64,000 bases of DNA, taken from the NCBI RefSeq assembly GCF_004138335.1, contig NZ_RYFW01000002.1:291501-355500 (forward strand). Direction: 5' to 3'. Shown one piece after another: positions 1 to 64,000 of the stretch; within the stretch, counting starts at the first letter, position 1, and each line of letters begins with the position of its first letter. The notes beneath the pieces are model-generated. The model saw only the letters and a list, made by a program, of their open reading frames with translations. It did not search any database and had not been told where the DNA came from. The position numbers and the translations under genes were made by a program. This stretch comes from Peristeroidobacter agariperforans (GTDB lineage Bacteria; Pseudomonadota; Gammaproteobacteria; Steroidobacterales; Steroidobacteraceae).

Positions 1-462
1 CCGGGCTATCGATTGGGCTGGGCCGCGGCGGGCCGGTTCGCGTCCGCTGTCCAACGGCGCAAGGTAACCACGTCGCTTGCCACCAGCGTGCCCATTCAGA
101 ACGGCATCGCGCAGATGCTTCGCAACGAAGGTTACGATCGTCACCTGGATAAATTGCGCCAGTCGCTGCGATCTCAGCAGGGCGCCGCACTCGCTGCCCT
201 CAAACAACACTTTCCGTCGGGCTTCCGGGTGGCGACGCCCGAGGGCGGTTACTTCTTGTGGATCGAGTTGCCCGAGAAGGTCGATGCGCTGGAGGTCCAT
301 CGCCGCGCCATTGAGGCCCACATCAGCATCGCGCCGGGCCCGATGTTTTCGGCGCGTCGGCAGTTCCGCAACTGCCTGCGCTTGAACTATGGCCACCCCT
401 GGACCGCCCAGGTCGAAGATGCCGTGGCCGAGCTCGGGCGCATCATCCGCTCGCTGGCCTGA
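1..462 (+). CDS. PLP-dependent aminotransferase, C-terminal part (MocR-like), cut by window edge
   Basis: The reading frame is already open at base 1 (PGYRLGW), so the start lies outside the window. The residues PGYRLGW match the stretch just after the PLP-binding lysine in fold-type I aminotransferases of the MocR/GntR type (usually LGPGLRLGW). The rest is the small C-terminal domain: GGYFLWIELPE, then ISIAPGPMFSA, then a conserved arginine in FRNCLRLNYG that would bind the substrate carboxylate. A winged-helix DNA-binding domain would be expected upstream but cannot be seen, so a regulator and a plain aminotransferase remain equally possible. The substrate is unknown. Confidence 0.85.
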   Translation, partial: PGYRLGWAAAGRFASAVQRRKVTTSLATSVPIQNGIAQMLRNEGYDRHLDKLRQSLRSQQGAALAALKQHFPSGFRVATPEGGYFLWIELPEKVDALEVHRRAIEAHISIAPGPMFSARRQFRNCLRLNYGHPWTAQVEDAVAELGRIIRSLA

Positions 463-479
463 AAAAAATTCGCCGGCCG

Positions 480-506
480 TGTCGAAATCGGCGGCCCGGC
501 TTCGAC
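480..506 (+). promoter_or_regulatory. Candidate ECF42-type promoter of the YCII-sigma operon
   Basis: TGTCGA at 480-485 is followed by exactly 17 bases and then CGAC at 503-506, about 60 bases before the YCII gene start. ECF42 sigma factors are known to use TGTCGA in the -35 region and CGAC or CGTC in the -10 region. Since the operon encodes such a factor, this looks like an autoregulated promoter. The motif match is seen; its use is inferred. Confidence 0.6.
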
Positions 507-566
507 TTGCTCCTGAAAGCACGCCGCAGCGGCGCGCTAGAATGCCCTCACACAGGAGCTAACCAC

Positions 567-953
567 ATGAAATACATGCTGATGATGAACACCCCCGCGG
601 CTGGCGAGTACCAGATCATGAGCTGGCCGAAGCAGGACATCGAGGCGCACATCGCGTTCATGATGGACTTCCACAAGCAGCTCACCGCGTCGGGCGAACT
701 GGTGGATGCGCAGGGCCTGACCGGCCCGTCGCAGGCCAGGCTGGTCCGTGCCGGCAAGGATGGCAAGCCGGTCACCGATGGCGTGTTTCCGGAATCCAAG
801 GAATTCCTCGCCGGCTACTGGATCATCGATGTGCCGAGCACGGCCCGCGCTTACGAGATCGCGGCACAGGCATCGCTCGCGCCGGGCGTCGGCGGTGCTC
901 CGCTGTATCTGCCGATCGAAGTGCGTGAGATCGGCGTGGCGCCGAAAACCTAG
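567..953 (+). CDS. YCII-related (DGPF-type) protein
   Basis: A 128-residue protein starting MKYMLMMN, which is the usual opening of DGPF/YCII proteins linked to ECF sigma factors. The family has a ferredoxin-like fold with a conserved His-Asp pair; its biochemical role is not settled. The ATG at 567 is chosen over an earlier in-frame start because AGGAG stands just upstream. The stop codon overlaps the GTG start of the sigma factor gene (TAGTG), so the two are probably translationally coupled. This pairing is the standard genomic setting of ECF42 sigma factors. Regulation is probably by the promoter at 480-506. Confidence 0.9.
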   Translation: MKYMLMMNTPAAGEYQIMSWPKQDIEAHIAFMMDFHKQLTASGELVDAQGLTGPSQARLVRAGKDGKPVTDGVFPESKEFLAGYWIIDVPSTARAYEIAAQASLAPGVGGAPLYLPIEVREIGVAPKT

Positions 954-2206
954 TGACTGCCGGGAAGCTCGACGCAAGCACCGAGCACCTGCTGCGCGAA
1001 CTGGCGCCGCAGGTACTCGGCGCCGTGATGCGCCGTTATCGCAACCTCAACAGCTGCGAAGATGCCGTACAGGAAGCGCTGATCGCCGCGGCCACGCAAT
1101 GGCCCGCTGAGGGCGTGCCCCACAATCCTCGCGGCTGGCTCTTGCAGGTCGCGCTTCGGCGCATGACTGACACCGTTCGCAGCGAGATCGCACGTCGCAA
1201 TCGCGAGGCCGTGGCGATGGAAGATTCATCCTTGGTGGTTGCGCCTGCAATCTATAGCGAGCCGGAGATCGATCCGGACGACGCGCTCGTGCTGCTGTTC
1301 ATGTGCTGCCATCCGTTGCTGTCGCCGCCTTCGGCAATCGCGCTGACCTTGCGAGCGGTCGGTGGGCTCACGACGGGTGAGATTGCGAGGGCCTTTCTCG
1401 TGCCCGAGGCGACCATGGCGCAGCGGATCAGTCGCGCCAAGCAGAGCGTGAAAACATCGGACGTGGCGTTTCAGATGCCGGAAGCGTCGGAGCGGGCAGA
1501 ACGGCTCGGCTCGGTGCTGCAGGTTTTGTATCTGATGTTCAACGAAGGCTACACGACCAGCTCGGGCACTGAACTGCAACGCACGGATTTGTCGAACGAG
1601 GCGATTCGTCTCACGCGATTGTTGGTCAGGCTCGTGCCCGGCGATGGCGAAGCTCGCGGTCTGCTTGCGCTGATGCTGCTGACCGATGCTCGTCGTCTTG
1701 CGCGGAGTGGGCCGATCGGCGAGCTGATTCCACTTGACGAGCAGGAGCGCGCGTTGTGGGACAAGGAAATGATTGCCGAAGGCGTGGCGCTCGTTACCAC
1801 GGCCTTCTCGCGCGGGGCGGTCGGCGAATATCAATTGCAGGCCGCTGTTGCAGCCTTGCATGACGAAGCGGCCCGTGTGGAGGACACCGATTGGGCGCAG
1901 ATCCAGGCGCTGTATGGCGTACTGATGCGAATGTCAGATAACCCCATGGCGGTGATGAATCACGCTATAGCGGCGGCCATGGTGCATGGGCCGACGAAAG
2001 GGTTGGAGTTGCTGGCGCCTCTGGAAAAGGATGAACGCCTGCGTGGCAATCATCGTTTGGAGGCCGTTCGTGCTCACTTGCTCGAGCGCGCCGGCGAGCG
2101 AGCTCGAGCCGTCGAGTTGTATCAGGCCGCGGCGGCGAAGACGAACAGCATTCCGGAAAGGAACTATTTGATGCTGAAGGCGGCGAAGCTGCGCGATGGC
2201 AAATAG
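953..2206 (+). CDS. ECF42-type RNA polymerase sigma factor with TPR-like C-terminal extension
   Basis: A 417-residue sigma factor, far longer than ordinary ECF factors of about 180 residues. Region 2 lies in roughly the first 80 residues (MRRYRNLNSCEDAVQEALIAA). Region 4 lies around 130-170 (LTTGEIARAFLVPEATMAQRISRAK). The helical remainder resembles the TPR-like tail of the ECF42 group, for example LYGVLMRMSDNPMAVMNHAIA. In this group the extension, rather than an anti-sigma factor, is needed for activity, and none is encoded nearby. The start is GTG at 953 overlapping the YCII stop. The activating signal cannot be read from the sequence. Confidence 0.9.
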   Translation: MTAGKLDASTEHLLRELAPQVLGAVMRRYRNLNSCEDAVQEALIAAATQWPAEGVPHNPRGWLLQVALRRMTDTVRSEIARRNREAVAMEDSSLVVAPAIYSEPEIDPDDALVLLFMCCHPLLSPPSAIALTLRAVGGLTTGEIARAFLVPEATMAQRISRAKQSVKTSDVAFQMPEASERAERLGSVLQVLYLMFNEGYTTSSGTELQRTDLSNEAIRLTRLLVRLVPGDGEARGLLALMLLTDARRLARSGPIGELIPLDEQERALWDKEMIAEGVALVTTAFSRGAVGEYQLQAAVAALHDEAARVEDTDWAQIQALYGVLMRMSDNPMAVMNHAIAAAMVHGPTKGLELLAPLEKDERLRGNHRLEAVRAHLLERAGERARAVELYQAAAAKTNSIPERNYLMLKAAKLRDGK

Positions 2207-2298
2207 TGCAGCGAGCTCGGCGCTGCTTGCCAGAGTTCAGGCGTTGGAGGATAAGGACACGAGCAGCGCCGGGAACTCCGAACTCGAAGGAGCCTCGT

Positions 2299-3258
2299 AT
2301 GAACTTTCTTGCACGGGTGGGTTTGTTTCTTTTGCGTGTAACAGTTCCGCTGACATTTGCCCTGGCTGCGTCGGCGGGGCCGATATCAGACCGCATTCAG
2401 GTAGGCGACGAGGTCATAGGCTCTTTTCGGTACGACCTGTCCCAGGCGCCCGGAGACTCCAATCCTGCCGGCTTCAGCGGCGAGTACCGATTCACGGATG
2501 CGAATAGTTTCATCCAGGTCTCAGTTGGCGGGCACACCTTCTCCTCCGCTGTTGGCGCTACTTTCATCCCCTCCAGGCCAGGTCACGTGTCGGTGCTGGT
2601 GACGAACCGTTTCGCCGCTTTCGATGAGCTGCAGATCAGAGGCATCGGGAATGAGGCAAGCTTCGCGCCGTTCCTGAGTTTTCTGTCGCGGCAGGATCCT
2701 GCGTTTGTGCCGCTCGGTACGATTCTTATCAATTTCATCCTCGATCCTTCCGCTCTGGCCTCGGACGCTCTGCCGACGGTGATCGACCCTTCGGCCGCGA
2801 TACCCTTTGAATCGTTTCCTGCCATCTTCGGCCAGGTTGAAGGTCTGAGTACCCAGCCGCCGGACGAGGCGGAAGCCGCCGCGACCAGGGAATGGGCCAT
2901 CTTCTATGAGGTGGAGCCCAGCGATGTCACGATCGAGAATAACGTCGTCTCCGGACGTTTCGTGGGGCGCGTCACGGAGGTTGCGGACAATACCCAACTG
3001 CTCCCGCCGAGCGAGATGTTCGACTCTCTGCTGGAGCAAGTCACAGGTGTCGGGCCGGGGCGGAGCCTGCAAGGCAAGATCGAAAACGCCCGCGCCTACT
3101 TCCTCGCTTCAGACCTGCCCGCCACTTGCGCAATGCTTCAAGGTTTCTCCTCGCAGGTACGAGCTCAATCCGGCAAGTCGATCCCGCGTGACACCGCAAA
3201 CAAGTTGTCAGCGGAAGCGGCCGCACTTGGACTCGCAATCGAGTGTGACGACTCCTGA
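2299..3258 (+). CDS. Secreted protein of unknown function
   Basis: A 319-residue protein starting at ATG 2299 with AAGGAG just before it. The first 24 residues form a signal peptide (MNFLARVGLFLLRVTVPLTF, then ALAASAG). The central part has alternating beta-type patches similar to PEP-CTERM-associated exported proteins (VGDEVIGSFRYDLS), but no PEP motif or C-terminal anchor is seen. The C-terminal 75 residues (GRSLQGKIENARAYFLASDL) look helical and have two cysteines (ATCAML and AIECDD) that could pair after export. I do not recognise a function. It begins 93 bases after the sigma factor gene, so it may be read through from that operon. Confidence 0.7.
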   Translation: MNFLARVGLFLLRVTVPLTFALAASAGPISDRIQVGDEVIGSFRYDLSQAPGDSNPAGFSGEYRFTDANSFIQVSVGGHTFSSAVGATFIPSRPGHVSVLVTNRFAAFDELQIRGIGNEASFAPFLSFLSRQDPAFVPLGTILINFILDPSALASDALPTVIDPSAAIPFESFPAIFGQVEGLSTQPPDEAEAAATREWAIFYEVEPSDVTIENNVVSGRFVGRVTEVADNTQLLPPSEMFDSLLEQVTGVGPGRSLQGKIENARAYFLASDLPATCAMLQGFSSQVRAQSGKSIPRDTANKLSAEAAALGLAIECDDS

Positions 3259-3339
3259 CGGACGTCATCTGCAGCGAAGCGCCGTCCCGGAGCAGTAAGC
3301 GGTCTTGGGAGGGGCGGCGCTCGCATCTACACTGATGTT

Positions 3340-4083
3340 ATGAAGCCATCACGGGGACACAGCCGCTGGGTGAGAACCTGCCACTGGATTGCTGTGGCGA
3401 GCTTCACGGCGCTGGCGCTCAGCGGATTTTTCATCCTGATGGTGCATCCCCGTCTTTATTGGGGCCACGTCGGCAACGATCTGACGCCGGCGCTGTTGAC
3501 GCTGCCCATCAGCAACAATTATCGCCCGGAAGAGTTGCAGAGCAGGATGGTGTTCACCGAGGTGCCCGGGGCGCCGGTCACCGCGGAACGCAACTTTCAT
3601 ATATTTAATCAGAATGGCTGGGCACGCAGTCTGCACTTCCTGGCTGCATGGATACTCGTCGGCATCGGCGCCATCTATGTTGCGCTCGGCGTCTCGAGCG
3701 GGCACGTGAAACGTGACTTGCTTCCCAGTGGCCGCGAGCTCTCGCCGCGCTCATTGCTGCAGGACTTGCGCAACCACTTTTCTCCGCGCGTCGGTTCGGC
3801 GGGCGTCGGGCCGCCTTATGGATTGCTACAAAAGCTGGCATACACGAGTGTCATGTTCGTCGTTCTGCCCTTGATGGTCGCAACAGGGCTGACGATGTCG
3901 CCGGCGGTGACCGCCGCCTATCCGATCCTCCTGGATGTGTTCGGCGGCTACCAGACCGCCCGCACGATCCATTTCTTTGGATTCACGGTCCTGGTGCTCT
4001 TCTTGATAGTTCACGTCGCGATGGTGATTGCGACGGGTTTCAGTCGCCAGCTGCGAGCCATGACCTGGGGAAGTGAGCAATGA
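3340..4083 (+). CDS. Cytochrome b561-type membrane subunit
   Basis: A 247-residue membrane protein with four predicted transmembrane helices near residues 14-34, 95-115, 170-190 and 205-230. Likely haem-ligand histidines stand in RTCHWIAV, RSLHFLAAW and RTIHFFGF, with another in LIVHVAM. This is the layout of Ni-hydrogenase or thiosulfate-reductase type cytochrome b subunits, which pass electrons between quinones and a periplasmic enzyme. The stop overlaps the ATG of the next gene by four bases, so the two proteins very probably form one complex. No strong ribosome binding site is visible before ATG 3340. Confidence 0.88.
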   Translation: MKPSRGHSRWVRTCHWIAVASFTALALSGFFILMVHPRLYWGHVGNDLTPALLTLPISNNYRPEELQSRMVFTEVPGAPVTAERNFHIFNQNGWARSLHFLAAWILVGIGAIYVALGVSSGHVKRDLLPSGRELSPRSLLQDLRNHFSPRVGSAGVGPPYGLLQKLAYTSVMFVVLPLMVATGLTMSPAVTAAYPILLDVFGGYQTARTIHFFGFTVLVLFLIVHVAMVIATGFSRQLRAMTWGSEQ

Positions 4084-4829
4084 AGCAGCCAAGTCGGATG
4101 CCACGTCGCGCATTTATCACAAGCATGGCGTCCTCGGCCGGCGTGCTGCTGGCCGGCTGTTCCCAAACCGATCCGCCGACCTATGGTCACGTGCTCCGCA
4201 TGGGCGATTTGTTGACGTACAAGGCCCACCGGCTGCTGCTGCCTGCCCAGTCGCTCGCGCGGGAATACGACTATGCGGATATTTCCTCGGTGCCCGCGAT
4301 TGGCACGACGAATCCATCCGGCCATAAGGAGCACGGGCCGGTCTATGAGCGTCTGCTCGCCAATCGGTTTGCAGATTGGCGGCTCCCCGTCGAAGGCAGC
4401 GTGGCCCGGCCGCTCGCTTTCTCACTCGATGAGTTGAAACGCATGCCGTCCCGGACTCAGATCACGAGGCACACGTGCGAAGAGGGCTGGTCGGCGATCG
4501 CGCAGTGGACCGGTGTGCCTCTGCGCAGCGTCCTGGAGTCCGCCGGGATTCGCTCGACAGCCCGGTTCGTGCAGTTCTACGCGTACGATGGCTGGGTTGA
4601 CGGTATCGACATGCTCGATGCCCTGCACCCGCAGACCATCCTGGCCTACGGCATGAATGGCCGTGATTTGCCAATCAGCCACGGCGCGCCATTGCGAGCC
4701 AGGGTCGAGACACAGCTCGGTTACAAGAGCACGAAGTTTCTCAGGCGCATCGTGGTGACCGATCACTTCGACGACCACGGCGCCCGGGGGTTCATCCAGA
4801 ATGGGTGGTCATGGTACGCGGGCATCTGA
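4080..4829 (+). CDS. Molybdopterin-dependent oxidoreductase (MsrP / sulfite-oxidase fold), Tat lipoprotein
   Basis: A 249-residue protein with a twin-arginine signal (MPRRAFITS) and a lipobox ending in AGC near residue 25, so it should be an exported, lipid-anchored molybdoenzyme. The body matches the oxidoreductase molybdopterin-binding fold: RPLAFSLDELKRMPSRTQ, then RHTCEEGWSA. The cysteine of that second motif is the expected molybdenum ligand. GAPLRARVETQLGYKSTKFL is the typical later block. The pairing with a cytochrome b resembles MsrPQ (YedYZ), but the membrane partner is a different cytochrome family. The substrate is unknown; methionine sulfoxide or a related oxide is possible. Confidence 0.88.
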   Translation: MKQPSRMPRRAFITSMASSAGVLLAGCSQTDPPTYGHVLRMGDLLTYKAHRLLLPAQSLAREYDYADISSVPAIGTTNPSGHKEHGPVYERLLANRFADWRLPVEGSVARPLAFSLDELKRMPSRTQITRHTCEEGWSAIAQWTGVPLRSVLESAGIRSTARFVQFYAYDGWVDGIDMLDALHPQTILAYGMNGRDLPISHGAPLRARVETQLGYKSTKFLRRIVVTDHFDDHGARGFIQNGWSWYAGI

Positions 4830-4921
4830 GCGCCGTTTGAAACATCTTGACGCGCCGGCCCTGAACGGCTGGAATCGAGACAAACATTCACGATCTGCGG
4901 CGCCTCAAAGGAGTGACACCC

Positions 4922-5305
4922 ATGGTTCGGGTTCCGGTTCTCTCGCTGGTTCTCGTGGCCGCGATCACAGTAACGGCAGCCTGTTACGGTCAAACAACGC
5001 AAACGTCCGCTAGCGAGCAGGATGTTGTCTCGGCTTCAACGCTGAAGCGCACATACACCGTTCAACCAACATGGCCCGAGGCGGCCACCGGAGTCGAAGG
5101 CTGGGTTCGGCTGAGGTTCACGTTGTTGCCGAATGGCACGGTTGCCGACATCGAAGTCGAAGAGGCCCACCCGGCGGGCCTCTTCGACGCCTCCGCGGTG
5201 GAGGCGCTTCGACAATGGAAGTTCGAGCCTGTGGAGCGCGACGGCAAGAAGATCGCTCAACGCGCGGAGATCAGGATGAAGTACGCGCTACCGAGCGCCG
5301 GCTGA
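4922..5305 (+). CDS. Secreted TonB C-terminal domain protein
   Basis: A 127-residue protein starting at ATG 4922, eight bases after AAAGGAG; the earlier in-frame GTG lies inside that binding site. A signal peptide with a possible lipobox (VTAACYG) is followed by one TonB C-terminal domain: PTWPEAATGVEGWVRLRFTL, then FDASAVEALRQWKFEPV. The usual N-terminal membrane anchor and proline-rich spacer of TonB are missing, so it probably does not act as an energy transducer. Such short exported TonB-like domains are common in proteobacteria and their role is unclear. Its last 18 bases overlap the end of the convergent TPR gene. Confidence 0.8.
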   Translation: MVRVPVLSLVLVAAITVTAACYGQTTQTSASEQDVVSASTLKRTYTVQPTWPEAATGVEGWVRLRFTLLPNGTVADIEVEEAHPAGLFDASAVEALRQWKFEPVERDGKKIAQRAEIRMKYALPSAG

Positions 5306-6358
5306 AACCTTCCCGTTCGTGGCCCGAAACGCGCGTTCGAGCACTTCGAGTTCCGCCGGATGAGCTTCGAGCCATTCCCGGCTGCCGTCGAGCTTGGCCA
5401 GTCCCGCGACGTAATAGAGGAATGTTTGTAGCAGCCCAACCTTGGTGAAGTCTTCCAAAGGCGCGGCCGCGTAGTTCCACACGAACTCCAGTGCCGCCGT
5501 CTTCTCGTGCGTTACGATGGTCCCGGTCAGAAGGTTGGTCATGGCTGCCACAAAACGAGCGGCATCGGGGGCGTCCACGGGAGTGTATTTATGTTCGGTA
5601 TCGATCGCGAGCGCGAGTGCAACGTTCAACGCCAGCAGTGCCAGATCCGACTTGGAGCTCACCTGCACGTCGTCGGCCGCGCGATCCGTCGTTATGCCTT
5701 CGTTGCGATACTTCGTCACGCGCGTCGCGATCGCTGCGGCCGCATCGGCCGCGCGCTGTGACTTGGGCTCCAAAATGATGAAGCGCAGGCGCGTCAGCGC
5801 GGCAGCACCATCCAATCTGTAGGCGTCCAATGTGCCCGCGTACAGCAAGTATGCTGAAGAACGAGTCGGATCGCTCTCGATCGATATGCCCGCATGCTTC
5901 CGAGCTTCCGCGGTCCTGCCGAGTCGCGCAAGCGTGAGCGCGTAGTTGTAGTTGAGTTGCGAGTCGGTGGGCGCAATGGCCAGCCCTCGCTCGAACGATT
6001 CGACCGCGGCCTTTGAATCACCTGCATCGTCCTGGCAGCTACCCAACAAAGCCAGGCTCGACTGGAGACCTTGCTTGGTGGCAACAGCGTCTGTCGCATA
6101 GGCGATGCAAGCCTTCAAGTCGCCGAGCGCCTTCGCGGTCAGTCCCGCCTCATATAACAGCGCCGGATGATTCGGCTCGACTTCGATCAGCTTCTTATAA
6201 AGCTCGATCGCTTCGACATATTTACCGCGATCGTAAAGATCGATGGCCCGCTGCAGATCTTCGGCATGTTTCACTTGCGCACTGGAGGCCGCGGTCATCC
6301 AGAGCGACATCGCAAGTAAAAATGCCATGGTTGTCATGCTGAAGATCCATCTACACAC
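5288..6358 (-). CDS. Exported tetratricopeptide-repeat protein
   Basis: A 356-residue protein with a signal peptide (residues 1-27, ending ASSAQ) followed by TPR motifs between about 33 and 180 (AIDLYDRGKYVEAIELYKKL, then AVESFERGLAIAPTDSQLNY). TPR arrays are protein-binding scaffolds. The C-terminal half (SDLALLALNVALALAIDTEH) is helical and unassigned. The start is uncertain: GTG at 6358 gives an arginine before the hydrophobic core, while ATG at 6337 gives a shorter signal. Neither has a good ribosome binding site. The gene converges on and overlaps the TonB-like gene. Confidence 0.78.
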   Translation of the reverse strand: MCRWIFSMTTMAFLLAMSLWMTAASSAQVKHAEDLQRAIDLYDRGKYVEAIELYKKLIEVEPNHPALLYEAGLTAKALGDLKACIAYATDAVATKQGLQSSLALLGSCQDDAGDSKAAVESFERGLAIAPTDSQLNYNYALTLARLGRTAEARKHAGISIESDPTRSSAYLLYAGTLDAYRLDGAAALTRLRFIILEPKSQRAADAAAAIATRVTKYRNEGITTDRAADDVQVSSKSDLALLALNVALALAIDTEHKYTPVDAPDAARFVAAMTNLLTGTIVTHEKTAALEFVWNYAAAPLEDFTKVGLLQTFLYYVAGLAKLDGSREWLEAHPAELEVLERAFRATNGKVSAGAR

Positions 6359-6389
6359 CCGTTTGCCGAGGCTAACTCACATTCGTGTC

Positions 6390-8390
6390 TTATGGGCGAG
6401 CGCTCGAAGCCTTGCTGGCGACGGCGGAGGGGGCGTCGAACGGCTCGTAGTCGTAATACCTGATCAAGGTGTCCGTGAGGAAGCCCTGGTCTACGTCGGG
6501 CACGTATTGCCGCCACGTCTCGAACCAGTAAGTGCGCGCCCCATCTCGTGCCAGCACCGTCATGTGTGCGTCTTGGGTCAAATTGCACGGCACCCAGTCT
6601 GGCTCGCAGTATTTCAGGACGAGTTCGTCGCCCTCGATGATCCACTCGAAAGCCCAGTATGAGTAGTAGCCGCCGCTGCTGCTGTCGCGAACGTAAAGAT
6701 TGCCGTTCTGGTCGAGATATTCGGCCTCCCGGGTGCCGAGGCCGCCGGCATCGAAGCGCCAGCGGGAGCCCTTCGCTCCAGGAGCGATCGGCGCTCGATC
6801 GAGCCCAAAAAAGTAATGGCGGCCCAGCACATGGTCCGGGGTGAACGCGAGCTGTTGTTGCGGATCCGTTCGCAGCGACGCACCGGCGTCGACACGACGG
6901 CCGCTCGGCAGCGTGAATTCATACAGCACGTCGGTGGCGACACTGTCCAGCTCGCGGATCGAGCGAAACCGGGCCGTCACGCCGTCGACGAACGCGATGT
7001 TGAGGGCGCCGCTGGCATCGAGCGACCACGAAAATTGTTTGCCGAACGCGCGGGTCGTGCCGGTACCGTTCGCATTCAGCTGTGCCACATCGGGCATGAA
7101 GCTGCGCCCCACGTATTCGCCGTCGGGGTCTCGGTTGTAGATCCACAGCGTTCGGGTCGAGTCGCGCAGCTCGGCGATATCGAATGGCAGGAAGTCCTGG
7201 TCATCGAGGATGGTGCGAGCCTCGGTCACGATCTCTGGCTGCGGGCCGATGGTGCCACAGCCTCGAGCGACGACGTGCCGCGACTCGGTGATCGCCAGCA
7301 GGTCCTTGTTGAGCAGCGTCAGTTTCACGCCGGGTGTGCTGTAGGCAACTTCGTATTCGGCGGGCGTGTCGCCATAGTCGTCTCCGGGGCAACTCGCCAG
7401 CTCCCAGCCACCCATCTCGACTGGCCCGTCGTCATAAGTGATCTCGACGCTCGCGCCCGAAACAGTCCAGGTCATGTTCAGATTCCGGGTCGCGGTGGAA
7501 GCCACGCCGGTGCCGTTGGAATTGAAGGTGTACGACACTGTGCGATCGGAAATCCCGTACGCTGCAACGTCATTCCTGAGCGACGCTGCCGTCAGCGTCG
7601 AGGGTAGCGAGGCGGTCGTGATCGGCTGTGTCAGTGTCGGATCGCTGGCGATGGCGCTCTGTGCATTTCGGAACGTCGTGGGATTCTGGATGAACAGGTC
7701 GGTGACGAGCTCTTCGCGCAGCGTCGCATTGGCCAGCAATGATTGCAGTGAGGTCTGGCCCGAAGGCATCGGATAAACGTCGGGCTGGTCGACCAGCAGC
7801 TTGATGGCGGCGGCCAGCCTGAGCAGGGCTTCAGCGCTCAGCTTCGGTGTCAGCGTATCGATCAGCGTCTGACTGTTGACCGCCTGTCCGCCGTTCGCTT
7901 CTTGCAGCAGCACGGCCAGCGCGGTACTGACATTGGTGATCTGGGTAGCGAAGTTCTCGCTGCTCGACAGGACCTCGTCGCTGCCCGCCTGAGTCTTCAG
8001 CGCCTGGAAGGCGCCCAGCCGGCTGGTGAACTCGACATACGACTGCGCGCCGGCGCCCTTGGCCTTCAAGGTAATGAACCCGCCAGCCGCGCTCTCTTCG
8101 ACGGCCAGCTCGAGTCGATAGTTGCCGTTCGCATCGGCGGTAGTGGTGAAGGTCTGGCTGCCGATGGTCGCGGTGACCACAGCGCTCGGGATCGGCGCAT
8201 CGGTGACCGTGCCGGTGAGCGTCAGCCGGCTCATCGTCGGCGCCGGGGGATTGCCATTGCCGTTGCCACCATTGTTGTTGCCGGTGCCATCACTGCTGCC
8301 ACCGCCACCGCCACAGGCGGCCAACGCAGACAGCATCAAAGTCGACAGGACCGCCTTGCCCAGCGAGCGGCCGGACCGCAACGAACTCAT
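6390..8390 (-). CDS. Large glycine-rich-linker lipoprotein, unknown function (paralogue of 57118-59187)
   Basis: A 666-residue protein with a lipobox (LSALAACGG) followed by a Gly/Ser/Asn-rich flexible linker, then a carboxypeptidase-regulatory-like beta domain (LTGTVTDAPIPSAVVTATIG), a helical segment and a long beta-rich C-terminal half. It is probably displayed at the outer membrane. It aligns along most of its length with the lipoprotein encoded at 57118-59187: both share GTVTDAPI, SQSYVEFTS or AQSYVEFTS, ENFATQITNVSTA, and YPMPSG or YPMPDG. ATG 8390 is preferred because GGGGAG lies five bases upstream; an earlier GTG is two codons away. The function is not recognised. Confidence 0.82.
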   Translation of the reverse strand: MSSLRSGRSLGKAVLSTLMLSALAACGGGGGSSDGTGNNNGGNGNGNPPAPTMSRLTLTGTVTDAPIPSAVVTATIGSQTFTTTADANGNYRLELAVEESAAGGFITLKAKGAGAQSYVEFTSRLGAFQALKTQAGSDEVLSSSENFATQITNVSTALAVLLQEANGGQAVNSQTLIDTLTPKLSAEALLRLAAAIKLLVDQPDVYPMPSGQTSLQSLLANATLREELVTDLFIQNPTTFRNAQSAIASDPTLTQPITTASLPSTLTAASLRNDVAAYGISDRTVSYTFNSNGTGVASTATRNLNMTWTVSGASVEITYDDGPVEMGGWELASCPGDDYGDTPAEYEVAYSTPGVKLTLLNKDLLAITESRHVVARGCGTIGPQPEIVTEARTILDDQDFLPFDIAELRDSTRTLWIYNRDPDGEYVGRSFMPDVAQLNANGTGTTRAFGKQFSWSLDASGALNIAFVDGVTARFRSIRELDSVATDVLYEFTLPSGRRVDAGASLRTDPQQQLAFTPDHVLGRHYFFGLDRAPIAPGAKGSRWRFDAGGLGTREAEYLDQNGNLYVRDSSSGGYYSYWAFEWIIEGDELVLKYCEPDWVPCNLTQDAHMTVLARDGARTYWFETWRQYVPDVDQGFLTDTLIRYYDYEPFDAPSAVASKASSARP

Positions 8391-8408
8391 GAACACTCCC
8401 CGTTCTAA

Positions 8409-8537
8409 TTAGAGCTGGTTGAGCCGGGCGACCAGCTCCATCTGCCGCTTCGCGCTGACCTTGCCAAGGAATGCTTTGATCTGCGCCTGCACCATGCCGA
8501 CAGCCACCGTGCGTGCGGCGGCCATTATTTCTGGCAT
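8409..8537 (-). pseudogene. Relic of a LuxR-type helix-turn-helix C-terminus
   Basis: A 42-codon frame ends at 8409. Its last 30 residues (VQAQIKAFLGKVSAKRQMEL, then VARL) fit the recognition helix and end of a LuxR-family DNA-binding domain of the type ending in KTGxxRQAELVxLL. The upstream part of a regulator is missing, and the start of the helix-turn-helix appears degraded. It therefore reads as the tail of a lost regulator rather than a working gene. It lies between the lipoprotein gene and two more damaged coding stretches. The family match is by eye only. Confidence 0.4.
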
Positions 8538-8561
8538 CCTCCCGGAACGATTTCCGCTGCC

Positions 8562-8690
8562 TTAGTACGGCAGCTTGAGAATATCATCGCACCGTGCGGT
8601 GTACACGTCGACGTTCTGGCAGATCTCCGGATCGCGCGTGATCTCGAGCAGTGTTTTGACGGGCAAGTCACGCACCTCGCGAAGCCCAGG
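8562..8690 (-). pseudogene. C-terminal coding remnant of an unidentified protein
   Basis: Reading the minus strand, a frame ending in TAA at 8562-8564 gives a protein-like tail (PVKTLLEITRDPEICQNVDV, then YTARCDDILKLPY). Further upstream the plausible coding (ITEACQQFVTDHGSSLGF) continues in a different frame, and both frames are soon closed by stops. This looks like a frameshifted remnant. The family is not recognised. The stretch from about 8699 is antisense to the HEPN-like gene start, so chance coding cannot be excluded. Confidence 0.25.
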
Positions 8691-8729
8691 CTGCTGCCAT
8701 GATCGGTGACGAACTGCTGACACGCTTCA

Positions 8730-9489
8730 GTGATCGACGCAGCGCCGCTGACCGACTATGTGCTCGACATCGCCGATCGTTGCCTCGATATCGTGCGAGT
8801 GCATTACTGCAACCATAAGCGTCTTGAATGTTCGCCCGGTCGGGCAGGTCGCGTTGCCGATGGCGCCTCGGTGTTCTATCTGATGCCAGAACATCCGGCG
8901 CTGCCGCCGAGCATCTATCGAAATGTGACCGATGCATTCGGGGTGCAAAACAACTGGCTCGGCTTGGACGTCGAATCCTTCACACCCAGTGACACCGATC
9001 AGTTGGCCGCAAAGATCATCGTGGGTCGCGATGAGCGGGCCAATCAAGGCGTGATTCGGCACGCGCTTCGTTCGCTTGGAACCTCGTTGTATCTGGTGGT
9101 GCCGGAAGCATCGTTCCTGCAACTCATTTACGCGTTGGATGCGGTGGCGGCGGTTGAAGTCAGAGGTGACAAGCATCGCCGGTACATCGCAGCGTTGACC
9201 TGCAATTGGGACGAGCAGGATTTGCCCGCCAGTCGTGAGCACTTTCCAGAAAAGGTTGGCCCAGTTCTGCGATCTGTACAGCATTCGCAACCGCATCGTT
9301 CACAGCGGTGCGAGCTTCGCATCCTTGCAGCGTGACTGGACCAGCGCGACCGGTGCCGCGTTCTTTCTGGTGTGGGCGTGTTACGAGCGATTGTTGGACC
9401 ACAATCTGCGTAGCGATGAGGAAGTAAGACAGCATGCAGCCGAGGTGTTGAGCAAGCTGGCGCTGCCGGTTCGCGTAGGACGAAAATAA
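8730..9489 (+). pseudogene. Frameshifted Apea-like HEPN domain protein
   Basis: Two overlapping frames together make one sensible protein. The first (from GTG 8730) contains FLQLIYALDAVAAVEVRGDK, like the first helix of Apea-type HEPN domains. It then loses sense near 9250 and stops at 9335. The second frame (to 9489) carries RLAQFCDLYSIRNRIVHSG, matching the RxxxxH core of HEPN ribonuclease-like proteins (RNRIVH), then FFLVWACYERLL. Dropping one A from the AAAA run at 9250-9253 joins them as HFPERLAQFCDLY. The N-terminus is also uncertain: a stop lies just before 8730, and an ATG at 8699 leads into another frame. A sequencing error is an alternative to real decay. Confidence 0.55.
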
Positions 9490-9587
9490 TTCGCGATGTG
9501 CCGCTTGCTTGGATGAATTCAGCAGTCGCCGCGCGGGCTTGCATCCTGCTATCTTCGCTGCACAACAAGACCTCCGGGGAGCATTCC

Positions 9588-11183
9588 GTGACATCGAAGC
9601 GTTCGTGCGGCCTGGCGACTGTGGCCGCGTTGCTGATCGGTTACTTCAACTGTGCGCGAGCGGCTACTGTCGATTTCGACGCAGCGACTGTCGCGGATCT
9701 GAACCAGGCCTTCAAAGCCGGCACGCTCACGTCCGAACAACTGGTCCAGCATTGCCTCGCGCGTGTCGAGGCGTACGACCACCAGGGTCCGAAGATCAAC
9801 GCCGTCATCATGCTGAATCCCAAAGCGCTCGAGACCGCGCGCGCGCTCGATGCCGAGCGCAAGAGCAAGGGTCCGCGCTCGCCGTTGCACGGCGTGCCGG
9901 TGCTGCTGAAGGACAACTTCGATACGTTCGACATGCCCACCACGGGCGGCTCGGTGCTGCTCGAGAACTGGGTGCCGCCCAATGATGCATTCGTCGTCAA
10001 GAAGCTGCGCGACGCCGGCGCGATCATTCTGGGCAAGCTCAATCTCTCCGAGTTCGCCTCGGGCACGGCGCACAGTTCGCTCGGTGGCCAGACGCTCAAT
10101 CCTCATGACTTGATGCGCACCCCATCCGGCTCGTCCAGCGGGACGGGCGCAGCCATCGCCGCAGCGTATGCGCCGATCGGTTTGGGTACGGACACCGGCG
10201 GCTCGATTCGTGGCCCCACATCCGCAAACGGCATCGTGGGCTTGAAGCCAACGCACGGCTTGATGAGCCGCGACGGCATCATTCCGCTGGCGTTGTCCTT
10301 CGACACGGGCGGACCGATGGCACGCAGCGTCTATGACGTTGCCGTCGCACTGGGGGTCATGACGGGCGTCGACTCCGCGGATCCGGCGACCCAGAAGAGC
10401 AAGGGAAAATTCACAACCGACTACACTCAGTTCTTGAAGACCGGTGCATTGAAAGGCGCGCGTATCGGCATCGCTCGCGATTTTCTCGGCGCGGATCCCG
10501 ATGTCGATTGGGTGATGGAGTCGGCGCTCGAATCGATGCGCAAAGCGGGCGCGACCATCGTGGACGTGCGCTTTCCGAAGTGGCTGCTCGACAGCAAGCC
10601 GGAGTTCTATGCCGCGGTCCGTCGCCCGGAGTTCGTCGCCCAGATCAGCCAGTATCTGGCCGCGACCGGGCCGGGTTATCCGAAAAACATCCAGGACCTG
10701 ATCGAACGATCGAATGACGTGCGCTCGTTGGGCCCCCGCGGCGCCGGCCCGAACCCGGTTCGCTGGAACCTGTTCAAGAAGGAAGCGGAGAGCGGCAAGC
10801 TCGACGACTATCGTTACTTGTCCGTTCGCGATCACGCCCTGCCCATGGTTCGCGCGGTGGTCGAAGGCATCCTCGCGGCGGAGAAGCTCGATGCCATCGT
10901 CTACCCGACCTCGTCGCGTCGGCCGCCGTTGATGGCCGAGGCGCCGCCCTCGCCGGACTCGGCGTCCGCTGTGGATATCGCCAACCTCACGGGCTTTCCC
11001 GACTTGATCGTGCCCGCCGGTTTCACGACGGACGATCTGCCCGTCGGCATTTCTTTCTTCGGTCCCGCCTTCAGCGAACCGAAGTTGTTCGCGCTCGGCT
11101 ACAGCTTCGAACAAGCTACGCGCGTGCGGCGCCTGCCGGTGCACACGCCGCAGTTGGAGAATCAGTCGATCAACGTGCCTTGA
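9588..11183 (+). CDS. Exported amidase (amidase signature family)
   Basis: A 531-residue enzyme with a signal peptide (about residues 1-26, ending ARAATV) if read from GTG 9588, which has GGGGAG nine bases upstream; an earlier ATG at 9513 would spoil the signal. The amidase-signature catalytic triad is visible: lysine 108 in VLLKDN, the serine cluster 182-184 in PSGSSSGTGAA, and nucleophile serine 206 in GTDTGGSIRGP. Members hydrolyse carboxamides or aryl-acyl amides; the substrate cannot be read from the sequence. Export to the periplasm sets it apart from the GatA subunit. It is followed 66 bases later by an extensin-like gene. Confidence 0.92.
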   Translation: MTSKRSCGLATVAALLIGYFNCARAATVDFDAATVADLNQAFKAGTLTSEQLVQHCLARVEAYDHQGPKINAVIMLNPKALETARALDAERKSKGPRSPLHGVPVLLKDNFDTFDMPTTGGSVLLENWVPPNDAFVVKKLRDAGAIILGKLNLSEFASGTAHSSLGGQTLNPHDLMRTPSGSSSGTGAAIAAAYAPIGLGTDTGGSIRGPTSANGIVGLKPTHGLMSRDGIIPLALSFDTGGPMARSVYDVAVALGVMTGVDSADPATQKSKGKFTTDYTQFLKTGALKGARIGIARDFLGADPDVDWVMESALESMRKAGATIVDVRFPKWLLDSKPEFYAAVRRPEFVAQISQYLAATGPGYPKNIQDLIERSNDVRSLGPRGAGPNPVRWNLFKKEAESGKLDDYRYLSVRDHALPMVRAVVEGILAAEKLDAIVYPTSSRRPPLMAEAPPSPDSASAVDIANLTGFPDLIVPAGFTTDDLPVGISFFGPAFSEPKLFALGYSFEQATRVRRLPVHTPQLENQSINVP

Positions 11184-11249
11184 GGATCGACGCAATTTTG
11201 ACGCATCCGTGGCATGCAACCCGGGAAGCAAGCCGCGGGTTCTTGAATC

Positions 11250-11948
11250 ATGCGTCTGCTGATTCTGGTCGCCGTGCTTGCACTGATCGTCGCCGGCGCG
11301 CTCTACGGAGTGCGCAGCGGCGCAATCGATGTGCCGCCAGACTGGAATCCGTGGGCGCAGCTCGATGTGAATGCCGAGCCCAACTTTCTGACCCGACACA
11401 AGCTCAATCGGCTGTCGAAGAGCTCGGAGCAATGTCAGCAGGTGCTGGCGACGACCGATATCGAATTCGAGCGGCTGGACAATAAAGTCACCGGCCCGGC
11501 GTGTGGTTTCTTCAATGCAGTGCGCGTCGATCGAACATCGAGTCGAGTCAGCAAGCCGTTCTCCTTGAGTTGCCGGGCGGCGGTCTCACTGGCTTTGTGG
11601 GAGCGTCATGTGCTCGCGCCAGCGGCGCAAAAGTACTTTGGTCAGAACGTTGCGACGCTGGAGCACTTCGGCAGCTATTCCTGTCGAAACGTTTACGGGC
11701 GCGCGAATGCGACGCGAAGTCAGCACGCGACGGCGGAAGCGTTGGATGTCGCTGGATTCGTGCTCGAAGACGGGCAGCGGATTCGAGTTTTGAAGGATTG
11801 GGAGGAGGGCGCAGAGAAGGCTGCGTTTCTTCGAGAGGTGCGCACTGGCGCGTGCCGCTTCTTCGATGGCGTGTTGAGCCCGGACTACAACGCCGCTCAC
11901 CGCGACCATTTCCATTTCGATCGCGGTCCGTATCGAGTCTGTCGTTAG
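11250..11948 (+). CDS. Extensin-like C-terminal domain protein
   Basis: A 232-residue protein with an N-terminal membrane segment (MRLLILVAVLALIVAGALYG) and an extensin-like C-terminal domain. The block SQHATAEALDVAGF followed by HRDHFHFD has the histidine and aspartate pattern of zinc-dependent M15-type (LAS) peptidases, so a cell-wall peptidase role is plausible. Four cysteines (QCQQ, ACGFF, SCRAA, SCRNV) suggest disulfides in the periplasm. Its last four bases overlap the end of the convergent VOC gene. The substrate is unproven for this family. Confidence 0.88.
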   Translation: MRLLILVAVLALIVAGALYGVRSGAIDVPPDWNPWAQLDVNAEPNFLTRHKLNRLSKSSEQCQQVLATTDIEFERLDNKVTGPACGFFNAVRVDRTSSRVSKPFSLSCRAAVSLALWERHVLAPAAQKYFGQNVATLEHFGSYSCRNVYGRANATRSQHATAEALDVAGFVLEDGQRIRVLKDWEEGAEKAAFLREVRTGACRFFDGVLSPDYNAAHRDHFHFDRGPYRVCR

Positions 11949-12364
11949 GCCGATTTCATATAGGGATCCCAGAAGCCCGGCGCCGGTTCGATCTGTTGAA
12001 CCACGTCGACCCAGGTGCCGGACGGGTCGTGCATGCCGAAGCGACGCTGGCCCCACGGCTCATCGCGCAGCTCGTACGCAATGCGCGCGCCGGACTGTCG
12101 CACTTTCTGAAACTCCAGCGCCGCGTCACTGACCTGCAAGGTGAAGAACATGCCCTGGCCATTGAATTTCTCGGGTCCGGGCGGCGAGGAGGGATGGTCC
12201 GGTGACATGAAAGCGATGGCCAGCACCGGATTCGCCTTCGAAGCCAGGTAGATGAACCACGACGACTCGAACACGACTTCGAAGCCAAAGTGGCGCACGT
12301 AGAAATCGCGGCAGGCGCCGATCGCATCGGTGACGATGACCGGATAGGCAGATTCCAATTGCAT
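11945..12364 (-). CDS. VOC (glyoxalase/bleomycin-resistance fold) protein
   Basis: A 139-residue protein with the paired beta-alpha-beta-beta-beta layout of the vicinal oxygen chelate superfamily: ACRDFYVRHFGFEVVFESSW near the start and FGMHDPSGTWVDVVQQI near the end. The typical C-terminal metal or cofactor residues are only partly obvious, so it may be a binding protein rather than an enzyme. It follows the AraC regulator gene on the same strand with a 36-base gap, which suggests that regulator may control it. Confidence 0.85.
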   Translation of the reverse strand: MQLESAYPVIVTDAIGACRDFYVRHFGFEVVFESSWFIYLASKANPVLAIAFMSPDHPSSPPGPEKFNGQGMFFTLQVSDAALEFQKVRQSGARIAYELRDEPWGQRRFGMHDPSGTWVDVVQQIEPAPGFWDPYMKSA

Positions 12365-12400
12365 GACGAATTCCTCGCGGAAGAAAGCGCGAGCATGCGC

Positions 12401-13174
12401 TCAACGGGGCGAGTGGTATTGAAAAAATGCGTCATCCGCGCGCAGCTGGCCGGGAGAGACGCCGGCGAGGCGGGTGAAGTCGCGAGTCATGTGAGCTTGA
12501 TCGCAGTAGCCGGCGTCATGCGCCACCGCGGTCAAAGAGCGCGCAGCCGGGTGAACGATCAAGTCGGCTGCATGCCGGAGCCGCGAGATCATGCAGAAGA
12601 ACTTCAGCGGCACGCCGACGGTCTGCAGGAACACCCGCTCCATCTGTCGACGGCTCTTGCCGAAGCGAGCAGCGACATCGTCGATCCTCGTGGCGCCATG
12701 GTGAGCTTCGATGTGCCGAACGACGCCATCGATATAACTTTCAAACGGCGGAGCGCGACACAGCGCTTCGAGCAGAATCTCATCGAGCTCATCGAACAAC
12801 GCTTCGGTCGCAATGTGAGCGGCGACGCGCTCCGACGGAAATCGCATCAGCGACAGGAGATCTTCGCGGCCGTCCGTGATCTCCTGTGCAGCGGCGGAAA
12901 TGAAGTGACGGCTTTGCCCCGGACGAAATCGGATGCCGAGGTAGTGAGTGCCGGCCGTGCAGCGAATCGCGGTGGGGCGCGTCGTGCTGCCATAGATCCA
13001 GGAGCGACAGTTGTTGGCAGTGACTTCGAGCACCAGATCCAGGCAGCCATCCGGCAGCGCCGCGTACACCGGCGATGCATTGTTGAGGCTGAGCCAGTAT
13101 TGACTGACATAGCGCGCCAGCCCGGCCGCGGGTCGCCGAACGGTGAAGGTGCTGAGAGCGGGCGCCGTCGTCAT
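12401..13174 (-). CDS. AraC family transcriptional regulator
   Basis: A 257-residue regulator. The C-terminal 100 residues carry two helix-turn-helix motifs: IDDVAARFGKSRRQMERVFL and LTAVAHDAGYCDQAHMTRDF, followed by the signature RLAGVSPGQLR. The N-terminal 140 residues are a sensor part similar to DUF6597-type domains (VSQYWLSL, then LPDGCLDLVLEV); the ligand is unknown. It is read in the same direction as the helicase gene ending 10 bases upstream and the VOC gene downstream, which may be its target. Confidence 0.9.
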   Translation of the reverse strand: MTTAPALSTFTVRRPAAGLARYVSQYWLSLNNASPVYAALPDGCLDLVLEVTANNCRSWIYGSTTRPTAIRCTAGTHYLGIRFRPGQSRHFISAAAQEITDGREDLLSLMRFPSERVAAHIATEALFDELDEILLEALCRAPPFESYIDGVVRHIEAHHGATRIDDVAARFGKSRRQMERVFLQTVGVPLKFFCMISRLRHAADLIVHPAARSLTAVAHDAGYCDQAHMTRDFTRLAGVSPGQLRADDAFFQYHSPR

Positions 13175-13184
13175 GCAGTCAAGA

Positions 13185-15461
13185 TTAAACCGCCCGGGTC
13201 TTCAACTTCCACCACTTCGGTAACAACTTCCTGACCTCACGGCGGCCGAAGCGATCGTCGATCAAATACACGATGCCGCGATCGTTGCGCGTCCGGATCA
13301 CGCGCCCCGCGGCTTGAATGACCTTTTGCAAGCCGGGGTATAAATAGGTGTACGCGTAGCCGGCGTCGAACAACTCATCCATGCGCAGGCGCATCTGCTC
13401 GCTCACATCGTTGAGCTGAGGTAGCCCGAGTGTGGCGATGAACGCACCGATCATGCGCTCGCCCGGCAAATCGATGCCTTCGCCGAAGGCGCCGCCCAAC
13501 ACCGCGAGCGCGAGGCTGCGGCCGTCGGGGGCGAAGCCGTCGAGGAATTCTTTGCGCTCGGCCTCCGACATGTTTCGCACTTGCAGCCGGTTGGGAATAT
13601 GGGGAGCGACTCGATCCAGCTCCTCGGCGATTCGCGCCAGGTAATCGAAACTGCTGGCGAATACCAGATAGTTGCCGGGCTGGCGTTCGAACTGCTGGAC
13701 GATGAGCTCGACCATGGGCGCGATCGAATCGCCGCGGTGCTGATAGCGCGTGGAAATGTGCCGCACCAGCTGCACGTCGAGCTGATCCGGCGAGAACGGC
13801 GACTCCACATCCAACCAACGCGTGGTGTCGGGCAGGCCGAGCAAGTCCAGATAGAATTCTCGGGGCGAGAGCGTGGCCGAGAACAGCACGACGCAAGCGG
13901 TGTGAGCGAAGCGCAGTTTGAGGAAGGGCCCCGGCACGACGTTTCGGATCGTGAATGTCGCATGTTCGGGGTGCGTGATATCGAACAGCGAATGCTCGGC
14001 GAACTCCTCCGCCAGCCCGTTGAAGGCGAGGGCATCGAAGAACAACTTCTGCACGTGCTCCGGAAACAGCACTGCCTGATCGGCCAGCGCGCTTTGCTGG
14101 CTGATATAGGTGTCCAGCGCCTTCAGCAGCGACTTCGGCGGGACATCGTAAATCTGATACGGCGCCTGTTGGGCGTCTGCGATGCGCTGGAACTGAGTGC
14201 TGAGCCGTTGAATGGCGCCTCGGAGCAGCGGCGGCGATTCCTTTCTCGCTCGCCTCAGCGTCTCCGCATCGATGACCGCGGAATACATACGCCGTGCGCG
14301 CTCGATGAGATTGTGCGCCTCATCGACCAGCACGCCGACCCGCCACCCTTGCTCCTGCGCCAGGCCGTACAGGAATGCGCTTTGATCGAAGTAATAGTTG
14401 TAGTCGCCGATGATCACGTCGCTCCAGCGCGCCAGTTCCTGCGACAGGAAATAAGGGCACACGCCATGCTCGGTCGCGACGCTGCCGATGACCTTTTGAG
14501 TCATGGTGCCGCGATAGAGCGCTGCCGATCGCGCGCCGGGCAGGCGGTCGTAGAATTTCTTGGCAAGCGGGCAGGAATCGCCGTGGCACGCCGAGTCCGG
14601 ATATTTGCAGACCTTTTCGCGCGCCGTGATTTCCAGAACACGCAGCTTGAGATCGGGCGGCGTCAATGCCTTCAATGCGTCGAGCGCCAGCTGACGCCCG
14701 GTGGTCTTCGCCGTGAGATAAAAGATCCGATCGATCTTCTGCGCGCCCATGGCTTTGAGCATGGGGAACAGCGTGCCCATCGTCTTGCCCACGCCGGTGG
14801 GCGCTTGAGCGAGCAAATGCTCGCCCATCGCAGCGACCCGATAAACCGTCTCGGCGAGCTGACGTTGCGCCGGATAGAAATCGTATGGAAAGCTCAGCGC
14901 CAGCAGGGCTCGATCGCGCGCCTGGCGATGCTCCAGCTCGGCGCGGCCCCAGCTGGCGTATCGGGCGCAATGCTCAGTAAAGAAAGCTTGCAGCTCCTCG
15001 GCGCTGAAATCTTCCGCCACCACTGTCTCGTGCTCGGTGTCCACATCGAAGTAGACGAGAGCGACACGGAGCTCTCGCAGCTCCTGCTTTCGACACAGCA
15101 TGGCGCCATACATTTTCGCTTGAGCCCAGTGCAGCGCGCGGTGATTGTCGGGCATGCGGGCGAGATCGCCGCGATAGGTCTTGCACTCGTCGAGACGGCG
15201 CGTTTTGCTGTCATAACCATCCGCGCGTCCTCGCACCTGCAAGCCATCGTGCGTGCCTTCGAGCGTCACTTCGGTTTGATAATCGCGACCCCGACGGTTC
15301 GCGACGACGACGTGGCCGGCGATACCTTCGCGGGCGCTCGGTGCTGGCGTGAAGCGCAAGTCCAGATCGCCGCGCTTGGCTGTGAACTGGCACAACACTC
15401 GCACGGCTACCGACAGGTTCGCGGAAGCCGTGACAGAAATGGGTGGCGCGGACGTCGGCAT
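13185..15461 (-). CDS. PD-(D/E)XK nuclease fused to XPD/DinG-type iron-sulfur DNA helicase
   Basis: A 758-residue protein if read from ATG 15461. Residues about 20-125 look like a RecB-type nuclease: GRADG with Asp81, DECKTY giving Glu92 and Lys94, and a QxxxY motif at Gln114-Tyr118. Residues 190-758 are a superfamily 2 helicase: Walker A APTGVGKT near 220, DEAH in VDEAHNL, and motif VI QAAGRVIRT. Four cysteines (KVCKY, SACHG, DSCPL, GVCPY) fit the iron-sulfur cluster of XPD and DinG. It should unwind and probably cut DNA during repair. A LexA-like box lies 16-33 bases before the start. Confidence 0.9.
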   Translation of the reverse strand: MPTSAPPISVTASANLSVAVRVLCQFTAKRGDLDLRFTPAPSAREGIAGHVVVANRRGRDYQTEVTLEGTHDGLQVRGRADGYDSKTRRLDECKTYRGDLARMPDNHRALHWAQAKMYGAMLCRKQELRELRVALVYFDVDTEHETVVAEDFSAEELQAFFTEHCARYASWGRAELEHRQARDRALLALSFPYDFYPAQRQLAETVYRVAAMGEHLLAQAPTGVGKTMGTLFPMLKAMGAQKIDRIFYLTAKTTGRQLALDALKALTPPDLKLRVLEITAREKVCKYPDSACHGDSCPLAKKFYDRLPGARSAALYRGTMTQKVIGSVATEHGVCPYFLSQELARWSDVIIGDYNYYFDQSAFLYGLAQEQGWRVGVLVDEAHNLIERARRMYSAVIDAETLRRARKESPPLLRGAIQRLSTQFQRIADAQQAPYQIYDVPPKSLLKALDTYISQQSALADQAVLFPEHVQKLFFDALAFNGLAEEFAEHSLFDITHPEHATFTIRNVVPGPFLKLRFAHTACVVLFSATLSPREFYLDLLGLPDTTRWLDVESPFSPDQLDVQLVRHISTRYQHRGDSIAPMVELIVQQFERQPGNYLVFASSFDYLARIAEELDRVAPHIPNRLQVRNMSEAERKEFLDGFAPDGRSLALAVLGGAFGEGIDLPGERMIGAFIATLGLPQLNDVSEQMRLRMDELFDAGYAYTYLYPGLQKVIQAAGRVIRTRNDRGIVYLIDDRFGRREVRKLLPKWWKLKTRAV

Positions 15462-15476
15462 GGGGGTGCTGCAGAG

Positions 15477-15494
15477 CTGAGGATATATACAGTA
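15477..15494 (-). promoter_or_regulatory. LexA-like (SOS) box upstream of the nuclease-helicase gene
   Basis: On the minus strand the site reads TACTGTATATATCCTCAG. It has the CTG-N10-CAG frame of gammaproteobacterial LexA boxes, and its left 12 bases match the E. coli consensus (TACTGTATATATATACAGTA) perfectly; three positions differ in the right half. It ends 16 bases before the ATG, where it could block transcription. The fit with a DNA repair gene supports SOS control. Some Gammaproteobacteria use other LexA motifs, so this needs the organism's own LexA. Confidence 0.6.
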
Positions 15495-15589
15495 CCATTC
15501 CTGCCCTGCGCCTGTGCCAGCCATTGAACACATTTCCGCGCCTGTATATCTTTTTCGCACTCGCAGGCGGCGCCTGCAAAGGACTCCTC

Positions 15590-16120
15590 GTGCCGGATGG
15601 CATCCAGATTCGTCGCCTGCAAGTCATAGGCGAACGGGAAATCAAAGGCTTGAGCGAAGTGTTGATCGATTGCGTCGAAGGCGGCGCGTCGGTCAGCTTC
15701 ATGTTGCCCATGACGCTAGAGAAGGCGCGGGCGTTCTGGGAAAAGGCGGCAGAAAGCGCGCGGCGCGGCGAGCGATTGATCTTCGTGGCCGAAGACGGTT
15801 CAGGCGCCATCGTCGGCACGGTGCAGGTCGTGTTCGACCTGCCGGAGAACCAGCCGCATCGAGGCGACGTGTCGAAAATGTTGGTGCATCGGCAAGCGCG
15901 CCGGCTCGGTGTTGGTGCGGCGTTGATGACCGCTGCCGAACAAGGAGCATTGAGTGCCGGAAAAACGGTGCTCGTGCTCGACACCGCCAGTGACGACGCC
16001 GAGCGCCTGTATCGACGCCAGGGCTGGCAGTACTGCGGCACCATCCCGGACTACGCACTCATGCCCGACGGGGCGTACTGCGCCACGCATTTCTTCTACA
16101 AAATGTTGAAACCTTCATGA
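15590..16120 (+). CDS. GNAT family N-acetyltransferase
   Basis: A 176-residue enzyme read from GTG 15590, preceded by AAAGGA. The acetyl-CoA binding block is clear: VSKMLVHRQARRLGVGAALM (RxLGVG pattern), then a late strand VLVLDTASDDAERLYRRQGW. It transfers an acetyl group from acetyl-CoA to an amine; the substrate is unknown. The gene is divergent from the helicase gene and its last four bases overlap the start of the exporter gene, so modification and efflux of the same compound is possible. Confidence 0.9.
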   Translation: MPDGIQIRRLQVIGEREIKGLSEVLIDCVEGGASVSFMLPMTLEKARAFWEKAAESARRGERLIFVAEDGSGAIVGTVQVVFDLPENQPHRGDVSKMLVHRQARRLGVGAALMTAAEQGALSAGKTVLVLDTASDDAERLYRRQGWQYCGTIPDYALMPDGAYCATHFFYKMLKPS

Positions 16121-17004
16121 GCGAATCGCGCCGCTCGCTGGCGCTGATCATGCTGGTGGCGACGATGGTGGTCTGGGGCAGCACCTTCGTCATCACCAAG
16201 GCCGCCGCCAAAGACATCGCGCCGATGATGCTGGCGACCTTGCGTTTTCTCACCGCCGCGATCGTGTTGCTGCCGTATGCGTGGCTGAAAGGCAATTGGC
16301 GATCGTTGCCGAAGCCCATGCCCTGGGGCGCGCTGCTCGGCATGGCGCTGACCGGCATTGCCACCTTCACCATCGCATTCAACTACGCATTGGTGTATGG
16401 CTCCGCGTCGCAGGGCGCCCTGATATACGCGTTAGTGCCAGCGGCGGTCGCCGTCGCTGCCGTGATGTTTCTGAAGGAGCGAATGTCGAAGCGCCGGATC
16501 GCCGGGATCGTGCTGTCCATCGTCGGCGTCGGCTTGGTCGCGCTCGGCGCTGAGTCCGACAACTCGTCGCCGCAGCCCTTGCTCGGCGCGGTCTGGATGA
16601 TCGGTGCGGTGTTGTCCTGGGCCGCGTACACGATATTCGCCAAGCGTCTGGCGGATGTGGATCAGGCGGTAACCATTGCCCTGGTGTCAGTGTTCGGCAC
16701 GCTGATGCTCGTGCCGCTCGCGGCGATAGAGTTGGCTCACGCACCTTGGCAAGCGCCGTCCACGCAGGCGTGGTTGGGTGTCATTTTCCTGGGCGTCGCG
16801 GCTTCGGCGCTGGCTTACATCGCTTATGGCTACGCGCTGCGCGAGCTGGAAGCCAATCTGGTCGGTGCCTTCATCAATCTGGATCCGCTGGTCGGCGTGC
16901 TCACCGCCGTGCTGTTTCTCGGCGAGATCCTGCACTCCGGTCAAATGCTTGGCGGTGTGATCGCGCTAGCTGGCATGTGGCTGGCGTCGAGCGGGGAAAA
17001 TTGA
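16117..17004 (+). CDS. EamA / DMT family transporter
   Basis: A 295-residue membrane protein with ten predicted helices arranged as two EamA repeats. Diagnostic stretches are VVWGSTFVITKAAA at the start of repeat one and SWAAYTIFAKRLA at the start of repeat two, with LEANLVGAFINLDPLVGVLT near the end. Family members export amino acids, nucleosides or other metabolites by proton exchange. The ATG overlaps the acetyltransferase stop (ATGA), so the two genes form an operon. The cargo cannot be predicted. Confidence 0.9.
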   Translation: MSESRRSLALIMLVATMVVWGSTFVITKAAAKDIAPMMLATLRFLTAAIVLLPYAWLKGNWRSLPKPMPWGALLGMALTGIATFTIAFNYALVYGSASQGALIYALVPAAVAVAAVMFLKERMSKRRIAGIVLSIVGVGLVALGAESDNSSPQPLLGAVWMIGAVLSWAAYTIFAKRLADVDQAVTIALVSVFGTLMLVPLAAIELAHAPWQAPSTQAWLGVIFLGVAASALAYIAYGYALRELEANLVGAFINLDPLVGVLTAVLFLGEILHSGQMLGGVIALAGMWLASSGEN

Positions 17005-17114
17005 GCCCGTAGGGAACTTTCGCGCGGCTCTGTTCGTTGTCCGCGACATGCCAAATACTAAGTCGCGGCCAGATTCCTGAAGCCCCGACACGGCCAGCGG
17101 AATCCAGCAGCGAC

Positions 17115-20209
<3,095 letters not shown>

Positions 20210-20213
<4 letters not shown>

Positions 20214-21031
20214 GGCTGGATATCTCAGATGCCGAGATTCGCCAGCTGCTGGAAACGCTGTACCAGCGGTATCACTATGATTTTCGCCAATACGCGCCGG
20301 CTTCGTTGAAGCGCCGGCTGCTGCAGGCCCTGACACACTTCCATTGCCAGACGCTGGCGCAGTTGCAGGAGCGCGTATTGAGCGATGAGAGCGTGTTCCC
20401 GCGCCTGCTCGAATACCTGACGGTTCAGGTCAGCGATCTGTTTCGCGATCCAGAGTTTTTCCTGGCCGTGCGCACCCAGGCCGTTCCGTTGCTGGCGACT
20501 TATCCGTCGCTCAAATTGTGGGTCGCGGGCTGCAGCACGGGTGAAGAGGCTTACTCGTACGCGATTCTGTTAGCCGAAGAGGGACTGCTGGATCGCACGC
20601 GCATCTACGCCACTGACATCAACGATGGCAGCCTGCGCAAGGCGCAGCAAGGTGTGTACTCGCTCGATCGGATGAAGCAGTTCACGTTGAACCATCGCAC
20701 GGCGGGCGGGCACGGCTCGCTGTCCGACTATTATCATGCGTCCAAAGACAGCGCCGTGATGTCGCCGACGCTGAAACAGCACATCACATTCGCGGACCAC
20801 AGCCTCGCGACCGACAGCATTTTTTCCGAAGTGCAGCTGGTGTCGTGTCGCAATGTGCTCATCTACTTCGACAAGGCTTTGCAGGATCGCGCGCTCGGGC
20901 TGTTCAGCGATGCGCTGTGTCGGCGCGGATTCCTGTGTCTCGGCACGAAGGAGTCGGTGCGCTTCTCGGCTTACGCACAGCGCTTTCAGGAGGTCAGCGG
21001 CGAGCAGAAGATCTACCGGAGGGTGGATTGA
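20210..21031 (+). CDS. cheR: CheR family protein-glutamate methyltransferase
   Basis: A 273-residue enzyme. The start is taken as TTG 20210, overlapping the kinase stop (TTGA) and preceded by GAGGAG; no ATG fits. The N-terminal helical part (RYHYDFRQYAPASLKRRLLQ) and the SAM-binding core (LKLWVAGCSTGEEAYSYAIL, IYATDIND, LVSCRNVLIYFD) match CheR. CheR methylates glutamates of chemoreceptors, but none is encoded here. In operons like this one, CheR and CheB may instead act on or with hybrid kinases. It overlaps cheB by one base (TGATG). Confidence 0.9.
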
Positions 21032-21606
21032 TGCCCGTGCCGCGTGCCGTCGTCATCGGAGGCTCGGCGGGCGCGCTCGAAGTGTTGCGGATGATAGTGC
21101 GAGAACTGCCGCAGTCGTTGTCCTGCCCGGTAGTAATCGTCATTCATCTGCCTTCACATTCCAGCGGCCTCGCCGAGTTGCTGGGCGTCGATACGCCGCT
21201 GACAGTCAAGCAGGCCGAAGACAAAGAGCCCATGGTCGCGGGCACGATTTATATCGCGCCGCCCAGTTATCACTTGCTGGTCGAGGCGCAACGCAGTTTC
21301 GCGCTCTCGGTCGATCCGCCGGTGCACTTTTCCCGGCCTTCCATCGACGTGCTGTTCGAGACGGCGAGCGATGTATATGGGGCGGGCCTCATCGGAGTTT
21401 TATTGAGCGGCGCCAGTGAAGATGGCGCCGCTGGATTGCAGGAGATTCACGCGGCCGGCGGCACGACCATCGTGCAGTCGCCGCTTTCGGCCGAAGTCGC
21501 CATCATGCCGGCGGCGGCGCTGGCCTTGTTCGAGCCCACTTACGTATGGTCGCCCAACGACATAGCCTCCGGTTTGATGAGCCTCGTGAGCGGGAGGTCC
21601 CCATGA
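21031..21606 (+). CDS. cheB: CheB-type methylesterase without receiver domain
   Basis: A 191-residue protein consisting only of the methylesterase domain. The catalytic Ser-His-Asp triad is visible as serine 12 in GGSAGALE, the histidine in VIHLPSHSSGL and the aspartate in GASEDGAAG. Classical CheB is about 350 residues with an N-terminal receiver; here the receiver is missing, so control must come from partner proteins such as the receivers in the neighbouring kinases. It overlaps its neighbours on both sides (TGATG before, ATGA after), which indicates tight co-translation. Confidence 0.92.
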   Translation: MPVPRAVVIGGSAGALEVLRMIVRELPQSLSCPVVIVIHLPSHSSGLAELLGVDTPLTVKQAEDKEPMVAGTIYIAPPSYHLLVEAQRSFALSVDPPVHFSRPSIDVLFETASDVYGAGLIGVLLSGASEDGAAGLQEIHAAGGTTIVQSPLSAEVAIMPAAALALFEPTYVWSPNDIASGLMSLVSGRSP

Positions 21607-22751
21607 CCGAGCGTTCGCGCATTCTGGTGGTCGATGACATCGAGGAAAATCTGGTCGCACTCGAAGCGCTGCTGCGCCGGGACGATGCGGACATAGTCAC
21701 CGCGCGCTCGGGGAACGAGGCGTTGGAGCTGGTCCTGCAACACGAGTTTGCGCTGGCGTTCGTCGACGTGCAGATGCCGGAGATGAATGGCTTCGAGCTG
21801 GCCGAATACATGCGCGGCGCCGAGCGCTCCAAATACATTCCGATCATCTTTTTGACCGCGGGCACTGGCGAGGCGAACCGGGTGTTTCGCGGTTACGAAT
21901 CGGGCGCGGTGGATTTTCTGTTCAAGCCGGTCGACCCGAACATCCTGCGTCACAAAACCGAGACCTTCATCCGGCTGGATCAACAACGCAAGAAACTGGC
22001 GGAGCAATATCTGCAGCTGCGGGAAAGCGAAGCGCTGCTGCGCGATGCGGTGCAGGCGCGCGAAGATGTGCTGGCGGTCGTCTCGCATGACATTCGCAAC
22101 TTTCTACAGGCGATCAAGAGTGGCGTGCAAATGCTCAACAAGCCGCCGGAGAAGCTCGGCGCCGACGCCAGGGCCGCGATTCATGGACGGCTATCGAGCA
22201 CGGTCGATCTGATGAGCCGCGTGATCGCGGATCTGCTCGACATGGCGAGCATTCGTTCCGGGCGCATCGAAGTGAAGCCGCGACCGGAGATCGCCGCGCA
22301 GCTGGTGAATGAAGCCATCGCCGTGCACGAGCCGTTGGCTCAACAGAAAGGTATTCGCCTGACGGCAGAATGTGACGCGGTGGCGGCCGTCGTGCTCTGC
22401 GACCGTGAGCGCGTGCTGCAGGTGTTCTCGAATCTGCTGGGCAACGCGATCAAGTTCTGTCGGCGCAGCGATCAGATCCGCATCAGTCTGCACAGGGTCG
22501 AGGATCACATCCAGGCATCGGTCGTCGACACCGGCCCGGGCATTGCCAGCGAGGACTTGCCGCTGGTGTTCGACGCTTATTTCTCGGGCGCCGAGAACCG
22601 GCGCACCGGCACCGGCCTTGGCTTGTACATCACCAAACGCATCGTCGAAGCGCACGACGGACGCATCTGGATCGAGAGCGAAACGGGCAAGGGCACGGCA
22701 GTGCACTTCACACTGCCGCTGCCGAAGCCGGCAGAGGGCGCTACCAGTTGA
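21603..22751 (+). CDS. Response regulator-histidine kinase fusion
   Basis: A 382-residue protein starting at ATG 21603. An N-terminal receiver ([10 protein letters not shown], phospho-acceptor aspartate in [11 protein letters not shown]) is joined by a short coiled coil to a HisKA domain ([13 protein letters not shown]) and an ATPase domain ([20 protein letters not shown]). There is no sensor or membrane part, so it is a cytoplasmic relay component, likely taking phosphate or an interaction signal from the large hybrid kinase at the head of the operon. Its 3' end overlaps the convergent mannonate dehydratase gene by 11 bases. Confidence 0.92.
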
Positions 22752-23952
22752 ACAGCGTGCCGTCCTCGAGACGGTTCACTGGCAGGCTCGCCGGCCGATA
22801 GGGATATTTCGCGGCCAGCGCTTCGTCGATGTCCACGCCGTGCCCCGGCGCTTCGCCCGGGTGCAGTTCGCCATTCGAGAACGTGTACGCGTGCGGGAAC
22901 ACTGCATCGGTTTCGTCGGTGTGGCGCATGTATTCCTGAATGCCGAAGTTCGGCACCCATAGATCGAAGTGCAGGGCGGCACCCATGCAGACGGGCGACA
23001 GATCGGTCGCGCCGTGGAAACCGGTTCTCACATTGTTCAGCTCGGCGAGGTGCGCGATCCGGCGCACGTGACTGATGCCGCCGGCGTGCACGATGGTCGT
23101 GCGGATGTAGTCGATCAATTGTTCGTCGAGCAACTGCTTTGCGTCCCACACCGAGTTGAACACTTCGCCGACCGCCAGCGGCGTCGTGGTGTGCTGGCGA
23201 ATCGTGCGGAAGCCCGCCTGGTTTTCAGCGGGCGTGGCGTCCTCGAGCCAGAACGGACGGAACGGTTCGAGATCCTTGCCGAGCCGACCGGCTTCGAGCG
23301 GCGTCAGGCGATGGTGCACGTCGTGCAGCAGGTGCACGTCCCAGCCGAGCGTCTCGCGAGCGGCGGCAAACAACTTCGGCACGGTCGGCAGGTATTTGAT
23401 CGTCGACCAGACATTTTCGGTGGGCTTCGCGGCGTCGGCCGGCTCGTAATAGAGCTTGTCCTTGGACACGCCATAGGTCGACGCCAGGCCGGGCACGCCG
23501 CTCTGCAAGCGGATCGCCTTGTAGCCCATCTCCTTGTACTTCTTCGCCTGCGCGATGGTCTCGTCGAGGTCTTTGCCATTGGCGTGGCCGTACACCATGA
23601 CGCCCGTGCGGCTCGCGCCGCCGAGCAGGTCGTACAGCGGCATGTTGGCGTTCTTCGCCTTGATGTCCCACAACGCAACGTCGACGGCCGCGATCGCAGT
23701 CATGGTGACCGGGCCTCGACGCCAATAGGCGCCGCGGTAGAAGAACTGCCAGATGTCTTCGATCTGCCGCGCGTCGCGGCCGATCAAACACGGAACCACA
23801 TGGTCCGTGAGATAGCTGGCCACCGCGAGCTCACGGCCGTTCAGGGTCGCATCGCCCAGGCCGTACACGCCGCTCTTGGTGGTGATCTTGAGGGTGACGA
23901 AGTTGCGGCCCGGGCAGGTGATGATGACGCGGGCATCGACGATGGTATGCAT
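22741..23952 (-). CDS. manD: D-mannonate dehydratase family enzyme (enolase superfamily, RspA-like)
   Basis: A 403-residue enzyme of the mandelate racemase/enolase superfamily. It shows the ManD start ([20 protein letters not shown]), the metal-ligand strand region ([15 protein letters not shown]) and the late [20 protein letters not shown] block with the active-site histidine. ManD removes water from D-mannonate to give 2-keto-3-deoxygluconate in glucuronate catabolism. Several family members have low or no activity on mannonate, so the substrate is not certain. A repeated operator-like motif 43 bases upstream suggests control by the neighbouring GntR-type regulator. Confidence 0.88.
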
Positions 23953-23994
23953 GGGTCAGATCGCAAAGTCGGAGGGTATACTGGTCATGCCACT

Positions 23995-24010
23995 CTGGCC
24001 TGACCAATTG
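23995..24010. promoter_or_regulatory. Operator-like motif, copy 1 (before mannonate dehydratase)
   Basis: CTGGCCTGACCAATTG lies 43 bases upstream of the mannonate dehydratase start. A copy with one difference sits upstream of the regulator gene at 24857, and a related inverted form at 24968. The TGG...ACCA half-sites resemble operators of FCD-type GntR regulators such as UxuR and ExuR (core TTGGTATACCAA). Likely a binding site of the adjacent regulator. Confidence 0.5.
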
Positions 24011-24065
24011 CGGATGTCAACGATTGCCATCCAGGTTTGTGGCGCGAGGCCCCGCCGGGTCGGAG

Positions 24066-24815
24066 CTACTTGCTGGCGGCGTATCGCTTGCGCTGCTCGG
24101 CGATTTGCTGACGGGCGCGCTCCAGCTCCTGGACCTCGGTGGCCTTGAGCAGGGCATCGATCACGCGGGTCAAATGGTCGCGCATCGCCTCTCGGGCGCC
24201 ATCGGCGTCCCGTTGGCGAAGCGCTTTGAGAATCGCGGTGTGCTCGTCGATGCGAGGCTTGACCCCGGTCGCCCGCACCTTGGTGCTGAGCGAGCGGCTT
24301 TGCGGTGAGCGGGTGCGCGCATCCCAGAGCATTTTCACGGCGGCAATGATGCCGCTGTTCTGAGTGGCGGCCGCGATGACCTCGTGAAAGCGCCGGTCGG
24401 CGTCTTCGCTCAGCATCACGTCATGCTCATTTTCCGTGCGCATTTCGTTGAGCAGCGCCGCCAGTTCGGCGAGTTGGGAATCGTCGATGCGAGCGGCCGC
24501 AAGCGCGCATGCCTCGCCTTCGATGGAGCGCCGGGCCTCGAGCAATTCGAACGGGCCGATGTCGGTCGCGCCGGCTTTGCCGCCCGGCGGTTCGGTGTTG
24601 ATGACATACACGCCCGAGCCGACGCGCACTTCGACGAGGCGATCCAGTTCCAGCGCAATGATTGCTTCGCGAATCGTCGGGCGCGACACCGAGAAGTTCT
24701 GCGCCAGCTCCCGCTCGGAGGGCAAGCGCTGGCCGACCTTGTAATCGCCCTGTGCAATGCCGCTCGCCAGCTTCTGCGCGATGCGCTCGTACAGTCGCTG
24801 TGTATCTGCGGCCAT
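24066..24815 (-). CDS. GntR family regulator, FadR/FCD subfamily (uronate-type)
   Basis: A 249-residue regulator read from ATG 24815; a longer start at 24869 would add an unlikely proline-rich leader and overlap the operator-like site. The winged helix is at residues 6-75 (GQRLPSERELAQNFSVSRPT, then IREAI). The FCD ligand domain follows, with the expected helical pattern and metal-type histidines (RRFHEVIAAAT, HTAILKALRQRD, MRDHLTRVID). Members often sense hexuronates. Lying next to mannonate dehydratase and sharing repeated operator motifs with it, this is probably its repressor and also self-controlled. Confidence 0.9.
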   Translation of the reverse strand: MAADTQRLYERIAQKLASGIAQGDYKVGQRLPSERELAQNFSVSRPTIREAIIALELDRLVEVRVGSGVYVINTEPPGGKAGATDIGPFELLEARRSIEGEACALAAARIDDSQLAELAALLNEMRTENEHDVMLSEDADRRFHEVIAAATQNSGIIAAVKMLWDARTRSPQSRSLSTKVRATGVKPRIDEHTAILKALRQRDADGAREAMRDHLTRVIDALLKATEVQELERARQQIAEQRKRYAASK

Positions 24816-24856
24816 TGGGGAATCGTGGGTCGGTGGCGGAGGGGCTCGCATTATTG

Positions 24857-24872
24857 CTGGCTTGACCAATTG
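24857..24872. promoter_or_regulatory. Operator-like motif, copy 2 (before the GntR-type regulator)
   Basis: CTGGCTTGACCAATTG differs by one base from the copy at 23995-24010. It lies 42 bases upstream of the chosen regulator start, which suits autoregulation. Confidence 0.5.
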
Positions 24873-24967
24873 TCACAAGCCGCCGACCGGAAAATTCAGC
24901 TCCAACGGTTGAGCTGCTGGAGGCCCGTGGCGGCTTGTTATGACTGCTGGTCGGGCCAGTGACAGAG

Positions 24968-24982
24968 ATTGGTAAGGCCAAT
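24968..24982. promoter_or_regulatory. Operator-like motif, copy 3 (before glutamine amidotransferase)
   Basis: ATTGGTAAGGCCAAT is an inverted repeat of ATTGG/CCAAT; read on the other strand (ATTGGCCTTACCAAT) it matches the other two copies in the TGGCCTNACCAAT core. It lies in the gap between the regulator and the amidotransferase gene and could serve either. Confidence 0.4.
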
Positions 24983-25044
24983 TTGCTAGGGCCCCGCGTG
25001 CGGCATTGCTATGCTATGCGCCATCGTTCCTTGCTGAGATCGCG

Positions 25045-25743
25045 ATGGACCTGGGCATCCTGGAGACCGGCGCACCGCCGGCGGATCTGAAGAATCGTTT
25101 TGGCTCGTATGGCGACATGTTCCGGCAGATGCTGGGCCCGGACTATCGCTATTCCTATTACGACGTGCGCAGCGGGCAGCTGCCCGGGCAGGTCGACCGT
25201 CACGATGCGTATCTCATCAGCGGCTCCGCTTCGGGTGTGTATGACGCAGATGCGTGGATCGAGCCGCTGAAGCAATTCATTCAGCAGTCCTCCGGTCGCA
25301 CGGCCATGGTCGGCATTTGTTTCGGGCACCAGGTCATGGCGGAGGCGTACGGCGGCCGCGTCGCCAAATCGCCGAAAGGGTGGGGCGTCGGCCTGCACAG
25401 CTATGACATCAAGCGGCGCGCCGACTGGATGAATTCGGATCCCGAGCTGCAGCTGAGCATTCCGGTGTCGCACCAGGACCAGATCATCGAGCTGCCTGCG
25501 GATGCGAAGGTGCTCGCGGCCAGCGAGTTCACGCCCTATGCCGTGCTCGAGTATCCGGAGCGGCGAGCGATTTCATTTCAAGGTCATCCGGAGTTTTCGC
25601 CGGAGTATGCGACGGCTTTGATCGATCTGCGGCGAGGGACGAGGTATCAGCAGGAGTTCGCGGATGCGGCGGCGGCTTCGTTGCAGAAGCCGAATGATGC
25701 GCGGCGTGTCGCTGAATGGATTCGCAATTTTCTTTCTCGGTAG
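25045..25743 (+). CDS. Class I glutamine amidotransferase (GMP-synthase-like)
   Basis: A 232-residue protein starting MDLGILETG at ATG 25045, the usual opening of this family; an ATG at 25006 is also possible. The triad of class I amidotransferases is present: cysteine in MVGICFGHQ, histidine and glutamate in FQGHPEFSPE. No synthetase domain is attached, so it may act as a stand-alone amidase, for example on gamma-glutamyl compounds. Its neighbours do not define the pathway. Confidence 0.88.
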   Translation: MDLGILETGAPPADLKNRFGSYGDMFRQMLGPDYRYSYYDVRSGQLPGQVDRHDAYLISGSASGVYDADAWIEPLKQFIQQSSGRTAMVGICFGHQVMAEAYGGRVAKSPKGWGVGLHSYDIKRRADWMNSDPELQLSIPVSHQDQIIELPADAKVLAASEFTPYAVLEYPERRAISFQGHPEFSPEYATALIDLRRGTRYQQEFADAAAASLQKPNDARRVAEWIRNFLSR

Positions 25744-25775
25744 GAGCCCACCCGCCCGCCGACGTGTTATCAGGG

Positions 25776-27152
25776 CTATCGCCGTTCGTACCCGGCGCTC
25801 GCCGGAAGATGTGGCGCTGGCCACGCGACTGTTACTTTCAAACCACCGAGCTCTGAGCGCAGCAGTGTGATGGCGCCGCGTGTGGCGTCTACCAGATCGT
25901 TCGCAATGGCGAGCCCAAGGCCGTGACCCGAGCCAGCTTCGTCGAGTCGTCCACCGCGCATCAGTGCCTCGGCGATCTTTTCCGATTCGATGCCGGGGCC
26001 GTCGTCTTCCACCGAGAACGAGCCGCCTTCGATGGCTTGTCCGGTAATGCGAACGCGTCGGCGGGCATAGCGCGCGGCGTTCTCGATCAGGGCGCCTGCG
26101 ATCTCGAGCAGATCTTCGCCGGCGACGGGTAAGTGCAGGTCCTCGGGAATGTTGACCTCGAATACCAGCTTCGCGCCGAACTCCGTCTTTTCCACCACGC
26201 CGACGAGCGATTCGATCGGCGGCAGCGCGACCGTAGTATCGCCGCTCGGAGCGGCGCGAATAGCTGCGGCCCGGCTGCGAGCCAGCTCGCCTTCGATGGC
26301 GGAGGTTGCGGCCGCGATAGCCTGATCCAAGCCGTCAGCGGCTTCCGTCGCGCCTGCCTCGCGAGCTCGACGACTCTGCGCCGACAGCGCAGCGAGCGGT
26401 GTTTTCAATCCATGGGCGAGATCGGCAGCGCGACGGCGTGCACGACTCAAATCTTTTTCGCGAGCGTCCGCCAGCTCGTTGATTGCCAGTGTAAGCGGCT
26501 CGATCTCGGTGACGTGCGCGGCGACGATGCGCTCGCGCGGGTTGCGCTTCAATGTTTCTACTTCGTTGCGTACGTGACGCAACGGTCGCAGGCCCAGTTC
26601 GACTTGCACCCAAGCCGCGGCGGACAAGATGAACCAGAGGATCGCGAGGAACAGCGCCAGCTCCTCGCCAAACTCCTCCCGCGCTTCGTGCAGGGATCTC
26701 TGCTCGTGCGCTAATTGGATCAATACATCGGCGCCCGCCCGCTCCGGGCGGATGAAGCGTTCGACCAGCAGCACCAGCTGGTCGAACGGCCCATCGAGGG
26801 TGCGGCTCTTCCACTCCAATGAATCGACATTCCTGGGCTCGGGCAGATGCTGATCCCAAAGAGATCGCGAATTCAACGCGCCTTGCGGCGTCGAGACCTG
26901 CCAATACAGGCCGCTGGCGGGCTCGAAGAAACGGGCATCGCCTGGCTCGTGCTCGAGTGCTGGCGTGCCATCATTCGCAATTGAGAGTGCAGCCGCGAGT
27001 TGCAGGCCGTCACGGATCAAGTCGGCTTCGATGCGGCGCTCGACATGACGCTCGAACAACAGCGTCATGGCCACCCAGGCGGCAGCCAGGGCAAGGAAGA
27101 TTGCGATTGCGGCGCCCAGCAACAGCCGAACGCGCAGGGATCGCGGCATCAC
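25776..27152 (-). CDS. Sensor histidine kinase
   Basis: A 458-residue membrane kinase. Transmembrane segments lie at about 10-32 and 165-185 around a periplasmic sensor of some 130 residues. A HAMP-like linker leads to the phospho-histidine in DLAHGLKTPLAAL and the ATPase motifs VEDDGPGIES and GSGHGLGLAI. The variant HGLKTPL is typical of the PhoQ-like kinase group. Its start overlaps the response regulator stop by four bases. With the PepSY proteins nearby it forms a conserved type of cluster whose signal is often metal or envelope stress, but that is inference. Confidence 0.92.
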   Translation of the reverse strand: MMPRSLRVRLLLGAAIAIFLALAAAWVAMTLLFERHVERRIEADLIRDGLQLAAALSIANDGTPALEHEPGDARFFEPASGLYWQVSTPQGALNSRSLWDQHLPEPRNVDSLEWKSRTLDGPFDQLVLLVERFIRPERAGADVLIQLAHEQRSLHEAREEFGEELALFLAILWFILSAAAWVQVELGLRPLRHVRNEVETLKRNPRERIVAAHVTEIEPLTLAINELADAREKDLSRARRRAADLAHGLKTPLAALSAQSRRAREAGATEAADGLDQAIAAATSAIEGELARSRAAAIRAAPSGDTTVALPPIESLVGVVEKTEFGAKLVFEVNIPEDLHLPVAGEDLLEIAGALIENAARYARRRVRITGQAIEGGSFSVEDDGPGIESEKIAEALMRGGRLDEAGSGHGLGLAIANDLVDATRGAITLLRSELGGLKVTVAWPAPHLPASAGYERR

Positions 27153-27814
27153 CCACCATCACCCGCGAGCAAATATCCAAAGCCGCGGCGGGTTTCGATC
27201 ACCTGCGGGCCGATCTTGCGTCGCAGCCGCACGACCAGCGCTTCGATGGCATTGGAGTCGCCGGGATCGTCCGCGCCATACAAATGTTCCGCGAGCTCGC
27301 CGGCCGAAACGGCGCGGCCGCTTTGATGAGCGAGATAGTCGAGGAAACGAAATTCCAATTGCGACAGTCGCAGCGGACGGCCGCCGAACGTCGCCGACAT
27401 GCGATGGGTGTCGAGCACGAGCTCGCCGACCTCGATGGTCGAAGAGGCTCGGCCGGCGGCGCGCCGGACCAGGCCGCGGATGCGGGCAATCAGCTCGCCC
27501 ATTTCGAACGGCTTGCCGAGATAGTCGTCGGCGCCGGCTTCGATGCCCGCGACTTTTTCGGTCCAGTCGTTGCGGGCCGAGAGAATCAACACAGGAAATG
27601 TTCGCTGCGCACTGCGCCAGCGCTTCAGCACCGACAAACCGTCGATGCGAGGCAAGCCGAGATCCAGCACTGCGACGTCGTAATCCTCGACGCTGCCTTT
27701 GTACCAGGCGTCTTCGCCTTCGGCGGCGATGTCCACGACGAAGCCGGCGCCGGACAGCGCCTGCGCCACGTCCTGCGCGACTGCCGCTTCGTCTTCGATC
27801 ACCAGGGCTCGCAA
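27149..27814 (-). CDS. OmpR/PhoB family response regulator
   Basis: A 221-residue regulator. The receiver has acidic residues in VIEDEAAVA, the phospho-acceptor aspartate in VLDLGLPRIDG and the conserved lysine in YLGKPF. The winged-helix domain follows (RLSQLEFRFLDYLAHQSGRA, then NAIEALVVRLRRKIG). It is encoded one base after the PepSY gene and overlaps its kinase gene. Tandem GCTGACG repeats upstream of the cluster are a good candidate for its own binding site. Confidence 0.93.
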   Translation of the reverse strand: MRALVIEDEAAVAQDVAQALSGAGFVVDIAAEGEDAWYKGSVEDYDVAVLDLGLPRIDGLSVLKRWRSAQRTFPVLILSARNDWTEKVAGIEAGADDYLGKPFEMGELIARIRGLVRRAAGRASSTIEVGELVLDTHRMSATFGGRPLRLSQLEFRFLDYLAHQSGRAVSAGELAEHLYGADDPGDSNAIEALVVRLRRKIGPQVIETRRGFGYLLAGDGG

Positions 27815-27815
27815 A

Positions 27816-28139
27816 TCAATCGTCCTCGATCTTGATCACGTTGCCGGTGCGGGCATCTATTTTCACTTCGCGCACACGGCCGTTGCCAGTGAGTATTTTT
27901 ATTTCGTAGATCAGCCCGATTTTCTCTTCTTCCAGCTCCACCTCGATCACGTCGCCGGGCACCTGCTGATTGGCGATCGCCAGGATCTTGACCAGCGGCA
28001 GCACTTCGCCGCGCTGTAGGGCTTCGCGCACCACGGTGTGCTCTTTCTTCCGGTCTTTTTTGTCGGCCAGTCCGGGAGACACGCCCAGCGACAGCGTGCT
28101 GAGCAGCAGGACAAGGGCCACTGCAAATCTGGATTTCAT
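27816..28139 (-). CDS. Exported PepSY domain protein (first gene of the two-component operon)
   Basis: A 107-residue protein read from ATG 28139 with a signal peptide (MKSRFAVALVLLLSTLSLGV). The single PepSY domain is recognisable by PLVKILAIANQQVPGDVIEV and the closing VREVKIDARTGNVIKIEDD. PepSY domains bind or inhibit peptidases, or act as sensors in the periplasm. Being first in the operon and followed one base later by the regulator gene, it probably modulates the kinase. Confidence 0.88.
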   Translation of the reverse strand: MKSRFAVALVLLLSTLSLGVSPGLADKKDRKKEHTVVREALQRGEVLPLVKILAIANQQVPGDVIEVELEEEKIGLIYEIKILTGNGRVREVKIDARTGNVIKIEDD

Positions 28140-28155
28140 GGCTTTACTGTGACTG

Positions 28156-28203
28156 CCAGGCGCTGACGCCAAGCTGACGAGGGCTGACGGCCTGGCGTCA
28201 GCA
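28156..28203. promoter_or_regulatory. Tandem GCTGACG repeats in the divergent promoter
   Basis: GCTGACG occurs at 28162, 28173 and 28183, spaced 11 and 10 bases apart, and a fourth, inverted copy (TGGCGTCAGC) ends at 28202. Helical-turn spacing of direct repeats is typical of OmpR/PhoB-type regulator sites. The region separates two divergent PepSY genes, so the neighbouring regulator could control both. Confidence 0.6.
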
Positions 28204-28297
28204 TGCCCTGCGTAGAGTGGCTCGCCATGGCAGCCGATGCTTTGCTTTGTCGAAGCGGGCCGCCGATTTGCAGGCAGTTTTACACAGGAGAAGAGAC

Positions 28298-28621
28298 ATG
28301 ACTATTGGCACGAGCGGCGTCCGCGCCGTGATGCTGGCGACAGTGGTGACGTTGACGGCCGCGGCAGGCGCATCGGCCTGGGCCCAGAACCCGCCCGAGT
28401 TCGCCGTCCAGGTGCCCGCCAATGCGCTGAGCGTGGGCGAAATCGAGAGCCGTCTCACTGCCCAGGGCATCAAGGTCAAGGAGATCAAGGTGCGCGATCT
28501 GCTCGCCGAGGTCGAGGGCTACGACGCGCAGGGCCGCGAGATCGAGTTGATGATCGATCGCCGCAATGGCGAGACGCTGTCACACGAATATGACGACGAC
28601 GATCGCAAGAAGCGCAAGTAA
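28298..28621 (+). CDS. Exported PepSY domain protein
   Basis: A 107-residue protein starting at ATG 28298 behind AGGAGA. A signal peptide ends near ASAWA, then a PepSY domain follows (ALSVGEIESRLTAQGIKVKE, then IELMIDRRNGETL) with an acidic-basic tail (HEYDDDDRKKRK). It is divergent from the two-component operon that itself begins with a PepSY gene. The shared promoter repeats suggest that it is a target of that system. A hairpin just after the stop codon may end its transcript. Confidence 0.88.
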   Translation: MTIGTSGVRAVMLATVVTLTAAAGASAWAQNPPEFAVQVPANALSVGEIESRLTAQGIKVKEIKVRDLLAEVEGYDAQGREIELMIDRRNGETLSHEYDDDDRKKRK

Positions 28622-28632
28622 CGGCGTGCCGA

Positions 28633-28658
28633 CGGTCGCTCCCGAATGGGAGCGACCG
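28633..28658. terminator. Hairpin between convergent PepSY and malic enzyme genes
   Basis: An 11-bp perfect stem (CGGTCGCTCCC with GGGAGCGACCG) closes a GAAT loop. It lies in the 48-base gap between two convergent genes and could stop transcription from both sides, though no clear T-run follows. Confidence 0.65.
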
Positions 28659-28669
28659 AAGCCGTTTGC

Positions 28670-31009
<2,340 letters not shown>

Positions 31010-31147
31010 TCACCGGACTCTTTGGCGAACCTAAAGAACAATTCATGCAGATTTGGGGGCGCCACTGTATTCGATTCACGCGGTCGTGCATACAAGTTGC
31101 GAAAGGGTACTGGAGCCGGCCGCCGCGACGGCCTATCCTATGCGTTG

Positions 31148-31163
31148 CCTACCGCTCGGTAGG
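31148..31163. promoter_or_regulatory. Perfect palindrome, TetR-type operator candidate
   Basis: CCTACCGCTCGGTAGG is a perfect 16-bp inverted repeat around a CT centre, 11 bases before the ATG of the next gene. It closely resembles operators of several TetR-family regulators (ACCTACCG...CGGTAGGT). No TetR gene is encoded in the window. A structural role in the mRNA leader is the alternative. Confidence 0.5.
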
Positions 31164-31174
31164 TGAATTAGGTT

Positions 31175-31690
31175 ATGAGTAATCACACGGACATGACCCA
31201 CTCCTGTGACTTTGTCGCGCCGATCCGCCGCTCGAAAGAGGTCAAGGCGGTTTGCGCGGCCTTGCGTGCGTTGGTCGAGCGCGGCGAGCTGCGAAGCTTT
31301 CAAGAAGGCAAGCTGCGCGTTGGCCGCATGCCGATCGATGTGGAATGGCCGGACGGACGAATCAGCCGGCTGCGTATTGACATCGAAGCCGCGACGCTGA
31401 CGTTTGCTGCCTTGCTGGAAGCGGGCGCCGGCTCGGTGTTGTATCGGGAATTGAAGACGCTGGCGCGCGCCGCGCAGACGCCGGGCCGTGAAGCGCCCCG
31501 CATCGATCCGGCAAGAGCAATGGTGCGCGTCACAGAACAGGCCGGTGCAGTGTCGTGGTCGATCGTCGTCACTCGCGGTGAGTACGAATACTGCACGCGA
31601 GGCTTGATCGAGCTGGCGCGCGAGGCGCTGGCGCTCGCGATCGAGGCGCCGCCGCTTGCCCAAAACTATCAGCCGGCGGTTGCGAACTAG
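31175..31690 (+). CDS. Protein of unknown function
   Basis: A 171-residue soluble protein, no signal peptide or membrane segment. The N-terminal part (VCAALRALVERGELRSFQEG) is helical, the middle strand-rich, and the C-terminal part (TRGLIELAREALALAIEAPP) helical. I recognise no family. It is a single gene flanked by the CCTACCG palindrome before the start and a hairpin after the stop, so it is probably transcribed alone under its own repressor. Codon use matches its neighbours. Confidence 0.75.
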   Translation: MSNHTDMTHSCDFVAPIRRSKEVKAVCAALRALVERGELRSFQEGKLRVGRMPIDVEWPDGRISRLRIDIEAATLTFAALLEAGAGSVLYRELKTLARAAQTPGREAPRIDPARAMVRVTEQAGAVSWSIVVTRGEYEYCTRGLIELAREALALAIEAPPLAQNYQPAVAN

Positions 31691-31691
31691 G

Positions 31692-31716
31692 GCAGCACTC
31701 ATTTGATGAGTGTTGC
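31692..31716. terminator. Hairpin after the 31175-31690 gene
   Basis: GCAGCACTCAT and ATGAGTGTTGC form a stem (one G-T pair) with a TTG loop two bases after the stop codon. No T-run follows, so it may be a weak terminator. Confidence 0.5.
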
Positions 31717-31855
31717 GAGGCCCTGGTTCGCCGACGAATGACGGCAGGTGTTCGGACCGGCGCGACCGCCATAAGTTTCAATGCAGGTTGACTCGGCGAC
31801 GGTGAGCGGGCTAGATGCCGCGTTCTCAACGTAGCCAAGATTCCTGAAACGTTGC

Positions 31856-32566
31856 ATGACTGCCCCAGCTGTCCTCGTCGTCGAGGATGATCCGGGTCTT
31901 CGAGTGCTGATTGCACGCGCGCTCCAGCAGAACGGTTTCGCCGTTCATCAAGCCCGTTCCGGGGCGGAGATGTGGAATTCGCTCGAGCAGCGCCCGGTCG
32001 ATCTGATTCTTCTCGACATCATGCTCCCCGGTCACAGCGGCATCGATTTATGCCGCGAGCTGCGTGCGCGCAGCGATACTCCGATCATCTTCGTCAGCGC
32101 CAAGGGCGATGAAACGGATCGGGTCATCGGGCTGGAGCTCGGTGCGGATGACTACATCCCCAAACCGTTCGGCACGCGCGAGCTGCTGGCTCGAATACGC
32201 GCGGTGCTGCGGCGTCGCCCGAGCAACAGCGATCCGGATCAGGCGCGCGAGGAGAAAGTACGATTCGCGGGCTGGACGGTGGATTTGCGCCGTCGCTCGG
32301 TCCTGTCGCCGAGCGGTGCGAGTATTGACCTCACTGGCGCCGAATTCGATCTGCTCGCCAGCTTCATCGGCAGTCCGCAGCGCATTCTCGGACGCGATCG
32401 GTTGATCGAGCTGTCGCGCGTGCGCTTGGGCGATGCCTCCGATCGCAGCATCGATGTGCTGGTCAGCCGCTTGCGACGCAAGCTGTCGAACGCGGGCCAG
32501 CCAGCTCCGATCACTACTGTGCGTGGCGTCGGCTACATGCTGACCGCCGACGTGACGCACGATTGA
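31856..32566 (+). CDS. OmpR family response regulator
   Basis: A 236-residue regulator. The receiver shows VVEDDPGLR, the phospho-acceptor aspartate in LLDIMLPGHSG and the lysine in YIPKPFGTREL. The C-terminal winged helix is of the OmpR type (DLTGAEFDLLASFIGSPQRI, then DVLVSRLRRKL). One base separates it from the kinase gene, forming a standard two-component operon. The target genes are unknown; the carbonic anhydrase and SulP genes follow downstream. Confidence 0.93.
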   Translation: MTAPAVLVVEDDPGLRVLIARALQQNGFAVHQARSGAEMWNSLEQRPVDLILLDIMLPGHSGIDLCRELRARSDTPIIFVSAKGDETDRVIGLELGADDYIPKPFGTRELLARIRAVLRRRPSNSDPDQAREEKVRFAGWTVDLRRRSVLSPSGASIDLTGAEFDLLASFIGSPQRILGRDRLIELSRVRLGDASDRSIDVLVSRLRRKLSNAGQPAPITTVRGVGYMLTADVTHD

Positions 32567-32567
32567 G

Positions 32568-33899
32568 ATGCGCATAACGCTCGTCCCTCGGGGCGCTCTC
32601 GCCAGTGTGCTCGCCGTGGTCACGATCACGGCCATCGTCGGCTTGACTGCGAACACGCTGCTGTACGAGGGCGCGAGCCGGTTCAGTCTTCGAGAAGAAG
32701 AGGCGCGCCGCACTTCCGAACACATCGTCGTCGTTGCTCGCATGCTCGAGCGCGAAGAGCCGGCGCGTCGCTCCAAAATCGTCGAGTTCAGCTCCACCGA
32801 ACATTTCAAGCTCGGCTGGTTCCGACAGCCGATCGATCCGGGCGAGCGCTCCGACGCGCTCGTGCAAATGCACCGGCAGATGGTGTTGTGGGAGCCGAGC
32901 CTGCGCGGCAAAGACCTGCGCCTGCACCTGGGCTCGGCGGACAATGCGACGGTGGTCATCGGCTCGTTGCAACTCTCCGATGGCTCGTGGTTGCACTTCC
33001 GGGCGCAGGACCTGGTCGGCGAGTGGCCGCTGAAGCTGCGCCGGGTGTTCATTGCCAGTTTGCCGATGATCGCGCTGGTGGTGATCGCACTCGTGACATT
33101 GCGCCTAATCCTGCGGCCGCTCGGCTTGCTGGCCGATGCCGTCACGCGCGTGGGATACGGCAATTCGACGGTGCTGGAAGAGCAGGGCCCGGCCGAGTTC
33201 CGGCGTTTGATCCGCGCATACAACGACATGCAGGGTCGCATCGTTACGATGATCAAAGATCGCACTGAAGCGCTTGCCGCAGTAGGTCACGATCTGAGAA
33301 CTCCGCTGGCGCGCCTGCGACTGAGCGTCGATGGCGTGAACGAGGCGCAGACGCGCGATGCGCTGATCCACGACCTCGACGAGATGGAGCTCATGCTCGA
33401 CTCGCTGCTCACCTACTTCCGCGGCGATGATCACGCGGAGAAGCCGTGTCTCGTCGATCTTGCCGTACTGCTCGCGACCGTGGTGGATGATCTGCAGGAT
33501 CGCGGCTACGACATAACCTATTTCGGTCCCGAGCATTGCGATGCGAGGTTCCGACCCGTCGAGTTCAAGCGCGCCTTGAGCAATCTCACCAACAACGCGG
33601 TTCAGTACGGCAATCGGGCGTGGGTGTATCTGTCAGTGGATCACGACGCCATCCACATTCGCGTCGAGGACGACGGGCCCGGCATTCCCGAAGCCGACAT
33701 GCAGCGCGTATTGGAGCCGTTTCAGCGCCTCGATCCCGCGCGCCAGCGCAACACCTCCGGCGTCGGTCTGGGCATTCCGATCGCCGTGCGTGCCATTGCA
33801 GCCGCGGGCGGCAAGTTGATTTTGAGCAATCGTCCCGAAGGCGGACTGTGTGCGGAGGTCGTGCTGCCGCGCCAGGACACGGGCAGCAATACTTTGTAA
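32568..33899 (+). CDS. Sensor histidine kinase (EnvZ-like)
   Basis: A 443-residue membrane kinase with transmembrane segments near 12-32 and 160-182 and a periplasmic sensor between them. A HAMP domain follows (LRPLGLLADAVTRVGYGNST), then the phospho-histidine in AAVGHDLRTPLARL and ATPase motifs (VEDDGPGIPE, TSGVGLGIPI). The layout fits the EnvZ family. It is co-transcribed with the preceding response regulator. Confidence 0.93.
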   Translation: MRITLVPRGALASVLAVVTITAIVGLTANTLLYEGASRFSLREEEARRTSEHIVVVARMLEREEPARRSKIVEFSSTEHFKLGWFRQPIDPGERSDALVQMHRQMVLWEPSLRGKDLRLHLGSADNATVVIGSLQLSDGSWLHFRAQDLVGEWPLKLRRVFIASLPMIALVVIALVTLRLILRPLGLLADAVTRVGYGNSTVLEEQGPAEFRRLIRAYNDMQGRIVTMIKDRTEALAAVGHDLRTPLARLRLSVDGVNEAQTRDALIHDLDEMELMLDSLLTYFRGDDHAEKPCLVDLAVLLATVVDDLQDRGYDITYFGPEHCDARFRPVEFKRALSNLTNNAVQYGNRAWVYLSVDHDAIHIRVEDDGPGIPEADMQRVLEPFQRLDPARQRNTSGVGLGIPIAVRAIAAAGGKLILSNRPEGGLCAEVVLPRQDTGSNTL

Positions 33900-33973
33900 C
33901 GAACCGGCCGTAGACCAGCAAAACGACCCCGGCACTCTCATCCCTCGACAGACTGTGAAGTTTCGAGGTTGAG

Positions 33974-34666
33974 ATGAACGAAGTCATCGGTCGTGTGTTC
34001 AAGTTCGAAAAGCATGTGTTCGCACGGCATGCGGACCTGTACAACCGTCTGGCGACCAAGGGGCAAAGTCCCAAGGCGCTGATGATTTCCTGCGCCGACT
34101 CGCGCATCGTTCCCGAGTTGATCCTGCAAGCCGAGCCCGGTGACCTGTTTGTCACGCGTAACGCCGGCAACATCGTGCCGCCGTTCGCGCAAATGAATGG
34201 CGGCGTGTCATCGGCGGTCGAGTACGCCGTGCTGGCGCTCGGCGTGACCGACATCATCGTGTGCGGTCACTCTGGATGCGGCGCGATGGAAGGGCTGCTC
34301 AAACCCGGCGCCCTCGATGAAATGCCGAACGTCGCCGCGTGGCTGCGTCATTCGCACGCAGCAGTAGGGGTAGTGAGCAAGTGCTATCCCGATCTCGCCG
34401 ATCGCGATCGATTGCGCGCGCTGACACTGGAAAACGTCGTTTGTCAGCTGGCGCATCTGCGCACGCATCCTTCCGTCGCTGCAGGCATTGCGCGAGGAAC
34501 CATCGCTCTGCACGGCTGGTATGTCGACATTCACTCCGGCGCCATCCTGGCGCTGGATGAACAGACGGGCGAATTCACGGCCGTGCGTGACGATACGCCG
34601 CTGCCCGTCGCACTTCCGCATGCGCCGCGTCTGGCCGCTCATCAGGCATTGAGCCGCACCGCCTGA
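33974..34666 (+). CDS. Beta-class carbonic anhydrase
   Basis: A 230-residue enzyme that interconverts CO2 and bicarbonate. Zinc ligands of the beta class are visible: cysteine 40 in ISCADSR, histidine 99 and cysteine 102 in CGHSGCGAM, with the Asp42-Arg44 dyad beside the first. The length is normal. It is followed ten bases later by a SulP transporter gene; carbonic anhydrase and SulP pairs are a known bicarbonate-handling arrangement. Confidence 0.95.
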   Translation: MNEVIGRVFKFEKHVFARHADLYNRLATKGQSPKALMISCADSRIVPELILQAEPGDLFVTRNAGNIVPPFAQMNGGVSSAVEYAVLALGVTDIIVCGHSGCGAMEGLLKPGALDEMPNVAAWLRHSHAAVGVVSKCYPDLADRDRLRALTLENVVCQLAHLRTHPSVAAGIARGTIALHGWYVDIHSGAILALDEQTGEFTAVRDDTPLPVALPHAPRLAAHQALSRTA

Positions 34667-34676
34667 GGCCGACCCT

Positions 34677-36224
34677 ATGAGTTCCAGCGAAAGCACGGCG
34701 GGAATGTCCCGTCAAAGTATCTTTGTACGCGACTTCACCGCGTCCATCGTGGTGTTCCTGGTGGCGATGCCCTTGTGCATGGGTATCGCGATCGCTTCGG
34801 GCGTGCCGCCCGAGAAAGGTCTGATCACCGGCATCATCGGCGGCATCATCGTCGGTGCGCTCGCTGGATCGCCCTTGCAAGTCAGCGGTCCGGCCGCCGG
34901 CCTCGCGGTCATTGTGTTCGAGCTGGTTCGTCAATACGGCATCGGCGCTCTCGGCCCGCTGTTGTTGCTCGCCGGCGGATTTCAGTTCGTTGCGGGCGCC
35001 GCGAAGCTCGGTGGGTGGTTTCGCGCCATCTCGCCGGCGGTCGTGCACGGCATGCTGGCAGGCATCGGCATTCTGATCTTCATCGGTCAGTTCCATGTGT
35101 TGTTCGGCGACCTGCCCAAGCCGAGCGGCGTAGAAAATCTGTTGGCGATCCCGGTCTCGCTGTTTCGTCTGTTCACTGAAGCGCACTCGACGGTCAGTGC
35201 CTTCGCGGCCGGCCTCATCACGATCGTGGCGATGCTGGCTTGGGAACGATTCAGGCCCGCCACTCTGCGCCTGATTCCCGGCGCGCTGGTAGGCGTCGTG
35301 CTTGCGACGCTGGCTGCGTACTTCCTGCAGCTCGAGCTCACGCGCGTCAACGTTCCCGAATCCATCTTCGCCAGCCTGGCCTGGCCGGTGCTGGCCGATG
35401 TCACTGGCTTGTTGAGCCCGCAGTTCATTGCGACAGCGATGGCCGTCGCATTCATCGCCAGTGCCGAAACACTGATCTCTGCTGCCGCGGTGGATCGTAT
35501 GCACGATGGCGTGCGCACGGACTACAACAAAGAGCTGCGTGCGCAAGGCATTGGCAACTTTCTGTGCGGAGCCGTTGGTGCCTTGCCGATGACCGGCGTC
35601 ATCGTGCGCAGCTCAGCAAACATCCAGGCCGGCGCGCTGACTCGTGCGTCCGCCATCATGCACGGCGTGTGGATCCTTGCGTTCGTAATGGGTCTGCCCT
35701 GGCTGCTGCGTGAGATCCCGATGGCGTCGCTCGCCGGCGTGCTGGTCGTGACCGGTTGGCGTCTGGTGAGCGTGGATCACGTGAAACACCTCTACCATCA
35801 CTACGGCGTGATGCCGGCGCTGATCTGGGCGAGCACGCTGTTCATGGTGGTCACCACCGATCTGTTGACGGGCGTGCTGACCGGCCTGGTGCTGTCGCTG
35901 CTCGAGCTCATGCCTCATCTGCGCGACCTGAAACTCGATGTGAATGTCGACCAGAAGGACGCGCACATCGAGCTGCAGTTTCGCGGGCGCGCTACCTTTC
36001 TGAGCTTGCCGCGGCTCACCAAGATTCTCGATGAGCTGCCGAACGGCGGTCACATCCGTCTGAATCTCGCCGCACTCACAGTACTGGATCACACCTGCGC
36101 GGAAGTGCTCGCCGACTGGATTCAGCGCAGTCGCAAAGCCGGCACGCGCGTGGAGCTGGTGGGCGTCAACGACATGCACGCCAGTAATCCCCATCGCCGC
36201 CTCGCCGAGGCCGCGAGCCTGTAA
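34677..36224 (+). CDS. SulP family anion transporter with STAS domain
   Basis: A 515-residue membrane protein with about 10-12 helices and the SulP signature regions (FLVAMPLCMGIAIASGVPPE, then ALAGSPLQVSGPAAGLAVIV). A C-terminal STAS domain at about 420-510 (HIRLNLAALTVLDHTCAEVL) is usual for the family. With carbonic anhydrase upstream, bicarbonate is the likeliest substrate, although SulP proteins also carry sulfate or dicarboxylates. Two small exported protein genes follow in the same direction. Confidence 0.93.
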   Translation: MSSSESTAGMSRQSIFVRDFTASIVVFLVAMPLCMGIAIASGVPPEKGLITGIIGGIIVGALAGSPLQVSGPAAGLAVIVFELVRQYGIGALGPLLLLAGGFQFVAGAAKLGGWFRAISPAVVHGMLAGIGILIFIGQFHVLFGDLPKPSGVENLLAIPVSLFRLFTEAHSTVSAFAAGLITIVAMLAWERFRPATLRLIPGALVGVVLATLAAYFLQLELTRVNVPESIFASLAWPVLADVTGLLSPQFIATAMAVAFIASAETLISAAAVDRMHDGVRTDYNKELRAQGIGNFLCGAVGALPMTGVIVRSSANIQAGALTRASAIMHGVWILAFVMGLPWLLREIPMASLAGVLVVTGWRLVSVDHVKHLYHHYGVMPALIWASTLFMVVTTDLLTGVLTGLVLSLLELMPHLRDLKLDVNVDQKDAHIELQFRGRATFLSLPRLTKILDELPNGGHIRLNLAALTVLDHTCAEVLADWIQRSRKAGTRVELVGVNDMHASNPHRRLAEAASL

Positions 36225-36246
36225 GGCAAATTTAGAGGAGAAGACC

Positions 36247-36513
36247 ATGAAGACGATTCGTTCTCTCTCAGCGACCCTGACGCTCGCGGGTCTGTTCGTG
36301 GCCGGCGCGGGTGTCGCCAACGCGAACGAGAGCGCGCCGACGAATGCCAATTGCAGGGTGGAAACAAAGCGTGTCGCGGTGTGGCCGAGAACCGCGCCGA
36401 AAGCGCCGGCGATGGCGCGTTTCGAAGATCGCCAGGTAACGGTGTGCGACTCCAAGGTTGCGTCGAAGCCGCCGGCCGATGAGCAGCTGCAAGCGAAGGA
36501 CAGCGGCAATTAA
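36247..36513 (+). CDS. Small exported protein of unknown function
   Basis: An 88-residue protein starting at ATG 36247 behind AGAGGAG. The signal peptide ends near VANANES, leaving about 60 residues with two cysteines (NCRVE and TVCDS) that could form one disulfide. No family is recognised. It starts 22 bases after the SulP gene, so it probably belongs to the same operon. Confidence 0.7.
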   Translation: MKTIRSLSATLTLAGLFVAGAGVANANESAPTNANCRVETKRVAVWPRTAPKAPAMARFEDRQVTVCDSKVASKPPADEQLQAKDSGN

Positions 36514-36547
36514 CTGCTCGAGCTCCATTTCCGACAGGAAACAAACG

Positions 36548-37072
36548 ATGTCTACTCGATTCATCGCCGGTCTTGCGCTTGCTGCCTCTTCTTTCGGGTT
36601 GCTCGGATGCTCGAGCTTTCCGAGCTCGTACGGCCTGGATGCGCCCAACGCGTCGATGGTCCGTCAGACTTGCAACGAGATCATGGGGCTGCGCACCGGG
36701 CCCGAGTTCGAAGCGTGCGGCGGCAGCCTTGCCGACACCGTGCGCGCCTTGCAGGACGCGAATCTGACCTTGCAGGCCGATCAGGCTTGCTCGGAACAAG
36801 GGCTGGTGCGCGGTACCGCCGAACAGGCGAAATGCGTCGTGAAGTTCAGAAGGGCGGCGCAGAGCGCGATGGTCGCGAACGCCGATGTTCCGGCGGTGCC
36901 CGCCGCCGAGCCGTGGCAGTCTTACTTCAGCATGAGCCAGTCGCAGCAGGCAGAGCGTGCAGAGCTTTCCTGCGCGCAGATCGGATTGCACCCGGCCACG
37001 AGCGGTTTCTGGGGTTGCGTCAGCGACTTGAGGCACTCGATCGTGAACATTCGACCGGACACGATGCCGTAA
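36548..37072 (+). CDS. Putative lipoprotein of unknown function
   Basis: A 174-residue protein from ATG 36548. The signal peptide ends in a lipobox (FGLLGCSS), so a lipid anchor on the first mature cysteine is likely. The mature part has six more cysteines (QTCNE, EACGG, QACSE, AKCVV, LSCAQ, WGCVS), an even number suited to disulfides in the periplasm. Repeated helical segments (MGLRTGPEFEACGGSLADTV) are visible, but no family is recognised. It lies 34 bases after the previous small exported protein. Confidence 0.75.
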   Translation: MSTRFIAGLALAASSFGLLGCSSFPSSYGLDAPNASMVRQTCNEIMGLRTGPEFEACGGSLADTVRALQDANLTLQADQACSEQGLVRGTAEQAKCVVKFRRAAQSAMVANADVPAVPAAEPWQSYFSMSQSQQAERAELSCAQIGLHPATSGFWGCVSDLRHSIVNIRPDTMP

Positions 37073-37183
37073 ATTGAGGCGGGAGCACCGCCGCCCTACA
37101 CGTCACGAGCCCGGCCTCGCGCGAAACCGCCGGTACGCGCTATATTGCCATCGATATAGCGAGGATCGAGGGCGTGCGAGTCA

Positions 37184-38566
37184 ATGAATCGTGTGGCGGC
37201 GGTGGTGCTCCTGGGGGGTTGGACAGGCTTGGCGAGCGCCGCGCAGGACGCAGGGCCCTGGCGGCTCGATGCGGCGATCGACTCGCCGGAACTGGTCAGC
37301 CTCGGCGGATCGTATCGCGTTCGCTACGAGACCCTGAATCATCCGTATCGCGCCGGCGCGACCGGTTCCGATGAGATTCTCGTCGGACGTTTGCTGCTGA
37401 ACGCCCGAGTTACGTTGCGGAGCTTGTATGTGAATCTCGAATTCGAAGATTCGCGTCAGCAGCTCGCCGATTCCGGCAGCGCGTTGGGCACGGACTCCGT
37501 CAACACGCTCGAACCGCTGCAGATGCTGGCCGGCATGCGCTTCGACGATGTGTTGTCGCGCGGCGCTCGACTGGATGTGAGCGCGGGCCGCATGACCATC
37601 GACGTGGGCGGCCGTCGCCTGGTGTCGCGTAATAACTTCCGAAACACGATCAACGCGTACACCGGCGTACACGCCTTGTGGAAGAGCGCCGATGGATTCG
37701 AGGCGCGCGCCTTCTACGTCGAGCCGGTGCAACGCAAGCCGTCCGATCTCGCCTCTTTGCTGGACAACGACAGCGAGCTCGATTCAGAAAGCTCGGATGT
37801 ATCGCTCTGGGGACTGTTTGGTGCGACTCCCGAGGTGTTTGGCGACGTGAAGGCCGAAGCTTATTTCTACGGGTTGCGCACGCGCGATCACGTCGGCATA
37901 CCGGCGGCGGACCGTGACATCTACACTCCGGGCTTTCGCTTGTATAGAACGCCGGTTGCGCAGTCCTGGGACTTCGAGACCGAAGCTGCTTATCAGTTTG
38001 GCACTTCTCGCCAGACGACCGCGGCCACGGACACCAGGGATCTGCAACATCGCGCTGGCTTTTTCCATGGCGAGATCGGCTACACATGGAGTGGAAAACT
38101 GTTGCCGCGTGTGGAGCTTTTCTACGATTACGCTAGCGGCGACGACGATCCCTCGGACAACGAAAATAATCGCTTCGATACGCTATATGGCTCACGCAGC
38201 TTCGACTATGGGCCGACCGGGATCTATGGCGCGCTCGCGCGGGCGAATCTCAATTCTCCGGGATTGCGCCTTGAAGCAAAGCCACTGCCGAATTTGAGCG
38301 GAAGGGTTGGCTATCGCGCGGTGTGGCTGGCAAGCAGTCGCGACCAGTACACCACCGCGCGTTTACAGGACCGCACCGGTAACTCAGGCGACTTCGTCGG
38401 CCATCAGTTGGACGCACAGATTCAATACACCCTGCTGCCGGGCAACCTGGTGCTGGAATTCGGCGGCGCCTACCTGGCGCACGGCGAATTCCTCGAAACT
38501 GCGCCGGACGCGCCGAACGAAGGCGATACGACCTACATCTATGCTTCGGCGACGGCCACTTTCTGA
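37184..38566 (+). CDS. AlgE-like outer-membrane porin (alginate export domain)
   Basis: A 460-residue protein with a signal peptide (ending LASAAQ) and a beta-barrel body of alternating strands ending in phenylalanine (ASATATF), as outer-membrane proteins do. It fits the alginate-export porin family: the early GGSYRVRYETL, the central FEDSRQQLADSGSALGTDSV, and LRLEAKPLPNLSGRVGYRAV near the end. No alginate synthesis genes are nearby, so it is more likely a general porin for anionic or small solutes. It stands alone in its operon. Confidence 0.85.
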   Translation: MNRVAAVVLLGGWTGLASAAQDAGPWRLDAAIDSPELVSLGGSYRVRYETLNHPYRAGATGSDEILVGRLLLNARVTLRSLYVNLEFEDSRQQLADSGSALGTDSVNTLEPLQMLAGMRFDDVLSRGARLDVSAGRMTIDVGGRRLVSRNNFRNTINAYTGVHALWKSADGFEARAFYVEPVQRKPSDLASLLDNDSELDSESSDVSLWGLFGATPEVFGDVKAEAYFYGLRTRDHVGIPAADRDIYTPGFRLYRTPVAQSWDFETEAAYQFGTSRQTTAATDTRDLQHRAGFFHGEIGYTWSGKLLPRVELFYDYASGDDDPSDNENNRFDTLYGSRSFDYGPTGIYGALARANLNSPGLRLEAKPLPNLSGRVGYRAVWLASSRDQYTTARLQDRTGNSGDFVGHQLDAQIQYTLLPGNLVLEFGGAYLAHGEFLETAPDAPNEGDTTYIYASATATF

Positions 38567-38569
38567 GCG

Positions 38570-38917
38570 TTAGAAGGATTTGCCGTCTACCGGCTTGCGC
38601 TTGATGGCCGTCAGGTCGAAGTCTTCCAAACAGCGCACGTTGATGGCGGCCATCTTGCCGCCTTTGGGGTTCGTGCCGATGCCGAACGGCGCGCAGCCGC
38701 AGCGCTTGCAGAAGTGGTGCTGGATGACGTGCTTGTTGAAGGTGTATGCGCCCAGGCTCGACGCACCTTTGTTGAGCTGCAGGTGTTCGTGCGGAATGAA
38801 CGTCAGCAGGTAACCCTTGCGACTGCAGTGCGAGCAGTTGCACTCCATCACTTCATCAAAGCTGGCTTCGAACTCGAACGCGATGTCGCCGCAATGGCAG
38901 CTGCCGGTGTATTTCAT
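38570..38917 (-). CDS. GFA / CENP-V family zinc-binding protein
   Basis: A 115-residue protein of the glutathione-dependent formaldehyde-activating fold. The zinc cysteines are in GSCHCGDIAFEFE, CNCSHCSRKG and FCKRCGCAPFG. Members bind zinc and sometimes glutathione adducts; enzymatic function is often unproven. It converges on the porin gene with a three-base gap and follows the NIPSNAP-like gene on the same strand, 12 bases apart. Confidence 0.92.
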   Translation of the reverse strand: MKYTGSCHCGDIAFEFEASFDEVMECNCSHCSRKGYLLTFIPHEHLQLNKGASSLGAYTFNKHVIQHHFCKRCGCAPFGIGTNPKGGKMAAINVRCLEDFDLTAIKRKPVDGKSF

Positions 38918-38929
38918 GATGAGAGTTCC

Positions 38930-39364
38930 TTATTGAAAGACCTGGGTCGGAGAGTAGTCCTGTACTGTCAGCACACGGTCTTCGATGTCACCGACCAACT
39001 GACCGTGCTGGGCGGCGGTCCGCTTCTTGATCGCGGCCCATTCCTGATCGGCCATGAATCTGGCCCAGCGATCGGTCAGGGTCGCCTGATCCGGCCACTG
39101 TAACAAGTAAACGAATTCGGTGCGTTCCTCGTGCCTGGTTTCCCACTGCGCAACGATCTTGAAGTCGTACTTCGCCATGATGCGCATGGCGTGATCGCGG
39201 AAGCGTTCGTGGAACGCTTGTTTGTTGTTCTCGAAGATCTGGTAGATGCGCAGCTGATGGATGACTCGCGGCTGCTCAGCCGCCGACGCCAGCTGCGGCA
39301 CGGTTGCAAGTAAAAGCACTGCTGCCAATGCCAGGACCGTGGTTCGCAGGAATTCCTTCGCCAT
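38930..39364 (-). CDS. Exported NIPSNAP family protein
   Basis: A 144-residue protein. ATG 39364 (MAKEFLRTT) is chosen because GAGGAG lies six bases before it; upstream in-frame starts overlap that site. A signal peptide is followed by the NIPSNAP pattern (VIHQLRIYQIFENNKQAFHE, then VYLLQWPDQATLTDRWARFM). The domain has a ferredoxin-like fold; its function is generally unknown. It is probably co-transcribed with the GFA-type gene downstream and lies just after the repair operon, 28 bases past the ligase stop. Confidence 0.85.
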   Translation of the reverse strand: MAKEFLRTTVLALAAVLLLATVPQLASAAEQPRVIHQLRIYQIFENNKQAFHERFRDHAMRIMAKYDFKIVAQWETRHEERTEFVYLLQWPDQATLTDRWARFMADQEWAAIKKRTAAQHGQLVGDIEDRVLTVQDYSPTQVFQ

Positions 39365-39391
39365 TGCCATCTCCTCGAGTGAGGGCAAATG

Positions 39392-41014
39392 TTAGCTGCT
39401 TCGGCGGATTTCGTCAGGCGCTTGCATGAGCATCGCTTGCAGATTCGCGAGCGTGTCTGCTTCGCTGGCCGGTTTGTCGGTGCGCCAGCGCAGGATTCGC
39501 GGAAAGCGCAGCGCAATTCCGGATTTGTGACGAGCCGACGCTGCGATGCCTTCATAGGCCAGCTCGAAAACCTGGCTGGGCTCGACCGAGCGCACCGGGC
39601 CGAATTTCTCCAGTGTGTGGGCGCGAATCCAGCGATCGAGCTGCTCGACTTCCGGATTGCTCAAGCCGGAATAGGCTTTGGCGACGGGCACCAGCTCTTG
39701 CTCGCGCCACACGCCGAACGTGTAGTCGGTGTAGAGATTCGAACGCCGGCCCTGCCCGGGCTGGGCGTAAATCATGACTGCGTCGAAGGAGTGCGGCTCG
39801 ATCTTCCATTTCCACCACGCGCCGCGTTGGCGGCCGGTGCCGTAGCTGGAATCCAGCGCCTTCAGCATCAAGCCTTCCACGTTGCGCTGTCGCGAGGCAG
39901 AGCGCGCGCCAGCAAGCTCGTCCCAAGTCGAGCCAATCACCAGAGGTGAGGTCTGCAGGAGGGGTGAAGCATTTGCCAGCAAGCGTTCCAGATGAGCGCG
40001 ACGTTCTCGCAAAGGCGCTGCGCGCAGATCCTGACCCTCCAGCTCCAGCAAGTCGTAGGCGAGAAACTGCACTGGCACGGCGGCAAGAATGGCGGCGCTG
40101 AGCTTCTTGCGGCCGATGCGCTGTTGTAACGAAGCGAACGGCTGAATGCGTCCATCCTTCCAGGCGACGACTTCGCCATCGAGCACGATGCCATCGGGCA
40201 GGGTGGCTGCCGCGTCGATGATTTCTGGAAAGCGTTCGGTGATGCGTTCCTCGCCGCGCGACCACAGGTGACATTCGCCGGCGCGGCGAATGAGTTGGCC
40301 ACGGATGCCGTCCCATTTCCATTCGGCCTGCCACGCTTCGCGGTCGCCGAGTTGGCTCGGCTCGCCTTCGAGCGGCGACGCCAGAAAGAAGGGGTAAGGA
40401 ACGGCTGGATCGGTGCGTGGGCTCTCGGCTGCGTGTAACCCCTGCCAGAAGCGGGCGCCCGGTTGCCATTCACCCATGAGCCGGCCCGCAAGCTCGCTGC
40501 GGTCGATGCCGGTGACCTCTGCGAGCGCCCGCGTTACCAACAGTTGCGACACGCCGACGCGCAGCTCGCCGGTCAGCAGTTTGTTCAACAGGAAACATTG
40601 GCGATACGGCAGCTCGCGCCACCAGCCGGCGATGGATTGGCGCCGAATGTCGTCGTCCGCGTCGCGCAATGGGAGCAAGCGGTCTTCGATCCAGTCGGCG
40701 AGCGGCGTGTCGTCTGCGCTGGCTTCGCTGTGCGCCGTTCCCGCTGTGAGCAGCGCGATGGTTTCGGCGAGGTCGCCCACGGAGGCGTAGGATTCATCGA
40801 TCAGCCATTCGGGCAGCCCGGCTTCGTCGATCAACCAGCGTTTCAATAGTGCCGGGCCGATGAAACGTTTGAGGCGTCGGCCGGACAATATGTACGTGGC
40901 CCACGCGGCGTCGGCCGGCGGCGCTTCGCGAAAATAGCGAGCCATGGCCGCAACTTTCAGATTGGTCGACTGCGTCGTATCGAGCTCTTCGTAGAGTGCG
41001 GCGAAGGCTCTCAT
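39392..41014 (-). CDS. ATP-dependent DNA ligase (exonuclease-associated family)
   Basis: A 540-residue ligase read from ATG 41014. An N-terminal DNA-binding domain (1-200) precedes the nucleotidyltransferase core with adenylation lysine 233 in AEWKWDGIRGQ, motif III-IV residues in LDGEVVAW, and motif V in RGAWWKWK. The OB-fold domain follows (TDYTFGVWREQELVPVAKAY). It seals nicks using ATP. This family is normally encoded with an MBL-fold exonuclease, as here: the two genes overlap by four bases (ATGA). The usual third and fourth partners, an Lhr-type helicase and a phosphoesterase, are missing. Confidence 0.93.
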   Translation of the reverse strand: MRAFAALYEELDTTQSTNLKVAAMARYFREAPPADAAWATYILSGRRLKRFIGPALLKRWLIDEAGLPEWLIDESYASVGDLAETIALLTAGTAHSEASADDTPLADWIEDRLLPLRDADDDIRRQSIAGWWRELPYRQCFLLNKLLTGELRVGVSQLLVTRALAEVTGIDRSELAGRLMGEWQPGARFWQGLHAAESPRTDPAVPYPFFLASPLEGEPSQLGDREAWQAEWKWDGIRGQLIRRAGECHLWSRGEERITERFPEIIDAAATLPDGIVLDGEVVAWKDGRIQPFASLQQRIGRKKLSAAILAAVPVQFLAYDLLELEGQDLRAAPLRERRAHLERLLANASPLLQTSPLVIGSTWDELAGARSASRQRNVEGLMLKALDSSYGTGRQRGAWWKWKIEPHSFDAVMIYAQPGQGRRSNLYTDYTFGVWREQELVPVAKAYSGLSNPEVEQLDRWIRAHTLEKFGPVRSVEPSQVFELAYEGIAASARHKSGIALRFPRILRWRTDKPASEADTLANLQAMLMQAPDEIRRSS

Positions 41015-42018
41015 TGCTGCTCCTCGTCGCCGTACGCCGTTTCGAGCGCGCTGGCGGAGATGCCCAGTTCGTTCAAGTAACGAGCGAGGGCGTCGGAATA
41101 GCCATGAGTCAACAGAATTCTGCCTGCGCCGGTTGCTTTGAATGTTTCGATGAGACCCGGCCAATCGACATGGTCTGAAAGAACAAAGCCGCGGTCATAG
41201 CCGCGCCGGCGACGGTTGCCGCGCACGCGCATCCACCCCGAGCAGAAGCCGCTAGAGTGATCGCCGAAGCGTCGCATCCATGGCGTGCCGGCGGCGCTCG
41301 GCGGGGCAATGATGAGTGCGCCTTTATAGTCAGTTTTGCTCTGCCCCGTAACAGGCATGGCCGGCAGCATTTCGACGCCCTGGTGCCGATACACCTCGGT
41401 GAGGACGCTGACCGCGCCGTGCAAATAAACGGTTTCGTCGGTGAACGCCCGCAGCTCGGCCAGCACGCGTTGCGCTTTGCCGAGCGCGTAACAGAACAGC
41501 ACCGACGCGAGTCCGCGTTCGCGATTGGCGCGCCACCAATCGAAAATTTCTTCGACCACTTCGCCGGTGGGCTGCCATTGATACACCGGCAGCGCGAAAG
41601 TCGCTTCGCTGATGAAGACGTTGCACGGCAGGGGCTCGAACGCCGCACACGTTGGGTCGGGCTGCCGTTTGTAGTCGCCGGACACAACCCACACCTGACC
41701 CTCGTGCTCGATGCGCAACTGCGCCGAGCCGAGAATGTGACCGGCGGGATGCAATGAAATCGTGGTAGCGCCGAGCAGCAGCTGCTCGCCGTACTTCAGT
41801 GGCATCGGATGATGATCCGTGCCCAGGCGATGGCGCGCGATAGCCATGCCCGGCTCTGCAACGAAATAGCGCGCGCTGCCATGGCGCAGATGATCGCCAT
41901 GCGCATGCGTGATGACGGCCGTGTCTACGGGCCGCCAGGGATCGATATGAAATCCCCCGGCCGGACAATAAAGGCCGTTTTCTGTCACGGTCACCAGCGG
42001 CGGCGGCATTGCGGACAT
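41011..42018 (-). CDS. Ligase-associated MBL-fold DNA exonuclease
   Basis: A 335-residue metallo-beta-lactamase-fold protein. The metal motif HAHGDH is at residues 38-43, with further histidines in HPAGHILGSAQ and the aspartate in VVSGDYK, then SDHVDWPGL. This matches the exonuclease family found beside ATP-dependent DNA ligases. It is thought to trim DNA ends before sealing. ATG 42018 is chosen, 19 bases past the UdgX stop; an earlier start would overlap that gene. Its stop overlaps the ligase start. Confidence 0.9.
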   Translation of the reverse strand: MSAMPPPLVTVTENGLYCPAGGFHIDPWRPVDTAVITHAHGDHLRHGSARYFVAEPGMAIARHRLGTDHHPMPLKYGEQLLLGATTISLHPAGHILGSAQLRIEHEGQVWVVSGDYKRQPDPTCAAFEPLPCNVFISEATFALPVYQWQPTGEVVEEIFDWWRANRERGLASVLFCYALGKAQRVLAELRAFTDETVYLHGAVSVLTEVYRHQGVEMLPAMPVTGQSKTDYKGALIIAPPSAAGTPWMRRFGDHSSGFCSGWMRVRGNRRRRGYDRGFVLSDHVDWPGLIETFKATGAGRILLTHGYSDALARYLNELGISASALETAYGDEEQQ

Positions 42019-42037
42019 TTGTAGAGCAAGCGCGCCG

Positions 42038-43414
42038 TCAGGCGGCGAGTTCCCGAGCACGACGCAAGTCGTCCACCAGGTGAGAGCTCAGTTGCCCGGC
42101 ATTCGACGGATCGGCCCGCAGAATGGCCGATGGATGGTAGGTGCACACAATTTGCGCTCCGCTGGCGTGCGGAATTTGCAACTGACGCGCCGATTCGATG
42201 GAGTCGGTCAGGCCGGCGAGCGCGCGTAGTGCCGACGCGCCAAGGGCGACGATGATGCGAGGCTTGACCTGCGACACTTCGGCGTCGAGCCAGTGATTGC
42301 ACGCGGCGACTTCCGAAGCATCCGGCCGCTTATGCAATCGACGCTTGCCGCGCGGCTGCCATTTGAAATGTTTGACGGCATTCGTGATGTACAGCTCGCT
42401 GCGCTCGAGGCCGGCGGTTTTCAGTGCGCTATCGAGCACACGGCCCGCCGGGCCGACGAACGGGCGGCCGCGCAGGTCTTCTTCATCGCCGGGCTGCTCG
42501 CCGACCAGCATGATGGTTGCCGACGTAGAGCCTTCGCCGAGCACGGCTTGGGTGGCGTGACGCCAGATATCGCATCGGCGGCAAGCGGACGGTCCGCCGG
42601 AATGATCGGGCAAGTCGGCCAGCGCGCGCTGCATGGCTCGGGCTTTGGCAAGCTCCAGGTCCATCGCTTCACGCTGTCGTTGGGCAAAGCTCGCCTGACC
42701 ATCGCGCAACAGCGTTTGAATCTCGACCGATTCGGGCAAGTTGCGCCAGTATCGCTGCGGCATCTCGCGTCGCATCGCCGGCGGGTTGATGCGAGACACG
42801 TTGCAGATGTTTCGATAGTACGTGCGCCATAAGCCTTCGTGGGCATCCGCTTTGGGCAGCGTCGACTTGTCCGGCGTCTCGACGAACTGCAATTCGCCGT
42901 TCTGCCACAGCGCGGTGCCGCCCGGCGTGGCGATCATCCATTCCATGTTGGGAAACCGCTTGCAGAAGAAGCCCACACCCCGACGCAGGATGTCGTGAGT
43001 CGGCTCGAACCACGCGAAGTACTTCGTTTCGCCGTGCTCGTCGGTCATCTCGCGGAAGCGCACGAACGCGTGCATCTTGTGCACTTCGCGATTCACCGCG
43101 CTTTCCATTTGCACGGCGCGGTGTACGTCAGGATCGGCGGCATCTTCGAGGAGGCGCGGCTGTCGCAGCGAACGCCACGCGAGGCGATACATCAAATCCC
43201 ACCGGCCGTCGTGACGATAGCAACTGAGCGCTTCGAGCAATTCCATCAGCTGCCGCGACAATCTCAAAGCCGCGGAGGCTGCGATGGAGGGCGCCAGCGG
43301 CTCGAAATGCTGGCCGAGTCGCCACTCCATTTCCTCAGGCGCGATGCCTGCAGACAATAGCGGGCGCGCCACATCGCGCCATTGCGTGAATCCTTGTACG
43401 CAGGCTGAGTACAT
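42038..43414 (-). CDS. udgX: UdgX-type uracil-DNA glycosylase fused to DUF4130 domain
   Basis: A 458-residue fusion. Residues 1-235 are the DUF4130 domain found with repair-type radical SAM proteins. Residues 275-458 are a family 4-like uracil-DNA glycosylase with iron-sulfur cysteines (ACRRCDIW) and the active-site block GEQPGDEED at 305-313. The UdgX-specific insert KRRLHKRP carries histidine 361, the residue that in studied UdgX proteins bonds covalently to the site left by uracil. The late motif YHPSAILR is present. The start is ATG 43414, two bases after the radical SAM stop. It probably traps or removes uracil from DNA. Confidence 0.93.
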   Translation of the reverse strand: MYSACVQGFTQWRDVARPLLSAGIAPEEMEWRLGQHFEPLAPSIAASAALRLSRQLMELLEALSCYRHDGRWDLMYRLAWRSLRQPRLLEDAADPDVHRAVQMESAVNREVHKMHAFVRFREMTDEHGETKYFAWFEPTHDILRRGVGFFCKRFPNMEWMIATPGGTALWQNGELQFVETPDKSTLPKADAHEGLWRTYYRNICNVSRINPPAMRREMPQRYWRNLPESVEIQTLLRDGQASFAQRQREAMDLELAKARAMQRALADLPDHSGGPSACRRCDIWRHATQAVLGEGSTSATIMLVGEQPGDEEDLRGRPFVGPAGRVLDSALKTAGLERSELYITNAVKHFKWQPRGKRRLHKRPDASEVAACNHWLDAEVSQVKPRIIVALGASALRALAGLTDSIESARQLQIPHASGAQIVCTYHPSAILRADPSNAGQLSSHLVDDLRRARELAA

Positions 43415-43416
43415 CG

Positions 43417-44637
43417 TCAGAACAACGATTGCTGTTCCGGCGCGCCGATCAGTGCACCCCGCAAGCCGTCGGAGCTGCGATCGCTTTGCCGCGGCCGATA
43501 GTCGGCCGTACAAATGAAGTGGCGGGCGCGCTTCAGTGTTGCGCCGAGTGTTTTCAGATCCTCGTAACGCAGCTTGCGGTGGCGACGCGAGCTGATGATG
43601 CGATCGACTACTCGCACGCCGAGCCCTGGTACTCGCAGGAGCAAGTGACGATCGGCCGTGTTTACATCGACCGGGAATTGCTGCCGATTCGCCAGGGCCC
43701 AGGTCGTCTTTGGATCCACGCTCAAATCCAGCTTGCCGCCGGGCATGGCCTGCGCGAGTTCGCCGACCGAGAATTCGTAGTAACGCATCAGCCAATCGGC
43801 TTGATACAAGCGGTGCTCGCGCATCAGCGGCGGTGCGCGATTCGGCAGACGCGCGGAGGCGCGTTGAATCGGACTGAATGCCGAGTAATAGATCCGACGC
43901 AGCTTGTACGAGCGATACAGCGTATCCGCCGTCTCGATGATGGACGCGTCGGAGCTCTCGTCGGCGCCAACGATCAGCTGCGTGCTCTGGCCTGCGGGAG
44001 AAAAGCGCGGGGCCTTCGCGCCGCCGTCCGCTTTCTCGTCGAGCTTCAGTCGAATTTCGCCCATGGCGCGCTTGATGGAGACATCGCTCTTTTCCGGCGC
44101 CAGGGTCGTGAGCGCTTCACGGGTCGGCAGTTCGATGTTGACGCTCAATCGGTCGGCATAACGGCCGGCCGCTTCGACCAATTCGGGGCTCGCTTCCGGA
44201 ATGGTCTTCAAATGAATGTAGCCGCGAAACTCGTGCACTTCGCGCAGCGTGCGAGCCACTGCCACCAACTGCTCCATCGTGTAGTCGGCGTTGCGGATGA
44301 TGCCGGAGCTGAGGAACAGGCCTTCGATGTAGTTGCGCCGATAGAACGAGAGCGTCAGATCGACCACTTCCGGCACCGAGAAGCGTGCTCGTGGGATGTC
44401 GCTCGATCTTCGATTGATGCAGTAAAGGCAATCGTACAGGCAGAAGTTGGTCAGCAGGATCTTCAGCAGCGACACGCAGCGGCCGTCGGGTGTGTAGCTG
44501 TGACAGATGCCCATGCCTGTGGTCGAGCCCATGCCTTTGCCCGGAGCCGCGCTGCGTTTGGGCGCGCCGCTGCTGGCGCACGAAGCGTCGTATTTCGCGG
44601 CATCGGCCAGGATGGCCAGCTTGGTTTCCAGATCCAT
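43417..44637 (-). CDS. Radical SAM protein of the UdgX-linked DNA repair/modification family
   Basis: A 406-residue protein read from ATG 44637. The radical SAM cluster motif is C66xxxC70xxC73 (NFCLYDCLYCINR). The C-terminal third has a helix-hairpin-helix DNA-binding motif (VDVNTADRHLLLRVPGLGVR). Two further cysteines (ICHSY, GRCVS) lie before the cluster. This family always occurs with DUF4130 or UdgX proteins, and the reaction is unknown. It is the first gene of the four-gene repair operon. A LexA-like box and a promoter-like arrangement lie just before the start, with no ribosome binding site between. Confidence 0.92.
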   Translation of the reverse strand: MDLETKLAILADAAKYDASCASSGAPKRSAAPGKGMGSTTGMGICHSYTPDGRCVSLLKILLTNFCLYDCLYCINRRSSDIPRARFSVPEVVDLTLSFYRRNYIEGLFLSSGIIRNADYTMEQLVAVARTLREVHEFRGYIHLKTIPEASPELVEAAGRYADRLSVNIELPTREALTTLAPEKSDVSIKRAMGEIRLKLDEKADGGAKAPRFSPAGQSTQLIVGADESSDASIIETADTLYRSYKLRRIYYSAFSPIQRASARLPNRAPPLMREHRLYQADWLMRYYEFSVGELAQAMPGGKLDLSVDPKTTWALANRQQFPVDVNTADRHLLLRVPGLGVRVVDRIISSRRHRKLRYEDLKTLGATLKRARHFICTADYRPRQSDRSSDGLRGALIGAPEQQSLF

Positions 44638-44676
44638 GTCTGGCTGTATATACAGCTCGCAACCGTGGCGCAAGCT
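44638..44676 (-). promoter_or_regulatory. Candidate sigma-70 promoter with LexA-like box (repair operon)
   Basis: On the minus strand TTGCGC and TATACA are separated by 17 bases; TATACA ends seven bases before the ATG, so transcription could begin at the start codon itself (leaderless mRNA). Overlapping the -10 element is a CTG-N10-CAG site at 44640-44655 (plus strand CTGGCTGTATATACAG), which matches 13 of 16 bases of the E. coli LexA box. Binding there would block polymerase. The motif is seen, and function is inferred. Confidence 0.55.
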
Positions 44677-44712
44677 CGCGGCGCCCCTGTCAGGGGAACG
44701 TCTTCAACTCAC

Positions 44713-44740
44713 AAAAAACTGGCAGCTTTCAGCGCTGAAA
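44713..44740 (-). terminator. Weak terminator candidate after the Lrp-type gene
   Basis: On the minus strand a CAGC/GCTG stem at the end of the gene, inside the palindrome TTTCAGCGCTGAAA (44727-44740), is followed by CCAG and a run of six T. The stem is short, so confidence is low. Confidence 0.35.
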
Positions 44741-45175
44741 CTTGGTGGACAGGACGATGGAGGAGGTGGTGCGTTCGACGCCGTCCAGCTCGCCGATGGA
44801 GTCGATCAGTTCGTCCATGTCGGTGATGGAGTCGGTGACCGCCAGCGCCATCAGATCGAATGCGCCGCTGACGGCCTGCAGAACGCGCACGTCTTTGAGC
44901 TTGCGGACTTCGCGCTCGACCTGGCTTGCGTGCTTCGGCTTCACCGTGATCATGACGTAGGCGTGCACGGCGCCGCGTTCCTGCGTCTCCGACAGGCGCA
45001 CCGAATAGCCCGTGATCACCTTGGATCGCTCCAGCCGTTCCAGCCGACTCTGCACGGTGGTACGCGACAGCCCGAGGCTGCGGGCGAGGGCGGCGGTCGG
45101 GGCGCGAGCGTTCTCGCGCAACAGCGCAATCAGTTGCTGGTCGATGGAGTCGAGAGGTTGCGGGCGCGGCTTCAT
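44729..45175 (-). CDS. Lrp/AsnC family transcriptional regulator
   Basis: A 148-residue regulator read from ATG 45175. The N-terminal helix-turn-helix is clear (IDQQLIALLRENARAPTAAL, then LSRTTVQSRLERLER), followed by the RAM/AsnC ligand domain (AYVMITVKPKHASQVEREVR, then VSGAFDLMALAVTDS). Lrp-type proteins respond to amino acids. It is divergent from two lysine-degradation genes across 119 bases, so it is probably their regulator, perhaps sensing lysine or an intermediate. Confidence 0.93.
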   Translation of the reverse strand: MKPRPQPLDSIDQQLIALLRENARAPTAALARSLGLSRTTVQSRLERLERSKVITGYSVRLSETQERGAVHAYVMITVKPKHASQVEREVRKLKDVRVLQAVSGAFDLMALAVTDSITDMDELIDSIGELDGVERTTSSIVLSTKFQR

Positions 45176-45294
45176 GCGAAAACGATCATGGCTTCGGCGA
45201 AATGACGAATGGAACCGACAAAACGCCGAAACATTGCCCACTGCTCGGCGCTTTGGCAATACCCGCTGGCGCGGACCCTGCCGACAATGCCCGG
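45176..45294. promoter_or_regulatory. Divergent control region, Lrp-type gene and lysine catabolism genes
   Basis: Two inverted repeats are visible: TTCGGCG (45193-45199) with CGCCGAA (45224-45230), and ATTGCC (45233-45238) with GGCAAT (45255-45260). These are candidate regulator sites in the shared promoter. No clear -35/-10 pair was identified. Confidence 0.4.
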
Positions 45295-46371
45295 ATGAAA
45301 CACATTGTCGTTGCAGGCGCCGGCAAGATCGGCGTCACCATTGCCGATATGCTCGCCGCCAGCGGCGACTATCGCGTCACCCTGGCGGATCGCGCGGTGG
45401 GCCGTTTCGACGGACTGAACCCATCCATCGTGACCAAGGCGGTCGACGTTACCAATCCGCGCGAGCTGAGCGGTCTGCTCAAGGGCAGTTTCGCGGTGCT
45501 GAGCGCGGTGCCGTTCAACCTGACTGGCGACATCGCCGTCGCGGCCAAGGAAGCCGGCGCTCACTATCTCGATCTCACCGAAGACGTGGCGACGACGCGC
45601 AAGGTGAAGCGCCTGGCGGAAGGTGCGCAGACGGCGTTCATTCCCCAGTGCGGCCTGGCGCCGGGCTTCATCACCATCGCGGCTTACGATCTGATCCGCC
45701 GCTTCGACACACTGCACGACGTGCGCATGCGAGTCGGCGCGCTGCCCAAGTTCCCGTCGAACGCGCTCAACTACAACCTGACCTGGAGCACCGAAGGGCT
45801 GATCAACGAGTATTGCGAGCCCTGCGAAGCCATCGTCAACGGCGAGCGCCGCGAAGTGCCGCCGATGGAAGAGCTCGAGGAGTTCGCGCTCGACGGTGTG
45901 ACTTATGAGGCGTTCAATACGTCGGGCGGCTTGGGTTCGTTGTGCGAGACCTTGAACGGCAAGGTGCGCAATCTGAACTACCGCACGATTCGCTATCCCG
46001 GCCACGCCGCCATCATGAAGGCGCTGCTCAACGATCTGCGTCTGCGCGACCGTCGCGATGTGCTCAAGGACATCCTGGAGAACGCGCTGCCGGCGACGTT
46101 GCAGGATGTGGTCATCGTGTTCGTGACGGTCAGCGGCAAGCGCAACGGCCAGCTCGTGCAGGACACATACGCGAACAAGATCTACAGCGCCGAGATCGGC
46201 GGTGTGATGCGTAGCGCAATTCAGATTACGACGGCGGCGGGGATCACGGGCGTGCTCGATCTGCTCGCGACCGGGAAGATTGCCGATCGCGGCTTCATTC
46301 GACAGGAAGATATCGATCTGAATACGTTCCTGGCGAATCGCTTCGGGCGCGCCTACGCGCCCCGCTCGTAA
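45295..46371 (+). CDS. Saccharopine dehydrogenase family protein
   Basis: A 358-residue protein from ATG 45295. The Rossmann motif GAGKIG opens the protein (HIVVAGAGKIGVTIADMLAA). A saccharopine-dehydrogenase C-terminal region follows (LPKFPSNALNYNLTWSTEGL, then EELEEFALDGVTYEAFNTSG). It would split saccharopine into glutamate and alpha-aminoadipate semialdehyde, or make related aminoadipate conversions. The following gene, nine bases later, encodes an ALDH7-type dehydrogenase for that semialdehyde, which supports the assignment. Confidence 0.9.
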   Translation: MKHIVVAGAGKIGVTIADMLAASGDYRVTLADRAVGRFDGLNPSIVTKAVDVTNPRELSGLLKGSFAVLSAVPFNLTGDIAVAAKEAGAHYLDLTEDVATTRKVKRLAEGAQTAFIPQCGLAPGFITIAAYDLIRRFDTLHDVRMRVGALPKFPSNALNYNLTWSTEGLINEYCEPCEAIVNGERREVPPMEELEEFALDGVTYEAFNTSGGLGSLCETLNGKVRNLNYRTIRYPGHAAIMKALLNDLRLRDRRDVLKDILENALPATLQDVVIVFVTVSGKRNGQLVQDTYANKIYSAEIGGVMRSAIQITTAAGITGVLDLLATGKIADRGFIRQEDIDLNTFLANRFGRAYAPRS

Positions 46372-46380
46372 GGCATCAAC

Positions 46381-47901
46381 ATGACTAATTTGACCGTTGT
46401 CCAGGACGTGGCTGCGACATTGTCGCGGCTCGGTGTGCCGGCTGAGCGTGTGAGCGGCGGCAGCTTGATCGCGCGCTCGCCGATCAGCGGCGACATCGTC
46501 GGCCGGCTGCAAGAATGCTCTGCTCAGGAAGCCGGTGAGCAAATCGAACGCGCGCACCAAGCGTTCCTCGCGTGGCGCGCAGTGCCAGCGCCGAAGCGCG
46601 GCGAGCTGGTGCGTTTGTTTGGTGAAGAACTGCGCGCGGCGCGTGAAGATCTGGGGCGTCTCGTCACGCTCGAGGCGGGCAAGATCCTGTCCGAAGGGCA
46701 GGGCGAAGTGCAGGAGATGATCGACATTTGCGATTACGCGGTCGGTCTGTCGCGGCAGCTGTTCGGTCTCACGATTGCGTCCGAACGCGCCGAGCATCGC
46801 TTGATGGAGAACTGGCACCCGCTGGGCGTCGTCGGCGTGATCTCCGCATTCAACTTTCCAGTCGCCGTGTGGGCATGGAACGCGACGCTGGCGCTGGTTT
46901 GCGGCAACTCCGTCGTGTGGAAGCCGTCGGAGAAAACTCCGCTGACCGCACTTGCCGTGCAGACACTGTTCGAGCGCGCAGTTAAGAAATTCGGCGGAGT
47001 GCCCGAAGGCTTGTCGACTTTGTTGATCGGCGGCCGGGATGTCGGCGAGGTTCTGGTCGACCATCCGCGTGTTCCGTTGGTGTCGGCAACGGGCTCGACC
47101 CAGATGGGCCGAATGGTGGCTCCAAAGCTTGCTGCTCGCTTCGCTCGTGCCATTCTCGAACTGGGTGGCAACAATGGCGCAATCGTTTCTCCGACCGCCG
47201 ATATGGATCTGGCGCTGCGCGCCATTGCTTTCGGCGCGATGGGCACGGCAGGCCAGCGTTGCACGACTCTGCGCCGTTTGTTTGTTCACTCCGCCGTGTA
47301 CGACGACTGCGTGTCTCGACTGAAGAAGGTGTACGAGTCGGTCGCGATCGGCGATCCGCGGCGTCAGGATGTTCTGATCGGCCCGCTGGTAGACAAGCAG
47401 TCCTATCAGGCCATGCAGCAGTCGCTGCAGCAGGCCACCGCCATTGGCGGCAAGGTCGTCGGCGGCACGCGTGTCGCGCCGGACTTGGGCGACGACGCCT
47501 ATTACGTTCGCCCCGCGCTGGTCGAAGTGAGCTCGCAGGACGATGTGGTGCGCCGAGAAACGTTTGCTCCGATCCTGTACGTGATGAAGTACGAAAACCT
47601 GCAGGAAGCCGTTCGTCTGCACAACGACGTGCCGCAAGGCTTGTCTTCGTGCATCTTCACCAATGATCTGCGCGAGGCGGAATATTTCCTGTCGGCGCTT
47701 GGCTCGGACTGCGGTATCGCCAACGTCAACATCGGTCCTTCGGGCGCCGAAATCGGCGGCGCGTTCGGCGGCGAGAAAGAAACGGGCGGCGGTCGAGAGG
47801 CCGGCTCGGATTGCTGGAAAGGCTACATGCGCCGTGCGACCAACACGATCAACTACGGCTCGCGTCTGCCGCTGGCACAGGGCGTGAAGTTCGATATCTG
47901 A
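46381..47901 (+). CDS. Alpha-aminoadipate semialdehyde dehydrogenase (ALDH7 family)
   Basis: A 506-residue NAD-dependent aldehyde dehydrogenase. The catalytic glutamate is in LELGGNNGA and the nucleophile cysteine in GTAGQRCTTLRR, with the cofactor region GSTQMGRMVAPKLA. The sequence is of the ALDH7 type (antiquitin, AmaB), which oxidises alpha-aminoadipate semialdehyde to alpha-aminoadipate. Together with the saccharopine dehydrogenase this gives the last steps of the saccharopine lysine route. No lysine-ketoglutarate reductase gene is in the window. Confidence 0.92.
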   Translation: MTNLTVVQDVAATLSRLGVPAERVSGGSLIARSPISGDIVGRLQECSAQEAGEQIERAHQAFLAWRAVPAPKRGELVRLFGEELRAAREDLGRLVTLEAGKILSEGQGEVQEMIDICDYAVGLSRQLFGLTIASERAEHRLMENWHPLGVVGVISAFNFPVAVWAWNATLALVCGNSVVWKPSEKTPLTALAVQTLFERAVKKFGGVPEGLSTLLIGGRDVGEVLVDHPRVPLVSATGSTQMGRMVAPKLAARFARAILELGGNNGAIVSPTADMDLALRAIAFGAMGTAGQRCTTLRRLFVHSAVYDDCVSRLKKVYESVAIGDPRRQDVLIGPLVDKQSYQAMQQSLQQATAIGGKVVGGTRVAPDLGDDAYYVRPALVEVSSQDDVVRRETFAPILYVMKYENLQEAVRLHNDVPQGLSSCIFTNDLREAEYFLSALGSDCGIANVNIGPSGAEIGGAFGGEKETGGGREAGSDCWKGYMRRATNTINYGSRLPLAQGVKFDI

Positions 47902-47910
47902 GCTGACGCG

Positions 47911-47939
47911 GTGGCGGCGCTCAAGATTGGCGCCGCCAC
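47911..47939. terminator. Hairpin after the aldehyde dehydrogenase gene
   Basis: GTGGCGGCGC and GCGCCGCCAC form a perfect 10-bp stem with a nine-base loop. It starts ten bases after the dehydrogenase stop and runs into the end of the convergent methyltransferase gene, so it may serve both transcripts. No T-run. Confidence 0.55.
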
Positions 47940-48520
47940 ACGATCAGCCGGTTGTTAGCCGGCATCGTGTGATCCCCCACCAGCTTGCAGCCGATGCTCT
48001 GCGCCAGGCCGTCAACGGCTTCGAAATCACGAATGCCGCTGAGCGCCGAGCGTTGTTTCAGCCAGCCATCGAACTCTCGGTTGCTGTCGCTGGTGTAGGC
48101 GCCGTTGTAATTGAACGGACCGTACACGGCGAGGATGCCGCCTGGCTCCAGCACACGATCGACCCCTGCGAAGAGTTGCTCTACCGCCGACCACGGCATG
48201 ATGTGTAGCGAGTTGGCGCTGAAGATTGCGTCGAAGCGCGCATCTGGCCACTGGCCCGTGACATCGAGCGTGAGCGGCGCCGGCAGATTCGGCAAAGCCG
48301 CTTCGTCCAGCCACATCCGGATGCCAGGCAAATTGTCTTCGACATCCGACGTTTGCCAAACGGCGTCGGGAAAAGCCGGGGCGAAATGCACCGCGTGCTG
48401 TCCGGTACCGCTGCCTACCTCCAGCACGCGGCGTCGATCTGGGAAATAGCCGCGCAGCACTTCGAGGATCGGACCTTGATTGCGCTCGCAGGCGGGCGCG
48501 AAGGGTTTGGAGGACGCCAT
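47921..48520 (-). CDS. DUF938 SAM-dependent methyltransferase-like protein
   Basis: A 199-residue protein of the DUF938 family. The SAM-binding glycine motif is VLEVGSGTGQHAVHFA, followed by the later strands FDAIFSANSLHIMPWSAVEQ and GGILAVYGPFNYNG. The start pattern SKPFAPACERNQGPILEVL is characteristic. The substrate is unknown. It is a single gene convergent with the lysine catabolism operon. Confidence 0.9.
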   Translation of the reverse strand: MASSKPFAPACERNQGPILEVLRGYFPDRRRVLEVGSGTGQHAVHFAPAFPDAVWQTSDVEDNLPGIRMWLDEAALPNLPAPLTLDVTGQWPDARFDAIFSANSLHIMPWSAVEQLFAGVDRVLEPGGILAVYGPFNYNGAYTSDSNREFDGWLKQRSALSGIRDFEAVDGLAQSIGCKLVGDHTMPANNRLIVWRRQS

Positions 48521-48575
48521 GACGGACTGGACTCGGGCGCAGTGATCGTGCGCCTAGTCTATGCCAGCGCTGCTG

Positions 48576-49469
48576 TCAGGGAATGAGCAGCGGACGCATC
48601 TCCGGAACCGCAGTCGCAAGCTCCGCCGTGACCATCGCCGCAAAGTAGTCCGAACCTTTGCGTCCGAGGTGGGTGTAGTCGAACGACAGTTTCGGCTGCG
48701 CCATGGGCGGCAACTTCGGATCCACAGGTTGCGGAGCCGGCGGGCGATCGTTCGTTTCGGTCGTGGCAGGGATGGTGGTGCCAGTCGCCGCGGCGGCGGC
48801 AACGGCCGGCGAAGGAGGCCTTGGGGCGAACTCGTTTGCTGCTGTCGACCCCATAGCCTGAACCGCGGCCGTGCTGCGCGCATTGAGATCGACGAGCGGA
48901 ACTTTCATCTCGTTCGCAACGCGCCTGATCGCCTCGGCCCAGGGCGCCAGGCCATTCTCGAGCTTGCCGTTCATGAACATTCGACGCGTCAGAGGTGTGA
49001 CCAGGACGGGCTGCGCACCGGCAGCGCGGGCTTCATTCACATAGCGCTGGAGATTCGCCGGGAATTCAGTCGCCAGATCGGTCGAGCGGCCGGGTTTGCC
49101 TGGCTGGTCGTTGTGACCGAACTGAATGAGCAGCCAGGTCGTGGCGTAGCCCGGCGTGCGGGCTTCGTTGAGCGCAATGTTCCAAGAGCCTTCGGCAATA
49201 TAACTGCCGGAGCTGCGGCCGCCGCGCGCCAGATTCACGCAAGCAGCAAACGAAGTCACGTGTTCTGCGCAAAAGCTGCTGCCCCAGCCGCCCTGTACGG
49301 CGACAGTCGAATCGCCGATCAAAATAATTTTCGACGCGCGAATCTGCGCGGGGGCGGGCGATGGCGCAGGGGTGTCAGCCAGCGCTGTATTCGCAGCGAA
49401 CGGGCCCATCAGGCACACGGCCGCCGCACTCAAAATCTCCCTTCTGATCCAGCATCTTATGAAGTGCAT
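48576..49469 (-). CDS. Exported SGNH esterase, rhamnogalacturonan acetylesterase type
   Basis: A 297-residue enzyme with a signal peptide (ending ALADT). It carries SGNH motifs: serine 54 in LIGDSTV, Gly83-84 in LARGGRSS, asparagine 120 in FGHND, and aspartate 264 and histidine 267 in FDYTHLGRKG. This fits family CE12 rhamnogalacturonan or pectin acetylesterases, which remove acetyl groups from pectin. An unusual Ala/Pro/Thr-rich insert (about 211-258) stands between the core and the last catalytic block. It is divergent from the TonB receptor gene; TGCCACCGGTGTCA stands six bases before its start. Confidence 0.88.
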   Translation of the reverse strand: MHFIRCWIRREILSAAAVCLMGPFAANTALADTPAPSPAPAQIRASKIILIGDSTVAVQGGWGSSFCAEHVTSFAACVNLARGGRSSGSYIAEGSWNIALNEARTPGYATTWLLIQFGHNDQPGKPGRSTDLATEFPANLQRYVNEARAAGAQPVLVTPLTRRMFMNGKLENGLAPWAEAIRRVANEMKVPLVDLNARSTAAVQAMGSTAANEFAPRPPSPAVAAAAATGTTIPATTETNDRPPAPQPVDPKLPPMAQPKLSFDYTHLGRKGSDYFAAMVTAELATAVPEMRPLLIP

Positions 49470-49474
49470 GTGTC

Positions 49475-49488
49475 TGCCACCGGTGTCA
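49475..49488. promoter_or_regulatory. Operator-like palindrome, copy 1 (acetylesterase promoter)
   Basis: TGCCACCGGTGTCA is a 12-of-14 palindrome around a central CG, a shape usual for LacI-family operators. It sits 6-19 bases upstream of the acetylesterase start. An identical copy lies at 49722. Confidence 0.55.
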
Positions 49489-49721
49489 GGAATAGCGAGG
49501 CTAGCAGATACCGGAACGGCATGACCACTGCCCCGTGGGGACCCCGCGCTACTGCGCTCTCTCGAGCGGTCCCGCCGAGAAATGGCCGTTTTCAGCGGTT
49601 GAAATGTGTTTTTTGATATGTAAAAGTAATTTCACGTGATAGCGATAACGCGCTATCGCTGCTGCAAACTTCCCGAAGAGCGGGAGGACGGGCTGTTTTT
49701 GGCCAAATTCTGGCGCTGGAT
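49489..49721. promoter_or_regulatory. Intergenic control region of the pectin locus
   Basis: This gap between divergent acetylesterase and TonB receptor genes holds an AT-rich stretch (49609-49635) suited to promoters and a second palindrome, GATAGCGATAACGCGCTATC at 49638-49657, whose TGATAGCG and CGCTATCG halves also resemble LacI-family sites. No gene was found in it. Confidence 0.45.
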
Positions 49722-49735
49722 TGCCACCGGTGTCA
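49722..49735. promoter_or_regulatory. Operator-like palindrome, copy 2 (TonB receptor promoter)
   Basis: An exact second copy of TGCCACCGGTGTCA, 55 bases before the receptor start. Two identical copies at divergent promoters point to one shared regulator, which is not encoded in this window. Confidence 0.55.
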
Positions 49736-49789
49736 TCCGGCCCGGGCCGCAGTAAACGACACATACACAACTGTTTTGGGGGGTTCATC

Positions 49790-52700
49790 ATGCTGGTTAG
49801 TGCGAAACCATGCCTCCGCCTGGCGGTGCGTGCGGCGTTGGCTGCCTCTTCCATGGCGCTGTGCTCGGTCAGCTATGCGCAAGGTGCGCAGTCCAGTGGA
49901 TCTCAAGTCGAGGAAGTCGTGGTCACAGGCTATCGTCAGGCGCTGCGCAGCGCGCTCGATGAGAAACGTGATACTGCCGCGATGGTCGACGTGATCAATG
50001 CCGAAGATATCGCCGACTTTCCGGATGCGAACCTGGCCGAGTCCTTGCAACGTTTACCTGGTGTCTCGATCGACCGTGACAACGGCGAGGGGCGGTCGAT
50101 CACCGTGCGAGGTCTGGGCAGCGATTTCACTCGCGTTCGTATCAATGGTCTGGAGGCGCTATCTACCGCCGGTGCAAACGACTCAGGCACCAGCCCGAAT
50201 CGCGGCCGCGGCTTCGATTTCAATACATTTGCTTCCGAGTTGTTCAGCTCGTTGAAAGTGCAGAAGACATCGACCGCAGATGTCGACGAAGGCTCGCTGG
50301 GTGCGACAGTGGATTTGATCGCCACCCGTCCCTTGGATTTCGACGAGCGGCAGCTGGCGTTCTCGGTGCAGGATGCCTATTACGAAGTCGGTGAAACTCA
50401 CAATCCCCGCATCGCCGGCCTGGTTGCCGATCAATGGTTCGATGGACGGCTCGGTGTCTCCATGTCCGCCGCCTATAACAAGCGCGAGCAGGAGATCGAC
50501 TCGTTTCGGCGGGCGCCTGGGACGGCCGATTATGCATATCGAGGAGCGACATTTGCCGGCACCACTGCACCGAATCTGATTCGTGGCTTCGCCGTGCCGG
50601 ATGCGAGCGCGTTGCCGAGCGGAATAACCAACGCCTCCGTGCGCAATGCGCTGTCGGGGTCCAACCCCACCGCTTACGCATTGCTGAACGATCTCACGCG
50701 CATACCAGCGCTGCCTGCAATCGAAGAGGCCGCGCTCGACCAGGAACGGTTGGGTGTGACGCTGGGCTTGCAATGGAAGCCGACGGATCGCACCGACGTG
50801 AGCCTCGATGGCTTGTACTCGAAGTTCGAGCAGGACCAGATCAACTATCAGATCTCGCCGGTCGGTTTGAATCGCAACAACACGAACGCCACTCTGAACA
50901 CGGCAACCGCTGCAACAGCCGCATCGTCGCGTCGGGCAGCATACGCGACGTGCACCGCTCGCGCCGCCACCGCAACCCAGGATGCCATCGATTGCGGCGA
51001 GCAGATGTATGGCGGCGCTCCAGTGTTCGCGGGCGGGTTCAGCCGCAATCCGAACAACCTCGAGCCGTTCGAGTACTACAACAACCCTGGCTCCGTGGGT
51101 TACATCGCCGACCCCAACGGCATGGCGATGCGCAACGCATTGATCGGCCGCCCGGCGGTGCGCGTGCTCGACGCGCACGTGAATGACGCGAATCAGGCCG
51201 ACTACCTGGTGCTGCAAAACGTGGACTTCCGTTCGGCGGCCGACGCCAGCTTCTACACCACGGAGTTCAGGCAGGGTTCGCTGAACATTTCGCACCAGTT
51301 CAGCGACCGGTTCAGCGTGGCCGCGGTGTATGGCCAATCCGAGTCGACCAACGACAGCCAGGGCCTGCTGGCCGAGTTCAATCGCATGGACTCGCAAGGC
51401 AACTTCATCTATGACGAGCGCGGCGGCGGCTCGATGCCGGTGATTCAATTCGGCTTCGATGCGGCCGATCCGAATAACTGGGACCTCGTCAAAGGTTTCT
51501 CGGCGCTGCGTATGTATCAGCGCGAAGTCGAGAACACCTTCGAAACCGCGCGACTCGACTTCAAGCTGGGCATCACCGATTCGTTCAGCCTCGATTTCGG
51601 CGCGAGCGTGCGGACCTATGAATTCGAAACGCAGCAGTTCCAACGCCTGACTACGGAGACTTTGAATCCGAGCCTGCTGGAGTTGGGCAAGTCAGTCGGC
51701 GAGATGAGCCGCGTGGTGACCTTCGGCGACGGTCTCGATGTGCCGGCCGGCCTGCCGCGTACTTTCATCGCCCCCGATCTGGACGCGTTCCGCAATGCGG
51801 TCGGGTTCGACTGCAACTGCGTCAACGAATGGGGCGACTGGCGCCTGTCGTATCTGTCGACGCCTTCGAACGCCTATGCGGTCACAGAAGATGACGACAG
51901 CTACTTTGCGCAGCTCAATTTCTCGCTCGATGTCTGGAATCGCGCGCTTCAGGGTAACGTCGGCGTGCGCTATGCCCGCACCAACCTCGAGTCGAACGGC
52001 CTGACGACTGGCTCGCTGCCAGTCCGTGGCACGAACGAGTACACCGATACGCTGCCGTCGCTGAACGTGAGCTACGAGCTCGTGCCAGATCTGCTGCTGC
52101 GCCTGGCGGCCGCGAAAGTCATGGCGCGCCCGTTGTTGGGTAATCTCGCGCCGAGCATCACGGCGTTTTCAGCGCCCACCAACGGCAGCACGACCGGCGG
52201 CACGCTCACCGTCGGCAATCCGAAGCTGGAGCCGTTTCGCGGCAAGAACTATGACTTGAGCGTCGAGTGGTACTTTGCGGAAGGCGGGCTGGTATCCGCC
52301 GCTTACTTTACCAAGGAAATCGACTCGTATCCGCAGACCATCGTGACCACGCAAACGCTGTCGCAGATCCTGGGCCAGGACGTGATCGATCAACTCATCG
52401 CGCAGCAGACCAATCCCGCCGCCGTCGCGTATCTGCGGGCTGACTATCCGTTCGATGTGCGCCAGTTCCGCTCGGCGCCGGGTGGCGACATCAAGGGCTA
52501 TGAGCTCATCTATCAGCAGGACTTGAGCTTCCTGCCAGGCGTGTTCAGCAATCTCGGCGTGCAGGCCAACTACACCCACATCACTTCGGAACTGCAGTAC
52601 ATCATCGATCCGGGGACGCCTCCGGGCGCGGCGAATCCACGTCCGCAGCTCGTGCAGCCTGGTCCGTGGCTGGGAGCCTCACCGAACTCTTACAACGCCA

Positions 52701-53029
52701 CCGTGTACTACGAGACGGAAAAGTGGAGCGCGCGCGTGTCGGGTGCGTATCGCGATGGCTATGCGACGCAATACCCGTTGGCGTCCGGCTCCTGCGATCC
52801 GGGCGTCTGCGATTCGCCGCTGGTCAACGACTTCATCGGCAGCGAGGACACGCTCAACGTCGACGCCTCGGTGTCGTACGTGGTGAACGATGCGATCACG
52901 CTGAACTTCGAGGCGCTGAATCTCACCAATCAGGCCGACGAGCGCTGGGCCTATCAGCAGAGCCCGTTGGTCACGCAGTATCGCAGCACCGGCCGTCAGT
53001 ACTTCGCAGGTGTGCGCTTGAGATTCTGA
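49790..53029 (+). CDS. TonB-dependent receptor (Xanthomonas-Caulobacter type)
   Basis: A 1079-residue outer-membrane receptor from ATG 49790, preceded by GGGGGG. A signal peptide ends near VSYAQG. A TonB-box-like segment (VEEVVVTGYRQALRSAL) and plug domain follow (ESLQRLPGVSIDRDNGEGRS, then ITVRGL). The large beta-barrel ends in phenylalanine (FAGVRLRF). Its length and plug sequence match the receptors that Xanthomonas and Caulobacter use for plant carbohydrates. With pectin enzymes on both sides it probably imports oligogalacturonides or related fragments. Confidence 0.93.
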   Translation: MLVSAKPCLRLAVRAALAASSMALCSVSYAQGAQSSGSQVEEVVVTGYRQALRSALDEKRDTAAMVDVINAEDIADFPDANLAESLQRLPGVSIDRDNGEGRSITVRGLGSDFTRVRINGLEALSTAGANDSGTSPNRGRGFDFNTFASELFSSLKVQKTSTADVDEGSLGATVDLIATRPLDFDERQLAFSVQDAYYEVGETHNPRIAGLVADQWFDGRLGVSMSAAYNKREQEIDSFRRAPGTADYAYRGATFAGTTAPNLIRGFAVPDASALPSGITNASVRNALSGSNPTAYALLNDLTRIPALPAIEEAALDQERLGVTLGLQWKPTDRTDVSLDGLYSKFEQDQINYQISPVGLNRNNTNATLNTATAATAASSRRAAYATCTARAATATQDAIDCGEQMYGGAPVFAGGFSRNPNNLEPFEYYNNPGSVGYIADPNGMAMRNALIGRPAVRVLDAHVNDANQADYLVLQNVDFRSAADASFYTTEFRQGSLNISHQFSDRFSVAAVYGQSESTNDSQGLLAEFNRMDSQGNFIYDERGGGSMPVIQFGFDAADPNNWDLVKGFSALRMYQREVENTFETARLDFKLGITDSFSLDFGASVRTYEFETQQFQRLTTETLNPSLLELGKSVGEMSRVVTFGDGLDVPAGLPRTFIAPDLDAFRNAVGFDCNCVNEWGDWRLSYLSTPSNAYAVTEDDDSYFAQLNFSLDVWNRALQGNVGVRYARTNLESNGLTTGSLPVRGTNEYTDTLPSLNVSYELVPDLLLRLAAAKVMARPLLGNLAPSITAFSAPTNGSTTGGTLTVGNPKLEPFRGKNYDLSVEWYFAEGGLVSAAYFTKEIDSYPQTIVTTQTLSQILGQDVIDQLIAQQTNPAAVAYLRADYPFDVRQFRSAPGGDIKGYELIYQQDLSFLPGVFSNLGVQANYTHITSELQYIIDPGTPPGAANPRPQLVQPGPWLGASPNSYNATVYYETEKWSARVSGAYRDGYATQYPLASGSCDPGVCDSPLVNDFIGSEDTLNVDASVSYVVNDAITLNFEALNLTNQADERWAYQQSPLVTQYRSTGRQYFAGVRLRF

Positions 53030-53039
53030 GGGTGCAACG

Positions 53040-55355
53040 ATGAGATCGCGTGTGCTTGTGCCGTTGTGTGGTTCGATCCTGGCGGGGATCGCTGGCTGTT
53101 CCTCGCCCCAGAGCGTGCCTTCGAACCCGGCAGGCCGGCCTGGTGAATCGCCGCTGGCGTTTCCCGGCGCGGAAGGGGCAGGTCGGCTGTCGCTGGGTGG
53201 CCGCGGTGGGCGGGTCGTCAAAGTCACAAATTTGAACGATTCGGGCCCGGGCAGCCTGCGCGCCGCCGTCGAGCTCGCGCAACCGCGCACCATCCTGTTC
53301 GATGTTTCCGGCACCATTGCACTCGAATCGCCTTTGCAGATCGAGCAGCCGCGAGTCACGATCGCGGGGCAAAGCGCGCCGGGCGACGGCATCACGCTCA
53401 AGAATCATCCGCTCATCGTTGCAGCCGACGACGTGGTGATTCGTTACATGCGCTCGCGTCTGGGCGATGAGCGCCGGGCCGAGAGCGACGCCATCTGGGT
53501 TCGCAGCGGCCGGCGCATCATTCTCGATCACGTTTCTGCCAGCTGGTCGGTCGACGAGACGCTGTCGGTCAACAACGGATTCAAGGATCCGCAGACCGGG
53601 TTCTACGATGTGACCGTGCAATGGTCGATCATTGCCGAGTCGTTGCATCGATCGGTGCACGCGAAGGGTGCGCACGGCTATGGTTCGCTCATTGCCGGCG
53701 GCTACGGCACGCGCATCAGCTTTCATCACAACCTGTGGGCGCATCACCAGGGTCGCAATCCCCGACCCGGCAATCCCGTGCCGCCGGCGCGCGACCCGCT
53801 CGGCGCGTTTCACGACTATCGATCGAATGTTTTCTATGACTGGGGTGGCGCGCACTCGGGTTACAACGCCGACACGGGCGCGAAGGCTTCGATCGTCAAA
53901 TACAACTTTGTCGATAACACGTATCTGCCCGGTCCGGCCTCGACTGGGCGGATCGCGTTCGATGAATCCAACGAGCTCGCGCAGGCATGGTTCGCGGGCA
54001 ACACCATGGACGGCCAGCTGCCGCCCGACCAGTGGGCTCTGGTCGCGGGTAAGAAAGGCCCCGAGCATCGGCTCGCAAAGCCCGTCGACGTCGCGCCTGT
54101 CGCCGCAGATCCGGCAGCTCGTGCCTTCGAGCGAGTGCTGACCACGGCCGGCGCATCGTTGGTGCGCGATTCAGTCGATCGCAGGCTCGTGCAGAGCGTG
54201 CGTGATCGCAGCGGCGGATTGATCGACTCCCAAACACAAGTCGGCGGTTGGCCGGCGCTGGCGTCGCTGCCGGCGCTGCTGGATGGCGATCAGGACGGAA
54301 TGCCGGATGCGTGGGAGCAGGCGAACGGGATGAATCCATACGTGGCAGATGACTCCGTGGACGCCGACAAGGACGGCTACACGAATCTGGAAGAGTATCT
54401 GCACGACCTGGCGACCGCGCCGACTCCTAGAGGCAAATTCTCCCAGCCGACCTACAACGGCACGGCATTCCTCTCATTGCAGGCTGCCGTCAATGCGCTG
54501 CCTGCCAATGGCGGAGAGATCCTGCTGCCGGCCGGCGAGTACCGCGAAAAGATCGTGATCGACAAGCCGAACGTACGCTTGCGCGGTCTGGGCACGAGTC
54601 CCAGCGATGTGATCGTGGTGTGGAGCGACGCTGCGGCGACGGCGGGCGGTACGTTTCGCTCGGCGACGTTGCACGTCAGTGGCGACAACTTTCGCGCCGA
54701 GAATCTCACGATACAAAACGACTATCACAAACGATCGGATCAGCGTTCACAGGCAGTCGCGCTTTCGGTGACCGCAGATCGAGCGGTATTCGATAACCTG
54801 CGCCTGCTCGGCGCGCAGGACACGTTGTACGCGGGCAGCAAGAAGTGCGGCTCCGATCCGTGCCTGACGAGCCGGCAGTATTTCTCGAATTGTTACATCG
54901 AGGGACACGTCGATTTCATCTTCGGCGACTCCAAGGCGTTCTTCGAGCGGTGCCAGATTCACGCCATCGCGCATCCCGAAATCTTGATCACCGCGCACGC
55001 GCGTACGGCGCCGGATCAAGACAAGGCCTTCGTGTTCAATAACTGCACCGTCACGGGCGAGAAGGGCGCGGAGCGCATCTACTTTGGGCGGCCCTGGCGC
55101 GACTACGCGGCCGTGATCTTCATGAATACCAAGGTGGAAGGCGATCTCGATCCGCAAGGCTGGCGCGAATGGACGCCGGGCAAGACCGACCGGCTGAAGC
55201 TGGCATACTACGCAGAATTCAATACGTCGGGCCGCAACTCTGATATGAGCCGGCGGCAGTCGCATACCAAAATTCTGTCTGCCGCCGAGGCGCAACGTTG
55301 GGCGCTGTCTTCATTCCTTGCCGGTGCGGACGGCTGGAATCCCGCGGCGATGTAA
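53040..55355 (+). CDS. Pectate lyase-pectin methylesterase fusion lipoprotein
   Basis: A 771-residue protein with a lipobox (LAGIAGCSS). Residues about 40-385 form a right-handed beta-helix pectate lyase of the PL1 type (FPGAEGAGRLSLGG, then ILDHVSASWSVDETLS). Residues 412-455 hold two Asp-rich calcium loops (DGDQDGMPDAW, DADKDGYTNLEEY). Residues about 467-771 form a CE8 pectin methylesterase with catalytic residues in GAQDTLYA, GHVDFIFGDS and FGRPWRDY. One protein could demethylate and cleave pectin at the cell surface. It starts 11 bases after the receptor gene and overlaps the GH43 gene start by one base. Confidence 0.93.
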   Translation: MRSRVLVPLCGSILAGIAGCSSPQSVPSNPAGRPGESPLAFPGAEGAGRLSLGGRGGRVVKVTNLNDSGPGSLRAAVELAQPRTILFDVSGTIALESPLQIEQPRVTIAGQSAPGDGITLKNHPLIVAADDVVIRYMRSRLGDERRAESDAIWVRSGRRIILDHVSASWSVDETLSVNNGFKDPQTGFYDVTVQWSIIAESLHRSVHAKGAHGYGSLIAGGYGTRISFHHNLWAHHQGRNPRPGNPVPPARDPLGAFHDYRSNVFYDWGGAHSGYNADTGAKASIVKYNFVDNTYLPGPASTGRIAFDESNELAQAWFAGNTMDGQLPPDQWALVAGKKGPEHRLAKPVDVAPVAADPAARAFERVLTTAGASLVRDSVDRRLVQSVRDRSGGLIDSQTQVGGWPALASLPALLDGDQDGMPDAWEQANGMNPYVADDSVDADKDGYTNLEEYLHDLATAPTPRGKFSQPTYNGTAFLSLQAAVNALPANGGEILLPAGEYREKIVIDKPNVRLRGLGTSPSDVIVVWSDAAATAGGTFRSATLHVSGDNFRAENLTIQNDYHKRSDQRSQAVALSVTADRAVFDNLRLLGAQDTLYAGSKKCGSDPCLTSRQYFSNCYIEGHVDFIFGDSKAFFERCQIHAIAHPEILITAHARTAPDQDKAFVFNNCTVTGEKGAERIYFGRPWRDYAAVIFMNTKVEGDLDPQGWREWTPGKTDRLKLAYYAEFNTSGRNSDMSRRQSHTKILSAAEAQRWALSSFLAGADGWNPAAM

Positions 55356-57067
55356 TGGGGCATCCAATGCGTTTTGGCCGTGACCGAGTTTCAATCCTTG
55401 GTTCATTGATTGGGTTTGTGATCGTTTCCGCGAGTCCAGCGATGGGCGCAGCGCGCGCTCCGTGGGTGCCGGATCTCGGTAACGGGCGTTATCAGAATCC
55501 GGTGCTCGCGGCGGATTACTCCGATCCCGACGCGACGCGGGTCGGCGACGATTTCTATCTGACCGCTTCATCGTTCACCAATATTCCCGGCTTGCCCATC
55601 CTGCACTCGAAGGATCTGGTGAACTGGACGTTGATTGGCCACGCGCTGCCACGACTGACGCCGGAGGCGCATTTCTCGGTGCCGCGGCGAGGCGGTGGCG
55701 TTTGGGCGCCGGCGATCCGCCATCACAATGGGAAGTTCTATATCTACTATCCCGATCCGGATTTCGGCGTGTACGTGATCACGGCGAGCGATCCGAAGGG
55801 GCCGTGGAGTGCGCCGGTGTTGGTGGACAACAGTCGGGGCGTCATCGATCCCGCTCCGTTCTGGGATGACGACGGCAGCGCCTGGCTGATCGTGGCGTAC
55901 GCGCGCAGTCGTGCCGGCTTCAACAATATTCTGCAACTCAAGCGCATGTCGCCCGACGGCACGCGCCTGCTCGATGCCGGCAAGACGGTCGTGGATGGCA
56001 ATGCGCTGCCGCCTCAGCCCACGAGCAACGGTCCGATGCCTTGGGCGCCGATCGAAGGGCCGAAGTTATACAAGCGCGACGGCTGGTACTACATCTTTGC
56101 GCCGGCCGGCGGTGTGAAGGGTGGTTGGCAAACGGTGTTCCGTTCGCGAAACATCGATGGCCCCTATGAACTCCGCAACGTGCTGGACCAAGGCAAGACC
56201 GACGTGAATGGTCCGCATCAGGGTGCATGGGTAACCACGTCCGCTGGAGAAGATTGGTTCCTGCACTTCCAGGACACCGGTGCGTTCGGGCGTCGCGTGC
56301 ATTTGCAGCCGATGGTGTGGAAGGACGGCTGGCCCGTCATCGGTGCGGATCGTGACAAAGATGGCCGCGGCGAACCGGTTAGCACGTATCGGAAGCCCAA
56401 GGTGAAGGCTCCCAGCGAGATTGTCGTCCCGCAGATGAACGATGACTTCTCGGGGCCCTTGTCATTGGCGTGGCAGTGGCACGCGAACCCTGCTCAGGAT
56501 TGGATGAGCTTGTCGGCCGCGTCCGGGTTCCTGCGCTTGAAATCGGTTTCTACGCCGGTGAGCTTGTTCGAAACCGGCAGTGTACTGACACAGAAATTTC
56601 CGGCGCCGAAGTTCGTCGCTGACACGAAGCTGCACTTTGCGCCGATACGTGAAGGCGAGCGCGCGGGTCTTGCAGTAGTGGGAACGAGGTACAGCTGGAT
56701 CGGTTTACGCAAAGACAGCGACACCGTGCGGCTCCTGCACGACGGTCGCGTACTACTGGAAGGCGTGACGAGCGATATTCATCTGCGAGCCCGGATCGAG
56801 CCTGTCGTGGTGGATATCACACCACCGGACAAGCTGCATTGGCCGGTCGAGCGCAAAGAAGTGCTCGCGCAAGTGAAATTCAGCTACAGCACCGACGGCG
56901 CGCGTTTCGTGCCGTTCGATCATGCGCCGGTGCAGATCGACCCTGGCCGCTGGGTCGGCGCGACGATCGGATTGTTTGCTTCGTCGCCGGCGGGCACGCC
57001 GGCGTACATCGGCACTTCAGTCGGTTACGCGGACTTCGATTACTTCCGCATCTGCGCCGTCGAATAA
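55355..57067 (+). CDS. Exported glycoside hydrolase family 43 enzyme
   Basis: A 570-residue enzyme. ATG 55355 overlaps the upstream stop (TAATG); ATG 55367 is an alternative. A signal peptide ends near SPAMGAA. The five-bladed propeller domain carries the GH43 acidic residues: base aspartate in DYSDPDATRVG, modulator aspartate in GVIDPAPFWDD, acid glutamate in APIEGPKLY. A C-terminal beta-sandwich (about 390-565) is usual in beta-xylosidase or arabinofuranosidase members. It would trim arabinan or xylan side chains freed from pectin. It is the last gene before a strong hairpin. Confidence 0.92.
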   Translation: MGHPMRFGRDRVSILGSLIGFVIVSASPAMGAARAPWVPDLGNGRYQNPVLAADYSDPDATRVGDDFYLTASSFTNIPGLPILHSKDLVNWTLIGHALPRLTPEAHFSVPRRGGGVWAPAIRHHNGKFYIYYPDPDFGVYVITASDPKGPWSAPVLVDNSRGVIDPAPFWDDDGSAWLIVAYARSRAGFNNILQLKRMSPDGTRLLDAGKTVVDGNALPPQPTSNGPMPWAPIEGPKLYKRDGWYYIFAPAGGVKGGWQTVFRSRNIDGPYELRNVLDQGKTDVNGPHQGAWVTTSAGEDWFLHFQDTGAFGRRVHLQPMVWKDGWPVIGADRDKDGRGEPVSTYRKPKVKAPSEIVVPQMNDDFSGPLSLAWQWHANPAQDWMSLSAASGFLRLKSVSTPVSLFETGSVLTQKFPAPKFVADTKLHFAPIREGERAGLAVVGTRYSWIGLRKDSDTVRLLHDGRVLLEGVTSDIHLRARIEPVVVDITPPDKLHWPVERKEVLAQVKFSYSTDGARFVPFDHAPVQIDPGRWVGATIGLFASSPAGTPAYIGTSVGYADFDYFRICAVE

Positions 57068-57070
57068 AAC

Positions 57071-57110
57071 AGCAGCCCACCGGAAGGACGGACCTTCTCG
57101 GTGGGCTGCT
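57071..57110. terminator. Strong bidirectional hairpin after the pectin operon
   Basis: A 12-bp perfect stem (AGCAGCCCACCG with CGGTGGGCTGCT) encloses a second stem (GAAGG with CCTTC). It fills the 50-base gap between convergent genes and probably stops both transcripts. Confidence 0.8.
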
Positions 57111-57117
57111 CCAAACA

Positions 57118-59187
57118 TCAACGCTGGCTGACGCCGCGGAAGCGCAACTTGCGCGCGCTTGCTTCGCCGAACAACGAAGCCTTGCCGCTCACGACTGGGG
57201 ATGCGGCTGGCACTTCGGAGTCGTAGAAGCGGACCAGCGTGCTGGGAAGGGTGTTGTCATTCACGCCATAGAAGTCCGTGCGACGATATTCCATCCAGTA
57301 GGCGCGGTGCTGCCCGGAAGGCAGATCCATGACCGCGAGCGGCACCAGGCGACGCTCATCGTAGACGATGCAATCTGCGCTGCTGCCGGGTACGCAATGA
57401 TCCTGTTGGTTCGCTACGTCGAACGTACGCTGGATCACCACGTCCTCACCATCGATGCCCCAGTGGAAATTGAACGGGGGGGTGTTGCTGCCATCCTGGG
57501 TGATCAGCTGGTCGTTCTCGATCCTGTCGTCTTCGTGCGCGCCAGTGCCGTCGTTCTCGAACAGCAGGCGGAAGCCCTTCGTGCGCTGATCGCTGCTGCC
57601 TTCGATGCCGATGCCGAACTGATAGAAGCGTCCAACGACGTTTTCCTGAGTGAACACCAGCGGCAGCTCCGGATCCTTGTACACGGAGGCGCCTGCGTCG
57701 ATGTAACGACCGTCGGCAGTGGTGATTTCGTAGAACAGGTCGGTGGTGACGACGTCGACGGTGCGTAGCGAGCGGAACTGCGCCACGGTGCCGTCGGCGA
57801 ACTCCACATTGACCGCACGGCCCGAGCTGTCGAGCGCCCAGGTGAAGTCCTTGGCGAACGCCCAGGTCCGGCCGCTGCCGTCGGCGTTCAGATCGGCGAT
57901 GTCGGCGGTGGGGCCCACGCCGTCGACATATACGTAAATCGACTGGGTCGAATCGGCCAGATCGTCGGTGCCGAGTTGCTCGAAGTCGTCGTCCTCGAGA
58001 ATGGTGCGCGCCACTGTAGTCGTTTCGGTGCGCGGATCGAGCTCGCACTCCGGCTGGTACGTGATCTGAGTGGTCTCGGTGATTGCCACCACGCGATCGC
58101 TCAACAACGTGAGCTTCACGCCGTCGCTGGCAATGTCCGTCTGCACCTGGCCAGAGACCTCCGTGCACTCGGGAACGATCTCGTAGCTGGTCACGTGCAC
58201 CGTCTCGCCATAGCTGATCTCGACGCTCGAGCCATTGACGGCCCACGTCGTATCTACATTCCAGCTGCCGGCCGTAGCCGTGCCGGTGCCGTCGGCGTCG
58301 AACGTATACGAGTTCACGCGATTGAAATAGTTGAACGAGAACTCGGCGGCGTCCGACAGCATCGCCACCGTCAGTTTCGCCGGCAGCGAATCGCCGCTGA
58401 CCGGCTGCGTCAGCGAGCTGTCGGTGACGATGGCGGTCTGCGTGCTCTGGAAGGCCGTCGGATCCTGGTTGTAAGCGTTATCGGTGAACTGCTCGCGCGT
58501 GGCGCTGCTGGACATCAGCGCCAGCAGCGAGGTCTCGCCGTCGGGCATCGGATAGTTGGCCGAGTCGTCCACGTACAACTTGATCGCGGTTGCCAGATCC
58601 AGCACTTCCTGGCTGTTGAGCGTTGCTGACAGAGTGCGCAGGCTCGCTTCGTCCGCAATCGGGTTGCCGCCGTTGGCTTCCTTGAGCAACACCGCTTGAG
58701 CCGTGCTCACGTTCGTGATCTGGGTCGCAAAGTTCTCGGTGTTGGACAACGTGCCATCGTCGCCAGCCTGGCTTTGCAGAGAGGCGAACGTGCCCGCGAG
58801 GCTGGTGAATTCAACATACGATTGCGAACCCACCCCGCGTGCGGACAATGTCACGAAGCCGCCGGTCGCGTCTTCATCGACCGCGATCTCGAGGCTGTAC
58901 ACGCCGTTGGCGTCGGCGGTGGCCGTGAATGTTTCATCGCCGATCGTGGCTGTGACGACGGCATTGGCGATCGGGGCGTCGGTGACAGTGCCGGCCAGCG
59001 TCACTCGGCTGAGCTCCGGCTCGGGCGTCGGCGGGGTCGGATTGGGGTTGGGATTGCCGGTCGGCGGAGTCGGAGCCGGCGTGCTGCTCCCACCGCCACC
59101 ACCGCCGCCGCAGGCGGCGAGCGTCGCCATCAGCAGGGTTGAGACGACCGCCGCGCTCAAGCGCCGGCCAGTTCGCAATGAACTCAT
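57118..59187 (-). CDS. Large glycine-rich-linker lipoprotein, unknown function (paralogue of 6390-8390)
   Basis: A 689-residue protein with a lipobox (LMATLAACGG), a Gly/Ser then Pro/Thr/Asn-rich linker, a carboxypeptidase-regulatory-like beta domain (LAGTVTDAPIANAVVTATIG), a helical part and a long beta-rich region. GAGGAG precedes ATG 59187. It is similar along most of its length to the product of 6390-8390, so an old duplication is likely. Being beside the pectin locus, it may be a surface glycan-binding protein, but no binding domain is recognised and this is a guess from position. Confidence 0.82.
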   Translation of the reverse strand: MSSLRTGRRLSAAVVSTLLMATLAACGGGGGGGSSTPAPTPPTGNPNPNPTPPTPEPELSRVTLAGTVTDAPIANAVVTATIGDETFTATADANGVYSLEIAVDEDATGGFVTLSARGVGSQSYVEFTSLAGTFASLQSQAGDDGTLSNTENFATQITNVSTAQAVLLKEANGGNPIADEASLRTLSATLNSQEVLDLATAIKLYVDDSANYPMPDGETSLLALMSSSATREQFTDNAYNQDPTAFQSTQTAIVTDSSLTQPVSGDSLPAKLTVAMLSDAAEFSFNYFNRVNSYTFDADGTGTATAGSWNVDTTWAVNGSSVEISYGETVHVTSYEIVPECTEVSGQVQTDIASDGVKLTLLSDRVVAITETTQITYQPECELDPRTETTTVARTILEDDDFEQLGTDDLADSTQSIYVYVDGVGPTADIADLNADGSGRTWAFAKDFTWALDSSGRAVNVEFADGTVAQFRSLRTVDVVTTDLFYEITTADGRYIDAGASVYKDPELPLVFTQENVVGRFYQFGIGIEGSSDQRTKGFRLLFENDGTGAHEDDRIENDQLITQDGSNTPPFNFHWGIDGEDVVIQRTFDVANQQDHCVPGSSADCIVYDERRLVPLAVMDLPSGQHRAYWMEYRRTDFYGVNDNTLPSTLVRFYDSEVPAASPVVSGKASLFGEASARKLRFRGVSQR

Positions 59188-59412
59188 CGAATGCTCCTCG
59201 AATGCCAGGTTTCATAACCCCACGCCGGGAGCACATGGGGACGTATGAACTCACGGTAGTCGAGGAGCTTTTTTCAGCGCATTGCCAATTTTGGATAGGC
59301 GGATGACTAGTTTCGCAACTTGTGATACGCACCTCGCGCGATGTGAGAGGCGCGTCGCATTGGCAAGCGTCGATGCTAGAGTGGCGCGCACAGATCATGT
59401 GAGGAATTGGAC

Positions 59413-60477
59413 ATGGTTCACGCCTGCTTCGTGAGAATATCGGTGCGAGCAGCCGCTCTGGCTGCGCTGTTTGCGAGTGTTGCCATGTCGGCTGAAGCCG
59501 GACCGCGTTGGGCGATCGTCGTGCACGGCGGTGCTGGCGTCATCGAGCGTAGGCAACTTTCCGCCGAGCAGGAACGAGCGTACCGGGAGGCGATGCGCAG
59601 GGTGACCGAGCACGGCGCCAAGCTGCTGGCGGCCAACGAGCCGGCGCTGGATGTGATCGAATCGACCATCGGTTTGATGGAAGACGACCCGCTGTTCAAC
59701 GCCGGCCGCGGCGCTGTGTTCACGGCGCAGGGTCGCAACGAGCTGGATGCCGCCATCATGGACGGCAAAACATTGAAGGCCGGCGCCGTCGCCGGAGTCA
59801 CCCGGACCCGTCACCCCATTTCATTGGCAAGGCGTGTGGCGGACGCGTCGCCTCATGTGATGCTGATGGGCGTGGGCGCCGACGAGTTCTCCAGGCAGCA
59901 GGGGCTGGAGCAGGTCGAGCCTGGCTACTTCTATACGCAACGCCGTTGGGATGCGCTGGTGAAACATCTGCAAGCAAACAAACTGCCCGTGCCGGCCAAG
60001 CCAGCCGGCATCAAGAATGACGATCCGGCCAAAGGCCTGGCGCACGACGAAGGCAAGAAGGGCACGGTCGGTGTGGTCGTGCTGGACATGTCTGGCAATG
60101 TCGCGGCGGGAACATCCACCGGCGGCACCACCGGCAAGCGCTGGGGCCGCGTCGGGGACAGCCCGATCGTCGGCGCCGGCACGTATGCATCGAATCAATC
60201 GTGCGCCGTATCGGCGACCGGCACCGGGGAATATTTCATCCGCCTCAGTGTCGCGCACGAGATCTGCTCGTTGGTGCGCTATCGCGGCATGAGCCTGCAA
60301 GCGGCGGCCGACGAAGTCATTCAGAAGCAACTCACGGAGCTGCAGGGCGATGGCGGCATCATCGCCGTCGCGCCCGATGGTCAGATGGCGTGGAGCTTCA
60401 ATACCTCGGGTATGTATCGTGCCCGCGTGGCGGAAGGTCAGCCGATGACCATCGGCATCTTCAAGGATGAGAAATAA
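59413..60477 (+). CDS. Exported isoaspartyl peptidase / L-asparaginase (Ntn hydrolase)
   Basis: A 354-residue protein from ATG 59413, with GAGGAA upstream. A signal peptide ends near SAEAG. The precursor would cut itself before threonine 218 in KKGTVGVVVLD, which becomes the nucleophile. Supporting motifs are VVHGGAGV, LFNAGRGAVFT and the substrate region STGGTTGKRWGRVGDSP. The family removes isoaspartyl residues from peptides or hydrolyses asparagine. Its 3' end overlaps the convergent kinase gene by 17 bases. Confidence 0.93.
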   Translation: MVHACFVRISVRAAALAALFASVAMSAEAGPRWAIVVHGGAGVIERRQLSAEQERAYREAMRRVTEHGAKLLAANEPALDVIESTIGLMEDDPLFNAGRGAVFTAQGRNELDAAIMDGKTLKAGAVAGVTRTRHPISLARRVADASPHVMLMGVGADEFSRQQGLEQVEPGYFYTQRRWDALVKHLQANKLPVPAKPAGIKNDDPAKGLAHDEGKKGTVGVVVLDMSGNVAAGTSTGGTTGKRWGRVGDSPIVGAGTYASNQSCAVSATGTGEYFIRLSVAHEICSLVRYRGMSLQAAADEVIQKQLTELQGDGGIIAVAPDGQMAWSFNTSGMYRARVAEGQPMTIGIFKDEK

Positions 60478-63400
60478 CCCGCCGCGACTGGGTGTCTTGA
60501 ATGTCGACGCCATCGATGCGAGCCAGCACAGTGACCATCAGTTGAGTCACTGAATGCCGGGACTTGACCAGCGCCGCATCCACGGCGTTGCGCAAGGCTC
60601 GCGACGGCTCGTCCGCTGTGTAGGAGATGGTGACCGTCGGCCGCTCGCCGGCGCGGGTCGGGATGGGCAGCAGATCTTGCCCCGAGCCGTCCGGTAACGC
60701 GATATCCAGAATTACCGCGTCGAAATGCTTTTCGGCCAGCTGCTGGCGAGCTGCCGCGATCGATCGTGCCGAAGTCACAACGGCGTTGCGCGACATGGCC
60801 TCGCCCACGATGGCGGCGAGCGACAGATCGTCCTCGACGTGCAGAATCTGCGGCAACTCCTCGCCTGGCGACGGCGCCACGCTGCGTTCCACATCGACCA
60901 GAGCATCCTCGGCTTTGCTCTGTGAATGGATGGGCAAGATGACGTAGAAGCTGCTGCCCTTGCCGGGCGTGGTGTCGAAGCCGATGCGACCGCCGAGTTG
61001 TTCGGTGATCGTCTTTGCTATCGACAAGCCGAGGCCGGTGCCGCCTTTGGCCCGGCTATCCGATGCATCCGCCTGCGCAAATTTCTGGAAAATGCGCGCG
61101 CAGAATTCCGCGGGAATACCGGGCCCATTGTCACTGACTGTAACGCGGACGTCGGCTGACTGTTCACGCTCGATGCGAATGCGCACGACGCCACCGGGCG
61201 GAGAAAACTTGGCGGCGTTGGAGATCAGGTTCGTGAGCACCTGAGTGAGCCGGTCGCTGTCGATGAGCACGTTGGCGTCGTCGCCATCTTCGAGCTCGAT
61301 GGCGACGCCGAGACTTTGCGCGAAGCCTCGGTTGAACTCGGCTACCGACGCTACCTCGGCGCGCACCGAGCGCACGCTCATGCTGAAATCCAATTTGCCC
61401 GCTTCGGCCTTCTCCAGATCCAGGATGTCGTTGATCAATCGAATCAAGCGCTCGCTGTTCTGGCGCGCAATACCGACCAGCCGCGCGGCCTTTTGCGGGA
61501 TCTCGCCGGCCGCGCCACCGGAGATGAGCGTCAGCGAGCCGGCAATCGACGTGAGCGGCGTGCGCAGCTCGTGGCTGATGGTCGAAACGAACTCAGCTTT
61601 CATGCGCTCGACTTCGCGTCGCACCGAGATGTCGTGCAGCACGGCGACGTAAAGTTGCTCGTCGTTGATGATCATTTCGCGGATCGAGACTTCGATGGGA
61701 ACGACGCGGCCGCCGCCGTGCCGGCCTTCCATTTCGATGCGCCCGGCTTTGCCGCCATCGGGAGTTTTCAGATAGCGCGACAGCCGCGAGGCGTGCGGCT
61801 CGGGCAGCAGCAGGCGTGCGTCCTTGCCGACGATGTCTTCGGCGCTGTAGCCGAACAAATGCCGGGCGCCGCGATTCCACGATTCGATGTTGCCGCTGGC
61901 GTTGATGACGACGATGGCGTCCTCGACGCTGTCGAACAGCGTTGCCAGCCGGGTCGCCTGGTCGCGATACAACCGCTCGCTGTCTTGCAGACGCTTGTGC
62001 GTCTCTCGCAGCTCCATTTCGCCGCGCTTGAGCAGCGTCAGATCGCGAACTGTCGCGACCAGGGTGCTGCGCGTGGTTGGATCGAGCCACGCGAATTCCA
62101 CCTGCAGATAACTGATCTCGCCGGTGGCGGATTCGCGCTGGAACTCCATGGCGGGTTGCTCGGCGCAATGCGCCAGCGAGCGCATGCCGTGCTCATCGAC
62201 CTGCAACTCCAGTCCGGGCAGCAGGTGAGTGAGCTGCTCGCCGACCAGTTCACGCGAGCCGGCATCGAGCAGGTGCCGGAAGCCCGGGTTTGCCGAAAGC
62301 AGGGTGCCGATGCGATTGACGGTGATGATGCCGTCGGCCGCTGTGTTCATGATTGCGGTGAGGTGCATCGCGCTGTCGTTGGCGCGCGAGCGCGCGGCGA
62401 CCACTTTGCCGATGAGCGGGGCGATCTGCCACCGAAGGATCCAGACCGCCGCTGCGACCAGGCCCAGCATCAGCCACAGCAACATGTTCAAGCGCTGACG
62501 CAAGTCGCTGTAGAGCGTGTCCAGCGGCGTCGTCAGGGTGATCGCCAAAGGTGTGCCGGCGATGGGGCCATACGCGGCGAAGAAGCGCGCGCCGCGTGGC
62601 TCCGCAACCAACGTCACGCCGCTCTTGCCACTGAATGCAAGGTTTAGCGGGCCAGTGCGTCCAGCCGTCTCGCGGGCAATCGGCAAACTTGCCAGAGGCG
62701 AAGAGGCCAGCCGCAGGCATTGCATCGAGTGCTCGCTGAGCGCCTGACAGATGGATGTGTCGAATTCACTAGTCGTCTTGTCCGATAACAGAGTCGCGGT
62801 GAGGCGGGGCAGCGCGAACTGCATTCGAATGAAACCGCGGCGGCCGGAGGCATCCGGCGGCGTCGCCCGCTCGATCAACAGGCGAGCGTCGTTGCCGATC
62901 TCGATGCGAGCTCTATCGTCGAGGGGCACGACGGCGCTGGACGGCGGCCCGAACGAGCCCGAGCGCAACAAAGATTCGCCGTCCTCATCGAGCAGCTCCA
63001 GCGCTTGCAGGCCGCGGCTGAGCGGCAGCCGGTCCTCAGCCCAGCTCTGCAGGGCCTCGCGCAGCCTGGTCGCACTGACTCGCGGCGAGGCGCGCGCGAC
63101 GATCAGGGCCCACGACTGGCTCGACACTACACGCTCGCTCTCCTGGCGTTGGCCGGCGATTTCGGTGCCGATCAGTTCTATCTGGTTGCGCAACTCGCGG
63201 TTCAGCGCCGTACGTTGCAGATCGTGGCTATGGCGCACCACGACGGCGAAGCACACGGCCGCGCAGGTGATGGTAATCGCCAGCAACGCCGCGGTGCTGA
63301 CCGCGAGAATGCGGCGAGAGTCGTTGGAAACATCGTCGGTTTTGTTGAACGAGCGTCGATAGCACAGTTGCGCCAGGCCGAGCGACAGCAACAACAAGCC

Positions 63401-63961
63401 AGCGGCGGTGTGTGGGGCAATGCGCGTCGCATACTGCCAGTCATAAACGATGTCCAGGCCCAGCAGCCGGCCGAAGAACGACACCAGGGCGATCAGAAAG
63501 ATCGCGCCCGTGGCCAACGGCGCAAGCCAATGCAGGCGATTGCTTTGCGGACGGCTCAACTGCGCGAGCGCCAGCGCGGCGAGGACGAACGCGCCAGCTA
63601 CTTGCGGCGCCATGCGGCCTCGATGGAGGGCCGCTTCCAGAATCCATGAATCGCCGAGCAGCCGGTCGATGCCGAGATCGATGGCGAACACGTGCTCGCA
63701 CAACGTGAGCACGCTGGGAATGGCCAGCAGAATCGCCAGGCCCAAGCGTACCCGCGGTCGTCCCAGGCTGAGTGCGAGTCCCGCGACGATGAAACAGAGG
63801 GCGGCGTTCAAGGTCATGCCGACGTTATCCGACCCGACCAGGAAGGTGAGTGGCCGCCCGATCAGCCAGCCGACGGCGATGCCGACGCCGAGCGCGATCA
63901 GTACCACGGCGACGATGTCACTATTGCGTAACGGCAGGCGCTGCGGAGTAAGCGCGCTCAT
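60461..63961 (-). CDS. Membrane hybrid sensor histidine kinase with PAS domains and receiver
   Basis: A 1166-residue protein. The N-terminal 215 residues hold about six to eight transmembrane helices; a further helix pair (about 225-247 and 500-520) frames a periplasmic sensor. Two PAS domains follow (TAIMNTAADGIITVNRIGTL and TLFDSVEDAIVVINASGNIE), then HisKA with the phospho-histidine in STISHELRTPLTS, the ATPase domain (SDNGPGIPAE, KGGTGLGLSI) and a C-terminal receiver with its aspartate in VILDIALPDGSG. No regulator gene is adjacent within the window. The signal is unknown. Confidence 0.92.
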   Translation of the reverse strand: MSALTPQRLPLRNSDIVAVVLIALGVGIAVGWLIGRPLTFLVGSDNVGMTLNAALCFIVAGLALSLGRPRVRLGLAILLAIPSVLTLCEHVFAIDLGIDRLLGDSWILEAALHRGRMAPQVAGAFVLAALALAQLSRPQSNRLHWLAPLATGAIFLIALVSFFGRLLGLDIVYDWQYATRIAPHTAAGLLLLSLGLAQLCYRRSFNKTDDVSNDSRRILAVSTAALLAITITCAAVCFAVVVRHSHDLQRTALNRELRNQIELIGTEIAGQRQESERVVSSQSWALIVARASPRVSATRLREALQSWAEDRLPLSRGLQALELLDEDGESLLRSGSFGPPSSAVVPLDDRARIEIGNDARLLIERATPPDASGRRGFIRMQFALPRLTATLLSDKTTSEFDTSICQALSEHSMQCLRLASSPLASLPIARETAGRTGPLNLAFSGKSGVTLVAEPRGARFFAAYGPIAGTPLAITLTTPLDTLYSDLRQRLNMLLWLMLGLVAAAVWILRWQIAPLIGKVVAARSRANDSAMHLTAIMNTAADGIITVNRIGTLLSANPGFRHLLDAGSRELVGEQLTHLLPGLELQVDEHGMRSLAHCAEQPAMEFQRESATGEISYLQVEFAWLDPTTRSTLVATVRDLTLLKRGEMELRETHKRLQDSERLYRDQATRLATLFDSVEDAIVVINASGNIESWNRGARHLFGYSAEDIVGKDARLLLPEPHASRLSRYLKTPDGGKAGRIEMEGRHGGGRVVPIEVSIREMIINDEQLYVAVLHDISVRREVERMKAEFVSTISHELRTPLTSIAGSLTLISGGAAGEIPQKAARLVGIARQNSERLIRLINDILDLEKAEAGKLDFSMSVRSVRAEVASVAEFNRGFAQSLGVAIELEDGDDANVLIDSDRLTQVLTNLISNAAKFSPPGGVVRIRIEREQSADVRVTVSDNGPGIPAEFCARIFQKFAQADASDSRAKGGTGLGLSIAKTITEQLGGRIGFDTTPGKGSSFYVILPIHSQSKAEDALVDVERSVAPSPGEELPQILHVEDDLSLAAIVGEAMSRNAVVTSARSIAAARQQLAEKHFDAVILDIALPDGSGQDLLPIPTRAGERPTVTISYTADEPSRALRNAVDAALVKSRHSVTQLMVTVLARIDGVDIQDTQSRRVISHP

Positions 63962-64000
63962 GAAACTGTAGATTGCTGAAGAGCTATGGTCTGCGCCGCG

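What the first reader, a model, noticed from the sequence alone, without database searches (positions are those of the whole stretch)
39392..44676. Four-gene DNA repair operon joining two known gene associations
Radical SAM protein, UdgX fusion, MBL exonuclease and ATP-dependent ligase genes are read together with gaps of 2 and 19 bases and one 4-base overlap. Established knowledge: radical SAM plus DUF4130/UdgX is one recurring pair, and exonuclease plus ligase (usually with Lhr helicase and a phosphoesterase) is another. Here they are merged and the Lhr helicase and phosphoesterase are missing. Inference: a complete path from recognising uracil or a related lesion to end-trimming and sealing, with the radical SAM enzyme doing an unknown step.
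Basis: partly seen in the sequence, partly recalled or inferred. Interest (0 to 1): 0.8.

Follow-up and report, generated by a model that had tools for sequence, protein, structure and literature searches.

The report
Merged UdgX, exonuclease and ligase operon
A soil bacterium keeps four DNA-repair genes from two usually separate systems as one tightly packed unit, and an unrelated bacterial group has built the same unit independently, which suggests that the two poorly understood systems work together.

Summary
The operon is real: radical SAM (TIGR03916), DUF4130-UdgX fusion, ligase-associated beta-CASP exonuclease (TIGR04122) and ATP-dependent ligase (TIGR04120), junctions +2, +19, -4. It is not strain-specific: four further Steroidobacter loci have it with near-identical junctions and purifying selection. 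The window genome has no ligase-associated phosphoesterase and no short Lhr over cut-off, whereas 9 of 9 sampled order relatives with the exonuclease have that Lhr and 8 of 9 the phosphoesterase. The same four-gene order occurs in one alphaproteobacterial genus; trees reject a common origin (AU p 2.5e-7, 1.3e-5). LexA-type boxes (recalled motifs) precede the radical SAM gene in 69 of 72 mostly beta/gamma loci and 80 of 82 loci of one alphaproteobacterial family, but rarely precede free-standing exonucleases. Steroidobacter instead has a conserved palindrome, CTGTATATACAG, regulator unknown. Best reading: exonuclease and ligase were recruited twice into a damage-controlled UdgX operon, perhaps to clear and seal UdgX-DNA adducts. 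Against: most genomes with both modules keep them apart. No biochemistry was tested.

The parts
44644..44655 (.). Perfect palindrome CTGTATATACAG, six bases before the rSAM start codon; candidate operator
   Evidence: Present in 5 of 5 Steroidobacter four-gene loci, 0 of 100 control segments from those loci; only copy in the window; expected 0.11 per 7.65 Mb by base composition. Regulator not identified.
43417..44637 (-). Radical SAM protein, TIGR03916 rSAM_link_UDG, 406 aa, with helix-hairpin-helix-like C-terminal part
   Evidence: 565 bits; Pfam Radical_SAM 34 bits, HHH_3 24.6 bits below its cut-off of 27; C66, C70, C73 invariant in 23 sequences
42038..43414 (-). DUF4130-UdgX fusion, 458 aa: DUF4130 part about 43402-42731, UdgX part about 42661-42059
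41011..42018 (-). Ligase-associated MBL/beta-CASP exonuclease, TIGR04122, 335 aa
   Evidence: 479 bits; H38, H40, D42, H43 invariant in 17 sequences
39392..41014 (-). ATP-dependent DNA ligase, TIGR04120 / LigB type, 540 aa
   Evidence: 642 bits; K233 of KWDG invariant in 14 sequences

Best explanation
A DNA-damage-response operon in which the exonuclease and ligase of the Lhr/ligase ('LigB') repair cluster have been recruited into the damage-controlled radical SAM-UdgX operon. Proposed working: (1) damage releases a repressor from the promoter palindrome and the four proteins are made together; (2) the radical SAM protein and the DUF4130 domain act on a damaged or modified pyrimidine, chemistry unknown; (3) the UdgX domain excises uracil or a related base and traps itself on the abasic sugar through H361; (4) the beta-CASP nuclease degrades the adduct-bearing strand; (5) after gap filling by a house polymerase the ligase seals. 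Shown here: gene content, order, conservation, intact catalytic residues, a second independent assembly, absence of the short Lhr and phosphoesterase from the genus, and LexA-type boxes before rSAM in other lineages. From literature: UdgX covalent capture. Inferred: co-transcription, the regulator in Steroidobacter, and steps 2, 4 and 5.
For: Near-identical junctions and dN/dS 0.034-0.116 in five Steroidobacter loci. Same four-gene order in G409 and G771, one alphaproteobacterial genus, with separate origin by AU tests on exonuclease and rSAM trees. rSAM and exonuclease co-occur in 70 genomes of 398, exonuclease alone 47, rSAM alone 14, neither 267. Apart from the window genome, 4 of 69 genomes with both have them within 7.1 kb against 0.26 expected, P 1.4e-4. 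LexA-type boxes before rSAM in 69 of 72 and 80 of 82 loci but before exonucleases in 0 of 9, 0 of 1, 1 of 28, 2 of 14 and 0 of 2; SOS control of the pair is predicted in print for Bacteroidetes (PMC8565304, passages). Nuclease profile matches human SNM1A at E 2.9e-8.
Against: Most genomes that have both modules do not join them: of 70, 24 have both on one contig and 5 within 7.1 kb. 14 rSAM genomes lack the exonuclease and 47 exonuclease genomes lack the rSAM, so neither needs the other. Exonuclease-ligase without Lhr also exists without rSAM in G325 and G408, so the pair may work alone. The co-occurrence and proximity tests are not corrected for kinship. CPSF-type RNA nucleases match the exonuclease better than SNM1A does (E down to 1.6e-18). 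No transcript or enzyme data; no lexA was found to tie the palindrome to SOS.
Confidence: 0.45

Rival explanations
1. Shared timing only. The exonuclease and ligase gain from a damage-inducible promoter but act on other lesions such as crosslinks or broken ends; nothing is handed on from UdgX.
For: The boxes sit before rSAM and rarely before free-standing exonucleases, so joining changes control in any case; exonuclease-ligase pairs exist without rSAM.
Against: Of all damage-inducible operons the same partner was chosen at least twice in the same order, but no census of other partners was made.
Confidence: 0.35
2. Ordinary uracil base excision operon: turnover excision of uracil followed by trimming and sealing.
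For: The UDG-superfamily domain, a nuclease and a ligase are present.
Against: R359 and H361 are the markers of self-trapping UdgX, not of turnover family-4 UDGs (PMC10359453 passages).
Confidence: 0.07
3. Chance neighbourhood or hitchhiking with no functional link.
For: The joined arrangement is rare: 3 of 80 loci (all Steroidobacter), 2 of 80 newly read loci of the alphaproteobacterial family with the exonuclease near.
Against: Independent repetition, overlapping or near-overlapping junctions in both lineages and purifying selection.
Confidence: 0.13

Closest known systems
Radical SAM (COG4277/TIGR03916) + DUF4130-UdgX (COG1573/TIGR03914) SOS gene pair
   Same: Both genes, order and spacing; 76 of 80 loci have the rSAM directly upstream, the other 4 being cut by contig ends. 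SOS control of the pair is predicted in PMC8565304 (passages); PMC3765255 notes the DUF4130, SplB-like radical SAM and UDG link (figure legend).
   Different: Here exonuclease and ligase follow in the same unit, and the promoter has CTGTATATACAG instead of a known LexA-type box.
Ligase-associated (LigB) repair cluster: exonuclease TIGR04122, ligase TIGR04120, Lhr-Core TIGR04121, phosphoesterase TIGR04123
   Same: Exonuclease and ligase, adjacent and in the same order as in order relatives such as L123-L127. The four-gene cluster is described in PMC10140301 (passage), which says its role is not known.
   Different: No short Lhr or phosphoesterase over cut-off in the genome or the genus; joined to rSAM-UdgX.
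Phaeobacter inhibens plasmid pP66_a repair region
   Same: lig-exo and rSAM-UdgX within 9.4 kb.
   Different: Opposite strands, separated by MATE, topoisomerase IB and dehydrogenase genes; not one operon.
SNM1A/DCLRE1A crosslink-repair nucleases
   Same: MBL/beta-CASP superfamily, profile match E 2.9e-8.
   Different: Remote; CPSF-type nucleases match better (E to 1.6e-18); substrate here untested.

Membership tests
UdgX | Curated family model over cut-off | tested here: met
   TIGR03914 257.6 bits against 189.95
UdgX | R-loop Arg and His plus Gln in motif A (R107, H109, Q53 of M. smegmatis UdgX, as given in PMC10359453) | tested here: met
   R359 and H361 invariant, Q307 nearly invariant over 29 sequences; the window has GEQPG and KRRLH
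UdgX | Covalent capture of uracil DNA | not testable with these tools
   Needs purified protein
rSAM_link_UDG radical SAM protein | Curated model over cut-off and CX3CX2C cluster motif | tested here: met
   TIGR03916 565 bits; C66, C70, C73 invariant
Ligase-associated four-gene (LigB) cluster | Exonuclease and ligase genes adjacent | tested here: met
Ligase-associated four-gene (LigB) cluster | Ligase-associated Lhr-Core helicase | tested here: not met
   Best TIGR04121 match 450.8 bits, cut-off 850, in a 1478-residue frame
Ligase-associated four-gene (LigB) cluster | Ligase-associated phosphoesterase | tested here: not met
   TIGR04123: 0 matches in the own genome
LexA (SOS) regulon | Known LexA-type box before the first gene | tested here: not met
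   No CTGTN8ACAG, GTTCN7GTTC or GAACN7GAAC in 5 of 5 Steroidobacter loci; motifs recalled
LexA (SOS) regulon | Binding of the organism's own LexA to the palindrome | tested here: inconclusive
   No lexA, recA or second palindrome copy in 400 kb of G048 and 400 kb of G000
SNM1-type crosslink nuclease | MBL/beta-CASP sequence kinship with HxHxDH motif | tested here: met
   DCLRE1A match E 2.9e-8; H38, H40, D42, H43
SNM1-type crosslink nuclease | 5' exonuclease that passes crosslinks | not testable with these tools
   Needs enzymology; recalled as the activity of SNM1A

The most novel reading that the evidence does not exclude
A repair pathway built round a deliberate protein-DNA crosslink: UdgX traps the lesion on itself as the first committed step, and a dedicated SNM1-like nuclease and ATP ligase remove the adduct and close the gap, in place of the Lhr/phosphoesterase branch of the LigB cluster. 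It would give a job both to UdgX and to the ligase-associated exonuclease. In Steroidobacter it would be run by a LexA-like regulator with a shortened dyad.
Probability: 0.3. Interest if true: 0.85.

Novelty: new variant of a known kind. Interest (0 to 1): 0.64.

Why it matters
The physiological role of UdgX is called largely unknown (PMC10359453, discussion passage) and the role of the ligase-associated cluster is called not currently known (PMC10140301, passage). A trapped UdgX has to be removed from DNA; the passages seen propose RecA-dependent routes or proteases. Two independent fusions of exactly these modules name a concrete candidate for that step and give natural minimal systems in which to test it. 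They would also bring the exonuclease and ligase under damage control, which most free-standing clusters looked at seem to lack.

Tried and rejected
Tried, rejected or left open. (a) Unique to this strain: rejected. (b) Chance neighbourhood: made unlikely by the second assembly and the conserved junctions. (c) Anti-phage defence: one weak PADLOC match for the rSAM (E 0.007), none for the other three. (d) Consensus promoters and terminators: 0 promoters; 7 terminator-like sites against a mean of 6.6 in shuffles, uninformative. (e) Fold of DUF4130: sequence search of solved structures matched only the UDG part, and the fold searches were filled by the UDG domain (residues 274-458), so DUF4130 was barely tested. 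The rSAM model (mean pLDDT 77) gave general radical-SAM matches such as HydE. (f) Regulator of the palindrome: open. (g) Text searches for the merged operon or its parts; neither the listings nor the passages read of eight papers described it. The library holds openly licensed PMC papers only, and the key paper on the Lhr-Core cluster was not held.

Limits of the counts. In one search, 153 of 249 genomes had the rSAM; I read 80 of these, chosen by hand mostly one per genus, plus L169 and L171, already known to have the exonuclease near; so 2 of 80 (G771, G782) is the unselected figure. In one search one locus (L021) was too short and is left out of the 72; exonuclease upstream stretches were usable in 28 of 30 and 2 of 3 in two groups. 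Trees used 46 of 79 exonucleases and 39 of 163 rSAM proteins extracted; 2 of 41 rSAM rows that I named fell out. Groups for the AU tests were named because of their gene order. rSAM was not searched in G600 or in the order sample as a whole, so where Steroidobacter got its rSAM-UdgX pair is open.

Full report
Observation. All are above their NCBIfam cut-offs. The rSAM start is the ATG at 44637; 44676 is the frame limit. Expected catalytic residues are intact and conserved: rSAM C66/C70/C73, UdgX E306, Q307, R359, H361, H427, exonuclease H38/H40/D42/H43, ligase K233. Which residues matter is recalled, except for UdgX.

Distribution in the genus. The nearest named relatives are Steroidobacter. 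The four genes also occur in S. agaridevorans (L010), a Steroidobacter MAG (L011) and S. gossypii (L012) and in G595 (L178), with the same junctions except one gap of 18. dN/dS is 0.034-0.116 in 16 comparisons. Of the 80 loci, 76 have the rSAM directly upstream of UdgX, 4 are cut by contig ends, and 77 show no exonuclease or ligase in the up to 10 kb held on each side.

What is missing. The own genome has no TIGR04123 match and no TIGR04121 match over cut-off. In the genus the phosphoesterase is over cut-off in 0 of 14 and the short Lhr in 0 of 13 plus the own genome. In the order sample 10 of 196 genomes have the exonuclease over cut-off; of the 9 others, 9 have the Lhr and 8 the phosphoesterase over cut-off. 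In the phylum sample 114 of 117 exonuclease genomes have the Lhr; the exceptions are the window genome, G325 and G408. The last two have exonuclease-ligase and no rSAM at E <= 1e-60, so the pair without Lhr does not depend on UdgX.

Independent assembly. In the phylum sample of 398 genomes, exonuclease is in 117 and rSAM in 84: both 70, exonuclease alone 47, rSAM alone 14, neither 267; odds ratio 28, Fisher p 3.6e-32, not corrected for kinship. Of the 70, 24 have both on one contig; 5 pairs lie within 7.1 kb and the next at 194 kb. Without the window genome 4 are seen against 0.26 expected, P 1.4e-4; these 4 come from two families (families). G409 (L169) has exactly rSAM-UdgX-exo-lig, junctions -4, -1, -4. 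In its family 153 of 249 genomes have the rSAM. Of 80 further loci read, two have the exonuclease near: G771, same genus, with the four genes (the ligase cut by the contig end), and G782 with lig-exo and rSAM-UdgX head to head. In G310, G418, G536 and a Phaeobacter plasmid the modules are near neighbours in other arrangements. The exonuclease tree places Steroidobacter within its own order and G409/G771 among alphaproteobacteria; holding them together is rejected (p-AU 2.5e-7). So does the rSAM tree (p-AU 1.3e-5). The four-gene operon therefore arose at least twice.

Control region. Before rSAM, CTGTN8ACAG occurs exactly in 69 of 72 usable loci outside Steroidobacter, against 14 of 1440 control segments. 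In the alphaproteobacterial family 75 of 82 have GAACN7GAAC and 5 others GTTCN7GTTC, 80 of 82 in all, against 14 and 13 of 1640 controls. I recall these as beta/gamma- and alphaproteobacterial LexA boxes. Both alphaproteobacterial four-gene operons have GTTCN7GTTC. SOS control of the COG1573-COG4277 pair is predicted for Bacteroidetes and cited for Verrucomicrobia and Alphaproteobacteria (PMC8565304, passages). Before exonucleases outside the four-gene operons such boxes occur in 0 of 9 (order), 0 of 1 (G600), 1 of 28 (phylum loci), 2 of 14 (alphaproteobacterial and plasmid loci, one being the box that L256 shares with rSAM) and 0 of 2. Joining the modules thus plausibly puts exonuclease and ligase under damage control. 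Steroidobacter has no such box (0 of 5) but CTGTATATACAG six bases before the start codon in 5 of 5, while the flank upstream of it varies. The genus DNA sampled (800 kb) held neither lexA nor recA by tblastn, so its regulator is unknown.

Mechanism. UdgX excises uracil and stays covalently bound through the R-loop histidine; its role is called largely unknown, and RecA-dependent routes or proteases are proposed for removal (PMC10359453, abstract and passages). The exonuclease is MBL/beta-CASP, matching CPSF-type nucleases best (E to 1.6e-18) and human SNM1A at 2.9e-8. I infer that it clears the adduct-bearing strand and that the ligase seals. The radical SAM step and DUF4130 are unassigned; invariant polar residues suggest that DUF4130 is an enzyme. 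The main rival, shared timing without hand-over, cannot be excluded by sequence. E. coli long Lhr is reported to be a uracil-DNA glycosylase (PMC10953399, passages) and the window genome has a long Lhr-like frame; whether that bears on the missing short Lhr is open.

Verdict. Observation confirmed; interpretation partly supported. Each protein and each pair is of a known kind; the merged, Lhr-free, twice-assembled operon was not found in the ten text searches made. I rate it a new variant of a known kind.

Noticed in passing
window 44644-44655: Perfect palindrome CTGTATATACAG before the rSAM gene, identical in five Steroidobacter loci; it resembles a gammaproteobacterial LexA box with the spacer shortened by four bases.
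   Followed up: partly
window 44729-47901: AsnC/Lrp-type regulator gene upstream of the operon, on its strand, divergent from a saccharopine-dehydrogenase-like gene and an L-piperidine-6-carboxylate dehydrogenase; probably a lysine breakdown locus. AsnC is kept upstream in L010, L011, L012 and L178.
   Followed up: no
window 38570-39388: NIPSNAP-family and GFA-family genes follow the ligase on the same strand and might be read through; NIPSNAP was matched in L010 and L012 but not in L011 or L178, so not core.
   Followed up: partly
L193 8239-17650: Phaeobacter inhibens plasmid pP66_a has lig-exo and rSAM-UdgX with topoisomerase IB and a MATE pump between them; rSAM and exonuclease each match 58 Phaeobacter plasmid records, of which I opened one.
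   Followed up: partly
L256 5809-9579: Alphaproteobacterial G782 has lig-exo and rSAM-UdgX head to head with one LexA-type box in the shared gap: a third way to put the exonuclease beside the rSAM promoter.
   Followed up: partly
L002 (G000:C9:1137608-1140181): The window genome has a 1478-residue frame matching TIGR04121 at 450.8 bits, probably a long Lhr, although the short ligase-associated Lhr is absent.
   Followed up: no
window 43417-44637: Besides the radical SAM triad, cysteines C20, C45 and C54 of the rSAM protein are invariant in 23 sequences; they could hold a second metal cluster.
   Followed up: no
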